A stretch of DNA of 64,000 bases from Paracoccaceae bacterium (GTDB lineage: Bacteria > Pseudomonadota > Alphaproteobacteria > Rhodobacterales > Rhodobacteraceae), in assembly GCA_024636555.1 (NCBI GenBank), contig JAGXGW010000067.1, positions 1 through 64,000 of the forward strand. The letters run 5' to 3'. Both the position numbers and the translations under genes were made by a program. Numbering within the stretch: position 1 is the first letter of the stretch; each line of letters begins with the position of its first letter. Below the pieces are notes generated by a model. The model was not told the DNA's origin. It saw only the letters and a list, made by a program, of their open reading frames with translations, and ran no database searches. Shown here in pieces: positions 1 through 64,000 of the stretch.

Positions 1-416
1 ACACAAGCTCGATCCCGCATCCGCTGCCGCCCGGCACCACCGAGGCCTTCGTCGCGCGCGCCATGGCAAAGGGCCGCGTCGAGGATATCTGGGTCATGGA
101 TGGCAGCGCGCAGGGCGGGTCCGAGGTGATGGGGCTGATCAGTCTGAAACGCATCGACCGCAACCAGTCAGAGATCGGGTACTGGGTCGCACCGGCCTAT
201 TGGAACACCGGCGTCGCCTCGGAGGCTGCCAGCGCGCTGGTCGCGGCCAATCCGCAATCGTGCCGCACGATCTTTGCCGAGGTGTTTCAGGACAATGCCG
301 GCTCGGCGCGGGTCTTGACGAATTGCGGCTTTGAATATCTGGGTGACGCGGAAACCTTCTCGGTTGCGCGCAACGCCAAAGTGGCAACCTGGACCTATAG
401 TCGAAAACTGGATTGA
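1..416 (+). CDS. GNAT family N-acetyltransferase (5'-truncated by window edge)
   Basis: The reading frame is open from base 3 to the stop at 416, so the true start lies before the window and the ATG at 63 is probably internal. The visible 130 or so residues look like the C-terminal half of a GNAT domain: a strand ending in GLISLKRI, the motif SEIGYWVAPAYWNTGVASEA (typical of the RimJ/RimL acetyl-CoA binding segment), then NAGSARVLTNCGFEYLG. Such enzymes move an acetyl group from acetyl-CoA to an amine. The substrate cannot be told. It is immediately upstream of obgE in the same direction, 33 bases away. Confidence 0.85.
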   Translation, partial: TSSIPHPLPPGTTEAFVARAMAKGRVEDIWVMDGSAQGGSEVMGLISLKRIDRNQSEIGYWVAPAYWNTGVASEAASALVAANPQSCRTIFAEVFQDNAGSARVLTNCGFEYLGDAETFSVARNAKVATWTYSRKLD

Positions 417-2620
<2,204 letters not shown>

Positions 2621-2626
2621 CCCGCG

Positions 2627-2659
2627 CTTCTTCTTGCCCGAAATATCCCCGCCGGAGGC
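2627..2659 (-). repeat. Dispersed intergenic element, copy 1 (33 bp)
   Basis: Read on the minus strand this is a GC-rich arm (GCCTCCGGCGGGG) joined to GATATTTCGGGCAAGAAGAAG. The same 33 bases recur exactly at 57552-57584 on the plus strand, and a variant core occurs next to the gyrA stop. Here it fills most of the 66-base gap between proB and proA. Identity is by direct comparison of the letters; the function is unknown. Confidence 0.8.
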
Positions 2660-2686
2660 ATCCGGCATCGCCACGGAACGCTGCCT

Positions 2687-3952
2687 ATGACACAGACGAC
2701 CGACATACCCGCCCAGATGGACCAGATCGGCCGCGCCGCCCGCGACGCCGCTGCGGAATTGGCTTTCGCTCCGGCGGATGCGAAGGCCCACGCGCTCCAG
2801 GCCGCAGCGGAAGCGATCACCGCCAGCACAGACGCGATCATCGCGGCCAATGCCCTTGATCTGGACTATGGCCGCGACAAGGGTCTCAGCCCCGCGATGA
2901 TGGACCGGCTGCTGCTGGACGCCCCGCGCATTCAGGCCATCGCCGCCGGATTGCGCGCCGTCGCCGCGCAGGATGATCCGGTGGGTCGCGTGCTGGCGGA
3001 ATGGGACCGGCCCAACGGGCTGCATATCCGCCGCGTCGCCACGCCTTTGGGTGTGGTGGGCGTGATCTATGAAAGCCGCCCCAATGTGACCGCCGATGCC
3101 GGTGCGCTCTGTCTCAAGGCGGGCAATGCAGTGATCCTGCGCGGCGGGTCGGAGAGTTTCCATTCCTCCACGGCGATCCATGCCTGTCTGGTCGAGGGGT
3201 TGCGCGCCGCCGGTCTGCCCGAAACGGCGATCCAGCTTGTGCCGACGCGTGACCGTGCGGCGGTCAGCGCGATGCTGGGCATGACCGAGTGGATCGACGT
3301 GATCGTGCCGCGTGGTGGCAAGGGGCTGGTGGGGCTGGTGCAGCGCGAGGCGCGGGTGCCGGTTTTTGCCCATCTTGAAGGGATCGTGCATATCTATGTC
3401 GATGCGCAGGCCGATCCGGAACTGGCGCGGCGCGTTGTTCTCAATGCCAAAACACGGCGCACCGGCATTTGCGGGGCGGCGGAATGTCTGCTGATCCACC
3501 GCGATGTCGCCGCCACTTTGGGGGCCGATCTGGTCCGCGATCTGCTGGCCGCCGGTGTCGAGGTGCGCGTTGATGCGGATTTGCAACACATTTCCGGCAC
3601 CGTGCCCGCCACGGATGACGATTGGGGCTGCGAATATCTCGACAGTATCATCGCCGCCCGCGTGATGGACGATATTGACGCGGCCATTGCCCATATCCGG
3701 CGCTACGGGTCAAACCATACCGATTGCATCCTGACCGAGGACACACAGGCCGTCGCGCGGTTTTTCGAGCGGCTGGACAGTGCGATCCTGATGCATAATT
3801 CCTCGACCCAGTTTGCCGATGGCGGCGAGTTCGGCATGGGGGCCGAGATCGGCATCGCCACGGGCAAGATGCATGCGCGCGGGCCCGTCGGAGCGGAGCA
3901 ACTGACCAGTTTCAAATATCTCGTGACCAGTGCCGGGGCTGTCCGCGCCTGA
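2687..3952 (+). CDS. proA: Glutamate-5-semialdehyde dehydrogenase (gamma-glutamyl phosphate reductase)
   Basis: ProA reduces gamma-glutamyl phosphate with NADPH to glutamate semialdehyde, which cyclises on the way to proline. Diagnostic ProA features are [17 protein letters not shown], the nucleotide-binding [12 protein letters not shown], the catalytic-cysteine region [17 protein letters not shown] and the C-terminal [20 protein letters not shown]. The length of 421 aa is typical. It forms the proline-synthesis pair with proB upstream on the same strand and does not overlap it, so an internal promoter is possible but none is obvious. Confidence 0.97.
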
Positions 3953-3968
3953 GGCAGGGGTACGCGTG

Positions 3969-4568
3969 TCAGAACTGTATCATGATACCCGTCGGGCTAT
4001 CCGTTACCGTGACATGGCGCCCCTCGTCCTGCGCCAGAAGCGGGAGCAGCGCGAATTGCACCTCGGACGGCGAGATCTCTGCCGCGCTGTCGGGCGAGGC
4101 AAGGCCGCGCCACAAATCGGGGCAGGGACGCAACTTGTCGGCCTGTCCGTCCAGCGTCCAGCGGCCGTGCTCGCGCGTGATCATGACCTGCCCGCCGTAA
4201 GGCATGGCCGTCTCGAAACATTGTATCGCAAGAAAGACCAGCCGCACCTCGGTCCGCGGCACCGGGTCGAGCGGTCCCCAGTGGAACCGTACCCGCGTTC
4301 CTTGCGCCACATCCTGCAGGATTCCGACGATTTCGGCGCGCACCACCATCTGCTGTGCGGTGGCAAGCCCGTAGGCCACGCGAAAAAACCGGATGCGCGC
4401 ATTCGCGCTCTGGACACTGTCATTGATCAGCGCCATTTCCGCGCCAAGCGGACCACCTGACATGTGCATCAGTTCCAGACCGTTGGAGATGGCCCCGATC
4501 GGGCTGATCAGGTCATGACAGATACGCGACCCTATCAAAGCAGTCAGGTTGTTCCTATTATGGCCCAA
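3969..4568 (-). CDS. chpT: ChpT-like histidine phosphotransferase
   Basis: In alphaproteobacteria ChpT relays phosphate from the hybrid kinase CckA to the cell-cycle/motility regulator CtrA and to CpdR. The N-terminal helix carries the phosphoacceptor motif SRICHDLISPIGAISNGLELM (His near residue 18), followed by a degenerate histidine-kinase-like ATPase fold (RVRFHWGPLDPVP, LDGQADKLRP). The length of 199 aa fits. The start codon appears to be TTG at 4568, preceded by GGAG seven bases upstream. It is divergent from the DUF3553 gene with only 26 bases between the two starts and converges on proA. No CtrA gene is in the window. Confidence 0.85.
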   Translation of the reverse strand: MGHNRNNLTALIGSRICHDLISPIGAISNGLELMHMSGGPLGAEMALINDSVQSANARIRFFRVAYGLATAQQMVVRAEIVGILQDVAQGTRVRFHWGPLDPVPRTEVRLVFLAIQCFETAMPYGGQVMITREHGRWTLDGQADKLRPCPDLWRGLASPDSAAEISPSEVQFALLPLLAQDEGRHVTVTDSPTGIMIQF

Positions 4569-4594
4569 AGAGGTCTCCGATATGAGGTGAGGAT

Positions 4595-4780
4595 GTGAGC
4601 GATCTGAATGCGATTCTGGAGCCGGGCATGCTGGTGCGCCACCCCGACCAGCCGGACTGGGGGCTGGGGCAGGTGCAATCCAACAGCGGCGGCAAGATCA
4701 CCGTCAATTTCCGCGAGGCCGGTAAGGTTGTCATTGACGGCTCCCGGGTTTTTCTGCTGCCTGTATTTGATGCCTCATAG
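4595..4780 (+). CDS. DUF3553 family small protein
   Basis: This 61-aa protein begins with GTG. The sequence GMLVRHPDQPDWGLGQVQS followed by ITVNFREAGKVVI matches the DUF3553 pattern, an SH3-like beta-barrel related to the CarD/UvrD-tail type 'H-x-x-x-G-x-G' module, suggesting a protein- or nucleic-acid-binding role. The exact function is unknown. It starts 26 bases from the divergent chpT start, so the two promoters must overlap the neighbouring coding sequences. Family recognition is by memory of the motif. Confidence 0.75.
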   Translation: MSDLNAILEPGMLVRHPDQPDWGLGQVQSNSGGKITVNFREAGKVVIDGSRVFLLPVFDAS

Positions 4781-4783
4781 TAG

Positions 4784-4798
4784 TTAACAAATTGTTAT
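4784..4798 (+). promoter_or_regulatory. CtrA-box-like site upstream of olsBA
   Basis: TTAACAAATTGTTAT reads TTAA-N7-TTAT, one base off the CtrA consensus TTAA-N7-TTAA, and contains the perfect dyad TAACAA-A-TTGTTA. It lies in the gap between the DUF3553 gene and olsB, about 140 bases before the olsB start. It is the most AT-rich stretch nearby. Binding is inferred from consensus only. Confidence 0.4.
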
Positions 4799-4938
4799 CA
4801 GGGAAAGAAAAAAGGCTGGATAAAATCATCGTTTCGGTCGCTTGTGGTCTTGGGCGTCCGTTATCGGGGCATATGGCGGTTCCGGTTGCCATCACCGTGC
4901 CGCTTTCCTAGAAACGGATGACACCTTGGAGCCGCCGC

Positions 4939-5712
4939 ATGACCCTGCCCGAGCCGCAATATTGTGTTCGTCTTGCCGGGTCCGACGCGGATCTGCGCGC
5001 CGCACAACGCCTGCGTTACACCGTCTTTGTGGAGGAACTCGGCGCGGGCGGTGATCTGGTGGATCATGCCAACCGCCTCGAACAGGACCGTTTCGATCCG
5101 TATTTCGACCATCTGCTGCTGGTAGACGAGGCCCGTTGTGCCCCCGATCATGTGGTCGGTGTCTACCGCCTGCTGCGGCAAGATCAGGCACGCCGCGCGG
5201 GGCAGTTCTATTCCGAGGATGAATATGATCTGGACGTGCTGAAAGCCAGTGGCCGCCCGCTGCTGGAACTGGGCCGATCGTGCCTGCATCCCGATTATCG
5301 CGGCGGTATGGGCATGTATCATCTGTGGCACGCGCTGGCCGCCTATGTGGAGGCGCACGGCATCGAGATCCTGTTCGGCGTTGCAAGCTTTCACGGCACG
5401 GATATCGAGAGGCTGGCCGCACCTTTGTCGATGCTGCACCACCGCCATCTGGCCCCGCCGGACCTGCGGGTGAGGGCGCGCGCGGCAGGGGCTGTGGCGA
5501 TGAACCGGGTCGCGTCGCAGGCGCTGGACCGGCGCGCCGCGATGCTGGCCGTGCCAGCGCTGATCAAGGCCTATCTGCGGCTTGGCGGTTTCGTCGGGCA
5601 GGATGCCTATCTGGACCGTGCGTTCAACACCACCGATGTCTGCCTGATCCTCGATGTGGCGCGAATGAACGAAAGCCAGCGCGCGATCTATACCCGCAAG
5701 GTGCGGGCATGA
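4939..5712 (+). CDS. olsB: L-ornithine N(alpha)-acyltransferase
   Basis: OlsB transfers a 3-hydroxyacyl chain from ACP to ornithine, giving lyso-ornithine lipid, the precursor of a phosphorus-free membrane lipid. The GNAT-like fold is shown by LRYTVFVEELG, DHLLLVD, VGVYRLLRQDQA, LELGRSCLHPDYRGGMGMYHLW and LFGVASFHGTD. The ORF track starts at 4918, but the ATG at 4939 (giving MTLPEPQYCVRL) has a GGAG ribosome site nine bases upstream, giving 257 aa. The stop overlaps the olsA start (ATGA), so the two are translationally coupled. Confidence 0.9.
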   Translation: MTLPEPQYCVRLAGSDADLRAAQRLRYTVFVEELGAGGDLVDHANRLEQDRFDPYFDHLLLVDEARCAPDHVVGVYRLLRQDQARRAGQFYSEDEYDLDVLKASGRPLLELGRSCLHPDYRGGMGMYHLWHALAAYVEAHGIEILFGVASFHGTDIERLAAPLSMLHHRHLAPPDLRVRARAAGAVAMNRVASQALDRRAAMLAVPALIKAYLRLGGFVGQDAYLDRAFNTTDVCLILDVARMNESQRAIYTRKVRA

Positions 5713-6542
5713 GCGCGGTCTGGTCCCCGCCGCCCGAGCCGCCTGCTGTTGCGCTGTCAGCGGGCGACTGGCTGCGGCTGATCCTGCGCGGGTCCGTGCT
5801 GGGCAGCATCATCCTTGTCGGGCTGGTTCTGATGCTGGGGCTGCGCCTGATCGAGCGGCCTTTGTTCGGGCTGCACCGTCCGGTCACGCCCTATCTGACG
5901 CAAGGCGTGTGCCGCACGGCCTTCGTGATCCTTGGCATGGGCTATGTCGTGCGCGGCAAACGGATGGAAGAGCGCGGGGCGGTCGTGTGCAACCATGTCT
6001 CGTGGCTCGATATTTTCGCGCTCAACGCGCGCAAGCGGGTGTATTTCGTCTCGAAATCCGAGGTGGCGGGCTGGCCCTTCATCGGCTGGCTGGCGCGGGC
6101 AACCGGTACGGTGTTCATCACCCGCGATCCCCGCGAGGCGCGCCGCCAGCAGGCGATTTTCGAGACGCGTTTGCTGGCAGGGCACAAACTGCTGTTCTTC
6201 CCCGAAGGCACCTCGACGGATGGGGCGCAGGTTCTGCCGTTCAAATCCACGCTTTTTCAGGCGTTTTTTGCCGACGAACTGAAGCACCGGACCTTCCTGC
6301 AACCCGTCACGCTGAAATATCACGCGCCAGCGGGCGAGGCGGCGCATTTCTATGGCTGGTGGGGGGCGATGGCTTTTGGCCCGCATCTGGCCAAGGTGCT
6401 GGCCGCGCGGCGCAACGGCGCGGTGGAGGTGATCTATCACGCGCCGGTGCGGGTGGACCGTTTCCCCAACCGCAAGTCGCTGTCCGTGCATCTGGAAACC
6501 ACGGTGCGCGCCGGATTGTACACCGGCGCGGCGCAGCACTGA
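5709..6542 (+). CDS. olsA: Lyso-ornithine lipid O-acyltransferase (PlsC family)
   Basis: OlsA completes ornithine lipid synthesis by O-acylating the OlsB product. The 277-aa protein has one hydrophobic N-terminal segment (SIILVGLVLMLGLRLI), then the acyltransferase block I NHVSWLD (HX4D), block II-like GTVFITRD and block III FFPEGTSTDG. The ORF track runs the frame back to 5280, but that part is a shadow of olsB. The real ATG at 5709 overlaps the olsB stop by four bases. The end of the gene is followed by a 16-base tandem duplication. Confidence 0.9.
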   Translation: MSAVWSPPPEPPAVALSAGDWLRLILRGSVLGSIILVGLVLMLGLRLIERPLFGLHRPVTPYLTQGVCRTAFVILGMGYVVRGKRMEERGAVVCNHVSWLDIFALNARKRVYFVSKSEVAGWPFIGWLARATGTVFITRDPREARRQQAIFETRLLAGHKLLFFPEGTSTDGAQVLPFKSTLFQAFFADELKHRTFLQPVTLKYHAPAGEAAHFYGWWGAMAFGPHLAKVLAARRNGAVEVIYHAPVRVDRFPNRKSLSVHLETTVRAGLYTGAAQH

Positions 6543-6573
6543 TCGGGCGCAACACTTATCGGGCGCAACACTG
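6542..6573. repeat. 16-bp tandem duplication after olsA
   Basis: ATCGGGCGCAACACTT is followed directly by ATCGGGCGCAACACTG, so 15 of 16 bases are repeated in tandem. The first unit overlaps the last base of the olsA stop codon. It is probably a replication-slippage product in a short intergenic gap. Confidence 0.7.
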
Positions 6574-6610
6574 GCGCGGCCGCTCCAATGCCGCGCCTGT
6601 CCGGTACGGA

Positions 6611-7246
6611 TCAGACCAGCAGCGCGCGGGCCAGTTGTCCCAATGCGGCGGCCGGATCCTCGGCAGACCAGATCTCGTCCCCCAGCGCGACAAAATCGGT
6701 GATCGGGGCCAGCGTGCGGATCAGATCCTCTGTCAGCGCACCCTCGGCAACCACAGGCACCTCGATGATCTCGGACCACCATTCGAACACATCCAGAGGC
6801 ACTTGCGAGCCGTCACCCAACGGTGTCAGGCCAACAGGTCCGAAGCTCACGTAATCCGCGCCCGCTTCGCCGGCACTCATCCCCTCGTGCCGGTTGGCGC
6901 CGCAGAAGGCCCCGACAATAGCATCGGCGCCCAGATCCTTGCGGACCTTGCGGACGGACCGCGCACCATCGGTCAGATGGACCCCGTCCAGACCCAGCCG
7001 CTCAACCATCAGGATATGGCTTTCGATCACCAGTGCGACATCGCGCGCATGGGTCACCTCGCGCAAGGCATCTGCGGCGCGCGCGATCTGGTCCTCGTCC
7101 TTGCTGGCAAGGGCAAGGCGCACGCAGGCAACCTCCTGCGTATCGAGAACACGGGCCAGCAGATCGGGAAAGACATCCAGTTCGAACGCGGGCGGCGTGA
7201 TCAGGTAGAGCTGCGGTGTTTGCGGGGCATCGGCTGTATCGGCCAT
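6611..7246 (-). CDS. ThiE-like (thiamine phosphate synthase family) TIM-barrel protein
   Basis: The protein (211 aa) has the ThiE/TenI TIM-barrel pattern: LYLITPP at the N-terminus, DGVHLTDGARSVRKVRKDLG mid-way, AGADYVSFGPVG and PVVAEGALTEDLIR near the end. Classical ThiE joins HMP-PP and thiazole phosphate to make thiamine phosphate. However, the usual GxHLGQ, GxSxH and FGPIFPTxTK motifs are altered here (HLTDG, GAFCGANRHE, FGPVGLTPL), so I would not assert enzymatic equivalence. It is convergent with olsA and divergent from the TrmJ-like gene. No other thiamine genes are nearby and no TPP riboswitch is seen. Confidence 0.75.
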   Translation of the reverse strand: MADTADAPQTPQLYLITPPAFELDVFPDLLARVLDTQEVACVRLALASKDEDQIARAADALREVTHARDVALVIESHILMVERLGLDGVHLTDGARSVRKVRKDLGADAIVGAFCGANRHEGMSAGEAGADYVSFGPVGLTPLGDGSQVPLDVFEWWSEIIEVPVVAEGALTEDLIRTLAPITDFVALGDEIWSAEDPAAALGQLARALLV

Positions 7247-7407
7247 CGGGTCGTGCTCCTTGACTGTCTTGCGGTGTCATAACGGGGATTTCCGGCTTTG
7301 ACCATCGGGGGTTTTTCAGCACCAACGCCGCGCGCTTGCGGTGCCGGAGCCTCTTGGATTATGCGCCGCGCTGGCGTATCAGACGCCCTGCACGACCGGA
7401 GATACCC

Positions 7408-8163
7408 ATGCCCAGCCCCATGTTCAGCACCATGCCGCAACCTGCCTTTGTTCTTGTGCGCCCCCAGATGGGTGAAAACATCGGTGCCGCGGCGCGGGCG
7501 ATGTGGAATTTCGGACTGGACCGGATGCATGTGGTGGGGCCACGCGACGGCTGGCCCAACAGCCGCGCTGTGGCGATGGCCAGCGGTGCGGGCCGCTTGC
7601 TGGACGAGGCGGTCCTGCATGACGATCTGCCAGCGGCCCTGTCAGAGATGACATTCACCTTTGCCACGACGGCCCGCGCGCGCGACCTGACGAAGCCGGT
7701 CTACAGCCCCGAACGCGCCATGCAACTGGCCGCTGGCATGATCGCGCAGGGCGAAAAGGTGGCGGTGCTGTTCGGCCCCGAACGCGCGGGGCTGGAGAAC
7801 GAGGATGTGGCGCAGGCCAATGCGCTGATCTCCGTGCCGGTGAATCCCGATTTCCCAAGCCTCAATCTGGCGCAATGCGTTCTGCTGACGGCCTATGAAT
7901 GGCAGCGGCAAGTCGCCGAGGTGCAACACGAGAGCCACGGAACCGGCCGCAGCGACTGGGCCAACGGCACCGAGATCGACGCGCTGGCGCGGCATTACGA
8001 GGAACGGCTTGGCGAGGCCGGTTTCTTTTTTCCCGAGACCAAGGCCGACAGCATGAAACTGAACCTGCGCAACCTGTGGAGCCGGATGCGCCTGACGCGC
8101 GCCGATGTGCAGATGCTGCATGGCATCCTGCGTCAAATGGTGCGCTGGAAAGAGCGGGGCTAG
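7408..8163 (+). CDS. TrmJ-like SPOUT RNA 2'-O-methyltransferase
   Basis: This SPOUT (TrmH/SpoU) family protein of 251 aa resembles TrmJ, which methylates the ribose at position 32 of tRNA. Motif 1 is seen in FVLVRPQMGENIGAAARAM, motif 2 in VAVLFGPERAGLENEDV and motif 3 in ISVPVNPDFPSLNLAQCVLL, which forms part of the trefoil knot and SAM pocket. A C-terminal helical extension follows. The ORF track begins at 7336, but the ATG at 7408 has a GGAG site seven bases upstream. It is followed 54 bases later by ctaA. Confidence 0.88.
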   Translation: MPSPMFSTMPQPAFVLVRPQMGENIGAAARAMWNFGLDRMHVVGPRDGWPNSRAVAMASGAGRLLDEAVLHDDLPAALSEMTFTFATTARARDLTKPVYSPERAMQLAAGMIAQGEKVAVLFGPERAGLENEDVAQANALISVPVNPDFPSLNLAQCVLLTAYEWQRQVAEVQHESHGTGRSDWANGTEIDALARHYEERLGEAGFFFPETKADSMKLNLRNLWSRMRLTRADVQMLHGILRQMVRWKERG

Positions 8164-8217
8164 GTTCTGGACGACGGGCCGCACAAGCCCTAGGTTCGTA
8201 CCCGACAGGAGACCACG

Positions 8218-9369
8218 ATGACCAAAAAACGTGCGATATTCGAAGAGGTTGGCACCGCGCAGCGCGACGCCTCCGTGCCGCAGGGCGGAATGATCGACAA
8301 GGCGTCCACAGGGGCGCGTTCTGCGATCCGGATCTGGCTGATGGTGCTCTTCGCGCTGGTGTTCGTGATGATCGCGGTCGGCGGGCTGACACGGCTGACC
8401 GACAGCGGGCTGAGCATCACCGAATGGGCACCGCTCACCGGGGCGATCCCGCCGCTGTCCGAGGCCGATTGGGAAAGGGAATTTGCCAAATATCAGGAGA
8501 TTCCACAATTCCAGATCATGAACCAGTGGATGGAACTGGACGATTTCAAATTCATCTACTGGTGGGAATGGGGCCACCGCCAGCTTGGCCGCCTGATCGG
8601 CCTTGTCTGGGGTATCGGCTTTTTCGGCTTTCTGCTGGCGCGCAAGATCCCCACGGGCTGGACCCCGCGCCTGTTGCTTCTGGGCGGATTGGGCGGATTG
8701 CAGGGTTTCATCGGCTGGTGGATGGTCGCCTCCGGCTTGACCGGATCGATGACGAGTGTGGCCAGCTACCGGCTTGCCACGCATCTGGGGCTGGCTTTCG
8801 TGATCCTCGGTCTGATCGCATGGTATGTATTCCAGCTTGGCCGTACGGAGCGCGATCTGTTGCAGGCGCGCCGCGCCAAGGAGGACAAGCTGTTCGGCCT
8901 CTCCACAGGGCTGATGCATTTCACCTTTCTCCAGATCCTTCTGGGGGCTCTGGTGGCCGGGATCGATGCCGGCCGCTCCTATACCGACTGGCCGCTGATG
9001 GGCGGGCAGATCATTCCGCCGGAACCCTTCATGCTGGAACCGCTCTGGACCAACTTTTTCGAGAACCCCGGACTGGTGCAGTTCATCCACCGGGTCAGCG
9101 GGTACCTGTTGCTGGCCTTCGGGATCGTGGTCTGGCTGCGCGGGCGAAAATCGGCGCAGGCGGCGACGCGGCAGGCGTTCAATCTGGCCTTTGGCGCGCT
9201 GGTGGCGCAGATCGTGCTGGGGATTGTCACGGTGATGACAGCAGCCCCGTGGGAGATCGCGATCCTGCATCAGGGGCTGGCGGTGATCCTGTGGGTGCTG
9301 GTGCTGCGGGCGCGCTATCTGTCGGCCTATCCGATCGCCACCTCGATCCGTGGGAGTGTCAGAGCATGA
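8218..9369 (+). CDS. ctaA: Heme A synthase (COX15/CtaA)
   Basis: This inner-membrane enzyme oxidises the C8 methyl of heme O to give heme A for aa3-type cytochrome oxidases. It has 383 aa with about eight membrane segments. The first segment ends GGLTRLTDSGLSITEWAP, a family signature. Four conserved membrane histidines expected to bind heme are visible in EWGHRQLGRLIG, RLATHLGLAF, VQFIHRVSGY and AILHQGLAV. An ACAGGAGACC ribosome site lies just before the ATG. The stop overlaps the next gene's start (ATGA). Confidence 0.96.
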   Translation: MTKKRAIFEEVGTAQRDASVPQGGMIDKASTGARSAIRIWLMVLFALVFVMIAVGGLTRLTDSGLSITEWAPLTGAIPPLSEADWEREFAKYQEIPQFQIMNQWMELDDFKFIYWWEWGHRQLGRLIGLVWGIGFFGFLLARKIPTGWTPRLLLLGGLGGLQGFIGWWMVASGLTGSMTSVASYRLATHLGLAFVILGLIAWYVFQLGRTERDLLQARRAKEDKLFGLSTGLMHFTFLQILLGALVAGIDAGRSYTDWPLMGGQIIPPEPFMLEPLWTNFFENPGLVQFIHRVSGYLLLAFGIVVWLRGRKSAQAATRQAFNLAFGALVAQIVLGIVTVMTAAPWEIAILHQGLAVILWVLVLRARYLSAYPIATSIRGSVRA

Positions 9370-10889
9370 GCACGTCCTCCGCCACGGCCGGACGAGCAGG
9401 CGCCACAGGGGCTGCAATGGCCTATGACGCCCTCATGGCGCACCAGCGCCAGACGTCGGCCTTGGGGCAGGTGGCCGGGCGGCTCGGCTGGGATCAGGAA
9501 ACCATGATGCCGCGCGGGGCGGCAGATCAACGGGCCGAGGAGATGGCCGCGATGGAAGCGGTGCTGCACGCAAGGCGCACCGACCCGCGCATCGGGGACT
9601 GGCTTGCGGCCATCGAGGCGGCGGCGCTCGACCCCGTGTGGCAGGCCCAGTTGCGCCATATCCGGCGCAGCTTTGACCGCGCCCGCCGCGTGCCTGCCGA
9701 TCTGGCCGAGGAACTGGCCCGCGTCACCAGCCGCGCGCAGGGCCAATGGGCGGCGGCGCGCGCGGCCGAGGATGTACAAAGCTTTGTGCCGGTGCTGGAG
9801 CGGATCGTCGCGCTCAAACGTGCCGAGGGCGCTGCACTGGCCGCGGGCGGCGATCCCTACGAGGCGCTGCTGGATGATTACGAGCCGGATGCCAAGGTCA
9901 GCGAGATCGTGGCGATGTTTACCGCGATGCGCGCACCCCTTGTGGATCTGCGCGCCGCCGCGCTGGCGCAACCCGCGCCCCAAGGCTTGCAGGGCACGTT
10001 CGACGAGCGCGCGCAGATGGAGCTGACCCATCTGCTGGCGCGCGCTTTCGGCTATGATTTCAACACCGGGCGGCTGGACAAGGCGGTGCATCCGTTCTCC
10101 AGCGGATCGGGCGCCGATGTGCGGATCACCACGCGGACCTCGGCGGTGGACCCTTTCAACTGCTTTTACTCGACCGTGCACGAGGTGGGCCATGCCTGCT
10201 ATGAACAGGGCATTGATCCCGCCTATGCGCTGACACCGCTGGGACAGGGCGTGTCGATGGGGGTGCATGAAAGCCAGAGCCGCATTTATGAAAACCAGAT
10301 CGGCCGCAGCCGCGCCTTTACCGGCTGGCTGTTCGGGCAGATGCGCGATGCGTTCGGTGATTTCGGGATTGCCGACGAGGATGCCTTTTACCGCACCGTG
10401 AACCGGTTGCAGAACGGCTTCATCCGCACGGAGGCCGACGAGGTGCAATACAACCTGCATGTCATGCTGCGCTTCGATCTTGAACGCGCGCTGATCGCGG
10501 GCGATCTGGCGGTGCGCGATCTCGAAGCCGCGTGGAACGACCGCTTTGCCGCCGATTTCGGCTTTGCCGTGGACAAGCCGTCCAACGGCTGTTTGCAGGA
10601 TGTGCACTGGTCCGTCGGGCTGTTCGGCTATTTCCCGACCTATAGTCTGGGCAATGTCTATGCGGGCTGCCTGTATCAGGCGATGCGGGCGGCATTGCCG
10701 GGGCTGGACGGGGCACTGGCGCAGGGCGATACCAGCGGTGCGACAGGCTGGCTGCACGAGACGGTGCAGCGCCACGGCGGGCTTTACAGGCCGCGCGAGG
10801 TGATCGCCCAAGCCGCAGGCATGGTCCCGACCGAAGCGCCGCTGCTGGCCTATCTGCACGAAAAGTTCGGCGCGATCTACAAGCTGTAG
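9366..10889 (+). CDS. Carboxypeptidase M32 (Taq-type metallocarboxypeptidase)
   Basis: M32 enzymes are cytosolic zinc carboxypeptidases that remove C-terminal residues from peptides. The zinc site HEVGH sits at about residue 274 in STVHEVGHACYEQG. It is followed by the family-specific GVHESQSRIYEN and preceded by DVRITTRT, equivalent to the conserved DxRxT. At 507 aa it is full length. The ORF track gives a 996-aa frame from 7899, but the upstream part is a shadow of the trmJ-like and ctaA genes. The ATG at 9366 overlaps the ctaA stop, so the two are coupled, although no functional link to heme A is known. Confidence 0.93.
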   Translation: MSTSSATAGRAGATGAAMAYDALMAHQRQTSALGQVAGRLGWDQETMMPRGAADQRAEEMAAMEAVLHARRTDPRIGDWLAAIEAAALDPVWQAQLRHIRRSFDRARRVPADLAEELARVTSRAQGQWAAARAAEDVQSFVPVLERIVALKRAEGAALAAGGDPYEALLDDYEPDAKVSEIVAMFTAMRAPLVDLRAAALAQPAPQGLQGTFDERAQMELTHLLARAFGYDFNTGRLDKAVHPFSSGSGADVRITTRTSAVDPFNCFYSTVHEVGHACYEQGIDPAYALTPLGQGVSMGVHESQSRIYENQIGRSRAFTGWLFGQMRDAFGDFGIADEDAFYRTVNRLQNGFIRTEADEVQYNLHVMLRFDLERALIAGDLAVRDLEAAWNDRFAADFGFAVDKPSNGCLQDVHWSVGLFGYFPTYSLGNVYAGCLYQAMRAALPGLDGALAQGDTSGATGWLHETVQRHGGLYRPREVIAQAAGMVPTEAPLLAYLHEKFGAIYKL

Positions 10890-10896
10890 GGCCACG

Positions 10897-11247
10897 TCAG
10901 ACCAGTGCCATGCGTTCGGAGCGTTCGGGGTCGGGGAAGGGCCGGTAGAGTGCGAACCGTGCCTCCGCGATCAGGGTATTGACCGCGCGGTAGAGGCTGG
11001 AGACGCGGTCATCCTGTCGGCCCAGCACACGAAACGCCTGATCGAGCTGCGCCAGATCGCGCACCTCCACCTCCAGCAGGAAGTCGCGGTGGCAATCCGA
11101 GGCCAGATTGAGCTTGCGCCGCAACAGGCGCCAGTTCTCGATCACCCCTTCGGATTTGAGATGTGTCATCCACAGGTCAACCGCATTGGCAAAGGCCAGC
11201 GCCTTGGCATCATCCTTGAGATCGATGGAACAGCTATAGAGATTCAT
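10897..11247 (-). CDS. Conserved small protein (DUF6614-like), function unknown
   Basis: This 116-aa soluble protein starts MNLYSCSIDLKDDAKALAFA and has a ferredoxin-like or dabb-like strand-helix pattern (a strand, a helix with LWMTHLKSEGVIENWRLLRRKL, then FLLEVEVRDLAQLDQAF). I recognise it as a protein common in Rhodobacteraceae that I associate with DUF6614; that label is from memory. There is no signal peptide and no catalytic motif. It converges with the M32 peptidase, seven bases apart. Its upstream gap carries the hairpin and repeat element shared with gyrA. Confidence 0.65.
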   Translation of the reverse strand: MNLYSCSIDLKDDAKALAFANAVDLWMTHLKSEGVIENWRLLRRKLNLASDCHRDFLLEVEVRDLAQLDQAFRVLGRQDDRVSSLYRAVNTLIAEARFALYRPFPDPERSERMALV

Positions 11248-11307
11248 TTTCCCCTCCCGGTCAGGGGCTCATCGTGACACCTGCGGGTTACGGTGGGGTT
11301 AATGCAA

Positions 11308-11379
11308 AAGGGGGGCTGTCTGCCCCCCTTCCAAACCCTGCGGGTTTGACCCCCCGAGGATATTTCACGCAAGAAGAAC
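11308..11379 (+). repeat. Hairpin-bearing dispersed element variant next to the gyrA stop
   Basis: A perfect nine-base stem (AAGGGGGGC-TGTCT-GCCCCCCTT) is followed by a second small hairpin (AAACCC-TGC-GGGTTT), then CCCCCGAGGATATTTCACGCAAGAAGAA. The last part matches the core of the two 33-bp elements at 2627 and 57552. It starts or ends a few bases from the gyrA stop and may act as the gyrA terminator. I recall similar G-run hairpin plus 'GATATTT...AAGAAG' elements in many Rhodobacterales genomes. Confidence 0.65.
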
Positions 11380-11385
11380 GCAGGG

Positions 11386-14139
11386 TTATTCGCCCTCTGG
11401 CTCCGGTGCCTCTGCGGTATCCTCGTCACCCTGATCGGCGATCCGCGCGACCGAGACGACGAATTCGTTCTTGGCCGTGTTGAAGACCTTGACCCCGCCG
11501 GCAGAGCGCGAGCGGAAGGAAATCCCCTCCACCGGCACCCGGATCGACTGGCCCTTGGAGGTGGCGAGCATCACCTGATCGTCCAGTTCCACGGGGAAAG
11601 AGGCCACCAGCGCGCCGCCGCGCATCGCTTTGTCCATCGCCGTGACGCCCATGCCGCCGCGTCCGCGCAACGGATAGTCATGGCTGGACGAGAGCTTGCC
11701 CGAGCCGTTGGCCGTGATCGTGAGGATCAGGTTCTCGGCGGCCGACATCTCCACATAGCGTTCGTTGGAGAAGTTGGGATCGGCGGGCGCGTCCTCCTCG
11801 TCGGTTTCGGCCTCGGCATCATCGGCCAGACCGGCCATGGCGCGGCGCATCTTGAGATAGGCGGCGCGCTCCTCGGCTGTGGCCTCGAAATGGCGGATCA
11901 CCGACATCGACACCACACGGTCATCGCCGGACAGGCGGATGCCGCGCACACCGGTGGAATCGCGGCCCTTGAAGACCCGCACATCGGTGGTGGAAAAACG
12001 GATAGCGCGGCCCGAATCCGTGACCAGCATCACATCGTCCTCTTCCGAGCAGATGCGCGCATTCACCAGTTCGACGCCTTCGGGCAGTTTCATCGCGATC
12101 TTGCCGTTGCGCATGACATTGGTGAAATCCGACAGGGCATTGCGCCGCACATCGCCCGCCGACGTGGCGAAGAAGATCTGCAGATCGGCCCATTCACTGT
12201 CAGGCCGGTCCACCGGCATGATCGCGGCGATCGACACGCCCACGGGGATCGGCAGGATATTGACGATCGCCTTGCCCTTGGAGGTCCGACCGCCCAGCGG
12301 CAGCCGCCATGTCTTCAGCTTGTAGACCATGCCATCGGTGGTGAAGAACAAAAGCTGGTCGTGGGTATTGGCCACGAAAAGCGTGGTGACAACATCCTCT
12401 TCCTTGGTCTGCATGCCCGACAGCCCCTTGCCGCCGCGCTTTTGCGCGCGGAAATCGGCCAGCGGAGTCCGTTTGATATAGCCGGCGGAGGTGATGGTCA
12501 CGACCATATCCTCGCGCTCGATCAGGTCCTCGTCTTCCATGTCGCCCGACCAGTCCACGATCTGGGTACGGCGGGGCACGGCGAACAGCTCGCGCACTTC
12601 GCGCAACTCGTCCGAGATGATGCCCATGATCCGCTCGCGGCTGGCGAGGATTTCAAGGTATTCACGAATCTTGGCGGCGAGTTCCTGCAACTCGTCCGTC
12701 ACTTCCTTGACGCCAAGCTGGGTCAGGCGCTGCAGGCGCAGTTCCAGAATCGCGCGGGCCTGTATTTCGGACAGATGGTAGGTGCCGTCCTCGTTGACCG
12801 TATGGGTCGGATCGTCGATGAGACGGATATATTCGGCAATGTCGCGGGCGGGCCATGCCCGTGTCATCAGCCGCTCGCGGGCATCTGCGGCATCGGCGGA
12901 GGCGCGGATCGTGGCCACGACCTCGTCGACATTGGTGACGGCCACGGCCAGTCCGCACAGGATATGGCTGCGCTCGCGCGCCTTGCGCAGGTCATAGGCC
13001 GTGCGCCGGGCCACAACCTCTTCGCGGAACGCGATGAAGGACGACAGGAAGCGGCGCAGAGTCAACTGCTCCGGGCGGCCACCGTTCAGCGCCAGCATGT
13101 TACAGCCGAAATAGGTCTGCATCGGGGTGAAGCGGTAAAGCTGGTTCAGCACCACTTCGGGGGTGGCATCGCGTTTCAGCTCGATCACCACGCGCACGCC
13201 GTTGCGATCGCTTTCGTCCTGCACGTGGCTGACGCCCTCGATCTTCTTGTCACGCACCTGCTCGGCGATCTTCTCGATCATGGAGGCCTTGTTGACCTGA
13301 TAGGGGATCTGGTCGACGATGATGGCGTAGCGGTCCTTGCGGATCTCCTCGATCCGGGTCTTGGCGCGGATGATGACCGAGCCGCGCCCCTCAAGATAGG
13401 CTTTGCGCGCACCGGAGCGGCCCAGCATCAGCGCGCCCGTGGGGAAATCCGGCCCCGGCACATATTCGATCAGGTCTTCCGTGGTCAGATCGGGGTTTTC
13501 GATCAGCGCCAGCGTCGCGTCGATCACCTCGCCCAGATTATGGGGCGGAATGTTCGTGGCCATGCCGACGGCAATGCCGCCCGCGCCATTGACCAGCATG
13601 TTCGGAAAGCGTGCGGGCAGCACCGTGGGTTCACGGTCCTTGCCATCGTAATTGTCCTGAAAATTGACTGTGTCACGGTCGATATCGGCCAGCAGGAAGG
13701 CGGCGGGCTTGTCCATCCGGACTTCGGTGTAGCGCATGGCGGCGGCGTTATCGCCGTCCATGGAGCCGAAATTGCCCTGACCGTCCAGCAACGGCAACGA
13801 CATCGAGAAATCCTGCGCCATCCGCACCAGCGCGTCATAGATCGCGGAATCGCCGTGGGGGTGGTATTTACCCATCACATCGCCGACGGCGCGCGCGGAT
13901 TTGCGGTAGGGTTTGTCGTGTGTGTTTCCTGCCTCGTGCATGGCATAAAGGATGCGGCGGTGCACAGGTTTCAGGCCATCGCGCAGATCGGGAATCGCGC
14001 GGCTGACGATCACGCTCATCGCATAATCGAGGTAGGAGGTCTTCATCTCCTCGGTGATCGAGATGGAGGGGCCATCGTAGACGTAACGTGCGGGCACGTT
14101 TTCGTCTTCGTTTTCAGGAGTTTCCGGCGTGTCGCTCAC
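11386..14139 (-). CDS. gyrA: DNA gyrase subunit A
   Basis: GyrA is the DNA-cleaving subunit of gyrase, which introduces negative supercoils. At 917 aa it is full length. The N-terminal winged-helix region carries [20 protein letters not shown], in which the quinolone-determining positions equivalent to E. coli Ser83 and Asp87 are unchanged. The catalytic tyrosine lies in [10 protein letters not shown]. The C-terminal beta-propeller repeats contain a GyrA-box-like segment ([13 protein letters not shown]). An acidic insertion ([16 protein letters not shown]) sits before the last propeller blades. The gene stands alone. The repeat element immediately after its stop is the likely terminator. Confidence 0.98.
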
Positions 14140-14332
14140 GTGATTTAACCGCTCTGTCCAGTTTCACTATATCTTGTTGGCCGGACTATAACAGAGGCCG
14201 GATCTGGGGTGCAATGGTGCAAGGCCACCCCATTTGGCAGCCATGCTTCATGACTGCTAACATACTGTTTTAATTGAAAAGTAATTTAAGCTTGGCATGA
14301 TTGAATAAGCGAGTCGCAGAAAGGGACCACTC

Positions 14333-14602
14333 ATGCAGGCTTCAGACACCGAATTGATGCTCAAAGGCTACGGGTTGACCACAGCCGAATTCTTTTACCG
14401 GATGCCGGATTACACCTCCGTGCTGAACACATTCGTCTGGCAGGATTACGATATCGCGCCGGATCATCCACGGCTGTTCAAGTTCATCGACTACTGGAAG
14501 TCCGAGATCGAGGGGCCGCTGCATTCGGTGCGCTTCACCCATCGCAAGATGATCTCGCCGGGGGAGTGGCGCAATGTCGTGGGGGAATTTACCCTGCATT
14601 GA
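14333..14602 (+). CDS. Usg family protein
   Basis: This 89-aa protein matches the Usg-like family of alphaproteobacteria, first named for a gene upstream of trpF in Caulobacter: LMLKGYGLTTAEFFYRMPDY, FVWQDYDIAPDHPRLFKFIDYW and SVRFTHRKMISPGEWR. The molecular function is unknown. Here it is not next to trp genes. It is divergent from gyrA across a 193-base AT-rich gap that must hold both promoters and is followed by two hairpins. Confidence 0.85.
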   Translation: MQASDTELMLKGYGLTTAEFFYRMPDYTSVLNTFVWQDYDIAPDHPRLFKFIDYWKSEIEGPLHSVRFTHRKMISPGEWRNVVGEFTLH

Positions 14603-14649
14603 TCACCCTCAGGGGTGGTCAGGCACGGCGCGGGAGCATTCCCCGCGCC
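14600..14649 (+). terminator. Double hairpin after usg
   Basis: A near-palindrome TGATCACCCTCAGGGGTGGTCA overlaps the usg stop, followed by the perfect stem GGCGCGGG-AGCATTC-CCCGCGCC at 14627-14649. There is no U-run, so this may terminate weakly or protect the 3' end. It sits between the convergent usg and SYLF genes. Confidence 0.5.
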
Positions 14650-14680
14650 AGAGGCCCGACATATCCTGTCATTGGGCCGG

Positions 14681-15241
14681 TCAGGGGATGATGCGGGTGT
14701 ATTTGACGCCTTCCAGCGTTGCGCCCACCATCAGACCGGCCTGACCGAAGATCACGGCCAGCACAGGCGAGGTGGAGGTTGTTGTCTCGGCGCGGATATT
14801 CTCGGCCTGATCGTTCAGCACATAGCCGACATCGGCACCTGCCGCCCAGCCGGAGGAGCGCCGGAACCGTTGCAAGGCATCCTCCGTCATGAAGAACAGC
14901 ACATGGGCGAATTGCTGCGCCCCGATCTGCAGGCCGAAGGTACCTTTGGTGGCGGAGTAATAATCGACCGTGGTGTTGCCCACCTTGAGCGCGCCGCGCC
15001 CGTAACCGCCGCCGATGCCAAATCCCGCCTCTGTGATCAACGGCATGACCAGCTGGCCCACCGATTTCTCGGCCAGATCGCGGGTATTGGGATAGGTGTT
15101 GTAAAGGTAGTTCAACGTGGCATCGACACGGTTGTCGATCACGGCCGATCCAGGACTGCCGATACCGTTGCCGCAGGCCGCCGTGACGCTGACACCCGCC
15201 AGCGCCGAAAGCGTGAAAGTCCGTCTACTCATCTGGGTCAT
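14681..15241 (-). CDS. SYLF/YSC84-domain lipoprotein
   Basis: The protein has 186 aa. The N-terminus MSRRTFTLSALAGVSVTAACGNG has a twin-arginine-like start and a lipobox ending in Cys (TAAC), indicating an exported lipoprotein. The rest matches the SYLF (YSC84) lipid-binding domain: GFGIGGGYGRGALKVGN, YYSATKGTFGLQIGAQ and a C-terminal GLMVGATLEGVKYTRI. SYLF proteins bind membranes in eukaryotes, but the bacterial role is unclear. The start could also be the second Met nine bases on. It is convergent with usg. Confidence 0.85.
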   Translation of the reverse strand: MTQMSRRTFTLSALAGVSVTAACGNGIGSPGSAVIDNRVDATLNYLYNTYPNTRDLAEKSVGQLVMPLITEAGFGIGGGYGRGALKVGNTTVDYYSATKGTFGLQIGAQQFAHVLFFMTEDALQRFRRSSGWAAGADVGYVLNDQAENIRAETTTSTSPVLAVIFGQAGLMVGATLEGVKYTRIIP

Positions 15242-15428
15242 ATCTGTGCCTGTTCTGTTGTGTGTATGGATCTGCTGCCATGCCGGATGTTCTGCGTGCC
15301 CCGGCTATGCCTCAAGATAGATGCAAAAGGGTCCAATGTCACCATTGCTTGTGTCGGCACGGGCCATGGGCACGTGCAACGGCGAATTGCCGCCATGGAT
15401 TTTGCACATGGCGGCGTCCGCCACCGTT

Positions 15429-16442
<1,014 letters not shown>

Positions 16443-16530
16443 TCACTGTGATCGTGATGTTGAGAAGTTTATCATGCGTGGCATGGATATTGCCGCATCT
16501 CAAGGGTAGGAATTGCCAAAGTTCGCGGCT

Positions 16531-17097
16531 ATGGAAGCGTGCGATATTGAAAAGGCGTCGATTTTGGACTGGTTCAGCTCCGTAACCGAAGTGATCAACC
16601 TTCGATCCTTTTCCAATCTGTGGTATTGGATCATGCTCGCGTTCCTGTGGTCCACCGCCAGCCACTGGGTGCTGGGCGTACCCTATGACATCGTCACCCG
16701 CGCCGCAGCCCAGGGCGGCGAGGCCGAGGCGGATCTGGCGGATATCGTCAGGGTCAATGTGAACCGCCTGATCTATATCGTGGATGTGTCCGGCCTGTGG
16801 ATCGTCGGTTTTGGTACGTTCTTTCTGTCTTTTCTGGGGTTGAGCGGGTTTGTCTACGGGTTCCAGCTGGCGCAGGCGGTGTTTCTGCTGGCCTTCCCGA
16901 TGTCGCTGGTCGGCTTGCTCAGCTTTCGCACGGCAAAGCGGCTGCAACGCGATGCGCTTCACGGTGCCGCACTGCGCCGCGCCCTGACACGACACCGCAT
17001 CGCGACGCAGGTGATCGGCATGATCTCCATTTTCATCACGGCTTTATGGGGCATGTACCAGAACCTGACCTATATGATGCCAAACCCTCTTCTCTGA
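16531..17097 (+). CDS. Predicted integral membrane protein, function unknown
   Basis: This protein of about 188 aa has four likely membrane segments (around LWYWIMLAFLWSTASHWVL, VSGLWIVGFGTFFLSFLG, AQAVFLLAFPMSLVGLL and VIGMISIFITALWGMY). I know it as a conserved Rhodobacterales protein near mfd but cannot assign a role. The start is ambiguous: TTG at 16513 follows an AAGGG site, ATG at 16531 has none, and TTG at 16564 fits the usual family N-terminus. It ends 19 bases before mfd, so it is probably in the same transcript. Confidence 0.7.
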   Translation: MEACDIEKASILDWFSSVTEVINLRSFSNLWYWIMLAFLWSTASHWVLGVPYDIVTRAAAQGGEAEADLADIVRVNVNRLIYIVDVSGLWIVGFGTFFLSFLGLSGFVYGFQLAQAVFLLAFPMSLVGLLSFRTAKRLQRDALHGAALRRALTRHRIATQVIGMISIFITALWGMYQNLTYMMPNPLL

Positions 17098-17116
17098 CCA
17101 CCGGAACAAGCGCGCC

Positions 17117-20581
<3,465 letters not shown>

Positions 20582-20590
20582 CGGCAAACG

Positions 20591-20625
20591 AAAAGCGCGC
20601 GGCTGAACACCAGTCCGCGCGCTTT
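20591..20625 (+). terminator. Hairpin terminator after mfd
   Basis: An eleven-base perfect stem (AAAGCGCGCGG / CCGCGCGCTTT) with a 12-base loop lies ten bases after the mfd stop. It is symmetric, so it can serve both mfd and the convergent 74-aa gene. Confidence 0.75.
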
Positions 20626-20667
20626 CACTGTTCCAAAAATACTCAAAACATCATTTTCACCAGATTC

Positions 20668-20892
20668 TTACGGGGCGGTCTTTCCCTTGGCCAGCCGCTC
20701 TGCCAGCAGTTTGCGCGCCCGCGCCTCGGCGGTGCGGACGCGGATCGAGGTCATGAAAGCCTCCTGCGTGACGGTGGAGGAGGTACTGAGCGTTTTCGCG
20801 ATCGCCTCGATCAGCGTGTCGTCGCCCAGTTCATCCACAGCCGCAAGGACATCACGGGCCAGTGCATCAGCGAGATCTTCTGTCACGCTCAT
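20668..20892 (-). CDS. Small conserved hypothetical protein
   Basis: This is a 74-aa, mostly helical, charged protein (VTEDLADALARDVLAAVDELGDD, then TVTQEAFMTSIRVRTAEARARKLLAERL). It has no signal peptide, membrane segment or known motif, and I do not recognise a function. It begins five bases after the end of the alpha/beta hydrolase on the same strand, so the two are very likely one transcript ending at the shared terminator with mfd. Confidence 0.7.
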   Translation of the reverse strand: MSVTEDLADALARDVLAAVDELGDDTLIEAIAKTLSTSSTVTQEAFMTSIRVRTAEARARKLLAERLAKGKTAP

Positions 20893-20896
20893 GAGG

Positions 20897-21553
20897 TTAC
20901 CGCGTGCTTTCGGTCAGGCGGCGTTTGACGTAATCCGACACCGAGCCGATCATGTGGTCCATATGGCCGGGCGCATCAAAGAAATGGCCCGCGCCCTCGA
21001 CCTGCTCGTGCGTCACCGTGATGCCGCGCTGCTCGTGCAACTTGCCGACAAGGCTTGTGGTATCAGCGGGCGGTGCGACGCGGTCGGCCGTGCCGTTGAT
21101 CACCAGACCGGAGGCCGGGCAGGGTGCGAGGAACGAGAAGTCATACATATTGGCGGGCGGAGAGACCGAGATGAAGCCCGTGATCTCGGGCCGCCGCATC
21201 AGAAGCTGCATTCCGATCCATGCGCCGAACGAGAAACCCGCGACCCAGCAATGTTTGGAATTGTTGTTCATGGATTGCAGATAATCGAGCGCCGAGGCGG
21301 CATCGGACAGCTCGCCGATCCCCTGATCATACTCGCCCTGACTGCGTCCGACACCGCGGAAATTGAAACGCAGCACGGTGAAGCCCATATTGTAGAACGC
21401 GTAATGCAGGTTATAGACGACCTTGTTGTTCATCGTGCCGCCGAATTGCGGATGCGGATGCAGGATGATGGCAATCGGGGCGTCGCGTTCCTTTTGGGGA
21501 TGATACCGGCCTTCGAGCCGGCCTTCGGGGCCGGGAAATATAACCTCGGGCAT
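20897..21553 (-). CDS. Alpha/beta hydrolase (dienelactone hydrolase-like)
   Basis: This 218-aa cytosolic hydrolase has the oxyanion-loop pattern LHPHPQFGGTMNN, the strand-helix LRFNFRGVGRSQGEYDQG, the nucleophile elbow VAGFSFGAWIG (GFSFG, Ser), the acid region NGTADRVAPPADT and the catalytic His in GAGHFFDAP. Substrates are unknown. The ORF track starts at 21586, but the family N-terminus MPEVIFPGPEGR points to the ATG at 21553. Homologues often sit next to iscR-suf loci in Rhodobacterales; here it is divergent from iscR and shares its control region. Confidence 0.85.
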   Translation of the reverse strand: MPEVIFPGPEGRLEGRYHPQKERDAPIAIILHPHPQFGGTMNNKVVYNLHYAFYNMGFTVLRFNFRGVGRSQGEYDQGIGELSDAASALDYLQSMNNNSKHCWVAGFSFGAWIGMQLLMRRPEITGFISVSPPANMYDFSFLAPCPASGLVINGTADRVAPPADTTSLVGKLHEQRGITVTHEQVEGAGHFFDAPGHMDHMIGSVSDYVKRRLTESTR

Positions 21554-21591
21554 GGTGGATATGTGTCTCCTGCAGGGGTGGGGCAATTAAT

Positions 21592-21630
21592 CTTGACGAA
21601 ATTGCTCAAGCACCTTAGAACGTTTCTAAA
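21592..21630 (+). promoter_or_regulatory. iscR-suf promoter with two superposed iron-type operators
   Basis: A sigma-70-like promoter is TTGACG (21593-21598), 17 bases, TAGAAC (21616-21621). The -35 lies in the dyad CTTGA-N9-TCAAG (21592-21610), which fits the TGA-N9-TCA iron box of RirA/IscR type. The -10 lies in CTTAGAA-CGT-TTCTAAA (21614-21630), one base off the Irr 'ICE' inverted repeat. This is the only obvious promoter for the iscR-suf operon. Assignment is by consensus comparison. Confidence 0.7.
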
Positions 21631-21710
21631 TGAGTTGTCGGCGTTGCACCGGGTTCTCGCGAGATAAGCCCTGCACCCCGTCACGTCAATGTGTTCACGA
21701 AAGCAAGCCC

Positions 21711-22184
21711 ATGAAACTTAGCACCAAGGGCCGATATGCGATGGTCGCACTGGCCGATATCGCGCTGCAACCGGTGGGAACACTGGTAACGCTGGGGGAG
21801 ATTTCCAAGCGGCAGAATGTGTCCTTGCCCTATCTGGAGCAGTTGTTCGTCAAGCTGCGTCGGGCCGGATTGGTCGACTCGGTGCGCGGCCCCGGTGGTG
21901 GCTACAGGCTGGCGCGCCCGGCCAGCGAGATCCGTGTGGTCGAGGTGCTGGGAGCGGTGGACGAGACCGTCGATGCGATGCATCGCGGCGAAGGCGCCAG
22001 CGGGGCCGTCTCGGGCAGTCGCGCGCAATCGGTGACAAACCGGCTGTGGGAAGGACTGAGCGCGCAGGTCTATGTCTATCTGCACCAGACAAGGCTGTCG
22101 GATGTGGTGCGCAACGATCTGGCCCCGTGTCCGGCGGTGCCGTCGCTGTTTTCCATGCCCGTGGTGGATGAGGCGGCGGGCTGA
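21711..22184 (+). CDS. iscR: Rrf2-family regulator IscR (cysteine-poor form)
   Basis: This Rrf2-type winged-helix repressor/activator controls Fe-S cluster assembly genes. The N-terminus MKLSTKGRYAMVALADIALQ and helix-turn-helix EISKRQNVSLPYLEQLFVKL with the wing SVRGPGGGYRLARP are typical. The segment that holds three cluster-binding cysteines in E. coli IscR reads VDAMHRGEGASGAVSGSRAQ here and has none. The only cysteine in the 157 aa is in LAPCPAV near the C-terminus. This agrees with the unusual single-cysteine ligation described for Rhodobacter IscR. The ATG at 21711 is the family start; the ORF track over-extends to 21630. It heads the suf operon. Confidence 0.9.
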   Translation: MKLSTKGRYAMVALADIALQPVGTLVTLGEISKRQNVSLPYLEQLFVKLRRAGLVDSVRGPGGGYRLARPASEIRVVEVLGAVDETVDAMHRGEGASGAVSGSRAQSVTNRLWEGLSAQVYVYLHQTRLSDVVRNDLAPCPAVPSLFSMPVVDEAAG

Positions 22185-22217
22185 TTTACGTATTTACGGC
22201 AAGGTAAAGGGGTGCTT

Positions 22218-23258
22218 GTGAGAGCCTATCTGGATCATAACGCGACAACGCCGCTGCGCCCCGAGGCGCGGGCGGCGATGGTGTGCGCGATGGACAGCCT
22301 TGGCAATCCATCCTCGGCCCATGCCGAAGGGCGCGCGGCCAAGTCGCTGCTGGAGACGGCGCGGGCGCAGGTGGCGGCGGCTCTGGGAGCCGAGGGCGCG
22401 GATGTGATCTTTACCTCCGGCGCGACGGAGGCTGCGGCTTTGGCGCTGGCGGGCAGGGGCCTGCACGGTGCGGCCGTCGAGCACGAGGCGGTGTCCGCTT
22501 GGGTCGCGTGCGATCTGGCGGTGGATGGTCAGGGCCGCGTCACGGTGCCTGATCCGGGCCGGAGCACACTGCAACTGGCCAATTCGGAAACCGGCGTGAT
22601 CCAGACCTTGCCCGAGGGGCTTGCCGTCTCCGACATGACACAGGCGTTCGGCAAGCTGCCGCTGGCCTTCAACTGGTCGGGCTGCACGATGGCGCTGGTC
22701 TCGGCGCACAAGCTGGGCGGCCCCAAGGGGATCGGTGCGCTGATCGTGAAGCGCGGCACCGATCTGGCGGCGCAACTGCGCGGTGGCGGGCAGGAACAGG
22801 GACGGCGCGCGGGCACCGAGAACATCATCGGGATCGCCGGTTTCGGCGCTGCGGCAGAGGCTGCGGCGCGCGATTTGGCCAATGGTGTCTGGGCGCGGGT
22901 TGCGGAACTTAGAAATATTCTAGAAAAGACCATTGAGGCTGAGGCCGCAGGGACTATTTTTATAGGACAGGGCGCGGAACGTTTGCCGAATACCAGTTGT
23001 TTTGCCACGCCCGGCTGGAAGAACGAGACGCAGGTGATGCAGATGGATCTGGCAGGTTTCGCCATCTCCGCAGGCTCGGCCTGCTCCAGCGGCAAACTGC
23101 GCGCAAGCCCTGTGCTGAGCGCGATGGGATACGGGGAAGATGTGGCGAGCGGTGCGATCCGCGTGTCGCTCTCGCCCCTGACGACGACAGACGAGGTGAT
23201 GCGCTTTGCCGAGACATGGCTGGCCAAACACCGCAGATTTGCCGCGCGAGCGGCCTAG
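22218..23258 (+). CDS. Cysteine desulfurase, IscS/NifS-like (class I)
   Basis: This PLP enzyme takes sulfur from cysteine as a persulfide for Fe-S clusters. The sequence YLDHNATTPLRPEAR near the N-terminus, the PLP lysine in VSAHKLGGPKGIGALIV and the flexible catalytic-cysteine loop SAGSACSSGKLR mark a class I enzyme, unlike the class II SufS later in the operon. At 346 aa it is somewhat shorter than E. coli IscS and has a short C-terminus. The GTG at 22218 is preferred because it gives MRAYLDHN with AAAGGGG just upstream. Codons 231-248 are unusually AT-rich and contain an Irr-box-like palindrome. Confidence 0.92.
   Translation: MRAYLDHNATTPLRPEARAAMVCAMDSLGNPSSAHAEGRAAKSLLETARAQVAAALGAEGADVIFTSGATEAAALALAGRGLHGAAVEHEAVSAWVACDLAVDGQGRVTVPDPGRSTLQLANSETGVIQTLPEGLAVSDMTQAFGKLPLAFNWSGCTMALVSAHKLGGPKGIGALIVKRGTDLAAQLRGGGQEQGRRAGTENIIGIAGFGAAAEAAARDLANGVWARVAELRNILEKTIEAEAAGTIFIGQGAERLPNTSCFATPGWKNETQVMQMDLAGFAISAGSACSSGKLRASPVLSAMGYGEDVASGAIRVSLSPLTTTDEVMRFAETWLAKHRRFAARAA
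22908..22924 (+). promoter_or_regulatory. Irr/ICE-like palindrome inside the desulfurase gene
   Basis: CTTAGAA-ATA-TTCTAGA has the same 7-3-7 architecture as the operator in front of iscR, two bases off the TTTAGAA-N3-TTCTAAA consensus. It is written with rare codons (CTT AGA AAT ATT CTA GAA) in a gene otherwise rich in GC-ending codons. It lies about 400 bases before sufB. Its role is inferred. Confidence 0.4.
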
Positions 23259-23315
23259 ACAGACAGACGCGAAGCCAAGACGCAAACCAAGACGGCGCGA
23301 ACAGGAGTAATGGGC

Positions 23316-24836
<1,521 letters not shown>

Positions 24837-24963
24837 GGCCGGAGCACCGGCCTCATGCGTGGGACATCCGAATGACTGTTGCAGGATATGACCTGATTGC
24901 GGCTCAGGCTGGCGGTTACGGGCGCGCGGAGGCGCGCCTGTTCCGGTCAGGCATGGTGGCCGC

Positions 24964-25554
24964 ATGAGCCAGACCCTGACGCGGCCTGAATTGACCCTGC
25001 CGGAAGCCGAGGCGGGCGTGCTGCGCGCGGCCTATGCGGCGGCGGATGTGATCCTTGAATACGGCTCCGGCGGGTCTACCGTGATGGCCGCCGAGCTTGG
25101 CAAGCGCGTGATGTCTGTCGAGAGCGATGCGGATTGGGCGCAGATGATGCGCGACTGGTTCAACGCGAATCCACCCTCGGGCAAGGTCAGGGTGCTGTGG
25201 TCCGATATCGGCCCGACAAAAGAATGGGGCCATCCTGTCGACGAGACCAAATGGAAGCACTTCGCCCGCTATCCCCTTGAAGTCTGGGATGATCCGGCGT
25301 TTGAACATCCCGATGTGGTTCTGGTGGACGGACGGTTCCGCATGGGATGCGCGCTGGCCACGGCCTTCCGGATCAGCCGCCCCGTCACGCTTTATTACGA
25401 CGATTATGCCAACCGCGCGCGCCACCACAAGATCGAAAGCTTTCTGGGTGCGCCCGCAGAGATAACTGGGCGCATGGCGCGCTTTGACCTGACACCGATG
25501 CCTGTGCCGGCCAATAGGCTGCTGCAGGTGATCCAGATGATGACAAGACCCTGA
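24964..25554 (+). CDS. Class I SAM-methyltransferase-like protein embedded in the suf operon
   Basis: The protein has 196 aa. The motif VILEYGSGGSTVMAAELGKRVMSVESD has the shape of a class I methyltransferase motif I with the acidic end of the second strand. Later, DVVLVDGRFRMGCALATAF resembles the motif II region. Catalytic residues for a specific substrate cannot be identified and the fold could be used without methyl transfer. It lies between sufB and sufC on the same strand, a position I associate with Rhodobacterales suf loci, so a link to Fe-S assembly is possible but unproven. Confidence 0.75.
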   Translation: MSQTLTRPELTLPEAEAGVLRAAYAAADVILEYGSGGSTVMAAELGKRVMSVESDADWAQMMRDWFNANPPSGKVRVLWSDIGPTKEWGHPVDETKWKHFARYPLEVWDDPAFEHPDVVLVDGRFRMGCALATAFRISRPVTLYYDDYANRARHHKIESFLGAPAEITGRMARFDLTPMPVPANRLLQVIQMMTRP

Positions 25555-25592
25555 GCCTGAGTTTGGGTCACGGAAATACGAAAGGACTAAAA

Positions 25593-26354
25593 ATGTTGGA
25601 TATCAAGAACCTGCACGTGAAACTCGAGGAAGAGGACAAGGTCATTCTGAAGGGCGTCGACCTCAAGATCGAACCGGGCAGCGTGCATGCGATCATGGGG
25701 CCGAACGGCTCTGGCAAATCGACCCTGTCCTACGTTCTGTCCGGTCGCGCGGGCTATGAGGTCACAGACGGATCGGTGACGCTGGACGATGTGGACATCC
25801 TCGACATGGAGCCCGAAGAGCGCGCGGCGGCGGGTCTGTTTCTGGCGTTCCAGTATCCGGTCGAGATCCCCGGTGTCGGCAACATGACGTTTCTGCGCAC
25901 AGCGGTGAATGCCCAGCGCAAGGCGCGCGGGCAGGACGAAATGAGTGCGGCGGAATTCCTCAAGGTGATCCGCGAGAAGGCCAAAACCCTGCAGATTGAC
26001 GCCGATATGCTCAAGCGTCCTGTCAATGTGGGCTTTTCCGGCGGCGAGAAGAAACGCAACGAGATCCTCCAGATGGCGATGCTGGAGCCGAAGATGTGCA
26101 TTCTCGACGAGACGGATTCGGGCCTTGATGTGGATGCGATGAAACTGGTCTCCGAAGGGGTGAACGCCCTGCGCGATGCTGGCCGGTCGTTTCTGGTGAT
26201 CACGCATTACCAAAGGCTTCTGGACCATATCAAACCCGATGTCGTGCATATCATGTCCGATGGCCGCCTCATCAAGTCGGGCGGTCCGGAACTGGCGCTC
26301 GAGGTCGAGCAGAACGGTTACGCCGATCTGAAGGCAGATGCGGGAGCGGTATGA
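25593..26354 (+). CDS. sufC: Fe-S cluster assembly ATPase SufC
   Basis: SufC is an ABC-type ATPase that drives conformational change in the SufBC2D scaffold. In 253 aa it has Walker A GPNGSGKST, Q-loop FLAFQYPVEIPG, the signature SGGEKKRNE, Walker B MCILDETDSGLDVDAMK and the switch His in VITHYQRLL. The ORF track starts at 25563, but the ATG at 25593 follows AAAGGA by six bases and gives the family N-terminus MLDIKNLHVKLEE. Its stop overlaps the sufD start. Confidence 0.97.
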   Translation: MLDIKNLHVKLEEEDKVILKGVDLKIEPGSVHAIMGPNGSGKSTLSYVLSGRAGYEVTDGSVTLDDVDILDMEPEERAAAGLFLAFQYPVEIPGVGNMTFLRTAVNAQRKARGQDEMSAAEFLKVIREKAKTLQIDADMLKRPVNVGFSGGEKKRNEILQMAMLEPKMCILDETDSGLDVDAMKLVSEGVNALRDAGRSFLVITHYQRLLDHIKPDVVHIMSDGRLIKSGGPELALEVEQNGYADLKADAGAV

Positions 26355-27649
26355 TGGCGCGGGCTGATCTGAAAAAAGAAAAGCATGAGGCGACTGAGGC
26401 GCGGATCTCCACGCTGAACATGCCACAAGGCGGAACATGGGCGAGCATGGCGCGCAACGAGGCGCTGTCGCGTTTGCGTGGCATGGGTTTGCCCGCCCGG
26501 CGTGACGAATACTGGAAATACACCCGTCCCGATACGCTGATCCAGCAGGATGCACCGGCGGCAGCACTGTTCGACAGTCTGGAACCGGCGGTTTTCGACT
26601 CCGTCGACCGGCTGAAGATCGTTTTCGTCGATGGCGTTTTCGATGCGGCGGCCAGCGATGATCTGTCCCTGTCCGGCGTCGAGATCGATCGGCTGGAAAC
26701 CGCGGCAGCCGCCGATATCCATTGGGCCAAGGATGTTTACGGCCGTCTTGAGGCGCGCGGCCAGACGCCTGTGGCGCGCCCGCTGGCGGCGCTGAACTCG
26801 GCTTATGCCACGGACGGGATCCTGATCCGCGTCACCGGCAAGGCCGCCAAGCCGATCAGCCTGATTTATACCCATAAATCAGAGGCGTCTGATGCGATCC
26901 TGCATCACGTGATCAAGCTGGAAAAAGGTGCCGAACTGACGGTGCTGGAAAACGGTCCTGCCGCCTCGCGCTTCAACAAGGTGATGGAGGTCGAAGTCGC
27001 CGACGGGGCAAAGTTCCACCATATCCGCGCGCAGGGGCGCGACCACGAGCGCCGGGCGGCCACGCATCTGTTCACGCGGCTGGGGTCGGAAAGCCTGTTC
27101 AAATCCTTCACCCTGACCGTGAACGGCGCTTTGACCCGCAACGAGGCGGTCATCGAGTTTAGCGGCGACAATGCCGTGGCCCATATCGCGGGCGCTGCCA
27201 TGGGGGACGGGGCGTTCCATCATGACGACACGGTTTTCATCACCCATGACGCGGTGAATTGCGAAAGCCGTCAGGTCTATAAAAAGGTGCTGCGCAACGG
27301 GGCTGTGGGCGTGTTTCAGGGCAAGATCCTTGTCAAGGAAGGCGCGCAGAAAACCGACGGCTACCAGATCAGTCAGGCCTTGCTGCTCGACGATGACAGC
27401 CAGTTTCTGGCCAAGCCGGAGCTTGAGATCTATGCCGACGATGTGGCCTGTTCGCACGGCTCGACGACCGGCGCGATTGATCAGGACGCCCTTTACTATC
27501 TGCGGTCGCGCGGGGTGACCAAGAAGGAAGCAACCGATCTTCTGGTGCTGTCGTTTATGGCCGAGGCGGTGGAAGAGATCGAGGACGAATCCCTGCGTGA
27601 GGAGATCGTAACCCGGTTGACCGGCTGGCTGGAACGCAGGAGCGGCTGA
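26351..27649 (+). CDS. sufD: Fe-S cluster assembly protein SufD
   Basis: SufD is the partner of SufB in the scaffold heterodimer and is tied to iron entry. It has 432 aa, starts at either of two adjacent ATGs (26351 or 26354) overlapping the sufC stop, and shows LPARRDEYWKYTRPD at the N-terminus, the beta-helix core and the C-terminal ADDVACSHGSTTGAIDQDALYYLRSRG, with the conserved His of SufD. The stop overlaps the start of the following membrane-protein gene by one base. Confidence 0.96.
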   Translation: MMARADLKKEKHEATEARISTLNMPQGGTWASMARNEALSRLRGMGLPARRDEYWKYTRPDTLIQQDAPAAALFDSLEPAVFDSVDRLKIVFVDGVFDAAASDDLSLSGVEIDRLETAAAADIHWAKDVYGRLEARGQTPVARPLAALNSAYATDGILIRVTGKAAKPISLIYTHKSEASDAILHHVIKLEKGAELTVLENGPAASRFNKVMEVEVADGAKFHHIRAQGRDHERRAATHLFTRLGSESLFKSFTLTVNGALTRNEAVIEFSGDNAVAHIAGAAMGDGAFHHDDTVFITHDAVNCESRQVYKKVLRNGAVGVFQGKILVKEGAQKTDGYQISQALLLDDDSQFLAKPELEIYADDVACSHGSTTGAIDQDALYYLRSRGVTKKEATDLLVLSFMAEAVEEIEDESLREEIVTRLTGWLERRSG

Positions 27650-28140
27650 TGCCCGTCACCCGCGATATCGTGGCCACCTACCGGGGGCCGGGGCGCGTGG
27701 TTGCGCGACTGATGGAGGCGGGCGCGCGGGAAGACCGTGCGCTCGTCATCCTGATCGGTGCCTGCGCCGTGATGTTCGTGGCGCAGTGGCCGCGCCTGTC
27801 GCGGATCGCGCATCTGACGGAGCAGGACCTTCAGATGTTGCTGGCCGGATCGCTGTTCGGCCTGCTGTTCATTCTGCCGCTTGCCCTTTACGCTCTGGCG
27901 TTGATCAGTCACGGTCTGATCCGTCTGGTGGGGGGCAAAAGCACCGGCTTTACGGCCCGTCTGGCCCTTTTCTGGGCGCTGCTTGCGGCCAGCCCTGTGG
28001 CTTTGCTTTGGGGTTTGGTGGCAGGTTTCATCGGCGAGGGCTTGGAACTGACCCTGACCGGAGCCATTTGGATGGCTGCCTTTTTGTGGTTCTGGATTGC
28101 CGGCATGAAACAGGCCGGTTGGGGAGATTGGCGCAGATGA
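27649..28140 (+). CDS. YIP1-like membrane protein A in suf operon
   Basis: This 163-aa protein has about four hydrophobic segments (VILIGACAVMFVAQW, LLAGSLFGLLFILPLALYALALI, ALFWALLAASPVALLWGLVAGFI and GAIWMAAFLWFWIAGM). It resembles the bacterial YIP1-like family in its topology and in being paired with a second member. There are no catalytic motifs. The start overlaps the sufD stop and its own stop overlaps the next start (ATGA), so it is firmly part of the operon. A membrane role in Fe-S assembly or iron handling is conjecture. Confidence 0.7.
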   Translation: MPVTRDIVATYRGPGRVVARLMEAGAREDRALVILIGACAVMFVAQWPRLSRIAHLTEQDLQMLLAGSLFGLLFILPLALYALALISHGLIRLVGGKSTGFTARLALFWALLAASPVALLWGLVAGFIGEGLELTLTGAIWMAAFLWFWIAGMKQAGWGDWRR

Positions 28141-28721
28141 ACCTGAATGACTTGTCCACTCTTGCGATGGACACGCTGCGCGACCCGCGCACCACGGCCG
28201 GACGGCTGATCGCGCAGGACGTCGGCATGCCGGCCCTGTGGCTGGCACTTGTCCTTGCGGCGGTGCTGAACGCGCTGCTGGTCGGTGTGAACATGGAACT
28301 GTTTCCGACGGCCAGTTTTCCGCTGCCACCGATCTTCCTGAACCCGCTGGTCTATGCCGCGGTCATGGCCGCCGGTCTGGCCTTCTCGATCTTCGTGCTC
28401 ACTTGGGTGGGCGGCAAGATGGGCGGGCAGGCGCGGCTGCAAGAGGTGGCCGTTGTGCTGATCTGGCTGCAATATCTGCGCCTTGCCGCACAGGTACTGC
28501 TGCTTGTGATGACCCTTCTGATCCCGGTGCTGGCGGTGATCGCAACATTCGCGATCGCACTTTACAGTTTTTTCCTGCTGCTGACCTTTCTGGACGTGGC
28601 GCATCGCTTCGGCTCCCTGGGCAAAAGCGCGCTGGTCATTGTCTTCTCGTTTCTGGGGGTCATCTTTGCCTTATCGATGCTTCTCACCTTGCTGGGCGTC
28701 ACCACTCCTGAAATGAGTTGA
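28137..28721 (+). CDS. YIP1 family membrane protein B in suf operon
   Basis: This 194-aa protein has five or so hydrophobic stretches and the YIP1-type start MNLNDLSTLAMDTLRDPRTTAGRLIAQ, a short soluble head before the first membrane segment. The centre contains LTWVGGKMGGQARLQEVAVVLIWLQYLR, typical of the family. The ORF track over-extends to 27786; the ATG at 28137 overlaps the preceding stop. It is followed three bases later by sufS. The function is unknown, but the tight coupling argues that it is co-regulated with Fe-S assembly. Confidence 0.78.
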   Translation: MNLNDLSTLAMDTLRDPRTTAGRLIAQDVGMPALWLALVLAAVLNALLVGVNMELFPTASFPLPPIFLNPLVYAAVMAAGLAFSIFVLTWVGGKMGGQARLQEVAVVLIWLQYLRLAAQVLLLVMTLLIPVLAVIATFAIALYSFFLLLTFLDVAHRFGSLGKSALVIVFSFLGVIFALSMLLTLLGVTTPEMS

Positions 28722-28724
28722 TCC

Positions 28725-29945
28725 ATGTTTGATGTCGAAAAAATCCGCGCCGATTTCCCGATCCTGTCGCGGCAGGTGAACGGTAAGCCGCTGGTTTATC
28801 TGGATAACGGGGCCTCGGCGCAAAAGCCGCAGGTGGTGATTGATGCCATCACCCGCGCCTATAGCCACGAATATGCCAATGTGCACCGGGGCCTGCATTA
28901 CCTGTCCAATCTGGCCACAGACAATTACGAGGCCGTGCGCGGGATCGTCGCACGCTTTCTGGGAGCGGCCAGCGAGGAGGAGATCATCTTCAACTCCGGC
29001 ACCACCGAAGGGATCAACATGGTCGCCTACGGCTGGGCCATGCCACGGATGCAGGCGGGTGACGAGATCATCCTGAGCATCATGGAGCATCACGCCAATA
29101 TCGTGCCGTGGCATTTCCTGCGCGAACGGCAGGGTGTGGTGATCAAATGGGTGGATGTGGACAGCACCGGCGCGCTGGACCCTGCCAAGGTTCTCGCGGC
29201 GATCACCCCGCGCACCAAGCTGATCGCGGTCACGCATGTGTCGAATGTGCTGGGCACCGTCGTGGACGTCAAGGCGATCTGCGACGGCGCACGCGCCAAG
29301 GGCGTGCCGGTACTGGTCGACGGCTCGCAGGCGGCGGTGCATATGCCGGTGAACATGCAGGAGATCGGGTGCGATTTCTACGCGATCACGGGGCACAAGC
29401 TCTACGGTCCGTCCGGTTCTGGCGCGATCTATGTCCGCAAGGAACGTATGGCCGAAATGCGCCCCTTCATCGGCGGCGGTGATATGATCCGCGAGGTGAC
29501 GCGCGACAGCGTCACCTATAACGATCCGCCGATGATGTTCGAGGCGGGCACGCCCGGTATCGTGCAGACCATCGGGTTGGGGGTCGCGCTGGAATATATG
29601 ATGGGTCTGGGGATGGAAAACATCGCCGCCCACGAGAAAGGCCTGCGCGATTATGCCCGCACCCGGCTGGACGGGCTGAACTGGATCTCGGTGCAGGGCA
29701 CCACGCCGAACAAGGCGGCGATCTTCTCGTTCACGATGGACGGGGCCGCGCATGCGCATGATATCTCGACCATTCTGGACAAGAAGGGTGTCGCGGTGCG
29801 CGCGGGCCAGCATTGCGCGGGGCCGCTGATGGAGCATATGGGCCTGAACGCGACCTGCCGCGCCTCGTTCGGGGTGTATAATACCGAGGCCGAGGTGGAT
29901 GTGCTGATCGACGCGCTGGAACTGGCGCATGACCTGTTTGCCTGA
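28725..29945 (+). CDS. sufS: Cysteine desulfurase SufS (class II)
   Basis: SufS provides sulfur to the SufBCD scaffold. In 406 aa it has [35 protein letters not shown], the PLP lysine in [19 protein letters not shown] and the class II active-site loop [18 protein letters not shown], where Cys is the persulfide carrier. No SufE or SufU partner, SufA carrier or SufT/DUF59 gene follows. Instead the operon ends at a strong hairpin and a tRNA, so these partners must be encoded elsewhere. Confidence 0.97.
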
Positions 29946-29953
29946 CAAGGCTC

Positions 29954-29993
29954 CGGCGCGCGCCAAATAGCAGTTGCGGGCGCGCGCCGTTTA
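29954..29993 (+). terminator. Terminator of the suf operon
   Basis: An eleven-base perfect stem, CGGCGCGCGCC (29954-29964) with GGCGCGCGCCG (29979-29989), is followed by TTTAT nine bases after the sufS stop. It separates the operon from the downstream tRNA gene. Confidence 0.8.
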
Positions 29994-30012
29994 TCCTATT
30001 CCGGCCCCAGAT

Positions 30013-30089
<77 letters not shown>

Positions 30090-30502
30090 AATCGTATCTT
30101 TTGCGTGCGGCGGGCTTTCCAAGGCGTTGGAAGCGGGTCAGCGCGTTGAGGTGTGAACAAGGTTCTTGATCGAGCCTCATTTCTGCCCTCCGCTCGGTGC
30201 CTTTTTGGCTGTAAACCGGTCGACATCGAGCGCCGAAACAACCCCAGAATGTATGGCCGATCACCTGCAAATTCACGCATATATTTACGGAAACCAGCGC
30301 GTTGAGCGGGTTGCGCCATCGGCTTGTGATGATTGCGCGATTTGATGCTGGCAAACGCGCCGTTCGGGTTGACATGCCCTGTCACGCGTCCCTATCCTGA
30401 CCGCAGAGCGAAACGATATTCCGCATCCTCGGAAGGGGGCCGTCTCAGGCGGTAAAAACGCGGGGCAAAATATCCGCTTTCGCCGGATAATGGGAGGATA
30501 CC
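30090..30502. other. 413-base intergenic region between tRNA-Arg and the TRAP locus
   Basis: I see no convincing gene in either strand; the ORFs in the track here use poor codons and no ribosome sites. The right half holds a plausible promoter (30369-30398) and, just before the TRAP gene's ribosome site, a small hairpin TATCCG-CTTTCGC-CGGATA (30471-30489). Confidence 0.6.
30369..30398 (+). promoter_or_regulatory. Sigma-70-like promoter of the TAXI-TRAP locus
   Basis: There is a perfect -35 TTGACA at 30369-30374, an 18-base spacer and a -10-like TATCCT at 30393-30398. It lies 105 bases before the start of the binding-protein gene, the first gene of the block. Confidence 0.5.
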
Positions 30503-31639
30503 ATGAAACAATTTTTCGCCGCTTTTGCGGCAGTCTCGCTGTCGGTCGGTGCGGTCTCGGCGAACGAGATCGAATTGCCGGGTCAGCTGTCGTGGACGGC
30601 TTACGATACCGGTTCGGCTGGCTATAACCAGGCGGTTGCCATCGGGGCCGCCCTTCAGGATGCTGTCGGGGTCAACCTGCGTGTCCTGCCGGGCAAGAAC
30701 GACGTCTCGCGCACCGAACCGCTGCGACAGGGCCGTGTGCAGTTCTCGGCCACGGGTGTGGGCGGCAGCTTCATGGCGCAGGAAGGCGCATTCGATTTCG
30801 GTGCCGAGAACTGGGGTCCGCAGCCGATCCGCGTTCTGCTGGCCAATAACGGTGGCGCGATCAACCTTGCTGTCGGCGTGGCCGGCGATCTGGGAATCGA
30901 GACCTTTGCCGATCTGCGCGGCAAGCGCGTGGCCTATATCGCGGGGGCGCCTGCGCTTAACGTCAATACCGAGGCGTACCTCGCCTATGGCGGTCTGACA
31001 TGGGATGACGTGACCCGCGTCGATTTTGGCGGATTCGGCGCAAGCTGGACCGGTCTGATCGAAAACCAGGTGGATGCGGCCTTTGCGTCGACCAACTCCG
31101 GTTCCGCCTATGAAGCGGCTGCCGGTCCGCGCGGTTTGTTCTGGCCACCGATTGATCCCGAGAACGAAGAAGGCATTGCGGCCATGCGCGAGATCGCGCC
31201 GTTCTTCATGCCTAATCTTGCCACTGTCGGCGCCAATATCGACGGCACGGACGGCTACCAGGGCGCAGGATATCCATATCCGGTGCTGATCGCGACAGAC
31301 GAGACCGAAGAGGATCTGGTCTATAACATGACCAAGGCGATGGTCGAGCTGTTCCCGGCCTATGATGGAAAATCCCCCGGTATCGGTGGATGGTCGCTTA
31401 CGCTTCAGGAAATGGAGTGGGTGGTTCCCTATCACGAGGGTGCGATCCGCTATTTCACCGAAGTCGGTGCATGGTCCGACGCGGCGCAGGCCAACAATGA
31501 TCGTCTGATCGAGCGTCAGCGGGTTCTGAAAGAGGCATGGGACGCTCTCAAGGCAGAGGCCCCGTCCGATTGGGAAGCGGCATGGTCCGAGGCCCGCCGG
31601 AAGGCACTGGCGGATGCCGGTCTGGAAGTCGTGTTCTGA
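30503..31639 (+). CDS. TAXI-family TRAP transporter substrate-binding protein
   Basis: This periplasmic binding protein of 378 aa has a cleavable signal (MKQFFAAFAAVSLSVGAVSA-NE). TAXI hallmarks are WTAYDTGSAGYNQAVAIG at the N-terminus and the body pattern RVQFSATGVGGSFMAQEG, LAVGVAGDLGIETFADLRGKRVAYI and GAPALNVNTEAYLAYGGL. TAXI proteins capture organic acids (glutamate and 2-oxoglutarate-like acids are known cases) for the TRAP permease encoded next. The substrate here is unknown. GGGAGG precedes the ATG. A terminator-like hairpin separates it from the permease, which would allow higher expression of the binding protein. Confidence 0.93.
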   Translation: MKQFFAAFAAVSLSVGAVSANEIELPGQLSWTAYDTGSAGYNQAVAIGAALQDAVGVNLRVLPGKNDVSRTEPLRQGRVQFSATGVGGSFMAQEGAFDFGAENWGPQPIRVLLANNGGAINLAVGVAGDLGIETFADLRGKRVAYIAGAPALNVNTEAYLAYGGLTWDDVTRVDFGGFGASWTGLIENQVDAAFASTNSGSAYEAAAGPRGLFWPPIDPENEEGIAAMREIAPFFMPNLATVGANIDGTDGYQGAGYPYPVLIATDETEEDLVYNMTKAMVELFPAYDGKSPGIGGWSLTLQEMEWVVPYHEGAIRYFTEVGAWSDAAQANNDRLIERQRVLKEAWDALKAEAPSDWEAAWSEARRKALADAGLEVVF

Positions 31640-31651
31640 TCGACACATAAC

Positions 31652-31692
31652 AAAAGGGTCCGGCCGGTGCAGTTGCGCGGGCCGGGCCTTTT
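31652..31692 (+). terminator. Hairpin between TRAP binding protein and permease
   Basis: AAAAGGGTCCGGCC pairs with GGCCGGGCCTTTT around a 14-base loop, 13 bases after the stop and ending in a short T-run. It is a partial terminator or 3' stabiliser that would favour the binding-protein message over the permease. Confidence 0.7.
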
Positions 31693-31786
31693 GATGTTTG
31701 CCTGATACTCCCCGCTGACTGTCCGGGAGGCCGCAACCGGCCTTGCGACACACAGCCAACTGACCCCATCCCATCAAGGAATTCCC

Positions 31787-33802
31787 ATGAGCGTTGATCC
31801 CAAGGTTGACCCGAAGTCTCCGGCGGCGAAAGGTATCCCGACTTATGATCAGGTTGCCATTGACGGCTCCAGCCCCGCCGAGCGTATCAGCGGCGTCGCG
31901 CGATGGGTCGTGATGGGCGGCACGCTGGCAGGGCTGGTTCTGGTGGTCAATCAGCTGTTCAACCTGCAGGCCTTCGGGATCGTGCTGATTGACGGGCGCT
32001 ACCTTTATATCCTCGGTGGTCTGTTTCTGGCGCTGAGCTTTCTCATTTTCCAGTTGAAGGGTGGCAAAGGCGGCAAGCCGATGCTCATCGACTGGGCCTT
32101 GTTCGCGCTTTCCTTGGGTTGCACGGTCTATCTCAGCAATACCGCGCAGCAGAACCTGTCACAGGGCTGGGAATATGCGCCACCGCAGACGGCGCAATAT
32201 GTTGCGGTCCTGTTTTTCGTGCTGGTGCTGGAAGCCACGCGCCGGGCGGGCGGTCTTGTGCTGTTCACCATCGTGACGATTTTCGCATTCTACCCGACTT
32301 TCGCAGGCCATGTGCCCTCACCGCTGACCGGCTTTCAAAGCACGTTCATGCAGACGGTACCCTATCACATCTACTCGTCCGAGAGCAGTTTCGGCATCCC
32401 GATGAAAGCCTTCGGCGGTGTGGTGATCGGCTTCATCCTGTTCGGTGCCGTGCTGCAACGCACGGGCGGCGGGCAGTTCTTCAACGATCTGGCGCTTGGC
32501 CTTGTGGGAGGCTACCGCGGTGGCGCGGCGAAAGTCTCGATCTTCGCCAGCGGCTTCATGGGCTCGATGTCCGGCTCCGTCATCTCGAACGTGCTGACCA
32601 CGGGGGCGGTGTCGATCCCCGCCATGCGCAGAACCGGGTTTTCCGCCAAGACCGCCGCCGCGACCGAGGCTGTCGCCTCCACGGGTGGCGTGTTGATGCC
32701 GCCGATCATGGGGGCGACGGCCTTTATCATGGCCTCGTTCCTGTCGCGGCCCTATATCGATATTGCCCTTGCGGCGGCCATTCCGAGCATTCTGTTCTAC
32801 TGGGGCCTGTTCACCCAGATCGACGCCTATTCGGCCAAACGCGGGTTGCGTGGCCTGCCCAAGCCCGATCTGCCCGTCCTGCGTCAGGTCATGAAGGACG
32901 GCTGGCCCTATATCTTCGTCTTTGCGCTGCTGCTCTTCATGATGATCGGTCTGCGCCGCGAGACATCGGCGCCGTTCTACGCGACCGTGCTTTTGCTGGT
33001 GGTCAACCAGTTCCGCGCGAGCCACCGTCTGGATATGCAACGCCTCAGCAACATGATTGTCGGCGTGGGCATGGGACTGGCCGAACTGACAGCCATCCTG
33101 CTGGGTGTGGGCCTGATCGTGGGGTCGTTCTCGGCCACCGGACTGGCGGGCACATTGGTCAATGATCTGGTCTTCATCGCCGGTGACGACACGCTGATCC
33201 TGTTGCTGATGGGGGCGATCACCGCCTTTGTCTTCGGCATGGGGATGACCGTCACGGCCTGTTACATCTTTCTGGCCGTCGTGCTGGCCCCCGCGCTGGA
33301 AGCGGGCGGGCTGAACACCCTCGCAGTGCATCTGTTCATCCTCTACTGGGGCATGGTCAGCTTCATCACGCCGCCTGTGGCTTTGGGGGCTTTTGCCGCC
33401 TCGAGCATGGCCGGATCGAACCCGTTCGCAACCGGCGTCGAGGCCATGCGTCTGGGGGGTGTCATCTACATCATGCCGTTCTTCTTCGTCCTCAACCCCG
33501 CCCTGATCGGACAAGCTCCTGCTTGGGAGGTGATTGTCGCGACCTCTTGCGCCTTGGTCGGGATTGCCATGATCTCGTCCGCGCTGCAGGGCTACGTCAG
33601 CCTTGTTGGCCCGATCAGGGGGGTGTTTGCGTTGCCGCTCAGGATCATGATGTTCTTCGGCGGCATGTTGATCGCCAAGCCCAAGACGGAACTTCTGGAC
33701 TTGAACTATGGCGAGTCCTTCCTGTTGGGGGCTGCGGTCTGTGCCTTGCCGATGTTCGTTGCATGGCGCGCGCGGCATGACCACACGCCAAGCCCGGCAT
33801 GA
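31787..33802 (+). CDS. TRAP transporter fused permease (small plus large subunits)
   Basis: This 671-aa polytopic membrane protein combines the four-helix small subunit (VVMGGTLAGLVLVVNQLFNLQ, YLYILGGLFLALSFLIFQL) with the 12-helix DctM-like large subunit (FGAVLQRTGGGQFFNDLALGLVGGYRGGAAKVSIFASGFMGSMSGS, then TGGVLMPPIMGATAFIMASF). Fused permeases are the normal partner of TAXI binding proteins and use a sodium gradient. An AAGGAAT site precedes the ATG at 31787. Downstream, the acyl-CoA synthetase follows after 61 bases on the same strand. Confidence 0.95.
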   Translation: MSVDPKVDPKSPAAKGIPTYDQVAIDGSSPAERISGVARWVVMGGTLAGLVLVVNQLFNLQAFGIVLIDGRYLYILGGLFLALSFLIFQLKGGKGGKPMLIDWALFALSLGCTVYLSNTAQQNLSQGWEYAPPQTAQYVAVLFFVLVLEATRRAGGLVLFTIVTIFAFYPTFAGHVPSPLTGFQSTFMQTVPYHIYSSESSFGIPMKAFGGVVIGFILFGAVLQRTGGGQFFNDLALGLVGGYRGGAAKVSIFASGFMGSMSGSVISNVLTTGAVSIPAMRRTGFSAKTAAATEAVASTGGVLMPPIMGATAFIMASFLSRPYIDIALAAAIPSILFYWGLFTQIDAYSAKRGLRGLPKPDLPVLRQVMKDGWPYIFVFALLLFMMIGLRRETSAPFYATVLLLVVNQFRASHRLDMQRLSNMIVGVGMGLAELTAILLGVGLIVGSFSATGLAGTLVNDLVFIAGDDTLILLLMGAITAFVFGMGMTVTACYIFLAVVLAPALEAGGLNTLAVHLFILYWGMVSFITPPVALGAFAASSMAGSNPFATGVEAMRLGGVIYIMPFFFVLNPALIGQAPAWEVIVATSCALVGIAMISSALQGYVSLVGPIRGVFALPLRIMMFFGGMLIAKPKTELLDLNYGESFLLGAAVCALPMFVAWRARHDHTPSPA

Positions 33803-33863
33803 GCCTTGCGCCCGCGCTCTCCGCACAGATCAGCACCAACACACCAAGACCCGGAAGACACGT

Positions 33864-35432
33864 ATGATCACGATCAATCCACCCAATTCGGGGACAACGC
33901 CCCAACGCAGTATCGTCGCACAGGTCCGCGAGAATGCCCGCGCCAATCCCGACAAACTGGCACTGGTGTGTGGCGAGACACGGCTGACGTGGCGGACATT
34001 CGACGAGGGTGTGAACCGTGTGGCGAACCTGCTGCTGGGCAACGGCCTGCAAAAGGGTGACCGGATCGCGATCCTGTCGCCCAATTCGGTGGATTACGCG
34101 CTGCTGTTCATGGGTATCCTGCGAGCGGGGGGCTGTGTGACGCCGCTGTCCACCATGGCCTCGGGCGAGGCACTGGAGAAGATGCTGAAAGATTGCAGCG
34201 CCAGCACGATCTTTGTGGCGCGGCAATATCTCGATCTGGTCGAGGGTTTTCTGGGCGCGATGGATATCGCCCGCTATGCGATGGATTTCGAGGCGCCGGA
34301 CTATCACCCCATGGCCGACGCGCTGGCCGCAGCGGATACAACCGATCCGATGGTCGACATCGATCTGAAGGATGCGTTCAACCTGATCTATTCCTCCGGC
34401 ACCACAGGCACGCCCAAGGGGATCCTGCATGACCACTGGATGCGCGCCGCGCAGATGGACCGTGTCACGCCCAACGGCTATGACGACAATGCCCGCACGC
34501 TGATCTCCACGCCGCTCTATTCCAACACCACCATCGTGGCCTTTGTGCCCACACTGTTCGGCGGCTCGACCGTTCATCTGATGCCGAAGTTCGACGCGCG
34601 CGAGTATCTGGAGATCGTGCAGGCCGAAAAGATCACCCACACGATGCTGGTGCCGGTGCAATACAAACGCATCATGGATGTGCCGGATTTCGACAGCTTC
34701 GATCTGTCCTCCATGCGGATTAAATTCTCCACCTCCGCGCCCTTGCGAGCCGATGTGAAAGCCGATGTGCTGGCGCGTTTTCCCGGCAAGCTGATCGAAT
34801 ATTACGGCCTGACCGAAGGCGGCGGCGTCACGGTTCTGGTGGCGGATGAGCATCCCGACAAGCTGCATACGGTGGGCAAGCTTGCCCCCGGCAATGACAT
34901 CCGCCTGATCGACGCCGAGGGGCGCGAGGTGCCGCAAGGGCAGGTGGGCGAGATTTGCGGGCGCGGGCCCACGATGATGGCGGGCTATTTCGGGCGCGAG
35001 GATCTGACCCGCGATTACATCTGGCACAACGCGGCGGGCGAGGTCTATTTCCGCTCCGGCGATATGGGCCATTTCGATGCGGACGGCTTTCTGGTGCTGT
35101 CGGACCGCAAGAAGGATATGATCATTTCCGGCGGGCTGAACATCTATGCCAATGATCTGGAACTGGTGTTGCTGGCCGATCCGGATGTGACCGATGCCGC
35201 CGTGATCGGCGTGCCTTCCGAGCAATGGGGTGAGACACCCTACGGGCTGGTCGTCCTTCGTACAGGCGCGACCCGCAGTCTTGAGACAATTTGCGAGGTG
35301 GCCAACAAAAAACTCGGCAAAAGTCAGCGTTTGTCAGGGCTTGAGGCCCGCAAGGAGTTGCCACGCAGCACCATCGGCAAGATACTGAAGCGCGAACTGC
35401 GCGCGCCCTACTGGGCCGACGCGCCGAACTGA
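33864..35432 (+). CDS. AMP-forming acyl-CoA synthetase/ligase
   Basis: This 522-aa ANL-superfamily ligase activates a carboxylic acid via an acyl-adenylate and forms its CoA thioester. It has the P-loop LIYSSGTTGTPKGI, the A5 motif IEYYGLTEGGGVT, the A7-A8 region FRSGDMGHFDADGFLVLSDRKKDMIISGG and the catalytic lysine in RSTIGKILKREL. The class cannot be narrowed to a substrate. The ORF track starts at 33708 inside the permease; the ATG at 33864 has GGAAG upstream. Its position between a TRAP transporter and a ThDP enzyme suggests that it activates an imported acid or its derivative. Confidence 0.9.
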   Translation: MITINPPNSGTTPQRSIVAQVRENARANPDKLALVCGETRLTWRTFDEGVNRVANLLLGNGLQKGDRIAILSPNSVDYALLFMGILRAGGCVTPLSTMASGEALEKMLKDCSASTIFVARQYLDLVEGFLGAMDIARYAMDFEAPDYHPMADALAAADTTDPMVDIDLKDAFNLIYSSGTTGTPKGILHDHWMRAAQMDRVTPNGYDDNARTLISTPLYSNTTIVAFVPTLFGGSTVHLMPKFDAREYLEIVQAEKITHTMLVPVQYKRIMDVPDFDSFDLSSMRIKFSTSAPLRADVKADVLARFPGKLIEYYGLTEGGGVTVLVADEHPDKLHTVGKLAPGNDIRLIDAEGREVPQGQVGEICGRGPTMMAGYFGREDLTRDYIWHNAAGEVYFRSGDMGHFDADGFLVLSDRKKDMIISGGLNIYANDLELVLLADPDVTDAAVIGVPSEQWGETPYGLVVLRTGATRSLETICEVANKKLGKSQRLSGLEARKELPRSTIGKILKRELRAPYWADAPN

Positions 35433-35447
35433 CTGGAAAGGCACAAC

Positions 35448-37022
35448 ATGACCAACCCGACCGATCCCGCCATGAATGGCGCAGAAAGCCTTGTGCATAC
35501 GCTACTGGCGGCGGGGGTTGATACCTGCTTTTCAAACCCCGGCACCTCCGAGATGCACTTTGTCGCGGCCCTTGATCATATCCCCGGCATGCGCTCGGTG
35601 CTGACGCTGCAAGAGGGCGTGGCGACGGGGGCGGCGGATGGCTATTACCGCATGGCGGGCAAGACCGCCTGCACGCTCCTGCATCTGGGGCCGGGGCTGG
35701 CGAATGGCCTGTCGAACCTGCACAACGCCAAAAAAGCAGGCTCGGGCGTGCTCAACATCATCGGTGAACATGCCGACAGCCATATCGCACTGGATGCGCC
35801 GCTCACCTCGGATATTCAGGGCATCGCGCGGCCCGTCTCGCATTGGGTGCATACCTCCAAGAACGTCACCGATCTCGGCGCGGATGCCGCGCAGGCGGTG
35901 CAGGCGGCCAATACCGCACCGGGACAGGTGGCGGCATTGATCCTGCCCTCCGACACGGCATGGACCGACGGCGGTGTGGTGGCAGAACCCTTGCCTACGC
36001 CCGAACGCCCCGATTTCGACCGCAGCCAGTTCGACGCGGCGGTGGCGGCCCTGTCTGGACCGGACAGTCTGCTGCTGATGGGCGGCGCGGCCTTGACCGA
36101 GGCCAATCTCGAGATCGCGGGCCGCATCAGTGCGGCGACCGGCTGCGGTCTGCTGTCGGAATGGTCCAATGCGCGGATGGAGCGCGGGGCAGGGCGTGTG
36201 GCCGTGGGCCGTGTGCCCTATCCGATCGATCAGGCGATCAAGGTGCTGGAACCCTACAAACGGATCGTGCTGGTCGGCGCACGCGCGCCCATCGGCTTTT
36301 TCGCCTATCCCGGCAAACCGGCCGTGCTGACAGCCGATGGTGCCGAGATCATCCATCTGGCGGAGACCGGCAGCAACCTGACCGCCGCGCTGACAGCGCT
36401 TTGCGAAGGGGCCGGCGCGATGGAAACGCCGCCTGCGCATGTCGCGGCCAGTGCGATGCCGGACCGTCCCGATGGCAAAAGCCCGCTGTCGCCGGAAAAC
36501 ATCGCCGCTTTGCTGGGCCGCGCGATCCCCGAAAATGCGGTGATCGTGGACGAATCCGTGACCACGGGGCGTAACTTCTCGCCCGCCACGCAGGGCGCGC
36601 CGAAACATGTCTGGCTGAACAATTGCGGCGGCTCCATCGGCTATGGCCTGCCTGTGGCGATCGGGGCCGCGATTGCCGCGCCGGACTCCAAGATCATGGC
36701 GCTGACGGGCGATGGCAGCGCGATGTATACCGTGCAGGCGCTCTGGACGATGGCGCGCGAGAATCTGGACGTGACCGTGGTGATCTTCGCCAACCGCAGC
36801 TACCGCATCCTGCGCGGCGAGTTGACCAATGTGGGCGTCGGCAACCCCGGACCGCGCGCGATCGACATGCTGTCGCTGGACCGGCCCAATCTGGACTGGG
36901 TGCAGATGTCGCGCGGCATGGGGGTGGAGGCTGTCGCCGTGACCGATTGCGACGGGTTCGAGGCCGCACTGGCCGAGGGCCTGGCGACACCCGGCCCCTA
37001 TCTGATCGAAGCGGTGATGTGA
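35448..37022 (+). CDS. ThDP-dependent enzyme, benzoylformate decarboxylase/acetolactate synthase-like
   Basis: This 524-aa thiamine-diphosphate enzyme would usually be named 'acetolactate synthase large subunit'. The N-terminal segment VDTCFSNPGTSEMHFVAAL and VLTLQEGVATGAADGYYRMAG (catalytic Glu) followed by LLHLGPGLANGLSNLHNAKK closely parallel benzoylformate decarboxylase, including a His at the position of its active-site His70. The ThDP motif is GDGSAMYTVQALWTMARENLDVTVVIFANRSY. It lacks the extra features of IlvB and has no small subunit beside it, so a 2-oxo-acid decarboxylase or lyase in catabolism is more likely than branched-chain synthesis. It starts 15 bases after the acyl-CoA synthetase. 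Confidence 0.82.
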   Translation: MTNPTDPAMNGAESLVHTLLAAGVDTCFSNPGTSEMHFVAALDHIPGMRSVLTLQEGVATGAADGYYRMAGKTACTLLHLGPGLANGLSNLHNAKKAGSGVLNIIGEHADSHIALDAPLTSDIQGIARPVSHWVHTSKNVTDLGADAAQAVQAANTAPGQVAALILPSDTAWTDGGVVAEPLPTPERPDFDRSQFDAAVAALSGPDSLLLMGGAALTEANLEIAGRISAATGCGLLSEWSNARMERGAGRVAVGRVPYPIDQAIKVLEPYKRIVLVGARAPIGFFAYPGKPAVLTADGAEIIHLAETGSNLTAALTALCEGAGAMETPPAHVAASAMPDRPDGKSPLSPENIAALLGRAIPENAVIVDESVTTGRNFSPATQGAPKHVWLNNCGGSIGYGLPVAIGAAIAAPDSKIMALTGDGSAMYTVQALWTMARENLDVTVVIFANRSYRILRGELTNVGVGNPGPRAIDMLSLDRPNLDWVQMSRGMGVEAVAVTDCDGFEAALAEGLATPGPYLIEAVM

Positions 37023-37188
37023 GCTTTCACGCGACAGACTGCTATATCGGCGCTGATCAAGGTCTGCGTCGCATATAGCAGGCCGATCTTCTTATGACGC
37101 TGACAATTCTGTGAGAACCAATGCAAAAGCCCGCAAGGCGCGGCTTGCGGACAGACAGGTCTTCTCACGGTGTCGGATCGGGGCGGCT

Positions 37189-37758
37189 TCAGCCACCCCA
37201 GCTGCGGATCGGGCCGCAATCCATATGCACAAAGTTGGAGCGCGAGTAGGTGCCAACACCACCGGCCCGGCAGGCTGCCGCCGCGCGGGACATCTGACCC
37301 ACGGAACGCGAGGCCAGACGCAGGTCTGCGGCCTGACCGGACAGGTGCAGCGAATTACGCGCAACGCCGTTGCCTTTGGCGCGCAGCATATTGTTCGTTT
37401 TGGGGCTGCGGTAGCCGGACAGGAGCATATAGGGCTCGGAGACATCCAGCAGGTTATGCGCGGCTGCCATGATGTCGATCGTGCGCAGGTCGATGTTCTT
37501 CACATCATTGGTTCGCCAGTCGCGCATGAAATGGTTGATCTCGGCGACCGCATCCGGGATATAATCCCCCTGGATCCAGTAGATCATGTCAAGCCTCTCG
37601 CCCGTACGTCCGGAGTAGAGCTTGATCCGCCTGATGTCACCGCTTCGGCGCAAAAGGCCGGCGGCCTTGGAGTATGTCGGTGCGGCTGTGAGAGCTGTTG
37701 CCGCGAACGCAGCCAGAATGGCCCGCCGCGAAAAGCTCGAGGAGTTTTTATCGGTCAT
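37189..37758 (-). CDS. DUF882/YcbK-like exported M15-type peptidase
   Basis: This 189-aa protein has a twin-arginine-like signal (SSSFSRRAILAAFAATALTAAPTYS). The body shows IYWIQGDYIPDAVAEINHFMRDWRT, MLLSGYRSPKTN, RNSLHLSGQAADLRL and SNFVHMDCGPIRSWGG. The SGYRSP, H-x(6)-D and H-x-D positions are the zinc-site pattern of M15A murein peptidases (DUF882, YcbK). It would act on peptidoglycan cross-links in the periplasm. It is divergent from an L,D-transpeptidase gene; the E. coli homologues ycbB and ycbK are also adjacent. Confidence 0.88.
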   Translation of the reverse strand: MTDKNSSSFSRRAILAAFAATALTAAPTYSKAAGLLRRSGDIRRIKLYSGRTGERLDMIYWIQGDYIPDAVAEINHFMRDWRTNDVKNIDLRTIDIMAAAHNLLDVSEPYMLLSGYRSPKTNNMLRAKGNGVARNSLHLSGQAADLRLASRSVGQMSRAAAACRAGGVGTYSRSNFVHMDCGPIRSWGG

Positions 37759-38080
37759 GGTGAGCGTCAGTCCCGTCGCTTGCCTGTTTCCCCGCGTCTT
37801 TTACGCGGCTTGTTTTTGATCCATCCCCAGATGCTTCGTAATCTATTGCACATAAGGAATCGTGAACCAAGCCGTGGTTCCGCGCTTTTTACGCACCTCC
37901 TCACATTTCGGCGAAATCTCGCCAATGTGATCGCAGTGACGTATTTTGACACAAAAGCGATGCAAGCCTGCACCACACCGGCAGGGCTTGCTGGGATATG
38001 ACAAAACGTGAGTGGACATCAGACGCGGCTGTTTCCACTTCTGGGTTGGTTCTAAGTCGTTCACAGAAAGAGAATTTTAC
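37759..38080. other. 322-base divergent control region between the two cell-wall genes
   Basis: There is no gene here. It contains a long dyad at 37901-37930 (TCACATT and GGCGA arms pairing with TCGCC and AATGTGA around AATC, with a two-base bulge) and a TTGACA at 37946-37951 facing the L,D-transpeptidase gene, though without a good -10 at the right distance. Confidence 0.5.
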
Positions 38081-39817
38081 ATGCGCGTTGCCTTACCCTT
38101 CGACACATTCACGACGCGCGGATCACGCCCTTTGTTCGGTTTGCTTGCCCCGTGGATGATGGCGGCCGTCTTTGGCATTGCGGCGGGTCCAGGCGGCTTT
38201 GCGGTCGCGCAGACGCAGGAGGCCGGTCTGGCGCAGTCGCAGGGCCAGCTTCTGACGCCGCTGCAATCACAGTCATTTTCCCAAGCGCGCGACCAATTCC
38301 GCGTCACCGCTTTTCATCAAGCGATTGCCGAGGCTGCGGCCTCTGACAAGGACATCGCCCAGTTCTATCGCGAGTCCGGTTATGCAGCGGTCTGGACCGG
38401 CACCGAGGACGCCTCTGTCGCGCGCCGTCGCGCCCTGATGCAGGCGATCGCGGATGCGGACGAGCACGGCTTGCCGCCTGCGCGCTACCGTGGCAATGCG
38501 CTGATGGAGGCGATGCGGTCCGCGCAGACGCCGCGTGATCTGGGATTGCTCGAGGTGGAAATGTCGCGCAGCCTGCTGCGTCTGGCCCGCGATCTGCAAA
38601 CAGGGCTGGTGACACCGTCCGATGTGGACAAGGGCATCGTCCGCAAGGTTGCGCTTCGCGACCGTGTCGAGACTTTGGGCCGCTTTGTCGAGAGCACGCC
38701 CAGCAGCTTTTTCCGCACGCTGGCCCCGACGACGGCGGAATATACCCGTCTGATGAAGGAAAAGATGCGCCTCGAGCGGCTTTTGGGGCAGGGCGGTTGG
38801 GGCCTGACGGTTCCCGCCAATGCGCTGGCCCCCGGAGACAGCGGCGCGTCTGTTGTGGCCCTGCGGAACCGGCTGATCGCCATGGGATACCTGTCGCGCA
38901 GCGCCTCGCAGGAGTATGATATGGCCTTGCAGACAGCGCTGCAGGCGTTCCAGACCGATCACGGTCTTTTGGCCGATGGTGTGGCCGGGGCGGGCACGCT
39001 GACGGAAATCAACGTGCCGGTTGAGGATCGCCTGAAGTCGGTGATCGTCGCGATGGAGCGTGAGCGCTGGCTGGGCGAAGAGCGCGGCAAGCGGCATATC
39101 CTCGTCAATCTGACGGATTTCCACTCCAAGATCATCGACGATGACCGGATCACCTTTGTCACCCGCTCAGTGATCGGGGCGCAGGACCCGGCCAAGCAGA
39201 CGCCGGAATTCTCGGACATGATGCAATATCTGGAGATCAATCCCGACTGGACCGTCCCGCGTGGCATCATCCAGCGTGATTATCTGCCCGCACTGCAGCG
39301 CAACCCCAATGCGCTTGGCCATCTTGAGGTCACCGATGCACGGGGCCGTGTCGTGCCGCGCGGCGCGGTCGATTTCTCGCGCTACACGGCGCGCACCTTT
39401 CCGTTCAACCTGCGCCAACCGCCGGGACGGACCAATGCGCTGGGGACCGTCAAGTTCATGTTCCCCAACCCCTATGCGATCTATCTGCATGACACGCCTG
39501 ACCGTCATTTGTTCGCACGCGAAAGCCGCGCCTATTCCTCGGGCTGCGTGCGTCTGAACGATCCGCATGACTTTGCCTATGTGCTGCTGGCGCGTCAGGA
39601 AGCCGATCCCAAGACGTTTTTCGACCAGATTCTGAACTCTGGCCGGCAGACCCGCGTGAACCTGACAGAGCCTGTGCCGGTGCATCTGATCTACCGCACC
39701 GCCTTCACCACCCCCAAGGGCAAGACCAATTTCCGGCGTGACGTTTACGGACGTGACACAAAGATATGGGAAGCGCTTGAGCGGGCAGGGGTGGAACTGC
39801 GCGCGGTTCGGGGGTAA
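38081..39817 (+). CDS. L,D-transpeptidase (YcbB-like, YkuD domain)
   Basis: This exported enzyme of 578 aa forms 3-3 cross-links or attaches proteins to peptidoglycan. The N-terminus has a hydrophobic signal (LAPWMMAAVFGIAAGPGGFAVAQ). An alpha-helical region follows, then a peptidoglycan-binding repeat (LAPGDSGASVVALRNRLIAMGYL, ALQAFQTDHGLLADGVAGAGTL). The YkuD catalytic domain ends in HDTPDRHLFARESRAYSSGC and VRLNDPHDFA with the His, Ser and Cys of the active site. The ORF track over-extends to 38012; the ATG at 38081 follows AGAAAGAGAA. lpxD starts 28 bases downstream. Confidence 0.93.
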   Translation: MRVALPFDTFTTRGSRPLFGLLAPWMMAAVFGIAAGPGGFAVAQTQEAGLAQSQGQLLTPLQSQSFSQARDQFRVTAFHQAIAEAAASDKDIAQFYRESGYAAVWTGTEDASVARRRALMQAIADADEHGLPPARYRGNALMEAMRSAQTPRDLGLLEVEMSRSLLRLARDLQTGLVTPSDVDKGIVRKVALRDRVETLGRFVESTPSSFFRTLAPTTAEYTRLMKEKMRLERLLGQGGWGLTVPANALAPGDSGASVVALRNRLIAMGYLSRSASQEYDMALQTALQAFQTDHGLLADGVAGAGTLTEINVPVEDRLKSVIVAMERERWLGEERGKRHILVNLTDFHSKIIDDDRITFVTRSVIGAQDPAKQTPEFSDMMQYLEINPDWTVPRGIIQRDYLPALQRNPNALGHLEVTDARGRVVPRGAVDFSRYTARTFPFNLRQPPGRTNALGTVKFMFPNPYAIYLHDTPDRHLFARESRAYSSGCVRLNDPHDFAYVLLARQEADPKTFFDQILNSGRQTRVNLTEPVPVHLIYRTAFTTPKGKTNFRRDVYGRDTKIWEALERAGVELRAVRG

Positions 39818-39845
39818 ATCTGCCCCGTCAGGAACGGGGGCCAGC

Positions 39846-40937
39846 ATGAGCTACACGGTGAAAGAGATTGCAGCGGCGCTGGGGGCAGAGGCTTTCGGCG
39901 CCGTCGATCTGCGGGTCTCGGGCGTGGCCGAGCCTGCGACGGCAGGCAGGGATCATCTGGCGCTGGCGATGTCGCCGAAATATGCCGAAGGCCTGCCGCT
40001 TGGGCAGGCCCGCGCCGCGATGCTGTGGCAGGGGGCCGACTGGCAGGCGCTGGGGCTTGAGGCAGCGATTGTAGCGCCGCGTCCGCGCTATGCCATGTCG
40101 GGCCTCAGCGCGATGATGGACCCTGGCGAGGGGTTCGGCGCGGGTATCCATCCTTCCGCCGTGATCGACCCTGCCGCGCTGATCGGGGCGGGTGTCAGCA
40201 TCGGTGCGTTGGCGGTGATCGGGCCGCGCGCGCAGATCGGGGCCGGCTGCGTGATCGGGCCGCAATGCTATATCGGGGCCGATGCCGTGCTGGGCGAGGC
40301 CGCGTTTCTGCGCGAAGGCGTGCGGCTGGCGGCACGGGTCCGCATCGGGGCGCGGTTCTTTGCCCATCCCGGTGCCGTGGTGGGCGCGGACGGCTTTTCC
40401 TTTGTGACGCCCGAAGCCTCCGGCGTGGAGAATGTCCGCCAGACCTTGGGCGATCAGGGCGGTGCCGCGCCGCAATCATGGGCGCGCATCCACTCGCTGG
40501 GCTCCGTGCGGATCGGCGATGATGTGGAACTGGGCGCGAACAGTTGCATCGACCGCGGCACCGTGCGCGATACGCAGGTGGGACACCGGGTCAAGTTCGA
40601 CAATCTGGTGCATATCGGGCATAACGTTGTCATCGGTAACGATTGTCTGATCTGCGGTCAGGTCGGGATCGCGGGGTCCACCGTGGTGGGCAACAACGTG
40701 GTGCTGGCCGGTCAGACGGGGGTGAGCGACAACCTGTCCATCGGGGATAATGTGATCACCGGCGGGGCGACCAAGGTGATGTCCAACGTGCCTGCGGGCC
40801 GTGTCATGCTGGGCTATCCGGCGGTGAAAATGGACAGCCATATCGAAAGTTACAAGGCGCTGCGCCGGTTGCCGCGCCTGTTCCGCGACGTCGCCGCGCT
40901 TCAGAAATCGGTTTTCAAAGCGGGCGGCAGTGACTAA
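39846..40937 (+). CDS. lpxD: UDP-3-O-(3-hydroxyacyl)glucosamine N-acyltransferase
   Basis: LpxD adds the second (N-linked) 3-hydroxyacyl chain in lipid A synthesis. The 363-aa protein has the N-terminal uridine-binding domain (YTVKEIAAALGAE) and a left-handed beta-helix of hexapeptide repeats (IHPSAVIDPAALIGAGVSIG onward). The catalytic His is in FDNLVHIGHNVVIG, and GVSDNLSIGDNVITGGATKV is family-typical. The ORF track starts at 39738 inside the previous gene; the ATG at 39846 gives the right N-terminus. It is unusual in standing with an acyl carrier protein and ketoacyl synthase rather than in a bamA-fabZ-lpxA cluster. Confidence 0.94.
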   Translation: MSYTVKEIAAALGAEAFGAVDLRVSGVAEPATAGRDHLALAMSPKYAEGLPLGQARAAMLWQGADWQALGLEAAIVAPRPRYAMSGLSAMMDPGEGFGAGIHPSAVIDPAALIGAGVSIGALAVIGPRAQIGAGCVIGPQCYIGADAVLGEAAFLREGVRLAARVRIGARFFAHPGAVVGADGFSFVTPEASGVENVRQTLGDQGGAAPQSWARIHSLGSVRIGDDVELGANSCIDRGTVRDTQVGHRVKFDNLVHIGHNVVIGNDCLICGQVGIAGSTVVGNNVVLAGQTGVSDNLSIGDNVITGGATKVMSNVPAGRVMLGYPAVKMDSHIESYKALRRLPRLFRDVAALQKSVFKAGGSD

Positions 40938-40994
40938 ATCGGCAACGCAGCCCCGCAAGGGCCGTATGCCGCATCGCATGTGAAAGGCCTATCC

Positions 40995-41258
40995 ATGAGC
41001 ATTCAGGACCGTGTCATCGCCATCATCGCCGAACAGGCCGTGTTGGACCCGTCGGACGTGACCCCGGACAGCACGCTCGAAGACCTTGGCATCGACAGTC
41101 TGGGGCTGGTCGAGAGCATCTTCGCCATCGAGGAGGCGTTCGATATCAACGTGCCATTCAACGCCAACGCGCCGGAGGAATCCGATTTCGATATTTCCAC
41201 GGTCGCCTCGATCGTGGCCGGAATCGAAAAGCTGGTGGCAGAACAGGGCAAGTCGTGA
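40995..41258 (+). CDS. Acyl carrier protein, specialised type
   Basis: This 87-aa acyl carrier protein has the phosphopantetheine site LGIDSLGLVES (Ser near residue 35) and the following helix FAIEEAFDINVPF. It is not the housekeeping AcpP, whose motif is DSLDTVELVMALE; the pattern GIDSL...FAIEEAF...I-x-P is closer to AcpXL-type carriers for very long or special acyl chains. The ORF track starts at GTG 40980; the ATG at 40995 follows AAAGG by seven bases. Its stop overlaps the next start, coupling it to the ketoacyl synthase. Confidence 0.9.
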   Translation: MSIQDRVIAIIAEQAVLDPSDVTPDSTLEDLGIDSLGLVESIFAIEEAFDINVPFNANAPEESDFDISTVASIVAGIEKLVAEQGKS

Positions 41259-42463
41259 AACGCGTTGTCATTACCGGCGCGGGCACGATCAACGCGCTGG
41301 GAAACGATGTGGCCGAAACGCTGGCGGCCATGCGCGCCGGGCGCTGCGGTATCGGCCCGCTGGAATTCCGCGATGTTGACCGTCTGGCGATCCAGATCGG
41401 CGGCCAGATCAAGGGGTTCGAGGCGGAAGGGCATTTCAACCGCCAGCAGATGACGCTTTACGACCGCTTCACCCAGTTTACCCTGATGGCCGCGCGCGAA
41501 GCGATCACGCAATCGGGTCTGGTGTTCGAGGGCGAACTGGCCAACCGCGCCGGTGTGGTACTGGGCACGGCGGGTGGCGGGGTCAGCACATGGGATGACA
41601 ATTACCGCGCTGTCTATGAAGAGGGCAAGAACCGCGTACATCCTTTCGTGGTGCCCAAGCTGATGATGAACGCCGCCGCCTCGCATGTCTCGATGGAATA
41701 CAACCTGCGCGGCCCCAGCTTTACCGTCTCGACCGCTTGCGCCTCGTCCAACCATGCCATGGCGCAGGCCTTCCAGATGGTGCGCTCAGGGATGAGTCCA
41801 GCCATGATCACGGGCGGGTCGGAATCCATGCTGTGTTTCGGCGGGATCAAGGCGTGGGAAGGGCTGCGCGTCATGTCACGCGACGCCTGCCGCCCGTTCT
41901 CGGCCAATCGCAACGGCCTTGTGCAGGGCGAGGGCGCGGGGATTTTTGTGTTCGAGGAATACGAGCATGCCCGCGCGCGCGGTGCCGAGATCTTGGCCGA
42001 GGTCTCGGGTTTCGCGATGACCTCGGATGCGGCGGATATCGTGATGCCGTCCAAACAGGGGGCTGCCCGCGCAATGGCGGGCGCGCTGCGCGACGCCGGG
42101 ATCGCACCGGAAAAGGTGGGGTATATCAACGCCCATGGCACCGGCACGGCGGCCAATGACAAAACCGAATGCGCCGCAGTGGCGGATGTGTTCGGCCAGC
42201 ATGCGGACAGGCTGATGATCTCGTCCACCAAGTCGATGCACGGCCATCTGATCGGGGCCACGGGCGCTGTGGAGCTACTGGCCTGCATCATGGCCCTGCG
42301 CGACGGGGTGATCGCGCCGACCATCGGCTACGAGGAGTTTGACCCCGAATGCGCGCTGGACGTGGTGCCAAACGAGGCGCGCGACGCATCTGTCGAGGTG
42401 GCGCTGTCGAACGCCTTCGCCTTCGGCGGGCTGAACGCCGTGATCGCCCTTCGCAAGGTCTGA
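41255..42463 (+). CDS. Beta-ketoacyl-ACP synthase, FabF family
   Basis: This 402-aa KAS II-type condensing enzyme elongates acyl chains on an ACP. The active-site Cys is in FTVSTACASSNHAMAQAF, and the two catalytic histidines are in YINAHGTGTAANDKTE and STKSMHGHLIGATGAVE. The start GTG overlaps the stop of the specialised ACP by four bases. With lpxD upstream, this suggests a dedicated route that makes or extends an acyl chain for lipid A or another envelope lipid; that is an inference. It is followed by a clear terminator. Confidence 0.92.
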   Translation: MKRVVITGAGTINALGNDVAETLAAMRAGRCGIGPLEFRDVDRLAIQIGGQIKGFEAEGHFNRQQMTLYDRFTQFTLMAAREAITQSGLVFEGELANRAGVVLGTAGGGVSTWDDNYRAVYEEGKNRVHPFVVPKLMMNAAASHVSMEYNLRGPSFTVSTACASSNHAMAQAFQMVRSGMSPAMITGGSESMLCFGGIKAWEGLRVMSRDACRPFSANRNGLVQGEGAGIFVFEEYEHARARGAEILAEVSGFAMTSDAADIVMPSKQGAARAMAGALRDAGIAPEKVGYINAHGTGTAANDKTECAAVADVFGQHADRLMISSTKSMHGHLIGATGAVELLACIMALRDGVIAPTIGYEEFDPECALDVVPNEARDASVEVALSNAFAFGGLNAVIALRKV

Positions 42464-42511
42464 TCCGGCGCGCCTGATCCGGTACGCGCCACGCCTGTGA
42501 TTCCCATGCAA

Positions 42512-42536
42512 AAGGCCGCCCGGACGGGGCGGCCTT
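42512..42536 (+). terminator. Terminator after the ketoacyl synthase gene
   Basis: A nine-base perfect stem, AAGGCCGCC (42512-42520) with GGCGGCCTT (42528-42536), with a seven-base loop, lies 48 bases after the stop. It is shared with the convergent IalB-like gene. Confidence 0.75.
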
Positions 42537-42566
42537 GAGGCTTTGTGAAGAGTGACGGTGCGCTGA

Positions 42567-43187
42567 TCACTCTGTCGGTACAGGGATCTTGTCATAGCCC
42601 GCGGTAAAGCCGGTCAGCGACATGGTGACCTCGACAAGTTCGTCGGGTGCGACGAATGGCACAAGGGTGACCGTTGCCGCCGTGCCGCGCTTGTAGGCGG
42701 CAATATCCTCTTGCGTCAGGCCGATGCGCGCGTAGCAACCCTGACGGTCGCAGACGGAGAAAGGATAGCGCTTCGGCTGGCCGCCATTGACGGTGATTGT
42801 CAGCTGTGCGGTCAGCAGTGTTTCCAGCGGCACGGCCACAAGTGCACCGGCCACAGCCTGTCCGCCGGCGGGCAGTTTGAACATGCGGACATTGGCGACC
42901 TGATTGTCCTCGTCATCGGTCAGGGTCTGCACGATCTGGCAGGGCTCCTCACCTTCGGGAACCCGCAGGCATTCCAGCGCCCAGTCACCCGAGACCTCGC
43001 GGATGTAGGGCTCCACGCCGGGCGTATTGTCCTGCACCTCCTCGCCCATGGCCAGCCCGGGATCTGCTGCGGGCGCGGCGGGGGCGGGCTGTTCTTCCGC
43101 AGGGGCGGGGGTGGTGTCCTGCGCGAAGGCAGGAGAGGCCACCGCAAGAGCAGCGATGATGGAAATGCGGGTGAAAAGATTGGGCAT
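42567..43187 (-). CDS. Invasion-associated locus B (IalB) family exported protein
   Basis: This 206-aa periplasmic protein has a signal peptide MPNLFTRISIIAALAVASPAFA-QD, then a Pro/Ala-rich linker (TTPAPAEEQPAPAAPAADP) and an IalB-like domain: VSGDWALECLRVPEGEEPCQIVQ, PLETLLTAQLTITVNGG and FSVCDRQGCYARIGL. The four cysteines suggest two disulfides. Many free-living alphaproteobacteria carry several such proteins of unknown function; the name does not imply virulence. The ORF track starts at 43235; the ATG at 43187 begins the signal peptide. Confidence 0.85.
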   Translation of the reverse strand: MPNLFTRISIIAALAVASPAFAQDTTPAPAEEQPAPAAPAADPGLAMGEEVQDNTPGVEPYIREVSGDWALECLRVPEGEEPCQIVQTLTDDEDNQVANVRMFKLPAGGQAVAGALVAVPLETLLTAQLTITVNGGQPKRYPFSVCDRQGCYARIGLTQEDIAAYKRGTAATVTLVPFVAPDELVEVTMSLTGFTAGYDKIPVPTE

Positions 43188-43343
43188 GTTTTCCTGTCCT
43201 GTTTCTGGAAATTCGATTTTTCGGCGATTTAGCATGTCGGCCGGCCGATGTCAGGATGCAATTGTTCAGCGCAGCAAAACAAGGGCGGAAAGCTGCCTGA
43301 AGCATTGCATCAGCAAGCCCACGGAAGTCATGGGCAATAAACT

Positions 43344-43380
43344 AAAAAAGGGGCCGAGAGGCCCCTTTTCGTCTTTTTTT
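43344..43380. terminator. Strong bidirectional Rho-independent terminator
   Basis: AAAAGGGGCC-GAGA-GGCCCCTTTT is followed on the plus strand by CGTCTTTTTTT and on the minus strand by TTAG, with a six-T run formed partly by the stem. No annotated gene on either strand ends immediately before it, so it may terminate an unannotated transcript or protect the IalB-like gene from read-through. Confidence 0.8.
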
Positions 43381-43480
43381 ATGCTCCCCGTCGGACTGGC
43401 CGACTTAATCATTGTCGTGACGCTAATTTGAATTGATGCATCGGTCAACAGGCAAGGGTTCACAATTTTGTCTCAAATCG

Positions 43481-43584
43481 AAAAAAGACCGCGTCCGGGG
43501 ACGCGGCCAGTCTGACAGGGAGGAAAAGCCCCGAAAACCGCCAGTGGTGCAGCAATCGGGGCAAAATCAGTATGGCACACAAGT
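43481..43584 (-). ncRNA. Candidate small regulatory RNA, about 104 nt
   Basis: On the minus strand a promoter TTGCGG-N18-TACAAT (43620-43591) would start RNA near 43584. The predicted RNA has a 5' single-stranded stretch, a hairpin closed by GCCCCGA/TCGGGGC (43562-43528) with a 21-base loop, an unpaired pyrimidine-rich linker TTTTCCTCCCTGTC that is complementary to a Shine-Dalgarno sequence, and a final hairpin CCGCGT/ACGCGG followed by TCTTTTTT, a classic Rho-independent terminator. No open reading frame explains it. All elements are read directly; transcription is predicted. Confidence 0.55.
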
Positions 43585-43658
43585 GTTAAGATTGTATCTT
43601 CACCCCTGATCCTGCCGCAATTGACGCGGGCAGGCCGGAGCATTCAAAGGGGCGGATT

Positions 43659-45203
43659 GTGGAAGACTCGATTTTTGTGGGCGGTGACGGCGCGGATTAC
43701 GGCACCAGTCAGAACATGTTGTTGCGCTATGCCAACCGTCACGGGCTGATCGCTGGCGCGACAGGCACCGGCAAGACGGTGACCTTGCAAATCCTCGCCG
43801 AGGGGTTCTCGGCTGCGGGTGTGCCTGTCTTCATGTCGGATGTGAAGGGCGATCTGTCCGGCCTTGCCCTGCCGGGCGATCCGATGGGCAAACTGCACGG
43901 GCCGTTCACCTCCCGCGCCAAGACCATCGGTTTCGACGATTACACCTATAATGCCTTTCCGGTCGCCTTCTGGGACATGTTCGGCGAGCAGGGCCATCCT
44001 GTCCGTACCACCGTGGCAGAGATGGGGCCGCTGCTGCTAAGCCGCCTGCTGGAACTGACCGAGGCGCAGGAGGGCATTCTGAACATCGCCTTCCGGCTGG
44101 CCGACGAGCAGGGAATGGCTTTGCTGGATCTCAAGGATCTGCAGGCCTTTCTGGTCTGGATCGGCGAGAACCGCGCCGAGATTTCCCTGCTCTACGGCAA
44201 TATCGCCGTGGCTTCGGTGGGGGCGATCCAGCGGCGGCTGATGGTGCTGGAAAATCAGGGCGGCACGCATTTCTTTGGCGAGCCTGCGCTGGAACTGGCC
44301 GATCTGATGCGCTGTGACGAGGACGGGCGCGGCATCGTCAATATCATGGCGGCGGACCGTCTGATGAACAGCCAGCGCCTTTATGCGACCTTCCTGCTGT
44401 GGCTGTTGTCCGAACTGTTCGAAACGCTGCCCGAAGTCGGCAATCCGCCCAAGCCCAAGCTGGTGTTCTTCTTCGACGAGGCACATCTGCTATTCAACGA
44501 CGCGCCCAAGGCGCTGGTAGACAAGGTCGAGCAGGTGGCGCGGCTGATCCGCTCCAAGGGCGTGGGCGTGTACTTCATCACGCAAAATCCGGGCGATGTG
44601 CCCGATACGATCCTTGGCCAGTTGGGCAACCGCGTGCAGCATGCCCTGCGCGCCTTCACGGGACGCGACCAGCAGGAGTTGCGCCGCGCCGCGATGACCT
44701 ATCGCAGCAATCCGGCCTTTGACACGGAAACCGCGATCCGCGAGGTCGGCACCGGCGAGGCGGTGACATCGCTGCTGGAGGACAAGGGCATTCCGGGTAT
44801 CGTCGAGCGCACGCTGATCCGGCCGCCATCCTCGAAACTCGGGCCGATCACGCAAGACCAGCGCGACATGCTGATCCGCACTTCCGCGCTTTACGGCAAA
44901 TATGAAACCCCGCTGGACCGCGATTCCGCCTATGAAGCCCTCAAGCGCGTCGCCGAAGAGGCCGCGCGAGAGGCCGAGGAGGCCGCCGCTGCCGAGGCGC
45001 AAGCGAAAGAGGAGGAACGCGCGTTCAAAGCCGCGCGCCGTTATCAGCCCAACACACCGGCCAAGCGCACCAGCAGCGCCCGCGCCCGCCAGCCCGAAAC
45101 GCTGGGCGAGGCGCTAGGTGCGGCGGTGATGAAGGAACTCAAGGGCACCACCGGCAGGCGCATCGTGCGCGGCCTGATGGGCGGGCTGTTCCGCGGTCGC
45201 TGA
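43659..45203 (+). CDS. HerA-like ATPase (DUF853 family)
   Basis: This 514-aa HerA/FtsK-type ATPase of the DUF853 family has [40 protein letters not shown] with Walker [22 protein letters not shown], Walker [13 protein letters not shown], a sensor-like [29 protein letters not shown] and a lysine/glutamate-rich C-terminal linker. The role is unclear; relatives are DNA-end-processing or pilus-type motor ATPases, but DUF853 members are found without partner nucleases, as here. The start is GTG at 43659 with AAAGG upstream. It is convergent with livM across a strong terminator. Confidence 0.9.
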
Positions 45204-45222
45204 TCACGACAGTCCGATATGA

Positions 45223-45260
45223 AAAGGCCCGCCCGGATCGCGCCGGGCGGGCCTTTGCTT
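45223..45260. terminator. Bidirectional terminator between HerA-like gene and livM
   Basis: A fourteen-base perfect stem, AAAGGCCCGCCCGG with CCGGGCGGGCCTTT around ATCGCG, 19 bases after one stop and 22 before the other. It has T and A runs at both ends. Confidence 0.88.
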
Positions 45261-45278
45261 TTCGGGCGGATCGCCTGC

Positions 45279-46580
45279 CTACTTTTCAGGGATCAGGCCG
45301 CGCGGGCTGAAGCGCAGCACCAGCAGCAGGATGAGCCCCATCGTGAACAGGCGCATATGCGCGGCGCTGTCCATCAGATGCGATCTCAGCGCGCCGTCGC
45401 CCATACCCGAGGTGATCGTGCTCATCAGCCAAAGGCCCATCGGTTCGACCTGCACCCAGAGGAACCAGATCAGGAACCCGCCAAGCACCGCGCCGAAATT
45501 GTTGCCCGACCCGCCGACGATGACCATGACCCAGACAAGGAAAGTGAAGCGCAGCGGCTGGTAGGTGCCGGGCGTCAACTGGCCGTCCAGCGTGGTCATC
45601 ATCGCGCCTGCGACGCCGCAGATGGCCGAGCCGAGGATGAATATCTGCAGATGGCGGCGGGTGACGTCCTTGCCCATCGCCTCTGCCGCCACCTCGTTGT
45701 CGCGGATCGCGCGCATCATCCGGCCCCATGGCGAGTTCAGCGCCTTTTGCGCCAGCCACAACAGGATGATCAGCACGACGGCAAACAGGGCGGCATATTC
45801 CAGTTTGACATAGATGGTCGAGGCCGTGACAGGGTCCATCCCGAAGCCGGCCGCGCGTTCCACGAATTGCGGATCGCGTTGCAGATCCACCTCGAAAGGT
45901 ACGGGGCGGGGCAGGCCGATCACGTTTTTCACGCCGCGCGCCAGCCAGTCCTCGTTCTTGAGCACCGCGATGATGATCTCGGCAATCCCCAGCGTGGCGA
46001 TGGCGAGATAATCCGACCGCAGGCCCAGCGCGACCTTGCCGATGATCCATGCCACACCGGCGGCCAGAAGCCCGCCCACCGGCCATGCCAGCAGGATCGG
46101 CAGGCCCAGCCCGCCGATATTGCCCGCCGAGGCAGGGTTGATCGCCTCGACCGTCGACACGCCGCTGTCGAACACCGCGCGGAACAGGTAAAACCCGACG
46201 ATCAGGATCGCCAGCATGGTGAACACACGCAGACGACCCTTGGCCATGCGCTGGTAGACCAGCACGGCGGCGGTGATCGTGGCGGCGCCCATGATCAGGC
46301 CCAGCACGATCGCATAGCCGCCAGCCCCCCATGCGCCCTGTGTCGGCGGTGTCGCGATCAGCACGGTCGCCAGTCCACCAAGCGCTACAAAGCCCATGAC
46401 ACCCACGTTGAACAGGCCCGCGAAGCCCCACTGCAGGTTGACCCCCAGTGCCATGATGGCACTGATCAGGCCCATGTTGAGGATGAGCAGGGCGGTGTTC
46501 CAGCTTTGGGATATGCCGGTGATCACGATCAGCACAGCGACCAACGCGAAAAGACCGGTATTCTTGACCATCTCGTTCAT
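45279..46580 (-). CDS. livM: Branched-chain amino-acid ABC transporter permease LivM
   Basis: This membrane subunit of a Liv/HAAT-type importer has 433 aa and about ten membrane segments. It shows the family pattern NLQWGFAGLFNVGVMGFVALGG at the second-third helices and the coupling-loop region LNSPWGRMMRAIRDNEVAAEAMGKDVTRRHLQIFILGSA. Its start overlaps the livH stop by four bases. It is the last gene of the minus-strand operon livJ-G-F-H-M. Confidence 0.93.
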   Translation of the reverse strand: MNEMVKNTGLFALVAVLIVITGISQSWNTALLILNMGLISAIMALGVNLQWGFAGLFNVGVMGFVALGGLATVLIATPPTQGAWGAGGYAIVLGLIMGAATITAAVLVYQRMAKGRLRVFTMLAILIVGFYLFRAVFDSGVSTVEAINPASAGNIGGLGLPILLAWPVGGLLAAGVAWIIGKVALGLRSDYLAIATLGIAEIIIAVLKNEDWLARGVKNVIGLPRPVPFEVDLQRDPQFVERAAGFGMDPVTASTIYVKLEYAALFAVVLIILLWLAQKALNSPWGRMMRAIRDNEVAAEAMGKDVTRRHLQIFILGSAICGVAGAMMTTLDGQLTPGTYQPLRFTFLVWVMVIVGGSGNNFGAVLGGFLIWFLWVQVEPMGLWLMSTITSGMGDGALRSHLMDSAAHMRLFTMGLILLLVLRFSPRGLIPEK

Positions 46581-47587
46581 ACCGATTTCCCCTTGAACAG
46601 ACCCGTCGGACGGAACAGCAAAACGATCAGCAGGATCAGGAAGCTGACCGCGAATTTGTAGTCGGTGGACAGAAGTTGCGCCAAACCGTCCGGCCCGATC
46701 CCGTCAGGCAGGGCATAGACCAGCACCTTTTTCCACGCATAGGTCACCAGCACCTCCGAGAAGGCGATGATGAAGCCGCCCGCGATAGCCCCCACGGGGC
46801 TGCCGAGACCGCCGACGATGGCGCTGGCGAAGATCGGCAGCAGAAGTTGGAAATAGGTGAAGGCCTTGAAGCTTTTGTCCAGCCCGTAAAGCGTGCCCGC
46901 CACCGTGGCGAGGGCTGCGACGATGATCCATGTCACCATGACCACGCGTTCGGGGTTGATGCCCGAGAGCAGCGCCAGATCCTCGTTGTCCGAATAGGCG
47001 CGCATGGATTTGCCGGTGCGCGTCTTGTTCAGGAACCAGAACAGGATGGCCACCACGATAATGGCCGTGATCACCGTGATCCCCGTGGAGGTGCGGATCG
47101 CCAGCCCCTCCTGCAGGCCCGTCATCTCGCGGAAGGTGCGCGCAGAAATGATGAACCGTTCGCCATCGCCAAAGGCATGATCATCCGGGCCGATGATAAA
47201 GCGGACCACGCCGTTCATGATGAACATCACGCCCATCGACACGATCACAAGGATCACGGGTTTGGCCTTTTGCACGCGGTAGAAACGGTAGACCGCGCGG
47301 TCGGTCATCAGCACGAACAGCGCACAGCCCGCAATACCGAAGGGCAGGGCGAGCAGGGCCGTCGGGAACACACCCAGACTGAGGCCCCACGACTGGAACA
47401 GCCATGTGATCAGAATGGTGATCATCGTCCCGAAGGCCATCGTGTCGCCATGGGCAAAATTGGAGAACCGCAGGATGCCATAGATCAGCGTGACGCCCAG
47501 CGCGCCAAGTGCGAGTTGGCTGCCATAGGCAATGGCGGGGACAATGACGAAATTCGCCAGCGTGATAAATGCGTTGAGAAGATCCAT
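46577..47587 (-). CDS. livH: Branched-chain amino-acid ABC transporter permease LivH
   Basis: This is the second permease subunit, 336 aa with about eight membrane segments. The N-terminus has YGSQLALGALGVTLIYGILRFSNFAHGD, the family signature. The cytoplasmic coupling segment is KTRTGKSMRAYSDNEDLALLSGINPERV, and VGGLGSPVGAIAGGFIIAFSEVL lies near the C-terminus. It pairs with LivM to form the channel. livF ends three bases upstream of its start. Confidence 0.93.
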   Translation of the reverse strand: MDLLNAFITLANFVIVPAIAYGSQLALGALGVTLIYGILRFSNFAHGDTMAFGTMITILITWLFQSWGLSLGVFPTALLALPFGIAGCALFVLMTDRAVYRFYRVQKAKPVILVIVSMGVMFIMNGVVRFIIGPDDHAFGDGERFIISARTFREMTGLQEGLAIRTSTGITVITAIIVVAILFWFLNKTRTGKSMRAYSDNEDLALLSGINPERVVMVTWIIVAALATVAGTLYGLDKSFKAFTYFQLLLPIFASAIVGGLGSPVGAIAGGFIIAFSEVLVTYAWKKVLVYALPDGIGPDGLAQLLSTDYKFAVSFLILLIVLLFRPTGLFKGKSV

Positions 47588-47590
47588 ACC

Positions 47591-48421
47591 TCAGCCCCCA
47601 AGAAACGATCTGCGGACCTCGGGGTCGGCCATCAGGGCCTTGCCGGTGTCGGTGAAGGCATTGCGGCCCTGCACAAGGACAAAGCCCTTGTCGGCGATTT
47701 CCAGCGCCTGACGGGCATTCTGCTCGACCATCAGGATCGGGATGCCCGTGCGGGCCACTTCGATGATGCGGTCGAACAGCTCGTCCATCACGATGGGGCT
47801 GACCCCCGCGGTGGGCTCGTCCAGCATCAGCACCTTGGGCTTGGTCATCAGCGCGCGGCCCACGGCCACCTGCTGGCGCTGGCCGCCCGACAATTCGCCC
47901 GCGGGCTGTCGGCGCTTTTCCTTGAGGATCGGGAACAGGTCATAGACCTGCGCCATCGTATCGCGGAAATCGTCGGTGCGGATGAAAGCGCCCATTTCGA
48001 GGTTTTCCTCGACCGTGAGCGAGGTGAAGATATTGCTGGTCTGCGGCACGAACCCCATGCCCTTGACCACGCGGTCCTGCGGGGTGAGTTGGGTGATGTC
48101 CTCGCCGTCCAGCAGCACGCGGCCCGAGCGGACCTCGAGCATCCCGAACACGGCTTTCATCGCGGTGGATTTGCCCGCGCCATTGGGGCCGACGATCACG
48201 GCGATCTCGCCGCGCTCCACCGAAATGGTGCAATCATGCAGGATATCTGGGCCTTTGCCGTAACCGCCGGTCATGTTCTCGCCGATGAGAAACGGGCCGC
48301 CGGGCGCCGATGAGACCTTGCCGCTTTTGCTGCGCGGCATCGGGCTGCCCTGTCCGGCGGGGTTGGCGATCGAGCGGTCCTTGTTGCCGCGATCGTCCTG
48401 ATAGGGATTGGAGCTGCTCAT
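47591..48421 (-). CDS. livF: Branched-chain amino-acid ABC transporter ATPase LivF
   Basis: This 276-aa ABC ATPase has Walker A VGPNGAGKST, the Q-loop FVPQTSNIFTSLTV, the signature LSGGQRQQVAVGRAL and Walker B VLMLDEPTAGVSP. LivF-type proteins normally start a few residues before the ABC fold. Here a polar extension of about 45 residues (SSSNPYQDDRGNKDRS...) precedes it, or the true start is the internal Met in GQGSPMPRSK. The annotated start overlaps the livG stop by four bases, which supports the long form. Confidence 0.93.
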   Translation of the reverse strand: MSSSNPYQDDRGNKDRSIANPAGQGSPMPRSKSGKVSSAPGGPFLIGENMTGGYGKGPDILHDCTISVERGEIAVIVGPNGAGKSTAMKAVFGMLEVRSGRVLLDGEDITQLTPQDRVVKGMGFVPQTSNIFTSLTVEENLEMGAFIRTDDFRDTMAQVYDLFPILKEKRRQPAGELSGGQRQQVAVGRALMTKPKVLMLDEPTAGVSPIVMDELFDRIIEVARTGIPILMVEQNARQALEIADKGFVLVQGRNAFTDTGKALMADPEVRRSFLGG

Positions 48422-49200
48422 GCGCCTACCATGTCCTTGTTCTTGAGGCCGGTGCCCAGATAGGCCTCGATCACCTGCTCGTTGGCCTTGATCTCGGCCA
48501 GCGTGCCTTGCGCCAGCACCTTGCCCTCGGCCATGCAGATCACGGGATCACAAAGCCGCCCGATGAAATCCATGTCATGTTCGATGACCACGAACGTATA
48601 GCCGCGCTCTTTGTTGAGCTGGACAATCGCGTCACCGATCGTGTTCAGAAGCGTACGGTTCACGCCCGCGCCGACCTCGTCGAGGAAAACGATCTTGGCA
48701 TCCACCATCATGGTGCGGCCCAGTTCCAGCAGCTTTTTCTGACCTCCGGAGATCTGGCTGGCCTTCTGGTCGGCAAGATGCCCGATGGTCAGGAATTCCA
48801 TGACCTCGTCGGCCTTGGCGCGCAGCGCGCGTTCCTCGTCGGCGATGCGACGGCGCCCGAACCATGTGTTCCACAGCGTCTCGCCCGACTGGTTGCCCGG
48901 CACCATCATCAGGTTCTCGCGGCAGGTCATCGAGCCGAATTCATGCGCGATCTGGAAGGTGCGTAGTAGGCCCTTGTGGAACAAAGTATGCGGCGGCAGG
49001 CCGGTAATATCCTCGCCCATCATCGTGACCTTGCCCGATGTCGGCGTCAGAACGCCCGCTATCACGTTGAAAAGCGTGGTTTTTCCGGCCCCGTTGGGAC
49101 CGATCAGCCCGGTAATCGCACCCTGGCGTATTTCGAGCGAGGCACCGTCAACGGCACGGAACCCGCCAAACGTCTTCACGACGTTGTCGACCTTGATCAT
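48418..49200 (-). CDS. livG: Branched-chain amino-acid ABC transporter ATPase LivG
   Basis: This 260-aa partner ATPase has Walker A IGPNGAGKTTLFN, the signature ISGGQKKLLELGRTM, Walker B IVFLDEVGAGVN (GVN where many have GLN) and the switch His in FVVIEHDMDFI. The LivG-type C-terminal motif ADGKVL-like sequence AEGKVLAQGTLAEIKANEQV is present. The ORF track starts at 49248, but MIKVDNVVKTFGG at 49200 follows GGGGGAG and fits the family. It is separated from livJ by a GC-rich hairpin. Confidence 0.93.
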   Translation of the reverse strand: MIKVDNVVKTFGGFRAVDGASLEIRQGAITGLIGPNGAGKTTLFNVIAGVLTPTSGKVTMMGEDITGLPPHTLFHKGLLRTFQIAHEFGSMTCRENLMMVPGNQSGETLWNTWFGRRRIADEERALRAKADEVMEFLTIGHLADQKASQISGGQKKLLELGRTMMVDAKIVFLDEVGAGVNRTLLNTIGDAIVQLNKERGYTFVVIEHDMDFIGRLCDPVICMAEGKVLAQGTLAEIKANEQVIEAYLGTGLKNKDMVGA

Positions 49201-49250
49201 AGCATCTCCCCCGGCACTGTTATTTTTGCGTGCCTTTATCTTATGCAAAC

Positions 49251-49273
49251 GGCGCGGGGGAAGCCCCCGCGCC
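49251..49273 (-). terminator. Hairpin between livJ and livG (attenuator/stabiliser)
   Basis: A ten-base perfect stem, GGCGCGGGGG with CCCCCGCGCC around three bases, without a U-run. Between a binding-protein gene and the rest of its transporter operon, such a hairpin commonly protects the upstream message. Confidence 0.65.
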
Positions 49274-49294
49274 GCCTGTTGCCGTTGCGTCAGA

Positions 49295-50479
49295 TCACCG
49301 GAAGTTCACGGTCTCGATCTCGCCATCCTTGATCTCGATCTCGCGGTAGTTACCGGCGGATTCGCCGCCACCGATCAGTTCCACCGCTGTCGCACCGACA
49401 TAGTCGATGTCGCCACCCGCTTTCAGGATCTCGATCGCCTTGGCCAGTTCACCGGGGAAGATTTCCTCGCCGGGGGCGTTGGCCACGTCCATCACATGAT
49501 CCTTGAAATCGGCCGATGCGGTCGATCCGGCTTTCTGCATCGCCAGCAGGATCAGCGCGGCAGCGTCATAGCTTTCGGGCGCGAAAGCCGATGTGCCCTC
49601 GAACCCGGCGGCTGCCGCCAGTTCCTGGAACATCTCGGCGCCCGCGCTGTCGGTGCCGGGATACTGGCCGAACGAGCCGTCAAGGCCCGAACCGATATCA
49701 TCGACCAACTGCTGGCCGACCATGCCGTCGGGCAGAACGAAGGTGTCGAAGGCACCCGAATCAAGGCTGGCCTGAATGATGCCCTTGCCGCCCTGGTCAG
49801 TGTAACCGGCCACCACGAGCACATCGCCACCGGCAGAGGCCAGCGAGGCCACTTCCGAGGAATAGTCCGCCTTGCCGTCTTCATGGCTTGCGTTGATCGT
49901 CACGGTGCCGCCTGCCTCGACGAAAGAGGCCTCGAACGCATCGGCCAGACCCTTGCCGTAATCGTTGTTGGTATAGGTCACGGCGACCGAGTTGATGCCG
50001 CGATCCATCAGAACTTCGGTCATCACCACACCCTGACGCGCGTCAGAGGGGGCGGTGCGGAAGAACAGGCCATCGTCTTCGGCGGTCGACAGACCCGGCG
50101 AGGTGGCGGAAGGCGAGATCATCACGACACCGTTGGGGCGTGCGACGTTCTGCAGGATCGCACCGGTCACGCCCGAGCAATCCGCGCCCATGATGGCGTT
50201 GACGTTCTCGGATGTGATCAGTCGCTCTGCCGCGGCAGTGGCGGCGCTGGCGTCGATACAGGTCGAGTCCGCGCGCACGGATGTGACATTGGCCCCATCC
50301 AGCAGCGTACCCGCTTCGTTGATCTCTTCAATCGCCAGCTCGGCCCCTGCGGCCATGCTTGGCGTGATCGATTCCAGCGGGCCGGTGAAGCCCAGAATGA
50401 TACCGATCTTGATCTCCTGTGCCGATGCCGAACCCGCCATCAATGCGGTTGCGGCCGTGGCCAAAAGCAGTTTTTTCAT
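49295..50479 (-). CDS. livJ: Branched-chain amino-acid ABC transporter substrate-binding protein
   Basis: This periplasmic binding protein of 394 aa has a signal peptide MKKLLLATAATALMAGSASA-QE. Type I periplasmic-binding features are IKIGIILGFTGPLESITPSMAAGAELAIEEIN, GVVMISPSATSPGLS and VTYTNNDYGKGLADAFEASF. It would bind leucine-like or other amino acids or amides; the true ligand cannot be read from sequence. A good ribosome site (GGGAGAATAAC) is present. It heads the minus-strand liv operon and faces away from the sugar dehydrogenase. Confidence 0.92.
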   Translation of the reverse strand: MKKLLLATAATALMAGSASAQEIKIGIILGFTGPLESITPSMAAGAELAIEEINEAGTLLDGANVTSVRADSTCIDASAATAAAERLITSENVNAIMGADCSGVTGAILQNVARPNGVVMISPSATSPGLSTAEDDGLFFRTAPSDARQGVVMTEVLMDRGINSVAVTYTNNDYGKGLADAFEASFVEAGGTVTINASHEDGKADYSSEVASLASAGGDVLVVAGYTDQGGKGIIQASLDSGAFDTFVLPDGMVGQQLVDDIGSGLDGSFGQYPGTDSAGAEMFQELAAAAGFEGTSAFAPESYDAAALILLAMQKAGSTASADFKDHVMDVANAPGEEIFPGELAKAIEILKAGGDIDYVGATAVELIGGGESAGNYREIEIKDGEIETVNFR

Positions 50480-50653
50480 GTTATTCTCCCATATTGGAAC
50501 CTAAGTCCGGCCTTCACGATATTGCGACTTCTTCAAAAAGAAAAGCGCAATGCGAAGCGTCCGATCACCGTAAAGCGACTTTTTGTGATGTCGCGGCGGG
50601 TTCGACGCCGGGGCGGGCGTGCTACCTTTTTCAGGCTTAACAGGAGATTGCCC

Positions 50654-51778
50654 ATGCGCCGCGCCTTCGTCATCCCCTTGCTTCTCGCCATCCTCGCCGG
50701 TCCGTTGGCGATGCCGTCATCCGCCAATTCCATGAGCAGTCAGGCAGGAGCCCTGAGCGTGACACCGATGGCAGACGGGTTCCGGACACCGTGGTCCGTC
50801 GGGTTCCTGCCCGATGGCAGCTTTCTCGTGACCGAGCGCGAGGGCCGGTTGTGGCGCGTCACGCCGCAGGGACAACGCCACCAGATCACCGGCTTGCCGG
50901 AAATCCGTGTGGGCGGGCAGGGCGGTCTGCTGGATCTGCTCGTGCCCCGCGATTTCGACCGAACCGGCGAGATCATTTTCAGCTTCGCCAAGCCGCAAGG
51001 TGCCGGCGAGGGCACGGCAATGGCCATCGCGCGGCTGTCCGACGACCGCATGCGGCTGGAGAACCTGCGGCTGATGTTCGAGATGGCGCCGGGTTCATCG
51101 GGAGGGCAGCATTTCGGGGGCCGCATCGTCGAGGCGCCCGATGGCGCGCTGTTCCTGACCATCGGTGACAGGGGCAACCGGGACAGCGCGCAGGATCTGC
51201 GCAGCCATAACGGTACTGTTGTGCGGATCAACCGTGACGGGTCGGTGCCTTCCGACAATCCGTTCGTGACAACGCCGGGCGCATTGCCGGAAATCTTCTC
51301 CTTCGGGCACCGCAACCCGCAGGGGGCCACACTGGATGGCGACGGGAACCTGTGGCTCAACGAACATGGCGCGCGCGGCGGCGACGAGGTGAACCTCGTG
51401 CGGGCCGGGGTCAACTACGGCTGGCCCGTCATCGCTTACGGTGTGCATTATTCCGGCGCGCCAATCGGGGAGGGCACCGCGAAAGAGGGCATGGCGCAGC
51501 CCGCGCTTTACTGGGACCCGTCCATGGCCCCCTCCGGCATGGTGATCTATACGGGCGATCTGTGGCCCGCATGGCAGGGGCAGATGTTCGTCGGGTCGCT
51601 GAAATTCGACTATATCGCGCGGCTGGACGGTGATCCGCTGCGCGGCACACCCATGTCCCAGGCCGAGCGCATCTCGTCGCGCGAGACCGCACGGGTGCGC
51701 GATATCCGGCAGGCCCCCGACGGATCGCTCTGGTTCATCTCCGAGCAGCGCGGCACCATCTACCGTGTGACCCCGTGA
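50654..51778 (+). CDS. PQQ-type soluble aldose sugar dehydrogenase (YliI-like)
   Basis: This 374-aa exported beta-propeller has a signal peptide MRRAFVIPLLLAILAGPLAMPSSA. The family pattern is FRTPWSVGFLPDGSFLVTEREGRLWRV, LTIGDRGNRDSAQDLRSHNGTVVRIN and FSFGHRNPQGATLDGDGNLWLNEHGARGGDEVN, as in E. coli YliI and the soluble glucose dehydrogenases that use PQQ and calcium in the periplasm. No PQQ synthesis genes are in the window. The ORF track extends the frame to 48785 through the liv genes; the ATG at 50654 follows CAGGAG. Confidence 0.9.
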   Translation: MRRAFVIPLLLAILAGPLAMPSSANSMSSQAGALSVTPMADGFRTPWSVGFLPDGSFLVTEREGRLWRVTPQGQRHQITGLPEIRVGGQGGLLDLLVPRDFDRTGEIIFSFAKPQGAGEGTAMAIARLSDDRMRLENLRLMFEMAPGSSGGQHFGGRIVEAPDGALFLTIGDRGNRDSAQDLRSHNGTVVRINRDGSVPSDNPFVTTPGALPEIFSFGHRNPQGATLDGDGNLWLNEHGARGGDEVNLVRAGVNYGWPVIAYGVHYSGAPIGEGTAKEGMAQPALYWDPSMAPSGMVIYTGDLWPAWQGQMFVGSLKFDYIARLDGDPLRGTPMSQAERISSRETARVRDIRQAPDGSLWFISEQRGTIYRVTP

Positions 51779-51820
51779 TATGGGCTGTGGTTCAGGCTGT
51801 GAATCAGGCTTTGCCCGCTG

Positions 51821-52825
51821 TCAGATCGACAGCCGTGCCGCATGGCTGCCGCGCTCGCGGTAAGGCGTGGTGTCGTAATGCGCGCGGTAGCATTTCGAGA
51901 AATGCGAGGGCGAGGCAAAGCCGCAAGCCAAAGCCACGTTGATCACGCTCATATCGGTCTGCATCAGCAGGTTACGCGCCTTGGACAGACGAAGCTCCAT
52001 GTAATAGCGCTTGGGGCTGCGGCTGAGGTAGCGGCGGAACAACCGCTCCAGCTGCCGCGTGGACATGCCCACGTCGCGCGCCAGCACTGACGGGCTGATC
52101 GGCTCCTCGATATGGCCCTCCATCATCTGGATCACACGGCTCAGCTTGGGGTGGCGCACGCCGATACGGGTCGGCACGGAAAGCCGCTGTGTGTCCTGAT
52201 CGGTGCGGATGGTCGAATAGATGAACTGGTCCGCCACCAGATTCGCGGTATCCTCGCCGTGATAATCCGCGATCAGCTTGAGCATCAGATCGATCGAGGC
52301 GATCCCGCCCGCCGTGCTGAAGCGGTTGCCATCGACCACGAAGACGGATTTGGTCAGATTGACCTCCTCGAATTCCTCGGCAAAACTGTCCTGGTTCTCC
52401 CAGTGGATCGTCGCGCGCTTGCCGTCCAGCAATCCGGCCTTGGCCAGCGCATAGCTGGCAGTACACAGCCCGCCCAGCAACATACCCTTGCGCGCCTCGC
52501 GCCGCAGCCAGGAGATGATCTTCTTCGTCGTCGCGCGCTGCACATCGACACCGCCGCAGACCACCACAACATCGTCGCGCGACAGGTCGGTGAGATCCGC
52601 ATCCACCTGAAATTCAACGCCCGCCGAACATGTGACCCCTGTGCCGCCTTCACCGATCAGCAACCAGCGATAGGCGTCGTAATCCAGCGTGCGGTTGGCG
52701 ATCCGCAGGCTTTCAAGGGCGGAGGAAAAACTGAGCAGGGTAAAGTTTTCGAGCAGCACAAAAACAAAACGCCGCGGCAAACCGGCATGCGCGGTTTCCT
52801 TGGCCATCTGGCGGGGCGAAGACAT
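51821..52825 (-). CDS. GlxA family transcriptional regulator (DJ-1/PfpI + AraC)
   Basis: This 334-aa regulator has an N-terminal glutamine-amidotransferase-like (DJ-1/PfpI) domain, FVFVLLENFTLLSFSSALESLRIAN and VVVCGGVDV, with Cys in GGLCTASYALAKAGLL. A C-terminal AraC/XylS pair of helix-turn-helix motifs follows (SPSVLARDVGMSTRQLERLF; SVINVALACGFASPSHFSKCYRAHY). Relatives such as GbdR and ArgR-type GlxA proteins regulate use of quaternary amines or amino acids. The target here is unknown. It is divergent from aroG, whose upstream region has three GTTTGC/GCAAAC half-sites. Confidence 0.9.
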   Translation of the reverse strand: MSSPRQMAKETAHAGLPRRFVFVLLENFTLLSFSSALESLRIANRTLDYDAYRWLLIGEGGTGVTCSAGVEFQVDADLTDLSRDDVVVVCGGVDVQRATTKKIISWLRREARKGMLLGGLCTASYALAKAGLLDGKRATIHWENQDSFAEEFEEVNLTKSVFVVDGNRFSTAGGIASIDLMLKLIADYHGEDTANLVADQFIYSTIRTDQDTQRLSVPTRIGVRHPKLSRVIQMMEGHIEEPISPSVLARDVGMSTRQLERLFRRYLSRSPKRYYMELRLSKARNLLMQTDMSVINVALACGFASPSHFSKCYRAHYDTTPYRERGSHAARLSI

Positions 52826-52907
52826 GATTAAAGCGCTCCATCGGGGTTGCCGGATAATTGATCAGCTTTGCTGTCCCGCATCAAGGGCCGCAACGGCGTT
52901 CTGGGGT

Positions 52908-52955
52908 GCAAACGCGCCACTTCGCGAGCTGTTTGCGTCGCCCGCCGTCGCAAAC
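52908..52955. promoter_or_regulatory. Cluster of GCAAAC/GTTTGC half-sites between glxA-type regulator and aroG
   Basis: GCAAAC (52908), GTTTGCG (52931) and CGCAAAC (52949) form overlapping inverted repeats; the last two make a perfect 7-11-7 dyad. They lie 80-130 bases before aroG and upstream of the divergent regulator. The bound factor is unknown. Confidence 0.35.
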
Positions 52956-53034
52956 TGTCAAATCCCCTGTGGCATGCAAGCGGCGGCTTTTGTATAGAAG
53001 GCGCGACAGCAGCAGTTTTGCGGAGATGACAGAC

Positions 53035-54405
53035 ATGACCGAGTGGCAAAAAACCGATTGGCGCAACCGCCCACGGGTTCAGATGCCCGACTATCACGAC
53101 GCCGCCGCGCTGGGGACGGTCGAGGCGCAGCTGTCGAAATATCCGCCGCTGGTTTTTGCCGGTGAAGCGCGCAAGCTCAAGACCGCTTTGGGCGAGGCCG
53201 CGCGCGGCGAAGCGTTCTTGTTGCAGGGCGGCGATTGCGCCGAGAGCTTCGAGCAGTTCAGCGCCAATGCGATCCGCGACACGTTCAAGGTCATGCTTCA
53301 AATGGCGATGGTGCTGACTTACGGCGCCAAGGTGCCGGTGGTGAAGGTGGGCCGCATGGCGGGCCAGTTCGCCAAGCCACGTTCTGCGCCGACCGAGATG
53401 ATCGACGGGCAGGAACTGCCCTCCTACCGTGGGGACATCATCAACGATCTGGCCGCCACCGCAGAAGCGCGCCAGCCCGATCCGCAGCGCATGTTGCAGG
53501 CCTATCTGCAGGCGGCGGCCACGCTGAACCTGCTGCGCGCCTTCTCCACCGGCGGCTATGCCGATGTGCATCAGGTCCATAGCTGGACGCTGGGCTTCAC
53601 CGAGGGCGAGAAGGCCGCGAAATACCGCGATATGGCGAACCGCATCAGCGACACGCTGGATTTCATCAAGGCGGCGGGCATCGACAGCAAGCAGGCGCAT
53701 ACGCTGCAGACGGTCGATTTCTACACCAGCCACGAAGCCTTGTTGCTGGAATATGAAGAGGCGCTGACGCGGCTTGATACCACCTCGGGCAAATGGCTGG
53801 CAGGCTCCGGCCATATGGTCTGGATCGGCGACCGCACCCGCCAGCCGGATGGCGCGCATGTGGAATATTGCCGTGGAGTGCTCAACCCGATCGGGTTGAA
53901 ATGCGGGCCGTCGATGACACCGGACGATCTCAAGGTGTTGATGGCAAAGCTCAACCCGCAGAACGAGGCGGGTCGCCTGACCCTGATCGCGCGCTTCGGG
54001 GCGGGCAAGGTGGCAGAGCATCTGCCGCGCCTGATCAAGACGGTGCGCGAGGAGGGGGCGGAGGTGCTGTGGGTCTGCGATCCGATGCATGGCAATACGA
54101 TCAAATCCTCCAGCGGCTACAAGACACGGCCCTTTGATGCCGTGCTGCGCGAGGTGCGCGAGTTCTTCGCCGTGCACAAAGCCGAGGGCACGATCCCCGG
54201 CGGTGTGCATTTCGAGATGACGGGGCAGGATGTGACCGAATGCACCGGCGGGCTTCGTGCGGTCAGTGACGAGGATCTGTCGGACCGCTACCACACCGCG
54301 TGCGATCCGCGCCTGAACGCCAGCCAGTCGCTGGAACTGGCCTTCCTTGTGGCCGAGGAACTGTCAAGCCTGCGGGCAGAGCGTCAGGCCGCTGCGGCGG
54401 GCTGA
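53035..54405 (+). CDS. aroG: Class II 3-deoxy-7-phosphoheptulonate (DAHP) synthase
   Basis: This 456-aa enzyme catalyses the first step of aromatic amino-acid synthesis, joining erythrose 4-phosphate and phosphoenolpyruvate. Class II (plant-type) features are [15 protein letters not shown] (metal Cys), [51 protein letters not shown] and [19 protein letters not shown]. The ATG at 53035 lies nine bases after GGAG, better than the ATG at 53026. The ORF track over-extends to 52858. A -10-like TATAGA is at 52993. aroQ at the window end serves the same pathway but is not linked. Confidence 0.95.
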
Positions 54406-54471
54406 CGGGGCTGGCGGACCTTTCTGGCTCATGCGGCTGGGTAGGCTGGCGGATGCGGTGGTGTTACAGCG

Positions 54472-55230
54472 TCAGGTTTCCGACGTGACGAGCCGCAGAT
54501 GCCTGAACGCGCTGGCCGGTGACGCATCGGCGCGCGTTCGGTCATTAGGCGTCTGGCCGGAAAACGCAGCAGGGCTTTGAGAAAAGCCGGACCCTTGCAG
54601 ATGCATCGCCGCTTTGTTCCGTGCGGGCTCCGGCGCGGCAGCGGCGGCGCGATCCGCTGTCAGGTCATCACCGTCCAGCACGGTGGTGTGGCAGGCGGCA
54701 ATGGAGAACCGGCGCGGCGCAATACCGACGAGGCCCGCACTGTCCAGACATCCCATGACGCGGTTGATCACGCCGTCCTCGTTCCGCAAGGGCAAAAGCA
54801 GCATCCGCGCTGTCAGTTTCTGTTGACCCGCGGCCTGTGCCGACACAAGCGACAGAAGCATGGTGCTGGGCGTGCGGCAAAGCTGGTCAAGGCAAACCGA
54901 GAGCGCATCCCGCGCCGATGGCACGAACAGCGCCGTCAGCGGCATGCCGCGCACCTCCATCCCCATCAGATCCGTCAGATGCGACCCTGCGATCCGCAAC
55001 CTGCCCACGCCGGGGGCGACCTGTTCCAGAATGAACGTCCGCTCCAGCGCGCGCTCGATCCCGCGGGGATCAACCTCGGCGCGGCGCGGCACGGCACGTC
55101 TTCCGCGCAGGGCATGCCAATAGCCCTCGACCTCCGCGATATGGGACGAATGGCTGTAGTTCTTGTGGCGGCTCATGGCGATCACATTGCTGGGCTGGCG
55201 TATTGCGGTAACGCTGGTGTCACGAAACAT
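54472..55230 (-). CDS. PAS-domain protein (PAS_5-like), function unknown
   Basis: The protein has 252 aa. Residues of roughly 30-180 have the alphaproteobacterial PAS_5 pattern: EVEGYWHALRGRRAVPRRAEVDPRGIERALERTFILE, then RLRIAGSHLTDLMGMEVRGMPLTALF and ARMLLLPLRNEDGVINRVMGCLD. The C-terminal 70 residues are low-complexity and rich in Ala, Pro and Ser. It has no output domain, so it may sense a small ligand and act through a partner. It is divergent from yicC and convergent with aroG. Confidence 0.8.
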   Translation of the reverse strand: MFRDTSVTAIRQPSNVIAMSRHKNYSHSSHIAEVEGYWHALRGRRAVPRRAEVDPRGIERALERTFILEQVAPGVGRLRIAGSHLTDLMGMEVRGMPLTALFVPSARDALSVCLDQLCRTPSTMLLSLVSAQAAGQQKLTARMLLLPLRNEDGVINRVMGCLDSAGLVGIAPRRFSIAACHTTVLDGDDLTADRAAAAAPEPARNKAAMHLQGSGFSQSPAAFSGQTPNDRTRADASPASAFRHLRLVTSET

Positions 55231-55447
55231 CGGAAGTCCTTGAATGAGACTAGGGCTGAAAAGGTTACTGAGACGCTAATATTGCACAGTTTGCGGAAAA
55301 ACTGTCACGATTTGCGAAGGTTTGGTTAACCTGTGCCGCCTGCGCTTTCTTCGGCAGGCAACAGGGCGGCGGTGCTTGCCGTTCACCGCCCGACGCGCTA
55401 GGCGAAGGCCGCGACAACACGACAGATCCGGAAAGGGAGACGCGCAG

Positions 55448-56344
55448 GTGATCGAATCAATGACAGGGTTTGCTGCCGCAACCGGTGCCGCGCATGGCGC
55501 AAGCTGGGTCTGGGAATTGCGTAGCCTGAACGCCAAGGGGCTGGACCTGCGTCTGCGCGCGCCGGACTGGATCACCGGCCTGGAGGCACGGTTGCGCGCC
55601 CGCCTGACCGCCGAGATCGCACGCGGTACTGTTGCGCTCAACCTGCGGCTGACACGCGACGAGGGGCAGGGCGATCTGTCAGTCAACCAAAGCGGGCTTG
55701 CCGCCGTGATGGCCGCCATGGCCGAGGTGGAGGCGCAGGCGATGCAGGCGGGCCTGTCGCTCGCGCCGGCCACCGCCGCCGATGTGTTGAGCGTGCGCGG
55801 CGTACTGGAGACCCGCAGCCTTGAGGCCGAGACCGACACAGCCCCGCTTACGGAGGCGCTGATGGCGGATTTCGAGCCGGTGCTGGCCGCGTTCCGCGCC
55901 ATGCGCCGCGCCGAGGGGGCCGACCTGCACAGCGTTATCACGGCGCAACTGGCGCAGATCACGCTTCTGGTCGACCAGATCGCCGAGGCCACCCAGAACC
56001 GCGCCGCCGAGACCGAGGCGGCGTTGCGCGCCAATCTGGCCCGCGTGCTGGACAATAGCGACGGCGCAGACCCGCAACGCGTGGCGCAGGAACTGGCGAT
56101 GATCGCGGTCAAGGCCGATGTCACCGAAGAGGTGGACCGCCTGCGCGCCCATGTGGCGGCGGCGGGCGACCTGTTGCAAAGCGCAGAGCCGGTGGGCCGC
56201 AAGCTGGATTTCCTGATGCAGGAGTTCAACCGCGAGGCCAACACGCTGTGTTCGAAATCGCAGCACAAGGCATTGACGCGGATCGGGCTGGACCTGAAAA
56301 CCGTGATCGACCAGATGCGCGAACAGGTCCAGAATATCCAGTAA
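55448..56344 (+). CDS. YicC family endoribonuclease-like protein
   Basis: This 298-aa protein has the YicC signature IESMTGFAAATG at the N-terminus, VWELRSLNAKGLDLRLRAP, and the C-terminal DUF1732 motif AEPVGRKLDFLMQEFNREANTL and CSKSQ followed by LDLKTVIDQMREQVQNIQ. E. coli YicC is reported to be an RNase acting on small RNAs. The GTG at 55448 follows AGGGAG by eight bases; the ORF track extends to 55322. gmk follows 24 bases later, an arrangement common in proteobacteria. Confidence 0.92.
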   Translation: MIESMTGFAAATGAAHGASWVWELRSLNAKGLDLRLRAPDWITGLEARLRARLTAEIARGTVALNLRLTRDEGQGDLSVNQSGLAAVMAAMAEVEAQAMQAGLSLAPATAADVLSVRGVLETRSLEAETDTAPLTEALMADFEPVLAAFRAMRRAEGADLHSVITAQLAQITLLVDQIAEATQNRAAETEAALRANLARVLDNSDGADPQRVAQELAMIAVKADVTEEVDRLRAHVAAAGDLLQSAEPVGRKLDFLMQEFNREANTLCSKSQHKALTRIGLDLKTVIDQMREQVQNIQ

Positions 56345-56368
56345 GCCAGCGGCACGGGAAGGCATGAC

Positions 56369-57013
56369 ATGATGGAACAAAGACGCGGGCTTCTGATCAT
56401 CCTGTCCTCGCCCTCGGGCGCGGGCAAATCCACGCTGGCCAGCCGTTTGCGCGACTGGGACCGCTCGATCCGGTTCTCGGTCTCGGCCACCACGCGGCCA
56501 CCGCGTTCGGGCGAGGAACACGGGCGCGAATACTATTTCCACAGCCGCGCCGAATTCGAGGCGATGGTCGCCGCCGACGAGATGCTGGAACATGCCGAGG
56601 TGTTCGGCAATTTCTACGGCAGCCCCAAAGGCCCCGTGGCCGAGGCGATCGAGGCGGGACAGGACGTGCTGTTCGATATCGACTGGCAGGGCGGGCAGCA
56701 GGTTCGCAATTCCAGCCTTGGCAAGCATGTCCTGTCGATCTTCATCCTGCCGCCCTCGATCCCGGAGTTGGAGCGTCGCCTGCGCTCGCGCGGGCAGGAC
56801 AGCGACGAGGTGATCGAGGGGCGGATGACGAAATCGCGCGACGAGATCAGCCACTGGCCGGAATACGACTTCGTGCTGGTCAATGACGATCTGGACGAAA
56901 CCTTCGCGCGGCTGAAAACCATCGTCAGCGCCGAGCGGCTGCGCCTGTCGCAACAACCCGCACTGGTCGAGACGGTTCGGCGGCTCAACAAGGAATTCGA
57001 GGAACGCACATGA
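56369..57013 (+). CDS. gmk: Guanylate kinase
   Basis: This 214-aa enzyme phosphorylates GMP to GDP. The P-loop is [14 protein letters not shown], the GMP-binding region [22 protein letters not shown], then [18 protein letters not shown] and [14 protein letters not shown]. It starts with tandem ATGs, the first at 56369. The gene overlaps the carbonic-anhydrase-like gene by four bases. Confidence 0.97.
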
Positions 57014-57537
57014 CACTTTACACACTTGACGGCTCCGCCCCGCACCTGCCCGCAGACGGCGATTTCTGGATCGCGCCGGATGCCAATGTGATCGGCAATG
57101 TCGTGCTGGACAGCGGCGCCTCTGTCTGGTTCGGCGCAACTTTGCGCGGCGATAACGAGCGCATTCATATCGGGGCGGGCAGCAACGTGCAGGAGAACTG
57201 CGTGTTGCATACCGATATGGGCTTTCCGCTGACCGTGGGCGAGAACTGCACGATCGGTCACAAGGCGATGCTGCACGGCTGCACCATCGGGGAGAACAGC
57301 CTGATCGGGATGGGTGCCACGGTGCTGAACGGCGCGAAGATCGGCAGGAACTGCCTGATCGGCGCAGGGGCGCTGGTGACCGAAGGCAAGGAGATCCCCG
57401 ACGGCTCGCTGGTGATGGGCGCGCCCGGCAAGGTCGTGCGGCAACTCGACGAGGCCGCGATTGAGGGGCTGCGCCGCTCGGCGCTGGGATACCAGATGAA
57501 CATGCGCCGTTTCGCCAAGGGTTTGACCGCGCTCTGA
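57010..57537 (+). CDS. Gamma-carbonic anhydrase family protein
   Basis: This 175-aa left-handed beta-helix protein of the hexapeptide-repeat family has [58 protein letters not shown] and [17 protein letters not shown]. Three metal-binding histidines ([11 protein letters not shown]) are present as in the gamma class. Many such bacterial proteins show low or no hydration activity, so the substrate is uncertain. It starts inside the gmk stop (ATGA). A repeat element follows its stop. Confidence 0.9.
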
Positions 57538-57551
57538 GTGGCGGGGGCCGG

Positions 57552-57584
57552 GCCTCCGGCGGGGATATTTCGGGCAAGAAGAAG
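57552..57584 (+). repeat. Dispersed intergenic element, copy 2 (33 bp)
   Basis: Identical base for base to the element at 2627-2659 (opposite orientation). It starts 15 bases after the stop of the carbonic-anhydrase-like gene with the GC arm CCGGGCCTCCGGCGGGG and continues as GATATTTCGGGCAAGAAGAAG. Confidence 0.8.
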
Positions 57585-57679
57585 TGGCAGCGGTGCAGTG
57601 CTTGTCATGCTGCTTGTCCGCTGCTTGCCGTTCCCTGCGGCCTGTGCCAGTTGTTGCGCAGCAACAGGAAAGACATGCC

Positions 57680-58861
57680 ATGAAGAACTCCAAAGGATCG
57701 CTGATCCGTCCCGTACCGCTGCCTGACAGCATCAGCCGCCCCGTGGTGACACCGCTGAGCCCCTCGGTCGTTTATGCGTCGGACACGCCCGACGATCTGG
57801 ACGCGCAATACGAGGGCCGCACCAAGGGGTACACCTATGCGCGCGAGGGCCATCCGAATGCGGATGTGCTGGCGCAGCGGATCGATCTGCTGGAAGGCGG
57901 GCAGGGCGGGATCGTCACCTCGTCAGGCATGTCGGCAGTGACGGCGGTGATGCTGGGGCTGCTGAAGGCGGGCGATCACGTGCTGGGAGGCGACCAGCTT
58001 TACGGGCGGTCCTTGCGCCTGATGAAGCAGGACCTGCCGCGTCTGGGGATCGCCACCTCTCTGGCCGATCCGACGGATGTGGCCGCGATGGAGGCGGCCT
58101 TGCGCCCCGAGACGCGGATGGTGCTGGTCGAGGTGGTCTCGAACCCGACGCTGCGCGTGGCCGATATCGAGGGGCTGGTAACGCTGTGCAAGGCGCGCGG
58201 CATCCTGCTGGCGGTGGACAACACCTTTACCACGCCGCGCGCTTACCGCCCCTTTGATGCGGGCGCGGATATCGTGATCCATTCGGTGACCAAGCTGCTG
58301 GCGGGCCATTCCGATGTGACGCTGGGCTATGCCTGCGCCGCCGATCCGGTGCATCAAAAGGCGATCTATGATTTCGCCGTCACCACCGGCCTGACCGCGA
58401 GCCCGTTCGATTGCTGGCTGGCCGAGCGGGGGCTGGCCACGTTCAACCTGCGTTTTGACCGCGCCGAGGCCAATGCGGTGGCGCTGGCTGACCATCTGGC
58501 CGGACTGGCAGGCGTCAAGCGTGTGCTTTATCCGATGCGGGACGACCATCCCGACCGGACGCGCGCGGGCGCATTGCTGGGCACGCGCGGCTGCAACATG
58601 GTCAGCTTCGAGCTGGAGGGCGGGCGCGCCGCTGCCAATGCCTTTACCCGCGCCGCCGAAGGGCTGGCCTTTGCGCCCACACTGGGCGATGTCGGCACCA
58701 CGCTGTCGCATCCGGCCAGTTCCTCGCACCGCGCGCTGCCTGCGGCCGAGCGCGAGGCACTTGGCATGAGCGAGGGGTTCTTCCGCGTCTCTGTCGGGCT
58801 GGAGGAGCCGGAGGCTTTGCTGGCGGTCTTTACCGATGCGGTGGCCGCGACGCTGGCCTGA
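57680..58861 (+). CDS. Cys/Met metabolism PLP-dependent enzyme (cystathionine gamma-synthase/beta-lyase-like)
   Basis: This 393-aa enzyme of the MetB/MetC/MetZ family has PVVTPLSPSVVYASDTPDDLDAQYEG, YTYAREGHPNADVLAQRI, SSGMSAVTAVMLGLLKAGDHVLGG, VDNTFTTPRAYRP and the PLP-lysine motif IVIHSVTKLLAGHSDVTLG. The family includes gamma-synthases, beta- and gamma-lyases and sulfhydrylases, so the exact reaction cannot be fixed. The ATG at 57680 follows CAGGAAAG; the ORF track extends to 57584. No SAM riboswitch was found upstream. A kinase gene follows 10 bases later. Confidence 0.88.
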   Translation: MKNSKGSLIRPVPLPDSISRPVVTPLSPSVVYASDTPDDLDAQYEGRTKGYTYAREGHPNADVLAQRIDLLEGGQGGIVTSSGMSAVTAVMLGLLKAGDHVLGGDQLYGRSLRLMKQDLPRLGIATSLADPTDVAAMEAALRPETRMVLVEVVSNPTLRVADIEGLVTLCKARGILLAVDNTFTTPRAYRPFDAGADIVIHSVTKLLAGHSDVTLGYACAADPVHQKAIYDFAVTTGLTASPFDCWLAERGLATFNLRFDRAEANAVALADHLAGLAGVKRVLYPMRDDHPDRTRAGALLGTRGCNMVSFELEGGRAAANAFTRAAEGLAFAPTLGDVGTTLSHPASSSHRALPAAEREALGMSEGFFRVSVGLEEPEALLAVFTDAVAATLA

Positions 58862-58871
58862 GGAGCACAAG

Positions 58872-59930
58872 ATGCCCGATGAGACGATCCGCAGCATCCT
58901 GAACGCCGTGCCCTTGCCGGCGCTGTTTCTGGGGGAGGGCGACCGGATCATCGGGCAGAATACACGCGCGGCGGCCCTGTTCGGCGCGGTGGAAGACCGG
59001 CCTTTCATCACCGTGATCCGGCAACCTGCCGTGCTGGACGCTGTCGCGGCCTGTCGCGCACACGGGCCCGGCAAGAACGGCGAGGCCGCCAAAACCGTGC
59101 GTTACACCGGCAAGGACGGCTCTCTTGATGTGATCTACAAGGTCCATGTCGCCTTTGTCACCGCAGGCCCCGCGACCGGCGTGATGATCAGCCTGACCGA
59201 TGTGACGCATGAGGAACAGATCGGCCAGATGCGGCGCGAGTTCATCGCCAATGTCAGTCACGAGCTTCGCACGCCGCTGACCGCGCTGATGGGCTTTATC
59301 GAGACGTTGCAGGGGCCAGCCAGGGATGATCCGGTGGCGCGCGACAGGTTTCTGGGTATCATGTCGCACGAGGCGCAGCGCATGAACCGGCTGGTATCCG
59401 ATCTGCTTTCGCTCAGCCATGTCGAGGAGATGGGCCGTGTGCGCCCTGATACGCGGCTGGATCTGACCGATCTGCTGGGTTCGGTGCTGCGCAATCTCGG
59501 CCCGTTGGCGGAAAAGGAGGGTGGCCGGTTGGTCGCCGATCTGGGCGGGCAGGCGGTTTTCGTGGAGGGTGATGCGGACCAGCTCCGGCAGGTCTTCGGC
59601 AATCTGGTCGAGAATGCCGTGAAATACGGCGGACGGCCCGCGCAGGTCGAGGTGGTGCTGCGGGTGATCGAGCGTGATCCGTCGCTGCGCGGCCCCGCGC
59701 TGAGCGTCACGGTCAGTGACAACGGGCAGGGGATTGATCCGGTGCATATCCCGCGCCTGACGGAACGGTTCTACCGTATCGACGGGCACCGCTCCCGCGA
59801 GATGGGCGGCACCGGGCTGGGGCTGGCGATCGTCAAGCATATCGTCAACCGTCATCGCGGACGGCTCAGGATCGAGAGTGCGTTGGGGCAGGGCAGCCGC
59901 TTTACCGTGTTGCTGCCGCGCGTCTCCTAG
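58872..59930 (+). CDS. Soluble PhoR-like sensor histidine kinase
   Basis: The protein has 352 aa. An N-terminal PAS domain (IRSILNAVPLPALFLGEGDRIIGQN) leads into the H-box MRREFIANVSHELRTPLTAL, then the N-box FGNLVENAVKYGG, the G1 box VSDNGQGIDP and the G2 region EMGGTGLGLAIVKHIVNRH. The kinase core is the PhoR type, but it has no membrane segment and no response-regulator or pst/pho gene is adjacent. AGGAG precedes the ATG at 58872; the ORF track runs to 58836. It ends overlapping the convergent LysR gene by four bases. Confidence 0.9.
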   Translation: MPDETIRSILNAVPLPALFLGEGDRIIGQNTRAAALFGAVEDRPFITVIRQPAVLDAVAACRAHGPGKNGEAAKTVRYTGKDGSLDVIYKVHVAFVTAGPATGVMISLTDVTHEEQIGQMRREFIANVSHELRTPLTALMGFIETLQGPARDDPVARDRFLGIMSHEAQRMNRLVSDLLSLSHVEEMGRVRPDTRLDLTDLLGSVLRNLGPLAEKEGGRLVADLGGQAVFVEGDADQLRQVFGNLVENAVKYGGRPAQVEVVLRVIERDPSLRGPALSVTVSDNGQGIDPVHIPRLTERFYRIDGHRSREMGGTGLGLAIVKHIVNRHRGRLRIESALGQGSRFTVLLPRVS

Positions 59931-60835
59931 CGCGGCAGCGTGTCCTCCTCGCCGGTCTGGGTGGCCAGCCAGTCGCGGAACAGGCTCAGCGCGCTGTCCT
60001 GTGCCTTGGTGCGTGGCCAGACAAGGTAGTAGTTGCCGCGCGTACGTGTCGCCCCGCCGAAGGCCGGCACCAGCCGTCCGGCAGCAAGATCCTGCTCGGC
60101 CAGATAGTCCGGCAGCAGTGCCACACCAAGACCGTGCAACGCGGCCTGCGTGATGGTCGAGAACTGGTCGTAGAGCGTGCCCGCTGGCGGCTCTTGCACC
60201 ACGCCGTGGGCGGCAAACCAGTCCGCCCAGGCGCGCGGGCGGGTCTCGATATGCAACAGCGGCAAGGACAGCAGATCGGCGGCCTGTGCCAGCTTGCGGC
60301 GCGCCTTCAGATCGGGCGTGCAGACAGCCACCACCGATTCGCTCCGCAGCAGCAGATGGTCCGTGCCGGGCCAGTCTGCATCACCGTAATGGATCGCGGC
60401 ATCAAAGGGCTGGGTGGCGAAATTGAACGGCGCCAGCCGTGTGGCCATGTTGATCGTGACCTCCGGGTGCAGCCGCGCGAAATCGGCCAGACGCGGCACC
60501 AGCCAGCGCATGCCGAAGGTGGGCAGGATCGCCAGATCCAGCGCACCGCCGCGCGGTTGGACGCGCAACCGCAACGAGGCCTGTGCGATCTGGTGCAGCG
60601 CCTCGCGCACCTCGGCCGCATAGGCGCGGGCAGGCGGTGTCAGTTCCATCCGCCGCCCGTCGCGCAGGATCAGCGGTACACCCATCTGCGTCTCGAGGGC
60701 CTGCAACTGGCGGCTGACAGCGCTTTGGGTAAGCGACAGTTCCTCGGCCACGGCCGTCGCGCTGCCCAGCCGCTCCAGTGCTTCGAGCGCGCGCAGCGAG
60801 GCGATGGACGGCAAAAAGCGGCGTGGTGCGATCAT
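59927..60835 (-). CDS. LysR family regulator, GcvA-like, divergent from glutaryl-CoA dehydrogenase
   Basis: This 302-aa regulator has the LysR helix-turn-helix FLPSIASLRALEALERLGSATAVAEELSLTQSAVSRQLQALE and a GcvA-type effector domain (WLVPRLADFARLHPEVTINMATRLAPFNF). In Pseudomonas a LysR protein (GcdR) next to gcdH activates the glutarate pathway; the divergent arrangement here fits that, so I suggest a GcdR-like role. It probably binds the dyad in the 151-base gap to gcdH. Confidence 0.87.
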   Translation of the reverse strand: MIAPRRFLPSIASLRALEALERLGSATAVAEELSLTQSAVSRQLQALETQMGVPLILRDGRRMELTPPARAYAAEVREALHQIAQASLRLRVQPRGGALDLAILPTFGMRWLVPRLADFARLHPEVTINMATRLAPFNFATQPFDAAIHYGDADWPGTDHLLLRSESVVAVCTPDLKARRKLAQAADLLSLPLLHIETRPRAWADWFAAHGVVQEPPAGTLYDQFSTITQAALHGLGVALLPDYLAEQDLAAGRLVPAFGGATRTRGNYYLVWPRTKAQDSALSLFRDWLATQTGEEDTLPR

Positions 60836-60862
60836 CTATGCGGTTTACTCATGCAGGGATGC

Positions 60863-60876
60863 GAAACTATCGTTTC
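60863..60876. promoter_or_regulatory. Dyad in the LysR-gcdH divergent gap
   Basis: GAAAC-TATC-GTTTC is a perfect five-base inverted repeat 111 bases upstream of gcdH and 28 bases from the LysR start. LysR proteins often bind such sites in shared divergent promoters. The assignment is by position only. Confidence 0.4.
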
Positions 60877-60986
60877 AACACCTCATGACTATGGTGTAAA
60901 GTATGACCAGACAAGACAGCGTTGCGCAAAAAACTCATGACGCTTTGGCAGGCACAGCGCGCGCGGATCCCTGAAGGAGGACCTCC

Positions 60987-62219
60987 ATGAACGATATGAG
61001 CACACCGGCCCCGAAACTGCGTGCCAAGGATGCACCCGATCTGGGGCAATTCGACTGGGCCGATCCTTTCCGTCTGGAAGACCAACTGACCGAAGAAGAG
61101 CGCATGATGCGCGATTCCGCACGCGCCTATGCACAGGAGAAGCTGCAGCCGCGCGTGCTGAAAGCCTTTGCCGACGAGCATACCGACCCCGATATTTTCC
61201 GCGAGATGGGCGAGATGGGTCTTCTGGGCGTTACCACGCCGGAGGAATACGGCGGGCTGGGGGCGGGCTATGTCTCCTACGGTTTGGTCGCGCGCGAGGT
61301 GGAGCGTGTTGATTCGGGTTACCGCTCGATGATGTCGGTGCAATCCAGCCTCGTGATGTATCCGATCTATGCCTACGGCTCGGAAGCGCAGCGCCAAAAA
61401 TATCTGCCGAAACTGGCAAGCGGCGAATGGATCGGCTGTTTCGGCCTGACCGAGCCGGATGCAGGGTCTGACCCCTCCGGCATGAAAACCCGCGCCGTCA
61501 AAACCGAGGGCGGCTATGTGCTGACCGGTTCGAAGATGTGGATTTCCAACTCTCCCATCGCGGATGTCTTCGTGGTCTGGGCCAAATCCGACGCGCATGG
61601 CGGCAAGATTCGCGGCTTCGTGCTGGAAAAGGGCATGAAAGGGCTGAGCGCGCCGAAGATCGGCAACAAGATGAGCTTGCGCGCCTCGATCACCGGCGAG
61701 ATCGTGATGGATCATGTCGAAGTGGGCGAAGATGCGCTGCTGCCGCATGTCGAGGGTCTGAAAGGGCCGTTCGGTTGTCTGAACCGTGCCCGTTACGGCA
61801 TCAGCTGGGGTGTGCTGGGGGCGGCCGAGTTCTGCTGGCATGCCGCGCGCCAATACGGTCTGGACCGGCACCAGTTCAAGCGCCCGCTGGCGCAGACGCA
61901 ACTGTTCCAGAAGAAACTGGCCGATATGCAGACCGAGATTTCCCTTAGCCTTCAGGCCAGCCTGCAAGTGGGTCGTCTGATGGATCAAGCGAAGGCCGCG
62001 CCCGAGATGATCTCGATCGTCAAGCGCAACAACTGCGGCAAAGCCCTTGATATTGCACGGATGTCGCGTGACATGCACGGCGGCAACGGCATCAGCCTCG
62101 AGTTCGGTGTGATCCGCCACATGGTCAACCTCGAGACGGTGAACACTTATGAAGGCGCGCATGATGTGCATGCCCTGATCCTTGGCCGCGCACAGACGGG
62201 GTTGCAGGCGTTCTTCTGA
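60987..62219 (+). CDS. gcdH: Glutaryl-CoA dehydrogenase (acyl-CoA dehydrogenase family)
   Basis: This 410-aa flavoenzyme oxidises and decarboxylates glutaryl-CoA to crotonyl-CoA in lysine, tryptophan and glutarate breakdown. The N-terminus [82 protein letters not shown] and the catalytic-Glu segment [22 protein letters not shown] match GcdH rather than generic acyl-CoA dehydrogenases. AAGGAGG precedes the ATG. It is divergent from the LysR gene and followed by an oxidase gene. Confidence 0.93.
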
Positions 62220-62318
62220 TCGGGTCAAACTGGTGCAAATCAACACGGACGGCGCGCTTTGCGAATGAGCAGGCGCGCCGTTCCCTGTTGCGGCCGGCGC
62301 AACATCAGCGGAGGGATC

Positions 62319-63593
62319 ATGAAAGCAGAGCGGAACCTGTGGCAGGACAGCGCGAAGGAATCCTTTGAAGCTGATGTTTTTACAGGGGAAACCTCTGTTG
62401 ACCTCTGTATCCTCGGCGGTGGGTTCACCGGATGCTCCGCCGCCTTGACCGCAGCCTCCGACGGCGCCTCCGTCATCTTGCTTGAGGCGGAAAAGATCGG
62501 CCACGGCGGATCGGGGCGCAATGTCGGATTGGTCAATGCGGGGCTGTGGTTGCCGCCAAGCGCCGTGTGCGAAGCCTTGGGCGAGGCACAGGGCCAGCGG
62601 TTGAACGCGGCCTTGGCCGCAGCACCGGGTGCGGTTTTCGGCCTGATCGAGCGCTACGACATCTCCTGCGAACCGGTCCGCGCCGGCACTTTGCATTGTG
62701 CGCATTCAGCGAACGGTTTCAAGGACTTGCAGCGCAGGTTTGATCAACAGCAGGCACTGGGCGCGCCGGTCACCTTGCTGGATGCCGCAGCCGCGCGGAC
62801 GCGCACCGGATCGGACAAGGTGCACGGGGCGCTGCATGACGCGCGGGCGGGCACGATCCAGCCGCTGGCCTATGCGCGCGGTCTGGCGCGGGCCGCTGTG
62901 CACAACGGCGCGCGGCTCTATGAGAACAGCCCCGTCACAGGCGTGCAGCGCGCGGGTGCAAAATGGCGCATCAGCACGCCGCAAGGCACTGTGATCGCGG
63001 ATAAAATCCTGATCGCGACCAATGCCTATCACAAGCCGGTCACAGGCGCGGATGTTCCGGAAACCACGCCGGTGCATTACTTCCAGCTCGCCACAGCACC
63101 GCTGGGCCACAATATCGCGACACAGGTGCTGCCCGGTGGCGAGGGCTGCTGGGACACCGGCACGATCATGACCTCGTTCCGCAAGGATGAGGCTGGTCGT
63201 GTCATCCTTGGCGGGATGGGGAATCCTGACGCGTTGGGGCTGCACGAGGACTGGGCAAGGCGGGCGTTGGCGCGGCTTTTCCCGCAAGTCGGCGAGATGC
63301 CGTTCGAACATTTCTGGTCAGGCCGGATCGCCATGACGAGCGACCATATTCCCAAAGTGATGCGGCTGGATGCGGATCAGTCGGGCTATGCTGTGTTCGG
63401 CTATTCGGGTCGCGGGATCGGACCGGGCACTGTGATCGGGGCTGCGGCGGCGCGCGCCTTGCTGCGCAGGGACGAGGCGCATCTGCCGCTGGATGCGGTC
63501 GACGGCTACCACGAGGCATTTACCGGCGCAAAGGGCCAGTTTTACGAGCTTGCCGCGCGTCTGGTCCATGCAGGCGGGGCGCGTCTGGGATAG
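62319..63593 (+). CDS. FAD-dependent oxidoreductase, DAO family (glycine/D-amino-acid oxidase-like)
   Basis: This 424-aa flavoprotein has the dinucleotide fold DLCILGGGFTGCSAALTAASDGASVILLEAEKIGHGGSGRN near the N-terminus and C-terminal FGYSGRGIGPGTVIGAAAARALL. The family oxidises secondary or primary amines (sarcosine, glycine, putrescine derivatives, L-pipecolate). The ORF track starts at 62259; the ATG at 62319 has GGAGGG upstream. It lies 99 bases after gcdH on the same strand, so an amine on the lysine-glutarate route such as pipecolate is a reasonable guess. Confidence 0.85.
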   Translation: MKAERNLWQDSAKESFEADVFTGETSVDLCILGGGFTGCSAALTAASDGASVILLEAEKIGHGGSGRNVGLVNAGLWLPPSAVCEALGEAQGQRLNAALAAAPGAVFGLIERYDISCEPVRAGTLHCAHSANGFKDLQRRFDQQQALGAPVTLLDAAAARTRTGSDKVHGALHDARAGTIQPLAYARGLARAAVHNGARLYENSPVTGVQRAGAKWRISTPQGTVIADKILIATNAYHKPVTGADVPETTPVHYFQLATAPLGHNIATQVLPGGEGCWDTGTIMTSFRKDEAGRVILGGMGNPDALGLHEDWARRALARLFPQVGEMPFEHFWSGRIAMTSDHIPKVMRLDADQSGYAVFGYSGRGIGPGTVIGAAAARALLRRDEAHLPLDAVDGYHEAFTGAKGQFYELAARLVHAGGARLG

Positions 63594-63727
63594 CGTATCT
63601 CTTATATCAAAAGTCGCATAATCAGTATTATGTTAAATATGGACACGCCTGAACTGCATCTTCTCTCGACAGCACATGCCCTGCGGGTCTATCAAATAGC
63701 AACAACCCTATTTGAGTATGAATCCTT
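63594..63727. promoter_or_regulatory. AT-rich control region of aroQ with two dyads
   Basis: This gap is much more AT-rich than its surroundings. It holds CATAAT-CAGT-ATTATG (63617-63632) and a perfect 8-8-8 inverted repeat, TCAAATAG-CAACAACC-CTATTTGA (63692-63715), ending 12 bases before the aroQ ATG. The second could be an operator or a leader hairpin that covers the ribosome site. Confidence 0.5.
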
Positions 63728-64000
63728 ATGCCTTCGCTGCTGATCCTCAACGGGCCGAACCTCAACCTGCTTGGCACGCGCCAGCCGGAGGTTTACGGCC
63801 GCATCACCCTCGACGATATCAACGCGCTCTGCGCGGCAGAAGCGACGCGTGTCGGTTACACGGTCGATTGCCTGCAATCCAACCATGAAGGCGCGCTGAT
63901 CGATGCGGTCCATGCCGCGCGCGGGCTGCATGGCGGGATCGTGCTGAATGCCGGTGCCTATACGCATACATCCGTGGCGCTGATGGATGCGATCTCCTCG
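63728..64000 (+). CDS. aroQ: Type II 3-dehydroquinate dehydratase (3'-truncated by window edge)
   Basis: The first 91 codons are visible. AroQ dehydrates 3-dehydroquinate to 3-dehydroshikimate. The N-terminus LLILNGPNLNLLGTRQPEVYG carries the conserved Asn and catalytic Tyr. Then LQSNHEGALIDAVHAA and GIVLNAGAYTHTSVALMDA follow, all diagnostic of the type II dodecameric enzyme. There is no obvious Shine-Dalgarno; the ATG is 12 bases after a strong dyad. The rest of the gene (about 55 codons by family length) lies beyond the window. Confidence 0.95.
   Translation, partial: MPSLLILNGPNLNLLGTRQPEVYGRITLDDINALCAAEATRVGYTVDCLQSNHEGALIDAVHAARGLHGGIVLNAGAYTHTSVALMDAISS

What the first reader, a model, noticed from the sequence alone, without database searches (positions are those of the whole stretch)
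22908..22964. Irr-box-like palindrome and rare-codon patch inside the first desulfurase gene
CTTAGAA-ATA-TTCTAGA repeats the architecture of the upstream operator within coding sequence. The surrounding codons (AGA, CTA, ATA, ATT, TTT) are strikingly AT-rich for this genome, as if DNA-level constraint overrides codon preference. It lies about 400 bases before sufB and could permit separate iron control or an internal start for sufBCDS.
Basis: partly seen in the sequence, partly recalled or inferred. Interest (0 to 1): 0.55.

Follow-up and report, generated by a model that had tools for sequence, protein, structure and literature searches.

The report
Iron-controlled promoter inside iscS gene
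Inside a gene for an iron-sulfur cluster enzyme lies a second, iron-controlled switch for the genes behind it; the same switch was already shown by experiment in Rhodobacter sphaeroides, and here it is found preserved, at the expense of normal codon choice, in most of the bacterial family.

Summary
CTTAGAA-ATA-TTCTAGA is at 22908-22924. It is one of only four near-perfect Irr boxes in the 3.1-Mb draft genome, and the 57-nt patch is the most AT-rich of the gene, 39% GC against 67%.

In R. sphaeroides the same 16 bases, TTAGAAATATTCTAGA, lie inside iscS about 50 nt upstream of the mapped start of promoter P3, the strongest sense promoter of the isc-suf operon. Irr and IscR both bind the P3 fragment in gel shifts (PMC6956336).

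What I add is comparative. The Irr box sits at the same codons in 138 of 170 Rhodobacteraceae iscS genes. The six codon columns with the most unexpected codons all lie in this patch. The box goes with an Asp-to-Asn change, so the DNA signal appears to have shaped the protein. All 123 Irr-encoding genomes tested keep an Irr box at the operon; 11 of 14 lacking Irr keep none (not significant after correction for relatedness). In this genus the IscR half of P3 looks weaker. P3 activity here is inferred by homology, not measured.

The parts
22909..22923 (.). Internal Irr box (iron control element) of promoter P3, TTAGAAATATTCTAG
   Evidence: One mismatch from TTAGAANNNTTCTAA; 16-mer 22909-22924 identical to the R. 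sphaeroides P3 site bound by Irr in gel shift; kept in 138/170 relatives
22933..22938 (+). Putative -35 of P3 (TTGAGG; TTG core 22933-22935)
   Evidence: TTG around -34 reported for R. sphaeroides P3; this 8-nt stretch is the most TTG-rich of 314 in the gene across relatives, 74%
22955..22960 (+). Putative -10 of P3 (TATTTT)
   Evidence: TATTT kept in 118/129 box-bearing genes; A at -10 reported for R. sphaeroides P3
22952..22966 (.). IscR-type site over the -10/+1 of P3, GACTATTTTTATAGG (family form GAC-N8-TCGG)
   Evidence: Aligns with GACTATTTCTGTCGG of R. sphaeroides, whose fragment is bound by IscR; second half has one changed base here
22966..22966 (+). Predicted transcription start of P3 (plus or minus 2 nt)
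   Evidence: Transferred from R. sphaeroides (A at -10) through the codon alignment; not measured
22212..23258 (+). iscS, first cysteine desulfurase, carrying P3 in its coding sequence
   Evidence: Pfam Aminotran_5; gene order as in R. sphaeroides
21615..21629 (.). Upstream Irr box at the iscR promoter P2, perfect match
   Evidence: aligned position also in relatives
21595..21609 (.). IscR-type site of P2 (GAC-N8-TCAA), overlapping the -35 TTGAC
   Evidence: Consensus ATTCTTGACgaAttcgcTCgG next to the Irr box in 116 relatives; IscR box at -36 to -19 of P2 in R. sphaeroides
21711..22184 (+). iscR (Rrf2 family regulator)
   Evidence: Pfam Rrf2, E 2.8e-35
23310..24836 (+). sufB, first gene downstream of P3
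   Evidence: Pfam SUFBD_core
25593..27649 (+). sufC (25593-26354) and sufD (26351-27649)
   Evidence: Pfam ABC_tran and SUFBD_core
28725..29945 (+). sufS, second cysteine desulfurase
   Evidence: Pfam Aminotran_5, E 7e-134

Best explanation
[quoted passage not shown] RNA polymerase starts near 22966, using TTG at 22933-22935 and TATTTT at 22955-22960, and makes an extra transcript of sufB-C-D-S. Irr binds the palindrome 22909-22923 just upstream of the -35 and represses under iron depletion; IscR acts at the site over -10/+1. Shown in R. sphaeroides: start site, promoter activity, binding of Irr and IscR to the P3 fragment. Shown here: identity of the Irr site, conservation of its place and spacing, selection on the DNA, and an irr gene in this genome. 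Inferred: that P3 is active and Irr-controlled in this organism, and that its IscR control is weaker in this genus.
For: Same 16-mer, same gene, Irr bound in vitro, P3 strongest sense promoter in R. sphaeroides (PMC6956336). Box in 138/170 family iscS genes, with the rest at 5 or more mismatches. Six most unexpected codon columns all in the patch. No indel between box and -10 in 129 genes. TTG and TATTT kept. irr gene present. All 123 Irr-encoding genomes keep an Irr box at P2 or P3; 11 of 14 without Irr keep none. No unusual RNA fold.
Against: No expression or binding data for this organism. A strict sigma-70 scan finds nothing, though R. sphaeroides promoters are said to share little sequence. 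The Irr effect on P3 in R. sphaeroides is modest (about 2-fold). The Irr/box association is not significant over phylogenetically independent pairs, and for the internal box alone they are uninformative. The second half of the IscR site is changed here and lost in congeners.
Confidence: 0.92

Rival explanations
1. The box is an Irr operator or roadblock that modulates read-through of the iscR-iscS transcript, and no real promoter is present in this genus.
For: The -10/IscR part is altered in this genus: the GTC codon of the family is ATA or CCC/CCA. Strict promoter scan negative. Transcription factors bound in coding sequence can hinder elongation in other bacteria (PMC9600179).
Against: TTG at -35 and TATTTT at -10 are both present and conserved with fixed spacing; P3 is a mapped, strong promoter in R. 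sphaeroides.
Confidence: 0.05
2. The patch is a translational or RNA-level signal: rare codons for ribosome pausing, or an RNA hairpin or processing site.
For: AGA and CTA are among the rarest codons; the palindrome could in principle form a short stem.
Against: Folding is no better than shuffles (z -0.5) and the box does not pair with itself in the minimum-energy structure; no Rfam match; the constraint spells an Irr site, is accompanied by residue changes and tends to be missing where irr is missing.
Confidence: 0.02
3. Chance palindrome in an AT-rich stretch.
For: None beyond the local AT content.
Against: 0 of 3000 synonymous redraws reach it; conserved in 138/170 genes; two of the four genome sites lie in this one operon.
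Confidence: 0.005

Closest known systems
[quoted passage not shown]
   Same: Same gene, same operon order, identical 16-base Irr site, IscR-type site over the -10, TTG near -34, A at -10.
   Different: Second half of the IscR site is changed (TAGG for TCGG). The upstream P2 Irr box is perfect here but has two mismatches in Cereibacter johrii and L. azotoformans, so Irr may act on P2 as well. Activity not measured here.
Irr box / iron control element upstream of iscR (P2), predicted by Rodionov et al. 2006 (as cited in PMC6956336)
   Same: Same TTAGAA-N3-TTCTAA architecture.
   Different: Lies inside a coding sequence, so one arm base is set by the Glu codon; it sits upstream of the -35, whereas at P2 it overlaps the -10.
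IscR site (Iron-Rhodo-box) of Rhodobacteraceae (PMC4618611)
   Same: GAC-N8-TC(GG) found at both P3 (74/129) and P2 in the family.
   Different: Window copy has one changed base in the second half; the other Seohaeicola copies have lost the G of GAC as well.

Membership tests
Irr box (iron control element) | TTAGAA-N3-TTCTAA inverted repeat | tested here: met
   One mismatch; conserved
Irr box (iron control element) | Irr encoded in the same genome | tested here: met
   150-aa protein over the NCBIfam cut-offs for IrrA (200 against 150 bits) and Irr (198 against 170)
Irr box (iron control element) | Bound by Irr | not testable with these tools
   Shown by gel shift for the R. sphaeroides fragment with the same 16-mer, not for this organism
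Promoter P3 of isc-suf | Located within iscS, upstream of sufBCDS | tested here: met
Promoter P3 of isc-suf | TTG near -34 and A at -10 at the aligned place | tested here: met
   TTG 22933-22935 (one base off the Cereibacter codon frame), A 22956
Promoter P3 of isc-suf | Primary transcript start | not testable with these tools
   dRNA-seq exists for R. sphaeroides only
IscR site (Iron-Rhodo-box) | GAC-N8-TCGG over -10/+1 | tested here: inconclusive
   GAC-N8-TAGG in the window; the other Seohaeicola copies have neither GAC nor TCGG

The most novel reading that the evidence does not exclude
An operator inside a coding gene has been held for much of the depth of a bacterial family, fixing rare codons and also two residues of the enzyme (Asp to Asn, variable to Ile). 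It forms a partly redundant pair with the upstream Irr box, such that the operon keeps at least one Irr box as long as the cell keeps Irr.
Probability: 0.6. Interest if true: 0.45.

Novelty: already known. Interest (0 to 1): 0.35.

Why it matters
It shows that the internal P3 promoter, known from one laboratory species, is a family-wide feature under DNA-level selection. It explains an otherwise odd rare-codon patch, and makes a testable prediction about how two Irr boxes share control of iron-sulfur cluster assembly. It is also a clear case of a regulatory site dictating codons, and probably residues, of an enzyme.

Tried and rejected
RNA hairpin or structured element: no unusual fold, no Rfam match. 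Strict sigma-70 scan: nothing; not decisive for this group. Chance: rejected. Class-level outgroups: none of 15 readable iscS relatives outside the family has the box, and most read LRD-x-LE, so the box is a family feature. Internal box against Irr on the tree: raw Fisher p = 5e-5, but independent pairs are uninformative, so no strong claim is made. The first codon alignment misread minus-strand loci; redone. Column labels are 3 too high; corrected coordinates are used in this report.

Full report
Observation. Against TTAGAANNNTTCTAA it has one mismatch. The 3.11-Mb draft genome has only four sites that good, the reversed control pattern has none, and two of the four are this site and the perfect upstream operator at 21615-21629. 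A third lies about 63 nt upstream of a nifU-like ORF, which also makes sense for Irr. The patch 22908-22964 is 38.6% GC in a gene averaging 66.9%, and no 57-nt window of the gene is lower. Given the peptide LRNILE and local codon usage, the six codons used have a probability of 1.1e-6. Three thousand synonymous redraws of the gene never produced a site with one mismatch or fewer.

What it is. The operon is iscR-iscS-sufB-x-sufC-sufD-Yip1 genes-sufS, a gene set and order matching the R. sphaeroides isc-suf operon. In R. sphaeroides, Nie, Remes and Klug (PMC6956336) found by dRNA-seq a start site, P3, inside iscS, and showed with lacZ fusions that it is the strongest sense promoter. [quoted passage not shown] The window holds the same 16 letters at 22909-22924. 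Cereibacter johrii (L106), of the same genus as R. sphaeroides, carries both published motifs at the aligned codons. The passages of the paper that I read compare gene order across species but do not discuss how far P3 or its boxes are conserved.

Conservation. I collected 170 distinct iscS genes of the family. At the aligned place 138 have the Irr box with at most 3 mismatches (137 with at most 2) and 32 have none (5 or more mismatches). Elsewhere in the same genes the best match never has fewer than 3 mismatches. All four congeners in which the gene was found keep the 18 bases CTT AGA AAT ATT CTA GAA unchanged. Across 160 non-redundant genes, the columns with the most unexpected synonymous codons among 333 are, in corrected coordinates, 22920 (CTA, z 7.8), 22911 (AGA, z 6.3), 22953 (ACT, z 5.4), 22929, 22938 and 22944: the six highest, all in this patch (labels there are 3 too high). 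In 129 non-redundant box-bearing genes there is no indel between the box and the -10. The 8-nt stretch at the -35 is the most TTG-rich of 314 in the gene (74%, median 1.6%), and TATTT is kept in 118/129. Outside the family, none of 15 readable relatives has the box.

Effect on the protein. With the box the residues are R-N-I-L (Asn in 123/129, Ile in 122/129). Without it they are R-D-x-L (Asp in 27/31), as in most outgroups. So the operator appears to have set amino acids as well as codons. The next codon, GAA or GAT for an acidic residue, in turn fixes the one imperfect base of the palindrome. The order of events is not shown.

Link to Irr. This genome encodes Irr, with the HPH motif described for R. 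sphaeroides Irr. In a draw of 299 family genomes, 17 lack a credible Irr. Among genomes with both regions readable, all 123 with Irr have an Irr box (at most 2 mismatches) at P2, P3 or both. Of 14 without Irr, 11 have neither; two of the exceptions are fragmented assemblies (320 and 470 contigs) and one has a decaying box. Raw Fisher p is 7e-14, but relatedness matters: on well-supported branches only 6 independent pairs exist, of which about 4 agree and none disagree, which cannot reach significance. For the internal box alone the pairs are uninformative. The Irr-less genomes and low-identity genes were added on purpose, so the table is not a random sample. I treat this as supportive only.

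Mechanism. Polymerase starting near 22966 gives extra sufBCDS transcript independent of the iscR promoter. Irr sits just upstream of the -35 and, in R. sphaeroides, represses P3 under iron depletion; IscR represses it under both iron conditions. P2 has the mirror arrangement: IscR site at the -35, Irr box at the -10. In C. johrii and L. azotoformans the P2 Irr box has two mismatches (TTAGAACCATTCCAC), which may explain why Irr did not bind P2 in R. sphaeroides. Here the P2 box is perfect, so Irr may act on both. In the window the second half of the P3 IscR site reads TAGG instead of TCGG, and the other Seohaeicola copies have lost both halves, so IscR control of P3 is probably weaker in this genus. 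These last points are inference.

Identity of the genus. The named best hit in the genome collection, Seohaeicola saemankumensis (L062), lies on a contig with the same length as that of the congener G001 (253862 bases), so the window's genus is taken to be Seohaeicola.

Verdict. Observation confirmed, interpretation supported. The element itself is already known from R. sphaeroides; the family-wide conservation, the imprint on the protein and the link to Irr extend it.

Noticed in passing
22914-22919 and aligned codons in relatives: The enzyme residues at the Irr box switch with the DNA site: Asn-Ile with the box, Asp-variable without it; a regulatory site apparently imprinted on a protein.
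   Followed up: partly
22952-22966: The IscR-type site of P3 is altered in the window and lost in four congeners, while the Irr box beside it is unchanged.
   Followed up: partly
21615-21629 against L106 and L095: The upstream Irr box at P2 is perfect here but has two mismatches in Cereibacter johrii and L. azotoformans, which may explain why Irr did not bind P2 in R. sphaeroides.
   Followed up: partly
L060 1501-1515 (genome contig C37): Another near-perfect Irr box, about 63 nt upstream of a nifU-like ORF: a likely further Irr target.
   Followed up: no
L061 1501-1515 (genome contig C46): A fourth near-perfect Irr box, inside a 211-aa ORF of unknown function; possibly chance.
   Followed up: no
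24964-25554: ORF of 196 aa between sufB and sufC with no Pfam match, at the place of the hypothetical gene RSP_0439 of R. sphaeroides; by eye it resembles a methyltransferase-like protein.
   Followed up: no
L031, L036, L037, L051, L130, L152: Lineages that lack the internal Irr box yet keep the ATTTTT -10 / IscR segment downstream: the two parts of P3 are lost separately.
   Followed up: no
family genomes G020, G023, G029, G088, G113, G115, G128, G135, G161, G178, G182, G187, G208, G209, G218, G220, G252: 17 of 299 family genomes lack a credible Irr: apparently several losses of this regulator, some perhaps only gaps in fragmented assemblies.
   Followed up: partly

Follow-up and report, generated by a model that had tools for sequence, protein, structure and literature searches.

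Organisation of the locus

The window analysed here is a 64,000-nucleotide stretch of a Paracoccaceae genome (contig JAGXGW010000067.1), and the feature under study occupies the minus strand of a gap between a divergent HerA-like ATPase gene and an IalB-family gene. Two candidate RNA units, which we call RNA A and RNA B, follow one another in this gap on the strand of the IalB gene, and their coordinates, together with those of the flanking genes and the predicted signals, are collected in Table 1. Matches to the sequence pattern of RNA A recur in the same setting. A HerA-like gene lies on the opposite strand in 107 of the 119 listed loci, starting approximately 100-200 nt upstream of RNA A (544 nt in a single case), and an IalB-family gene lies downstream at the same relative position in almost all of them, at a distance that varies widely. 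Several of the loci without a HerA neighbour are truncated by the locus end, and a few (L103, L105 and L106) carry RNA A and IalB without HerA.

A run of LpxD-like, acyl-carrier-protein-like and FabF-type genes (39738-42463, plus strand) adjoins the IalB gene, and the order FabF-IalB-sRNA-HerA is kept in many relatives. The conserved promoter-like CTGACA-N17-TGCTAAAT block (43254-43227, minus strand) implies that the IalB protein starts at the ATG at 43185 and not at 43235.

Table 1. Genes, RNA units and predicted signals of the HerA-IalB intergenic region, in the order in which they are met on the minus strand
Feature	Positions	Strand	Evidence
HerA-like (HerA_C/DUF853) ATPase gene	43659..45203	+	divergent upstream flank; Pfam HerA_C 6e-219; synteny
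RNA A upstream element ATACAA-N2-TTAAC (-35 region, with TTAAC in the spacer)	43585..43597	-	information profile of loci anchored on TTAA: ATACA and TTAA(C) conserved, flanks not
RNA A putative extended -10 box TGCCATACT	43569..43577	-	TGnCAnnnT conserved
RNA A, ~82-nt predicted anti-Shine-Dalgarno sRNA	43481..43562	-	fold z -4.4; >100 syntenic loci; stem covariation; start placed from the -10 box
RNA A hairpin 1, GCCCCGA...TCGGGGC, 35 nt	43528..43562	-	stem in 150/151 loci; mean z -3.1; 124 different 5' arms
RNA A single-stranded linker UUUUCCUCCCUGUCAGACU, 19 nt	43509..43527	-	nearly invariant across loci; putative pairing site for mRNA and RNA B
alpha-r8 10-mer UUUCCUCCCU inside the linker	43526-43517	-	identical to the alpha-R8 10-mer of PMC12559287
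RNA A terminator: hairpin GGCCGCGTC/GGACGCGGTC, then a U tract	43481..43508	-	terminator scan; upper stem with C-G pairs replaced by U-A, CC pairs at the base invariant
RNA B putative promoter TTGACC-N17-TAGCGT	43420..43448	-	151 paired loci; -10 TA(g)C(g)T conserved at fixed spacing
RNA B, putative sponge/anti-sRNA	43342..43413	-	core in 110/150 family genera; start placed from the -10 box
RNA B core AAGTCGGCCAGTCCGACGGGGAG: hairpin GUCGG-CCAGU-CCGAC and GGGGAG	43384..43406	-	complementary to RNA A linker
RNA B terminator	43345..43370	-	terminator scan, 11-pair stem; hairpin at the same place across loci
Promoter-like CTGACA-N17-TGCTAAAT ahead of IalB gene	43227..43254	-	strict pattern in 48/151 loci, 0/143 in control region
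IalB-family gene	42567..43235	-	downstream flank; Pfam IalB 1.3e-35; synteny; likely start ATG 43185

RNA A, a conserved predicted small RNA of the Rhodobacteraceae

Read along the minus strand, the letters of RNA A give a hairpin, the linker TTTTCCTCCCTGTCAGACT, in which TTTCCTCCCT occupies 43526-43517, a GC-rich terminator hairpin and a final TCTTTTTT that ends at 43481. A first-pass annotation of this DNA had described just such a series of hairpin, UCCUCCC-type linker, terminator hairpin and U tract, and the sequence, the terminator scan and the fold of the 104-nt segment (-42.3 kcal/mol, z = -4.4, with 0 of 200 shuffles as good) all bear that description out.

A DNA similarity search of 41 whole genomes matched 17, all of them Rhodobacteraceae, while the exact linker and terminator-base pattern, which is blind to the neighbouring genes, was found in at least 119 stretches of the public genome collection, among them Rhodobacter capsulatus, Roseovarius, Sulfitobacter and Leisingera. 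A plasmid collection gave no match. The stems were tested locus by locus and on a subset of equal length (RNAalifold, run on an unregistered alignment, gave no structure), and in the resulting 28-sequence alignment 85.5% of cells are paired as against 40-48% when the sequences are slid, and the two stems carry compensatory changes, with a covariation of 0.324 against 0.223 for shuffles (0 of 500). We conclude from these comparisons that the RNA A unit is real and widely conserved in the Rhodobacteraceae, beyond what chance would give. The best reading of its sequence is that of a trans-acting anti-Shine-Dalgarno sRNA, as the first-pass annotation had it, now with conservation in more than 100 syntenic loci.

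A second motif of the CCUCC/UCCUC type was noted in the hairpin-1 segment of 86 of 151 relatives (L007, L009 and L017, for example); the window copy is without it.

The promoter region of RNA A

Transcription of RNA A had been attributed to a promoter TTGCGG-N18-TACAAT, which we could not recover: a sigma-70 scan found none, and the TTGCGG (43620-43615) falls where the loci show no conservation. TACAAT (43596-43591) does belong to a conserved block but is misplaced as a -10 box, sitting in the -35 region and being followed by a putative extended -10 box at 43577-43569. The conserved pattern is (A)TACA-N3-TTAAC with an extended -10 TGnCAnnnT, where the loci of the profile were anchored on TTAA, so that the conservation of TTAA is itself the anchor. 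The information profile of these anchored loci gives frequencies of 0.68 for the T, 0.87 for the G, 0.95 for the A and 0.90 for the final T of TGnCAnnnT. This box follows ATACAA at 17 nt, counted hexamer to hexamer, and precedes hairpin 1 by approximately 7 nt. This last spacing puts the likely 5' end near 43562 and the length of RNA A at about 82 nt, not the 104 nt originally proposed. Relatives that keep the HerA-like gene thus share the stems and a promoter-like block but not the TTGCGG promoter that had been named.

TTAAC (43589-43585, minus strand), in the spacer of the predicted promoter, is highly conserved in most loci and is possibly the site of a regulator; CtrA, RpoH and sigma-54 sites, sought by eye in the TTAAC/TGCCA block, gave nothing convincing.

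Relationship of RNA A to the MmgR/alpha-r8, SorX and SorY RNAs

At gathering score, Rfam returned no match across the window but a tRNA. The covariance models nearest to RNA A all score under their cut-offs: RF00519 (MmgR/alpha-r8) at 33.5 bits (E 3.4e-5, cut-off 41), SorX (RF02784) at 25.8 bits in the window copy (27.7 and 39.2 bits in relatives; cut-off 46.6), and SorY (RF02651) at 20.3 bits (cut-off 111). The RNA that the first-pass annotation did not recognise can thus be placed as a diverged member of this group, below every Rfam threshold. Weak matches to sraA, STnc40 and anti-hemB were dismissed as terminator-like chance matches.

The likenesses are divided between the known families. 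RNA A shares with the alphaproteobacterial MmgR/suhB/alpha-r8 RNAs (RF00519), including SisA-D, the two hairpins joined by UUUCCUCCCU and the Rho-independent terminator; as in the published definition of alpha-r8 (PMC12559287), TTTCCTCCCT is unpaired in the fold, lies downstream of a hairpin and is followed by such a terminator. The window copy carries the 10-mer exactly, while most relatives at the locus carry CUUCCUCCCU, which is one letter off. RNA A differs from RF00519 in having a longer hairpin 1 and a linker that continues GUCAGACUGGCCG instead of AGACUUGGGCCG. The RF00519 RNAs are also usually, though not universally, encoded beside an N-formylglutamate amidohydrolase gene, whereas RNA A is flanked by HerA_C and IalB in nearly all loci. 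With SorX and SorY it has in common the linker and terminator base CCUCCCUGU-N2-GACU-GGCC, but reads GUCAGAC where they have GUUGGAC, and while SorX is processed from the 3' end of an ompR-type mRNA, RNA A stands beside a divergent gene with a conserved promoter-like block of its own.

It could be argued that RNA A is nothing more than a canonical alpha-r8/MmgR orthologue that has diverged within the Rhodobacteraceae, and that it represents no separate lineage, as its exact 10-mer, its two-hairpin layout and the RF00519 E value of 3e-5 would suggest, and this would be compatible with the sponge explanation developed below. We think it unlikely, since canonical RF00519 members that exceed the cut-off are present at other loci in 15 of the 150 family genera (L020-L034), and in one case a canonical copy (L028) and a HerA-linked RNA (L016) occur together in a single genome. 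Because canonical members occur at other loci, and once in the same genome, we assign RNA A by its sequence to a distinct lineage in the anti-Shine-Dalgarno superfamily of MmgR/alpha-r8, SorX and SorY, and file it under no single Rfam family.

We note separately that 15 of 150 genera with a canonical MmgR/alpha-r8 RNA is fewer than its published near-universal presence in Alphaproteobacteria suggests; the strict search filters may lose some.

A second unit, RNA B, downstream of RNA A

Reading the locus as a single RNA, as had been done, describes part of it correctly and is incomplete: the conserved unit is the sRNA together with a complementary RNA downstream, whose core typically lies 110-216 nt beyond the linker. 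What is new here is this RNA B, an equally conserved, predicted second transcription unit behind RNA A, of which we found no published description, nor any of the tandem, in the open-access papers searched. Between the RNA A terminator and the IalB gene there follow in order a promoter-like block, the core (43406-43384), an A-rich stretch and a terminator, and this unit is seen in nearly all loci examined. The 151 paired loci used for the comparison were chosen for TTGA[CT] before the RNA B core; the -10 box, which proved to be conserved, was not part of the selection.

The core pattern was found in 110 of 150 family genera, nearly always once, as compared to 3 matches for a reversed control pattern, and outside the Rhodobacteraceae there were just chance-like, GC-rich matches with a different loop. 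Thirteen of the 150 genera match the RNA A pattern without the strict RNA B pattern, and those inspected (G009, for example) carry variants of RNA B.

In nearly all loci RNA B lies between RNA A and the IalB gene and shares their strand, which might suggest that it is a 5' leader or attenuator of the IalB mRNA, with RNA A regulating IalB in cis. We regard this as very unlikely. A strong terminator stands between RNA B and the IalB gene, the distance to that gene varies widely, an admittedly unsystematic look revealed no conserved antiterminator, and a separate promoter-like CTGACA-N-TGCTA follows RNA B in 48 of 151 loci as against 0 of 143 controls. That the IalB gene has a promoter-like CTGACA-N17-TGCTAAAT of its own suggests that RNA B is not its leader.

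The GGGGAG of the core invites another reading, in which RNA B would be a short mRNA, GGGGAG the ribosome-binding site of a small peptide and RNA A its repressor. GGGAG does resemble a Shine-Dalgarno sequence and in the window copy an open frame runs across the core, yet a start codon at a suitable distance is present in just 51 of 151 loci, the median open frame is zero and conservation does not extend to the ATG preceding the core, so that we give this reading hardly any credence.

Complementarity between RNA A and RNA B

In the window, 18 of 19 positions pair between the RNA B core GUCGGCCAGUCCGACGGGGAG and the linker of RNA A, by 17 Watson-Crick pairs and one G-U, with one A-C mismatch. 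Besides RNA A itself, the 64 kb contain a single sequence close to the reverse complement of the linker, namely the RNA B core (0.02 such matches, allowing 3 mismatches, are expected by chance). The predicted duplex, at -37.5 kcal/mol, makes it the best partner for the linker in the window outside the complement of RNA A, by a few kcal/mol over the next-best segments in a GC-rich background. Across loci, the mean for RNA A with its own RNA B is -40.1 kcal/mol, against -23.5 kcal/mol for shuffled RNA B, and barely exceeds that of swapped pairs (-39.8 kcal/mol) because the cores of both RNAs are nearly invariant.

Where the partners do vary, there is some sign that they vary together. An AAG loop in RNA B accompanies ACUUGCC (in place of ACUGGCC) in RNA A at 12 of 15 loci, as compared to 8 of 136 loci otherwise (Fisher 2.6e-10); part of this variant set was sought on purpose, by RNA A alone. 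Placed on the HerA tree, the co-variation amounts to about 8 changes; most of the independent contrasts agree with the prediction or show no difference (1-2 against 0), and there are too few of them for significance. We take the co-variation as support, and not as proof, of pairing.

The part of RNA B that is most conserved is the part complementary to RNA A and to its SorX/SorY-type siblings, and we saw no other conserved unpaired region. This argues against the idea that RNA A is an ordinary sRNA and RNA B an independent one with targets of its own, related to RNA A by mutual degradation or by regulation of B by A and not by sponging. The idea draws on the promoter and terminator that RNA B appears to possess, on the fact that pairing sRNAs can act either way and on the observation that overexpression of SisA also lowered CrfA in Caulobacter (PMC12559287); we consider it improbable.

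Siblings of RNA A as predicted further partners of RNA B

The genome to which the window belongs (approximately 80% complete) has one other CCUCCCUGU[CU]NGAC motif, on contig 15 at 33.5 kb. This sibling (33500-33584, minus strand, locus L188) lies between genes that we name, from their sequences, LysR-type and purL-like; it scores 48.7 bits against SorX, over the cut-off of 46.6, and 55.6 bits (E 5e-11) against SorY, the cut-off of which is 111. RNA B is predicted to pair with it at -42.2 kcal/mol and with the SorX consensus at -38.6 kcal/mol, as compared to the value for RNA A given above, whereas its duplexes with canonical alpha-r8 RNAs are weaker, at about -20 to -22 kcal/mol. RNA B thus has the complementarity expected of a CrfA-like sponge, pairing at 18 of 19 positions with RNA A and at -38 to -42 kcal/mol with the SorX/SorY types.

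The 150 family genera contain 105 A-type motifs. Of these, 70 are followed on the same strand by an RNA B core 60-600 nt downstream, and 22 of the other 35 are of the GUUGGAC (SorY/SorX) type. Motif copies beside RNA B are mostly GUCAGAC and distant copies mostly GUUGGAC.

A model for the tandem

The explanation that we favour, and hold as a whole to be rather probable, is that two small-RNA genes with separate promoters and terminators stand here in tandem, one for the sRNA, RNA A, and one for a second RNA complementary to it, RNA B. RNA A, which is probably bound by Hfq, would use its single-stranded UUUUCCUCCCUGUC linker to pair with ribosome-binding sites and so repress the translation of several mRNAs; its CCUCCC linker, in other words, probably blocks these sites. 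The related SorX and SorY of Rhodobacter sphaeroides are Hfq-binding stress sRNAs (PMC9438474, PMC8307010), and SorX inhibits the translation of potA (PMC9438474).

RNA B, transcribed separately just downstream, would act as a sponge and probably sequesters RNA A and its siblings. We envisage that the exposed CCAGU loop of RNA B first contacts ACUGG at the base of the RNA A terminator, that its GGGGAG mimics a ribosome-binding site and that the duplex then zips over some 19 positions, by which the linker is covered and RNA A is removed. Nucleation between CCAGU and ACUGG would explain why the base of the RNA A terminator hardly varies while its upper stem does. Since the SorX/SorY-type siblings carry CUCCCUGUUGGACU, RNA B may bind them as well as RNA A or better, and would then be their common antagonist. 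In its widest form, that of RNA B as a family-wide master sponge of the CCUCCC sRNAs (RNA A and the SorX and SorY types, with their roles in stress and transport), set in tandem with one of them so that the regulator is inherited along with its antidote, we judge the proposal to be evenly poised.

Two known systems invite comparison. CrfA of Caulobacter crescentus is an Hfq-dependent sponge of several alpha-R8 siblings, SisA-D, acting through the CCUCCC core of the same 10-mer (PMC12559287). RNA B is putatively its like by complementarity, and differs from it in being encoded directly downstream of one partner and in its GUCGG/CCGAC hairpin. In Campylobacter, CJnc190 and CJnc180 are an sRNA and an antagonist RNA at the same locus, as RNA A and RNA B would be; the antagonist is described as cis-encoded (PMC8687705), whereas RNA A and RNA B are non-overlapping and share a strand.

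In the open-access literature we found no sponge described for SorX or SorY. If the model is true, some three quarters of the genera sampled in the Rhodobacteraceae, a large and ecologically important family, share a sponge that adds a layer of control to the SorX/SorY network, and the loss of RNA B should alter SorX and SorY activity. The CrfA-Sis arrangement, known from one species of Caulobacter, would then have a counterpart in another order.
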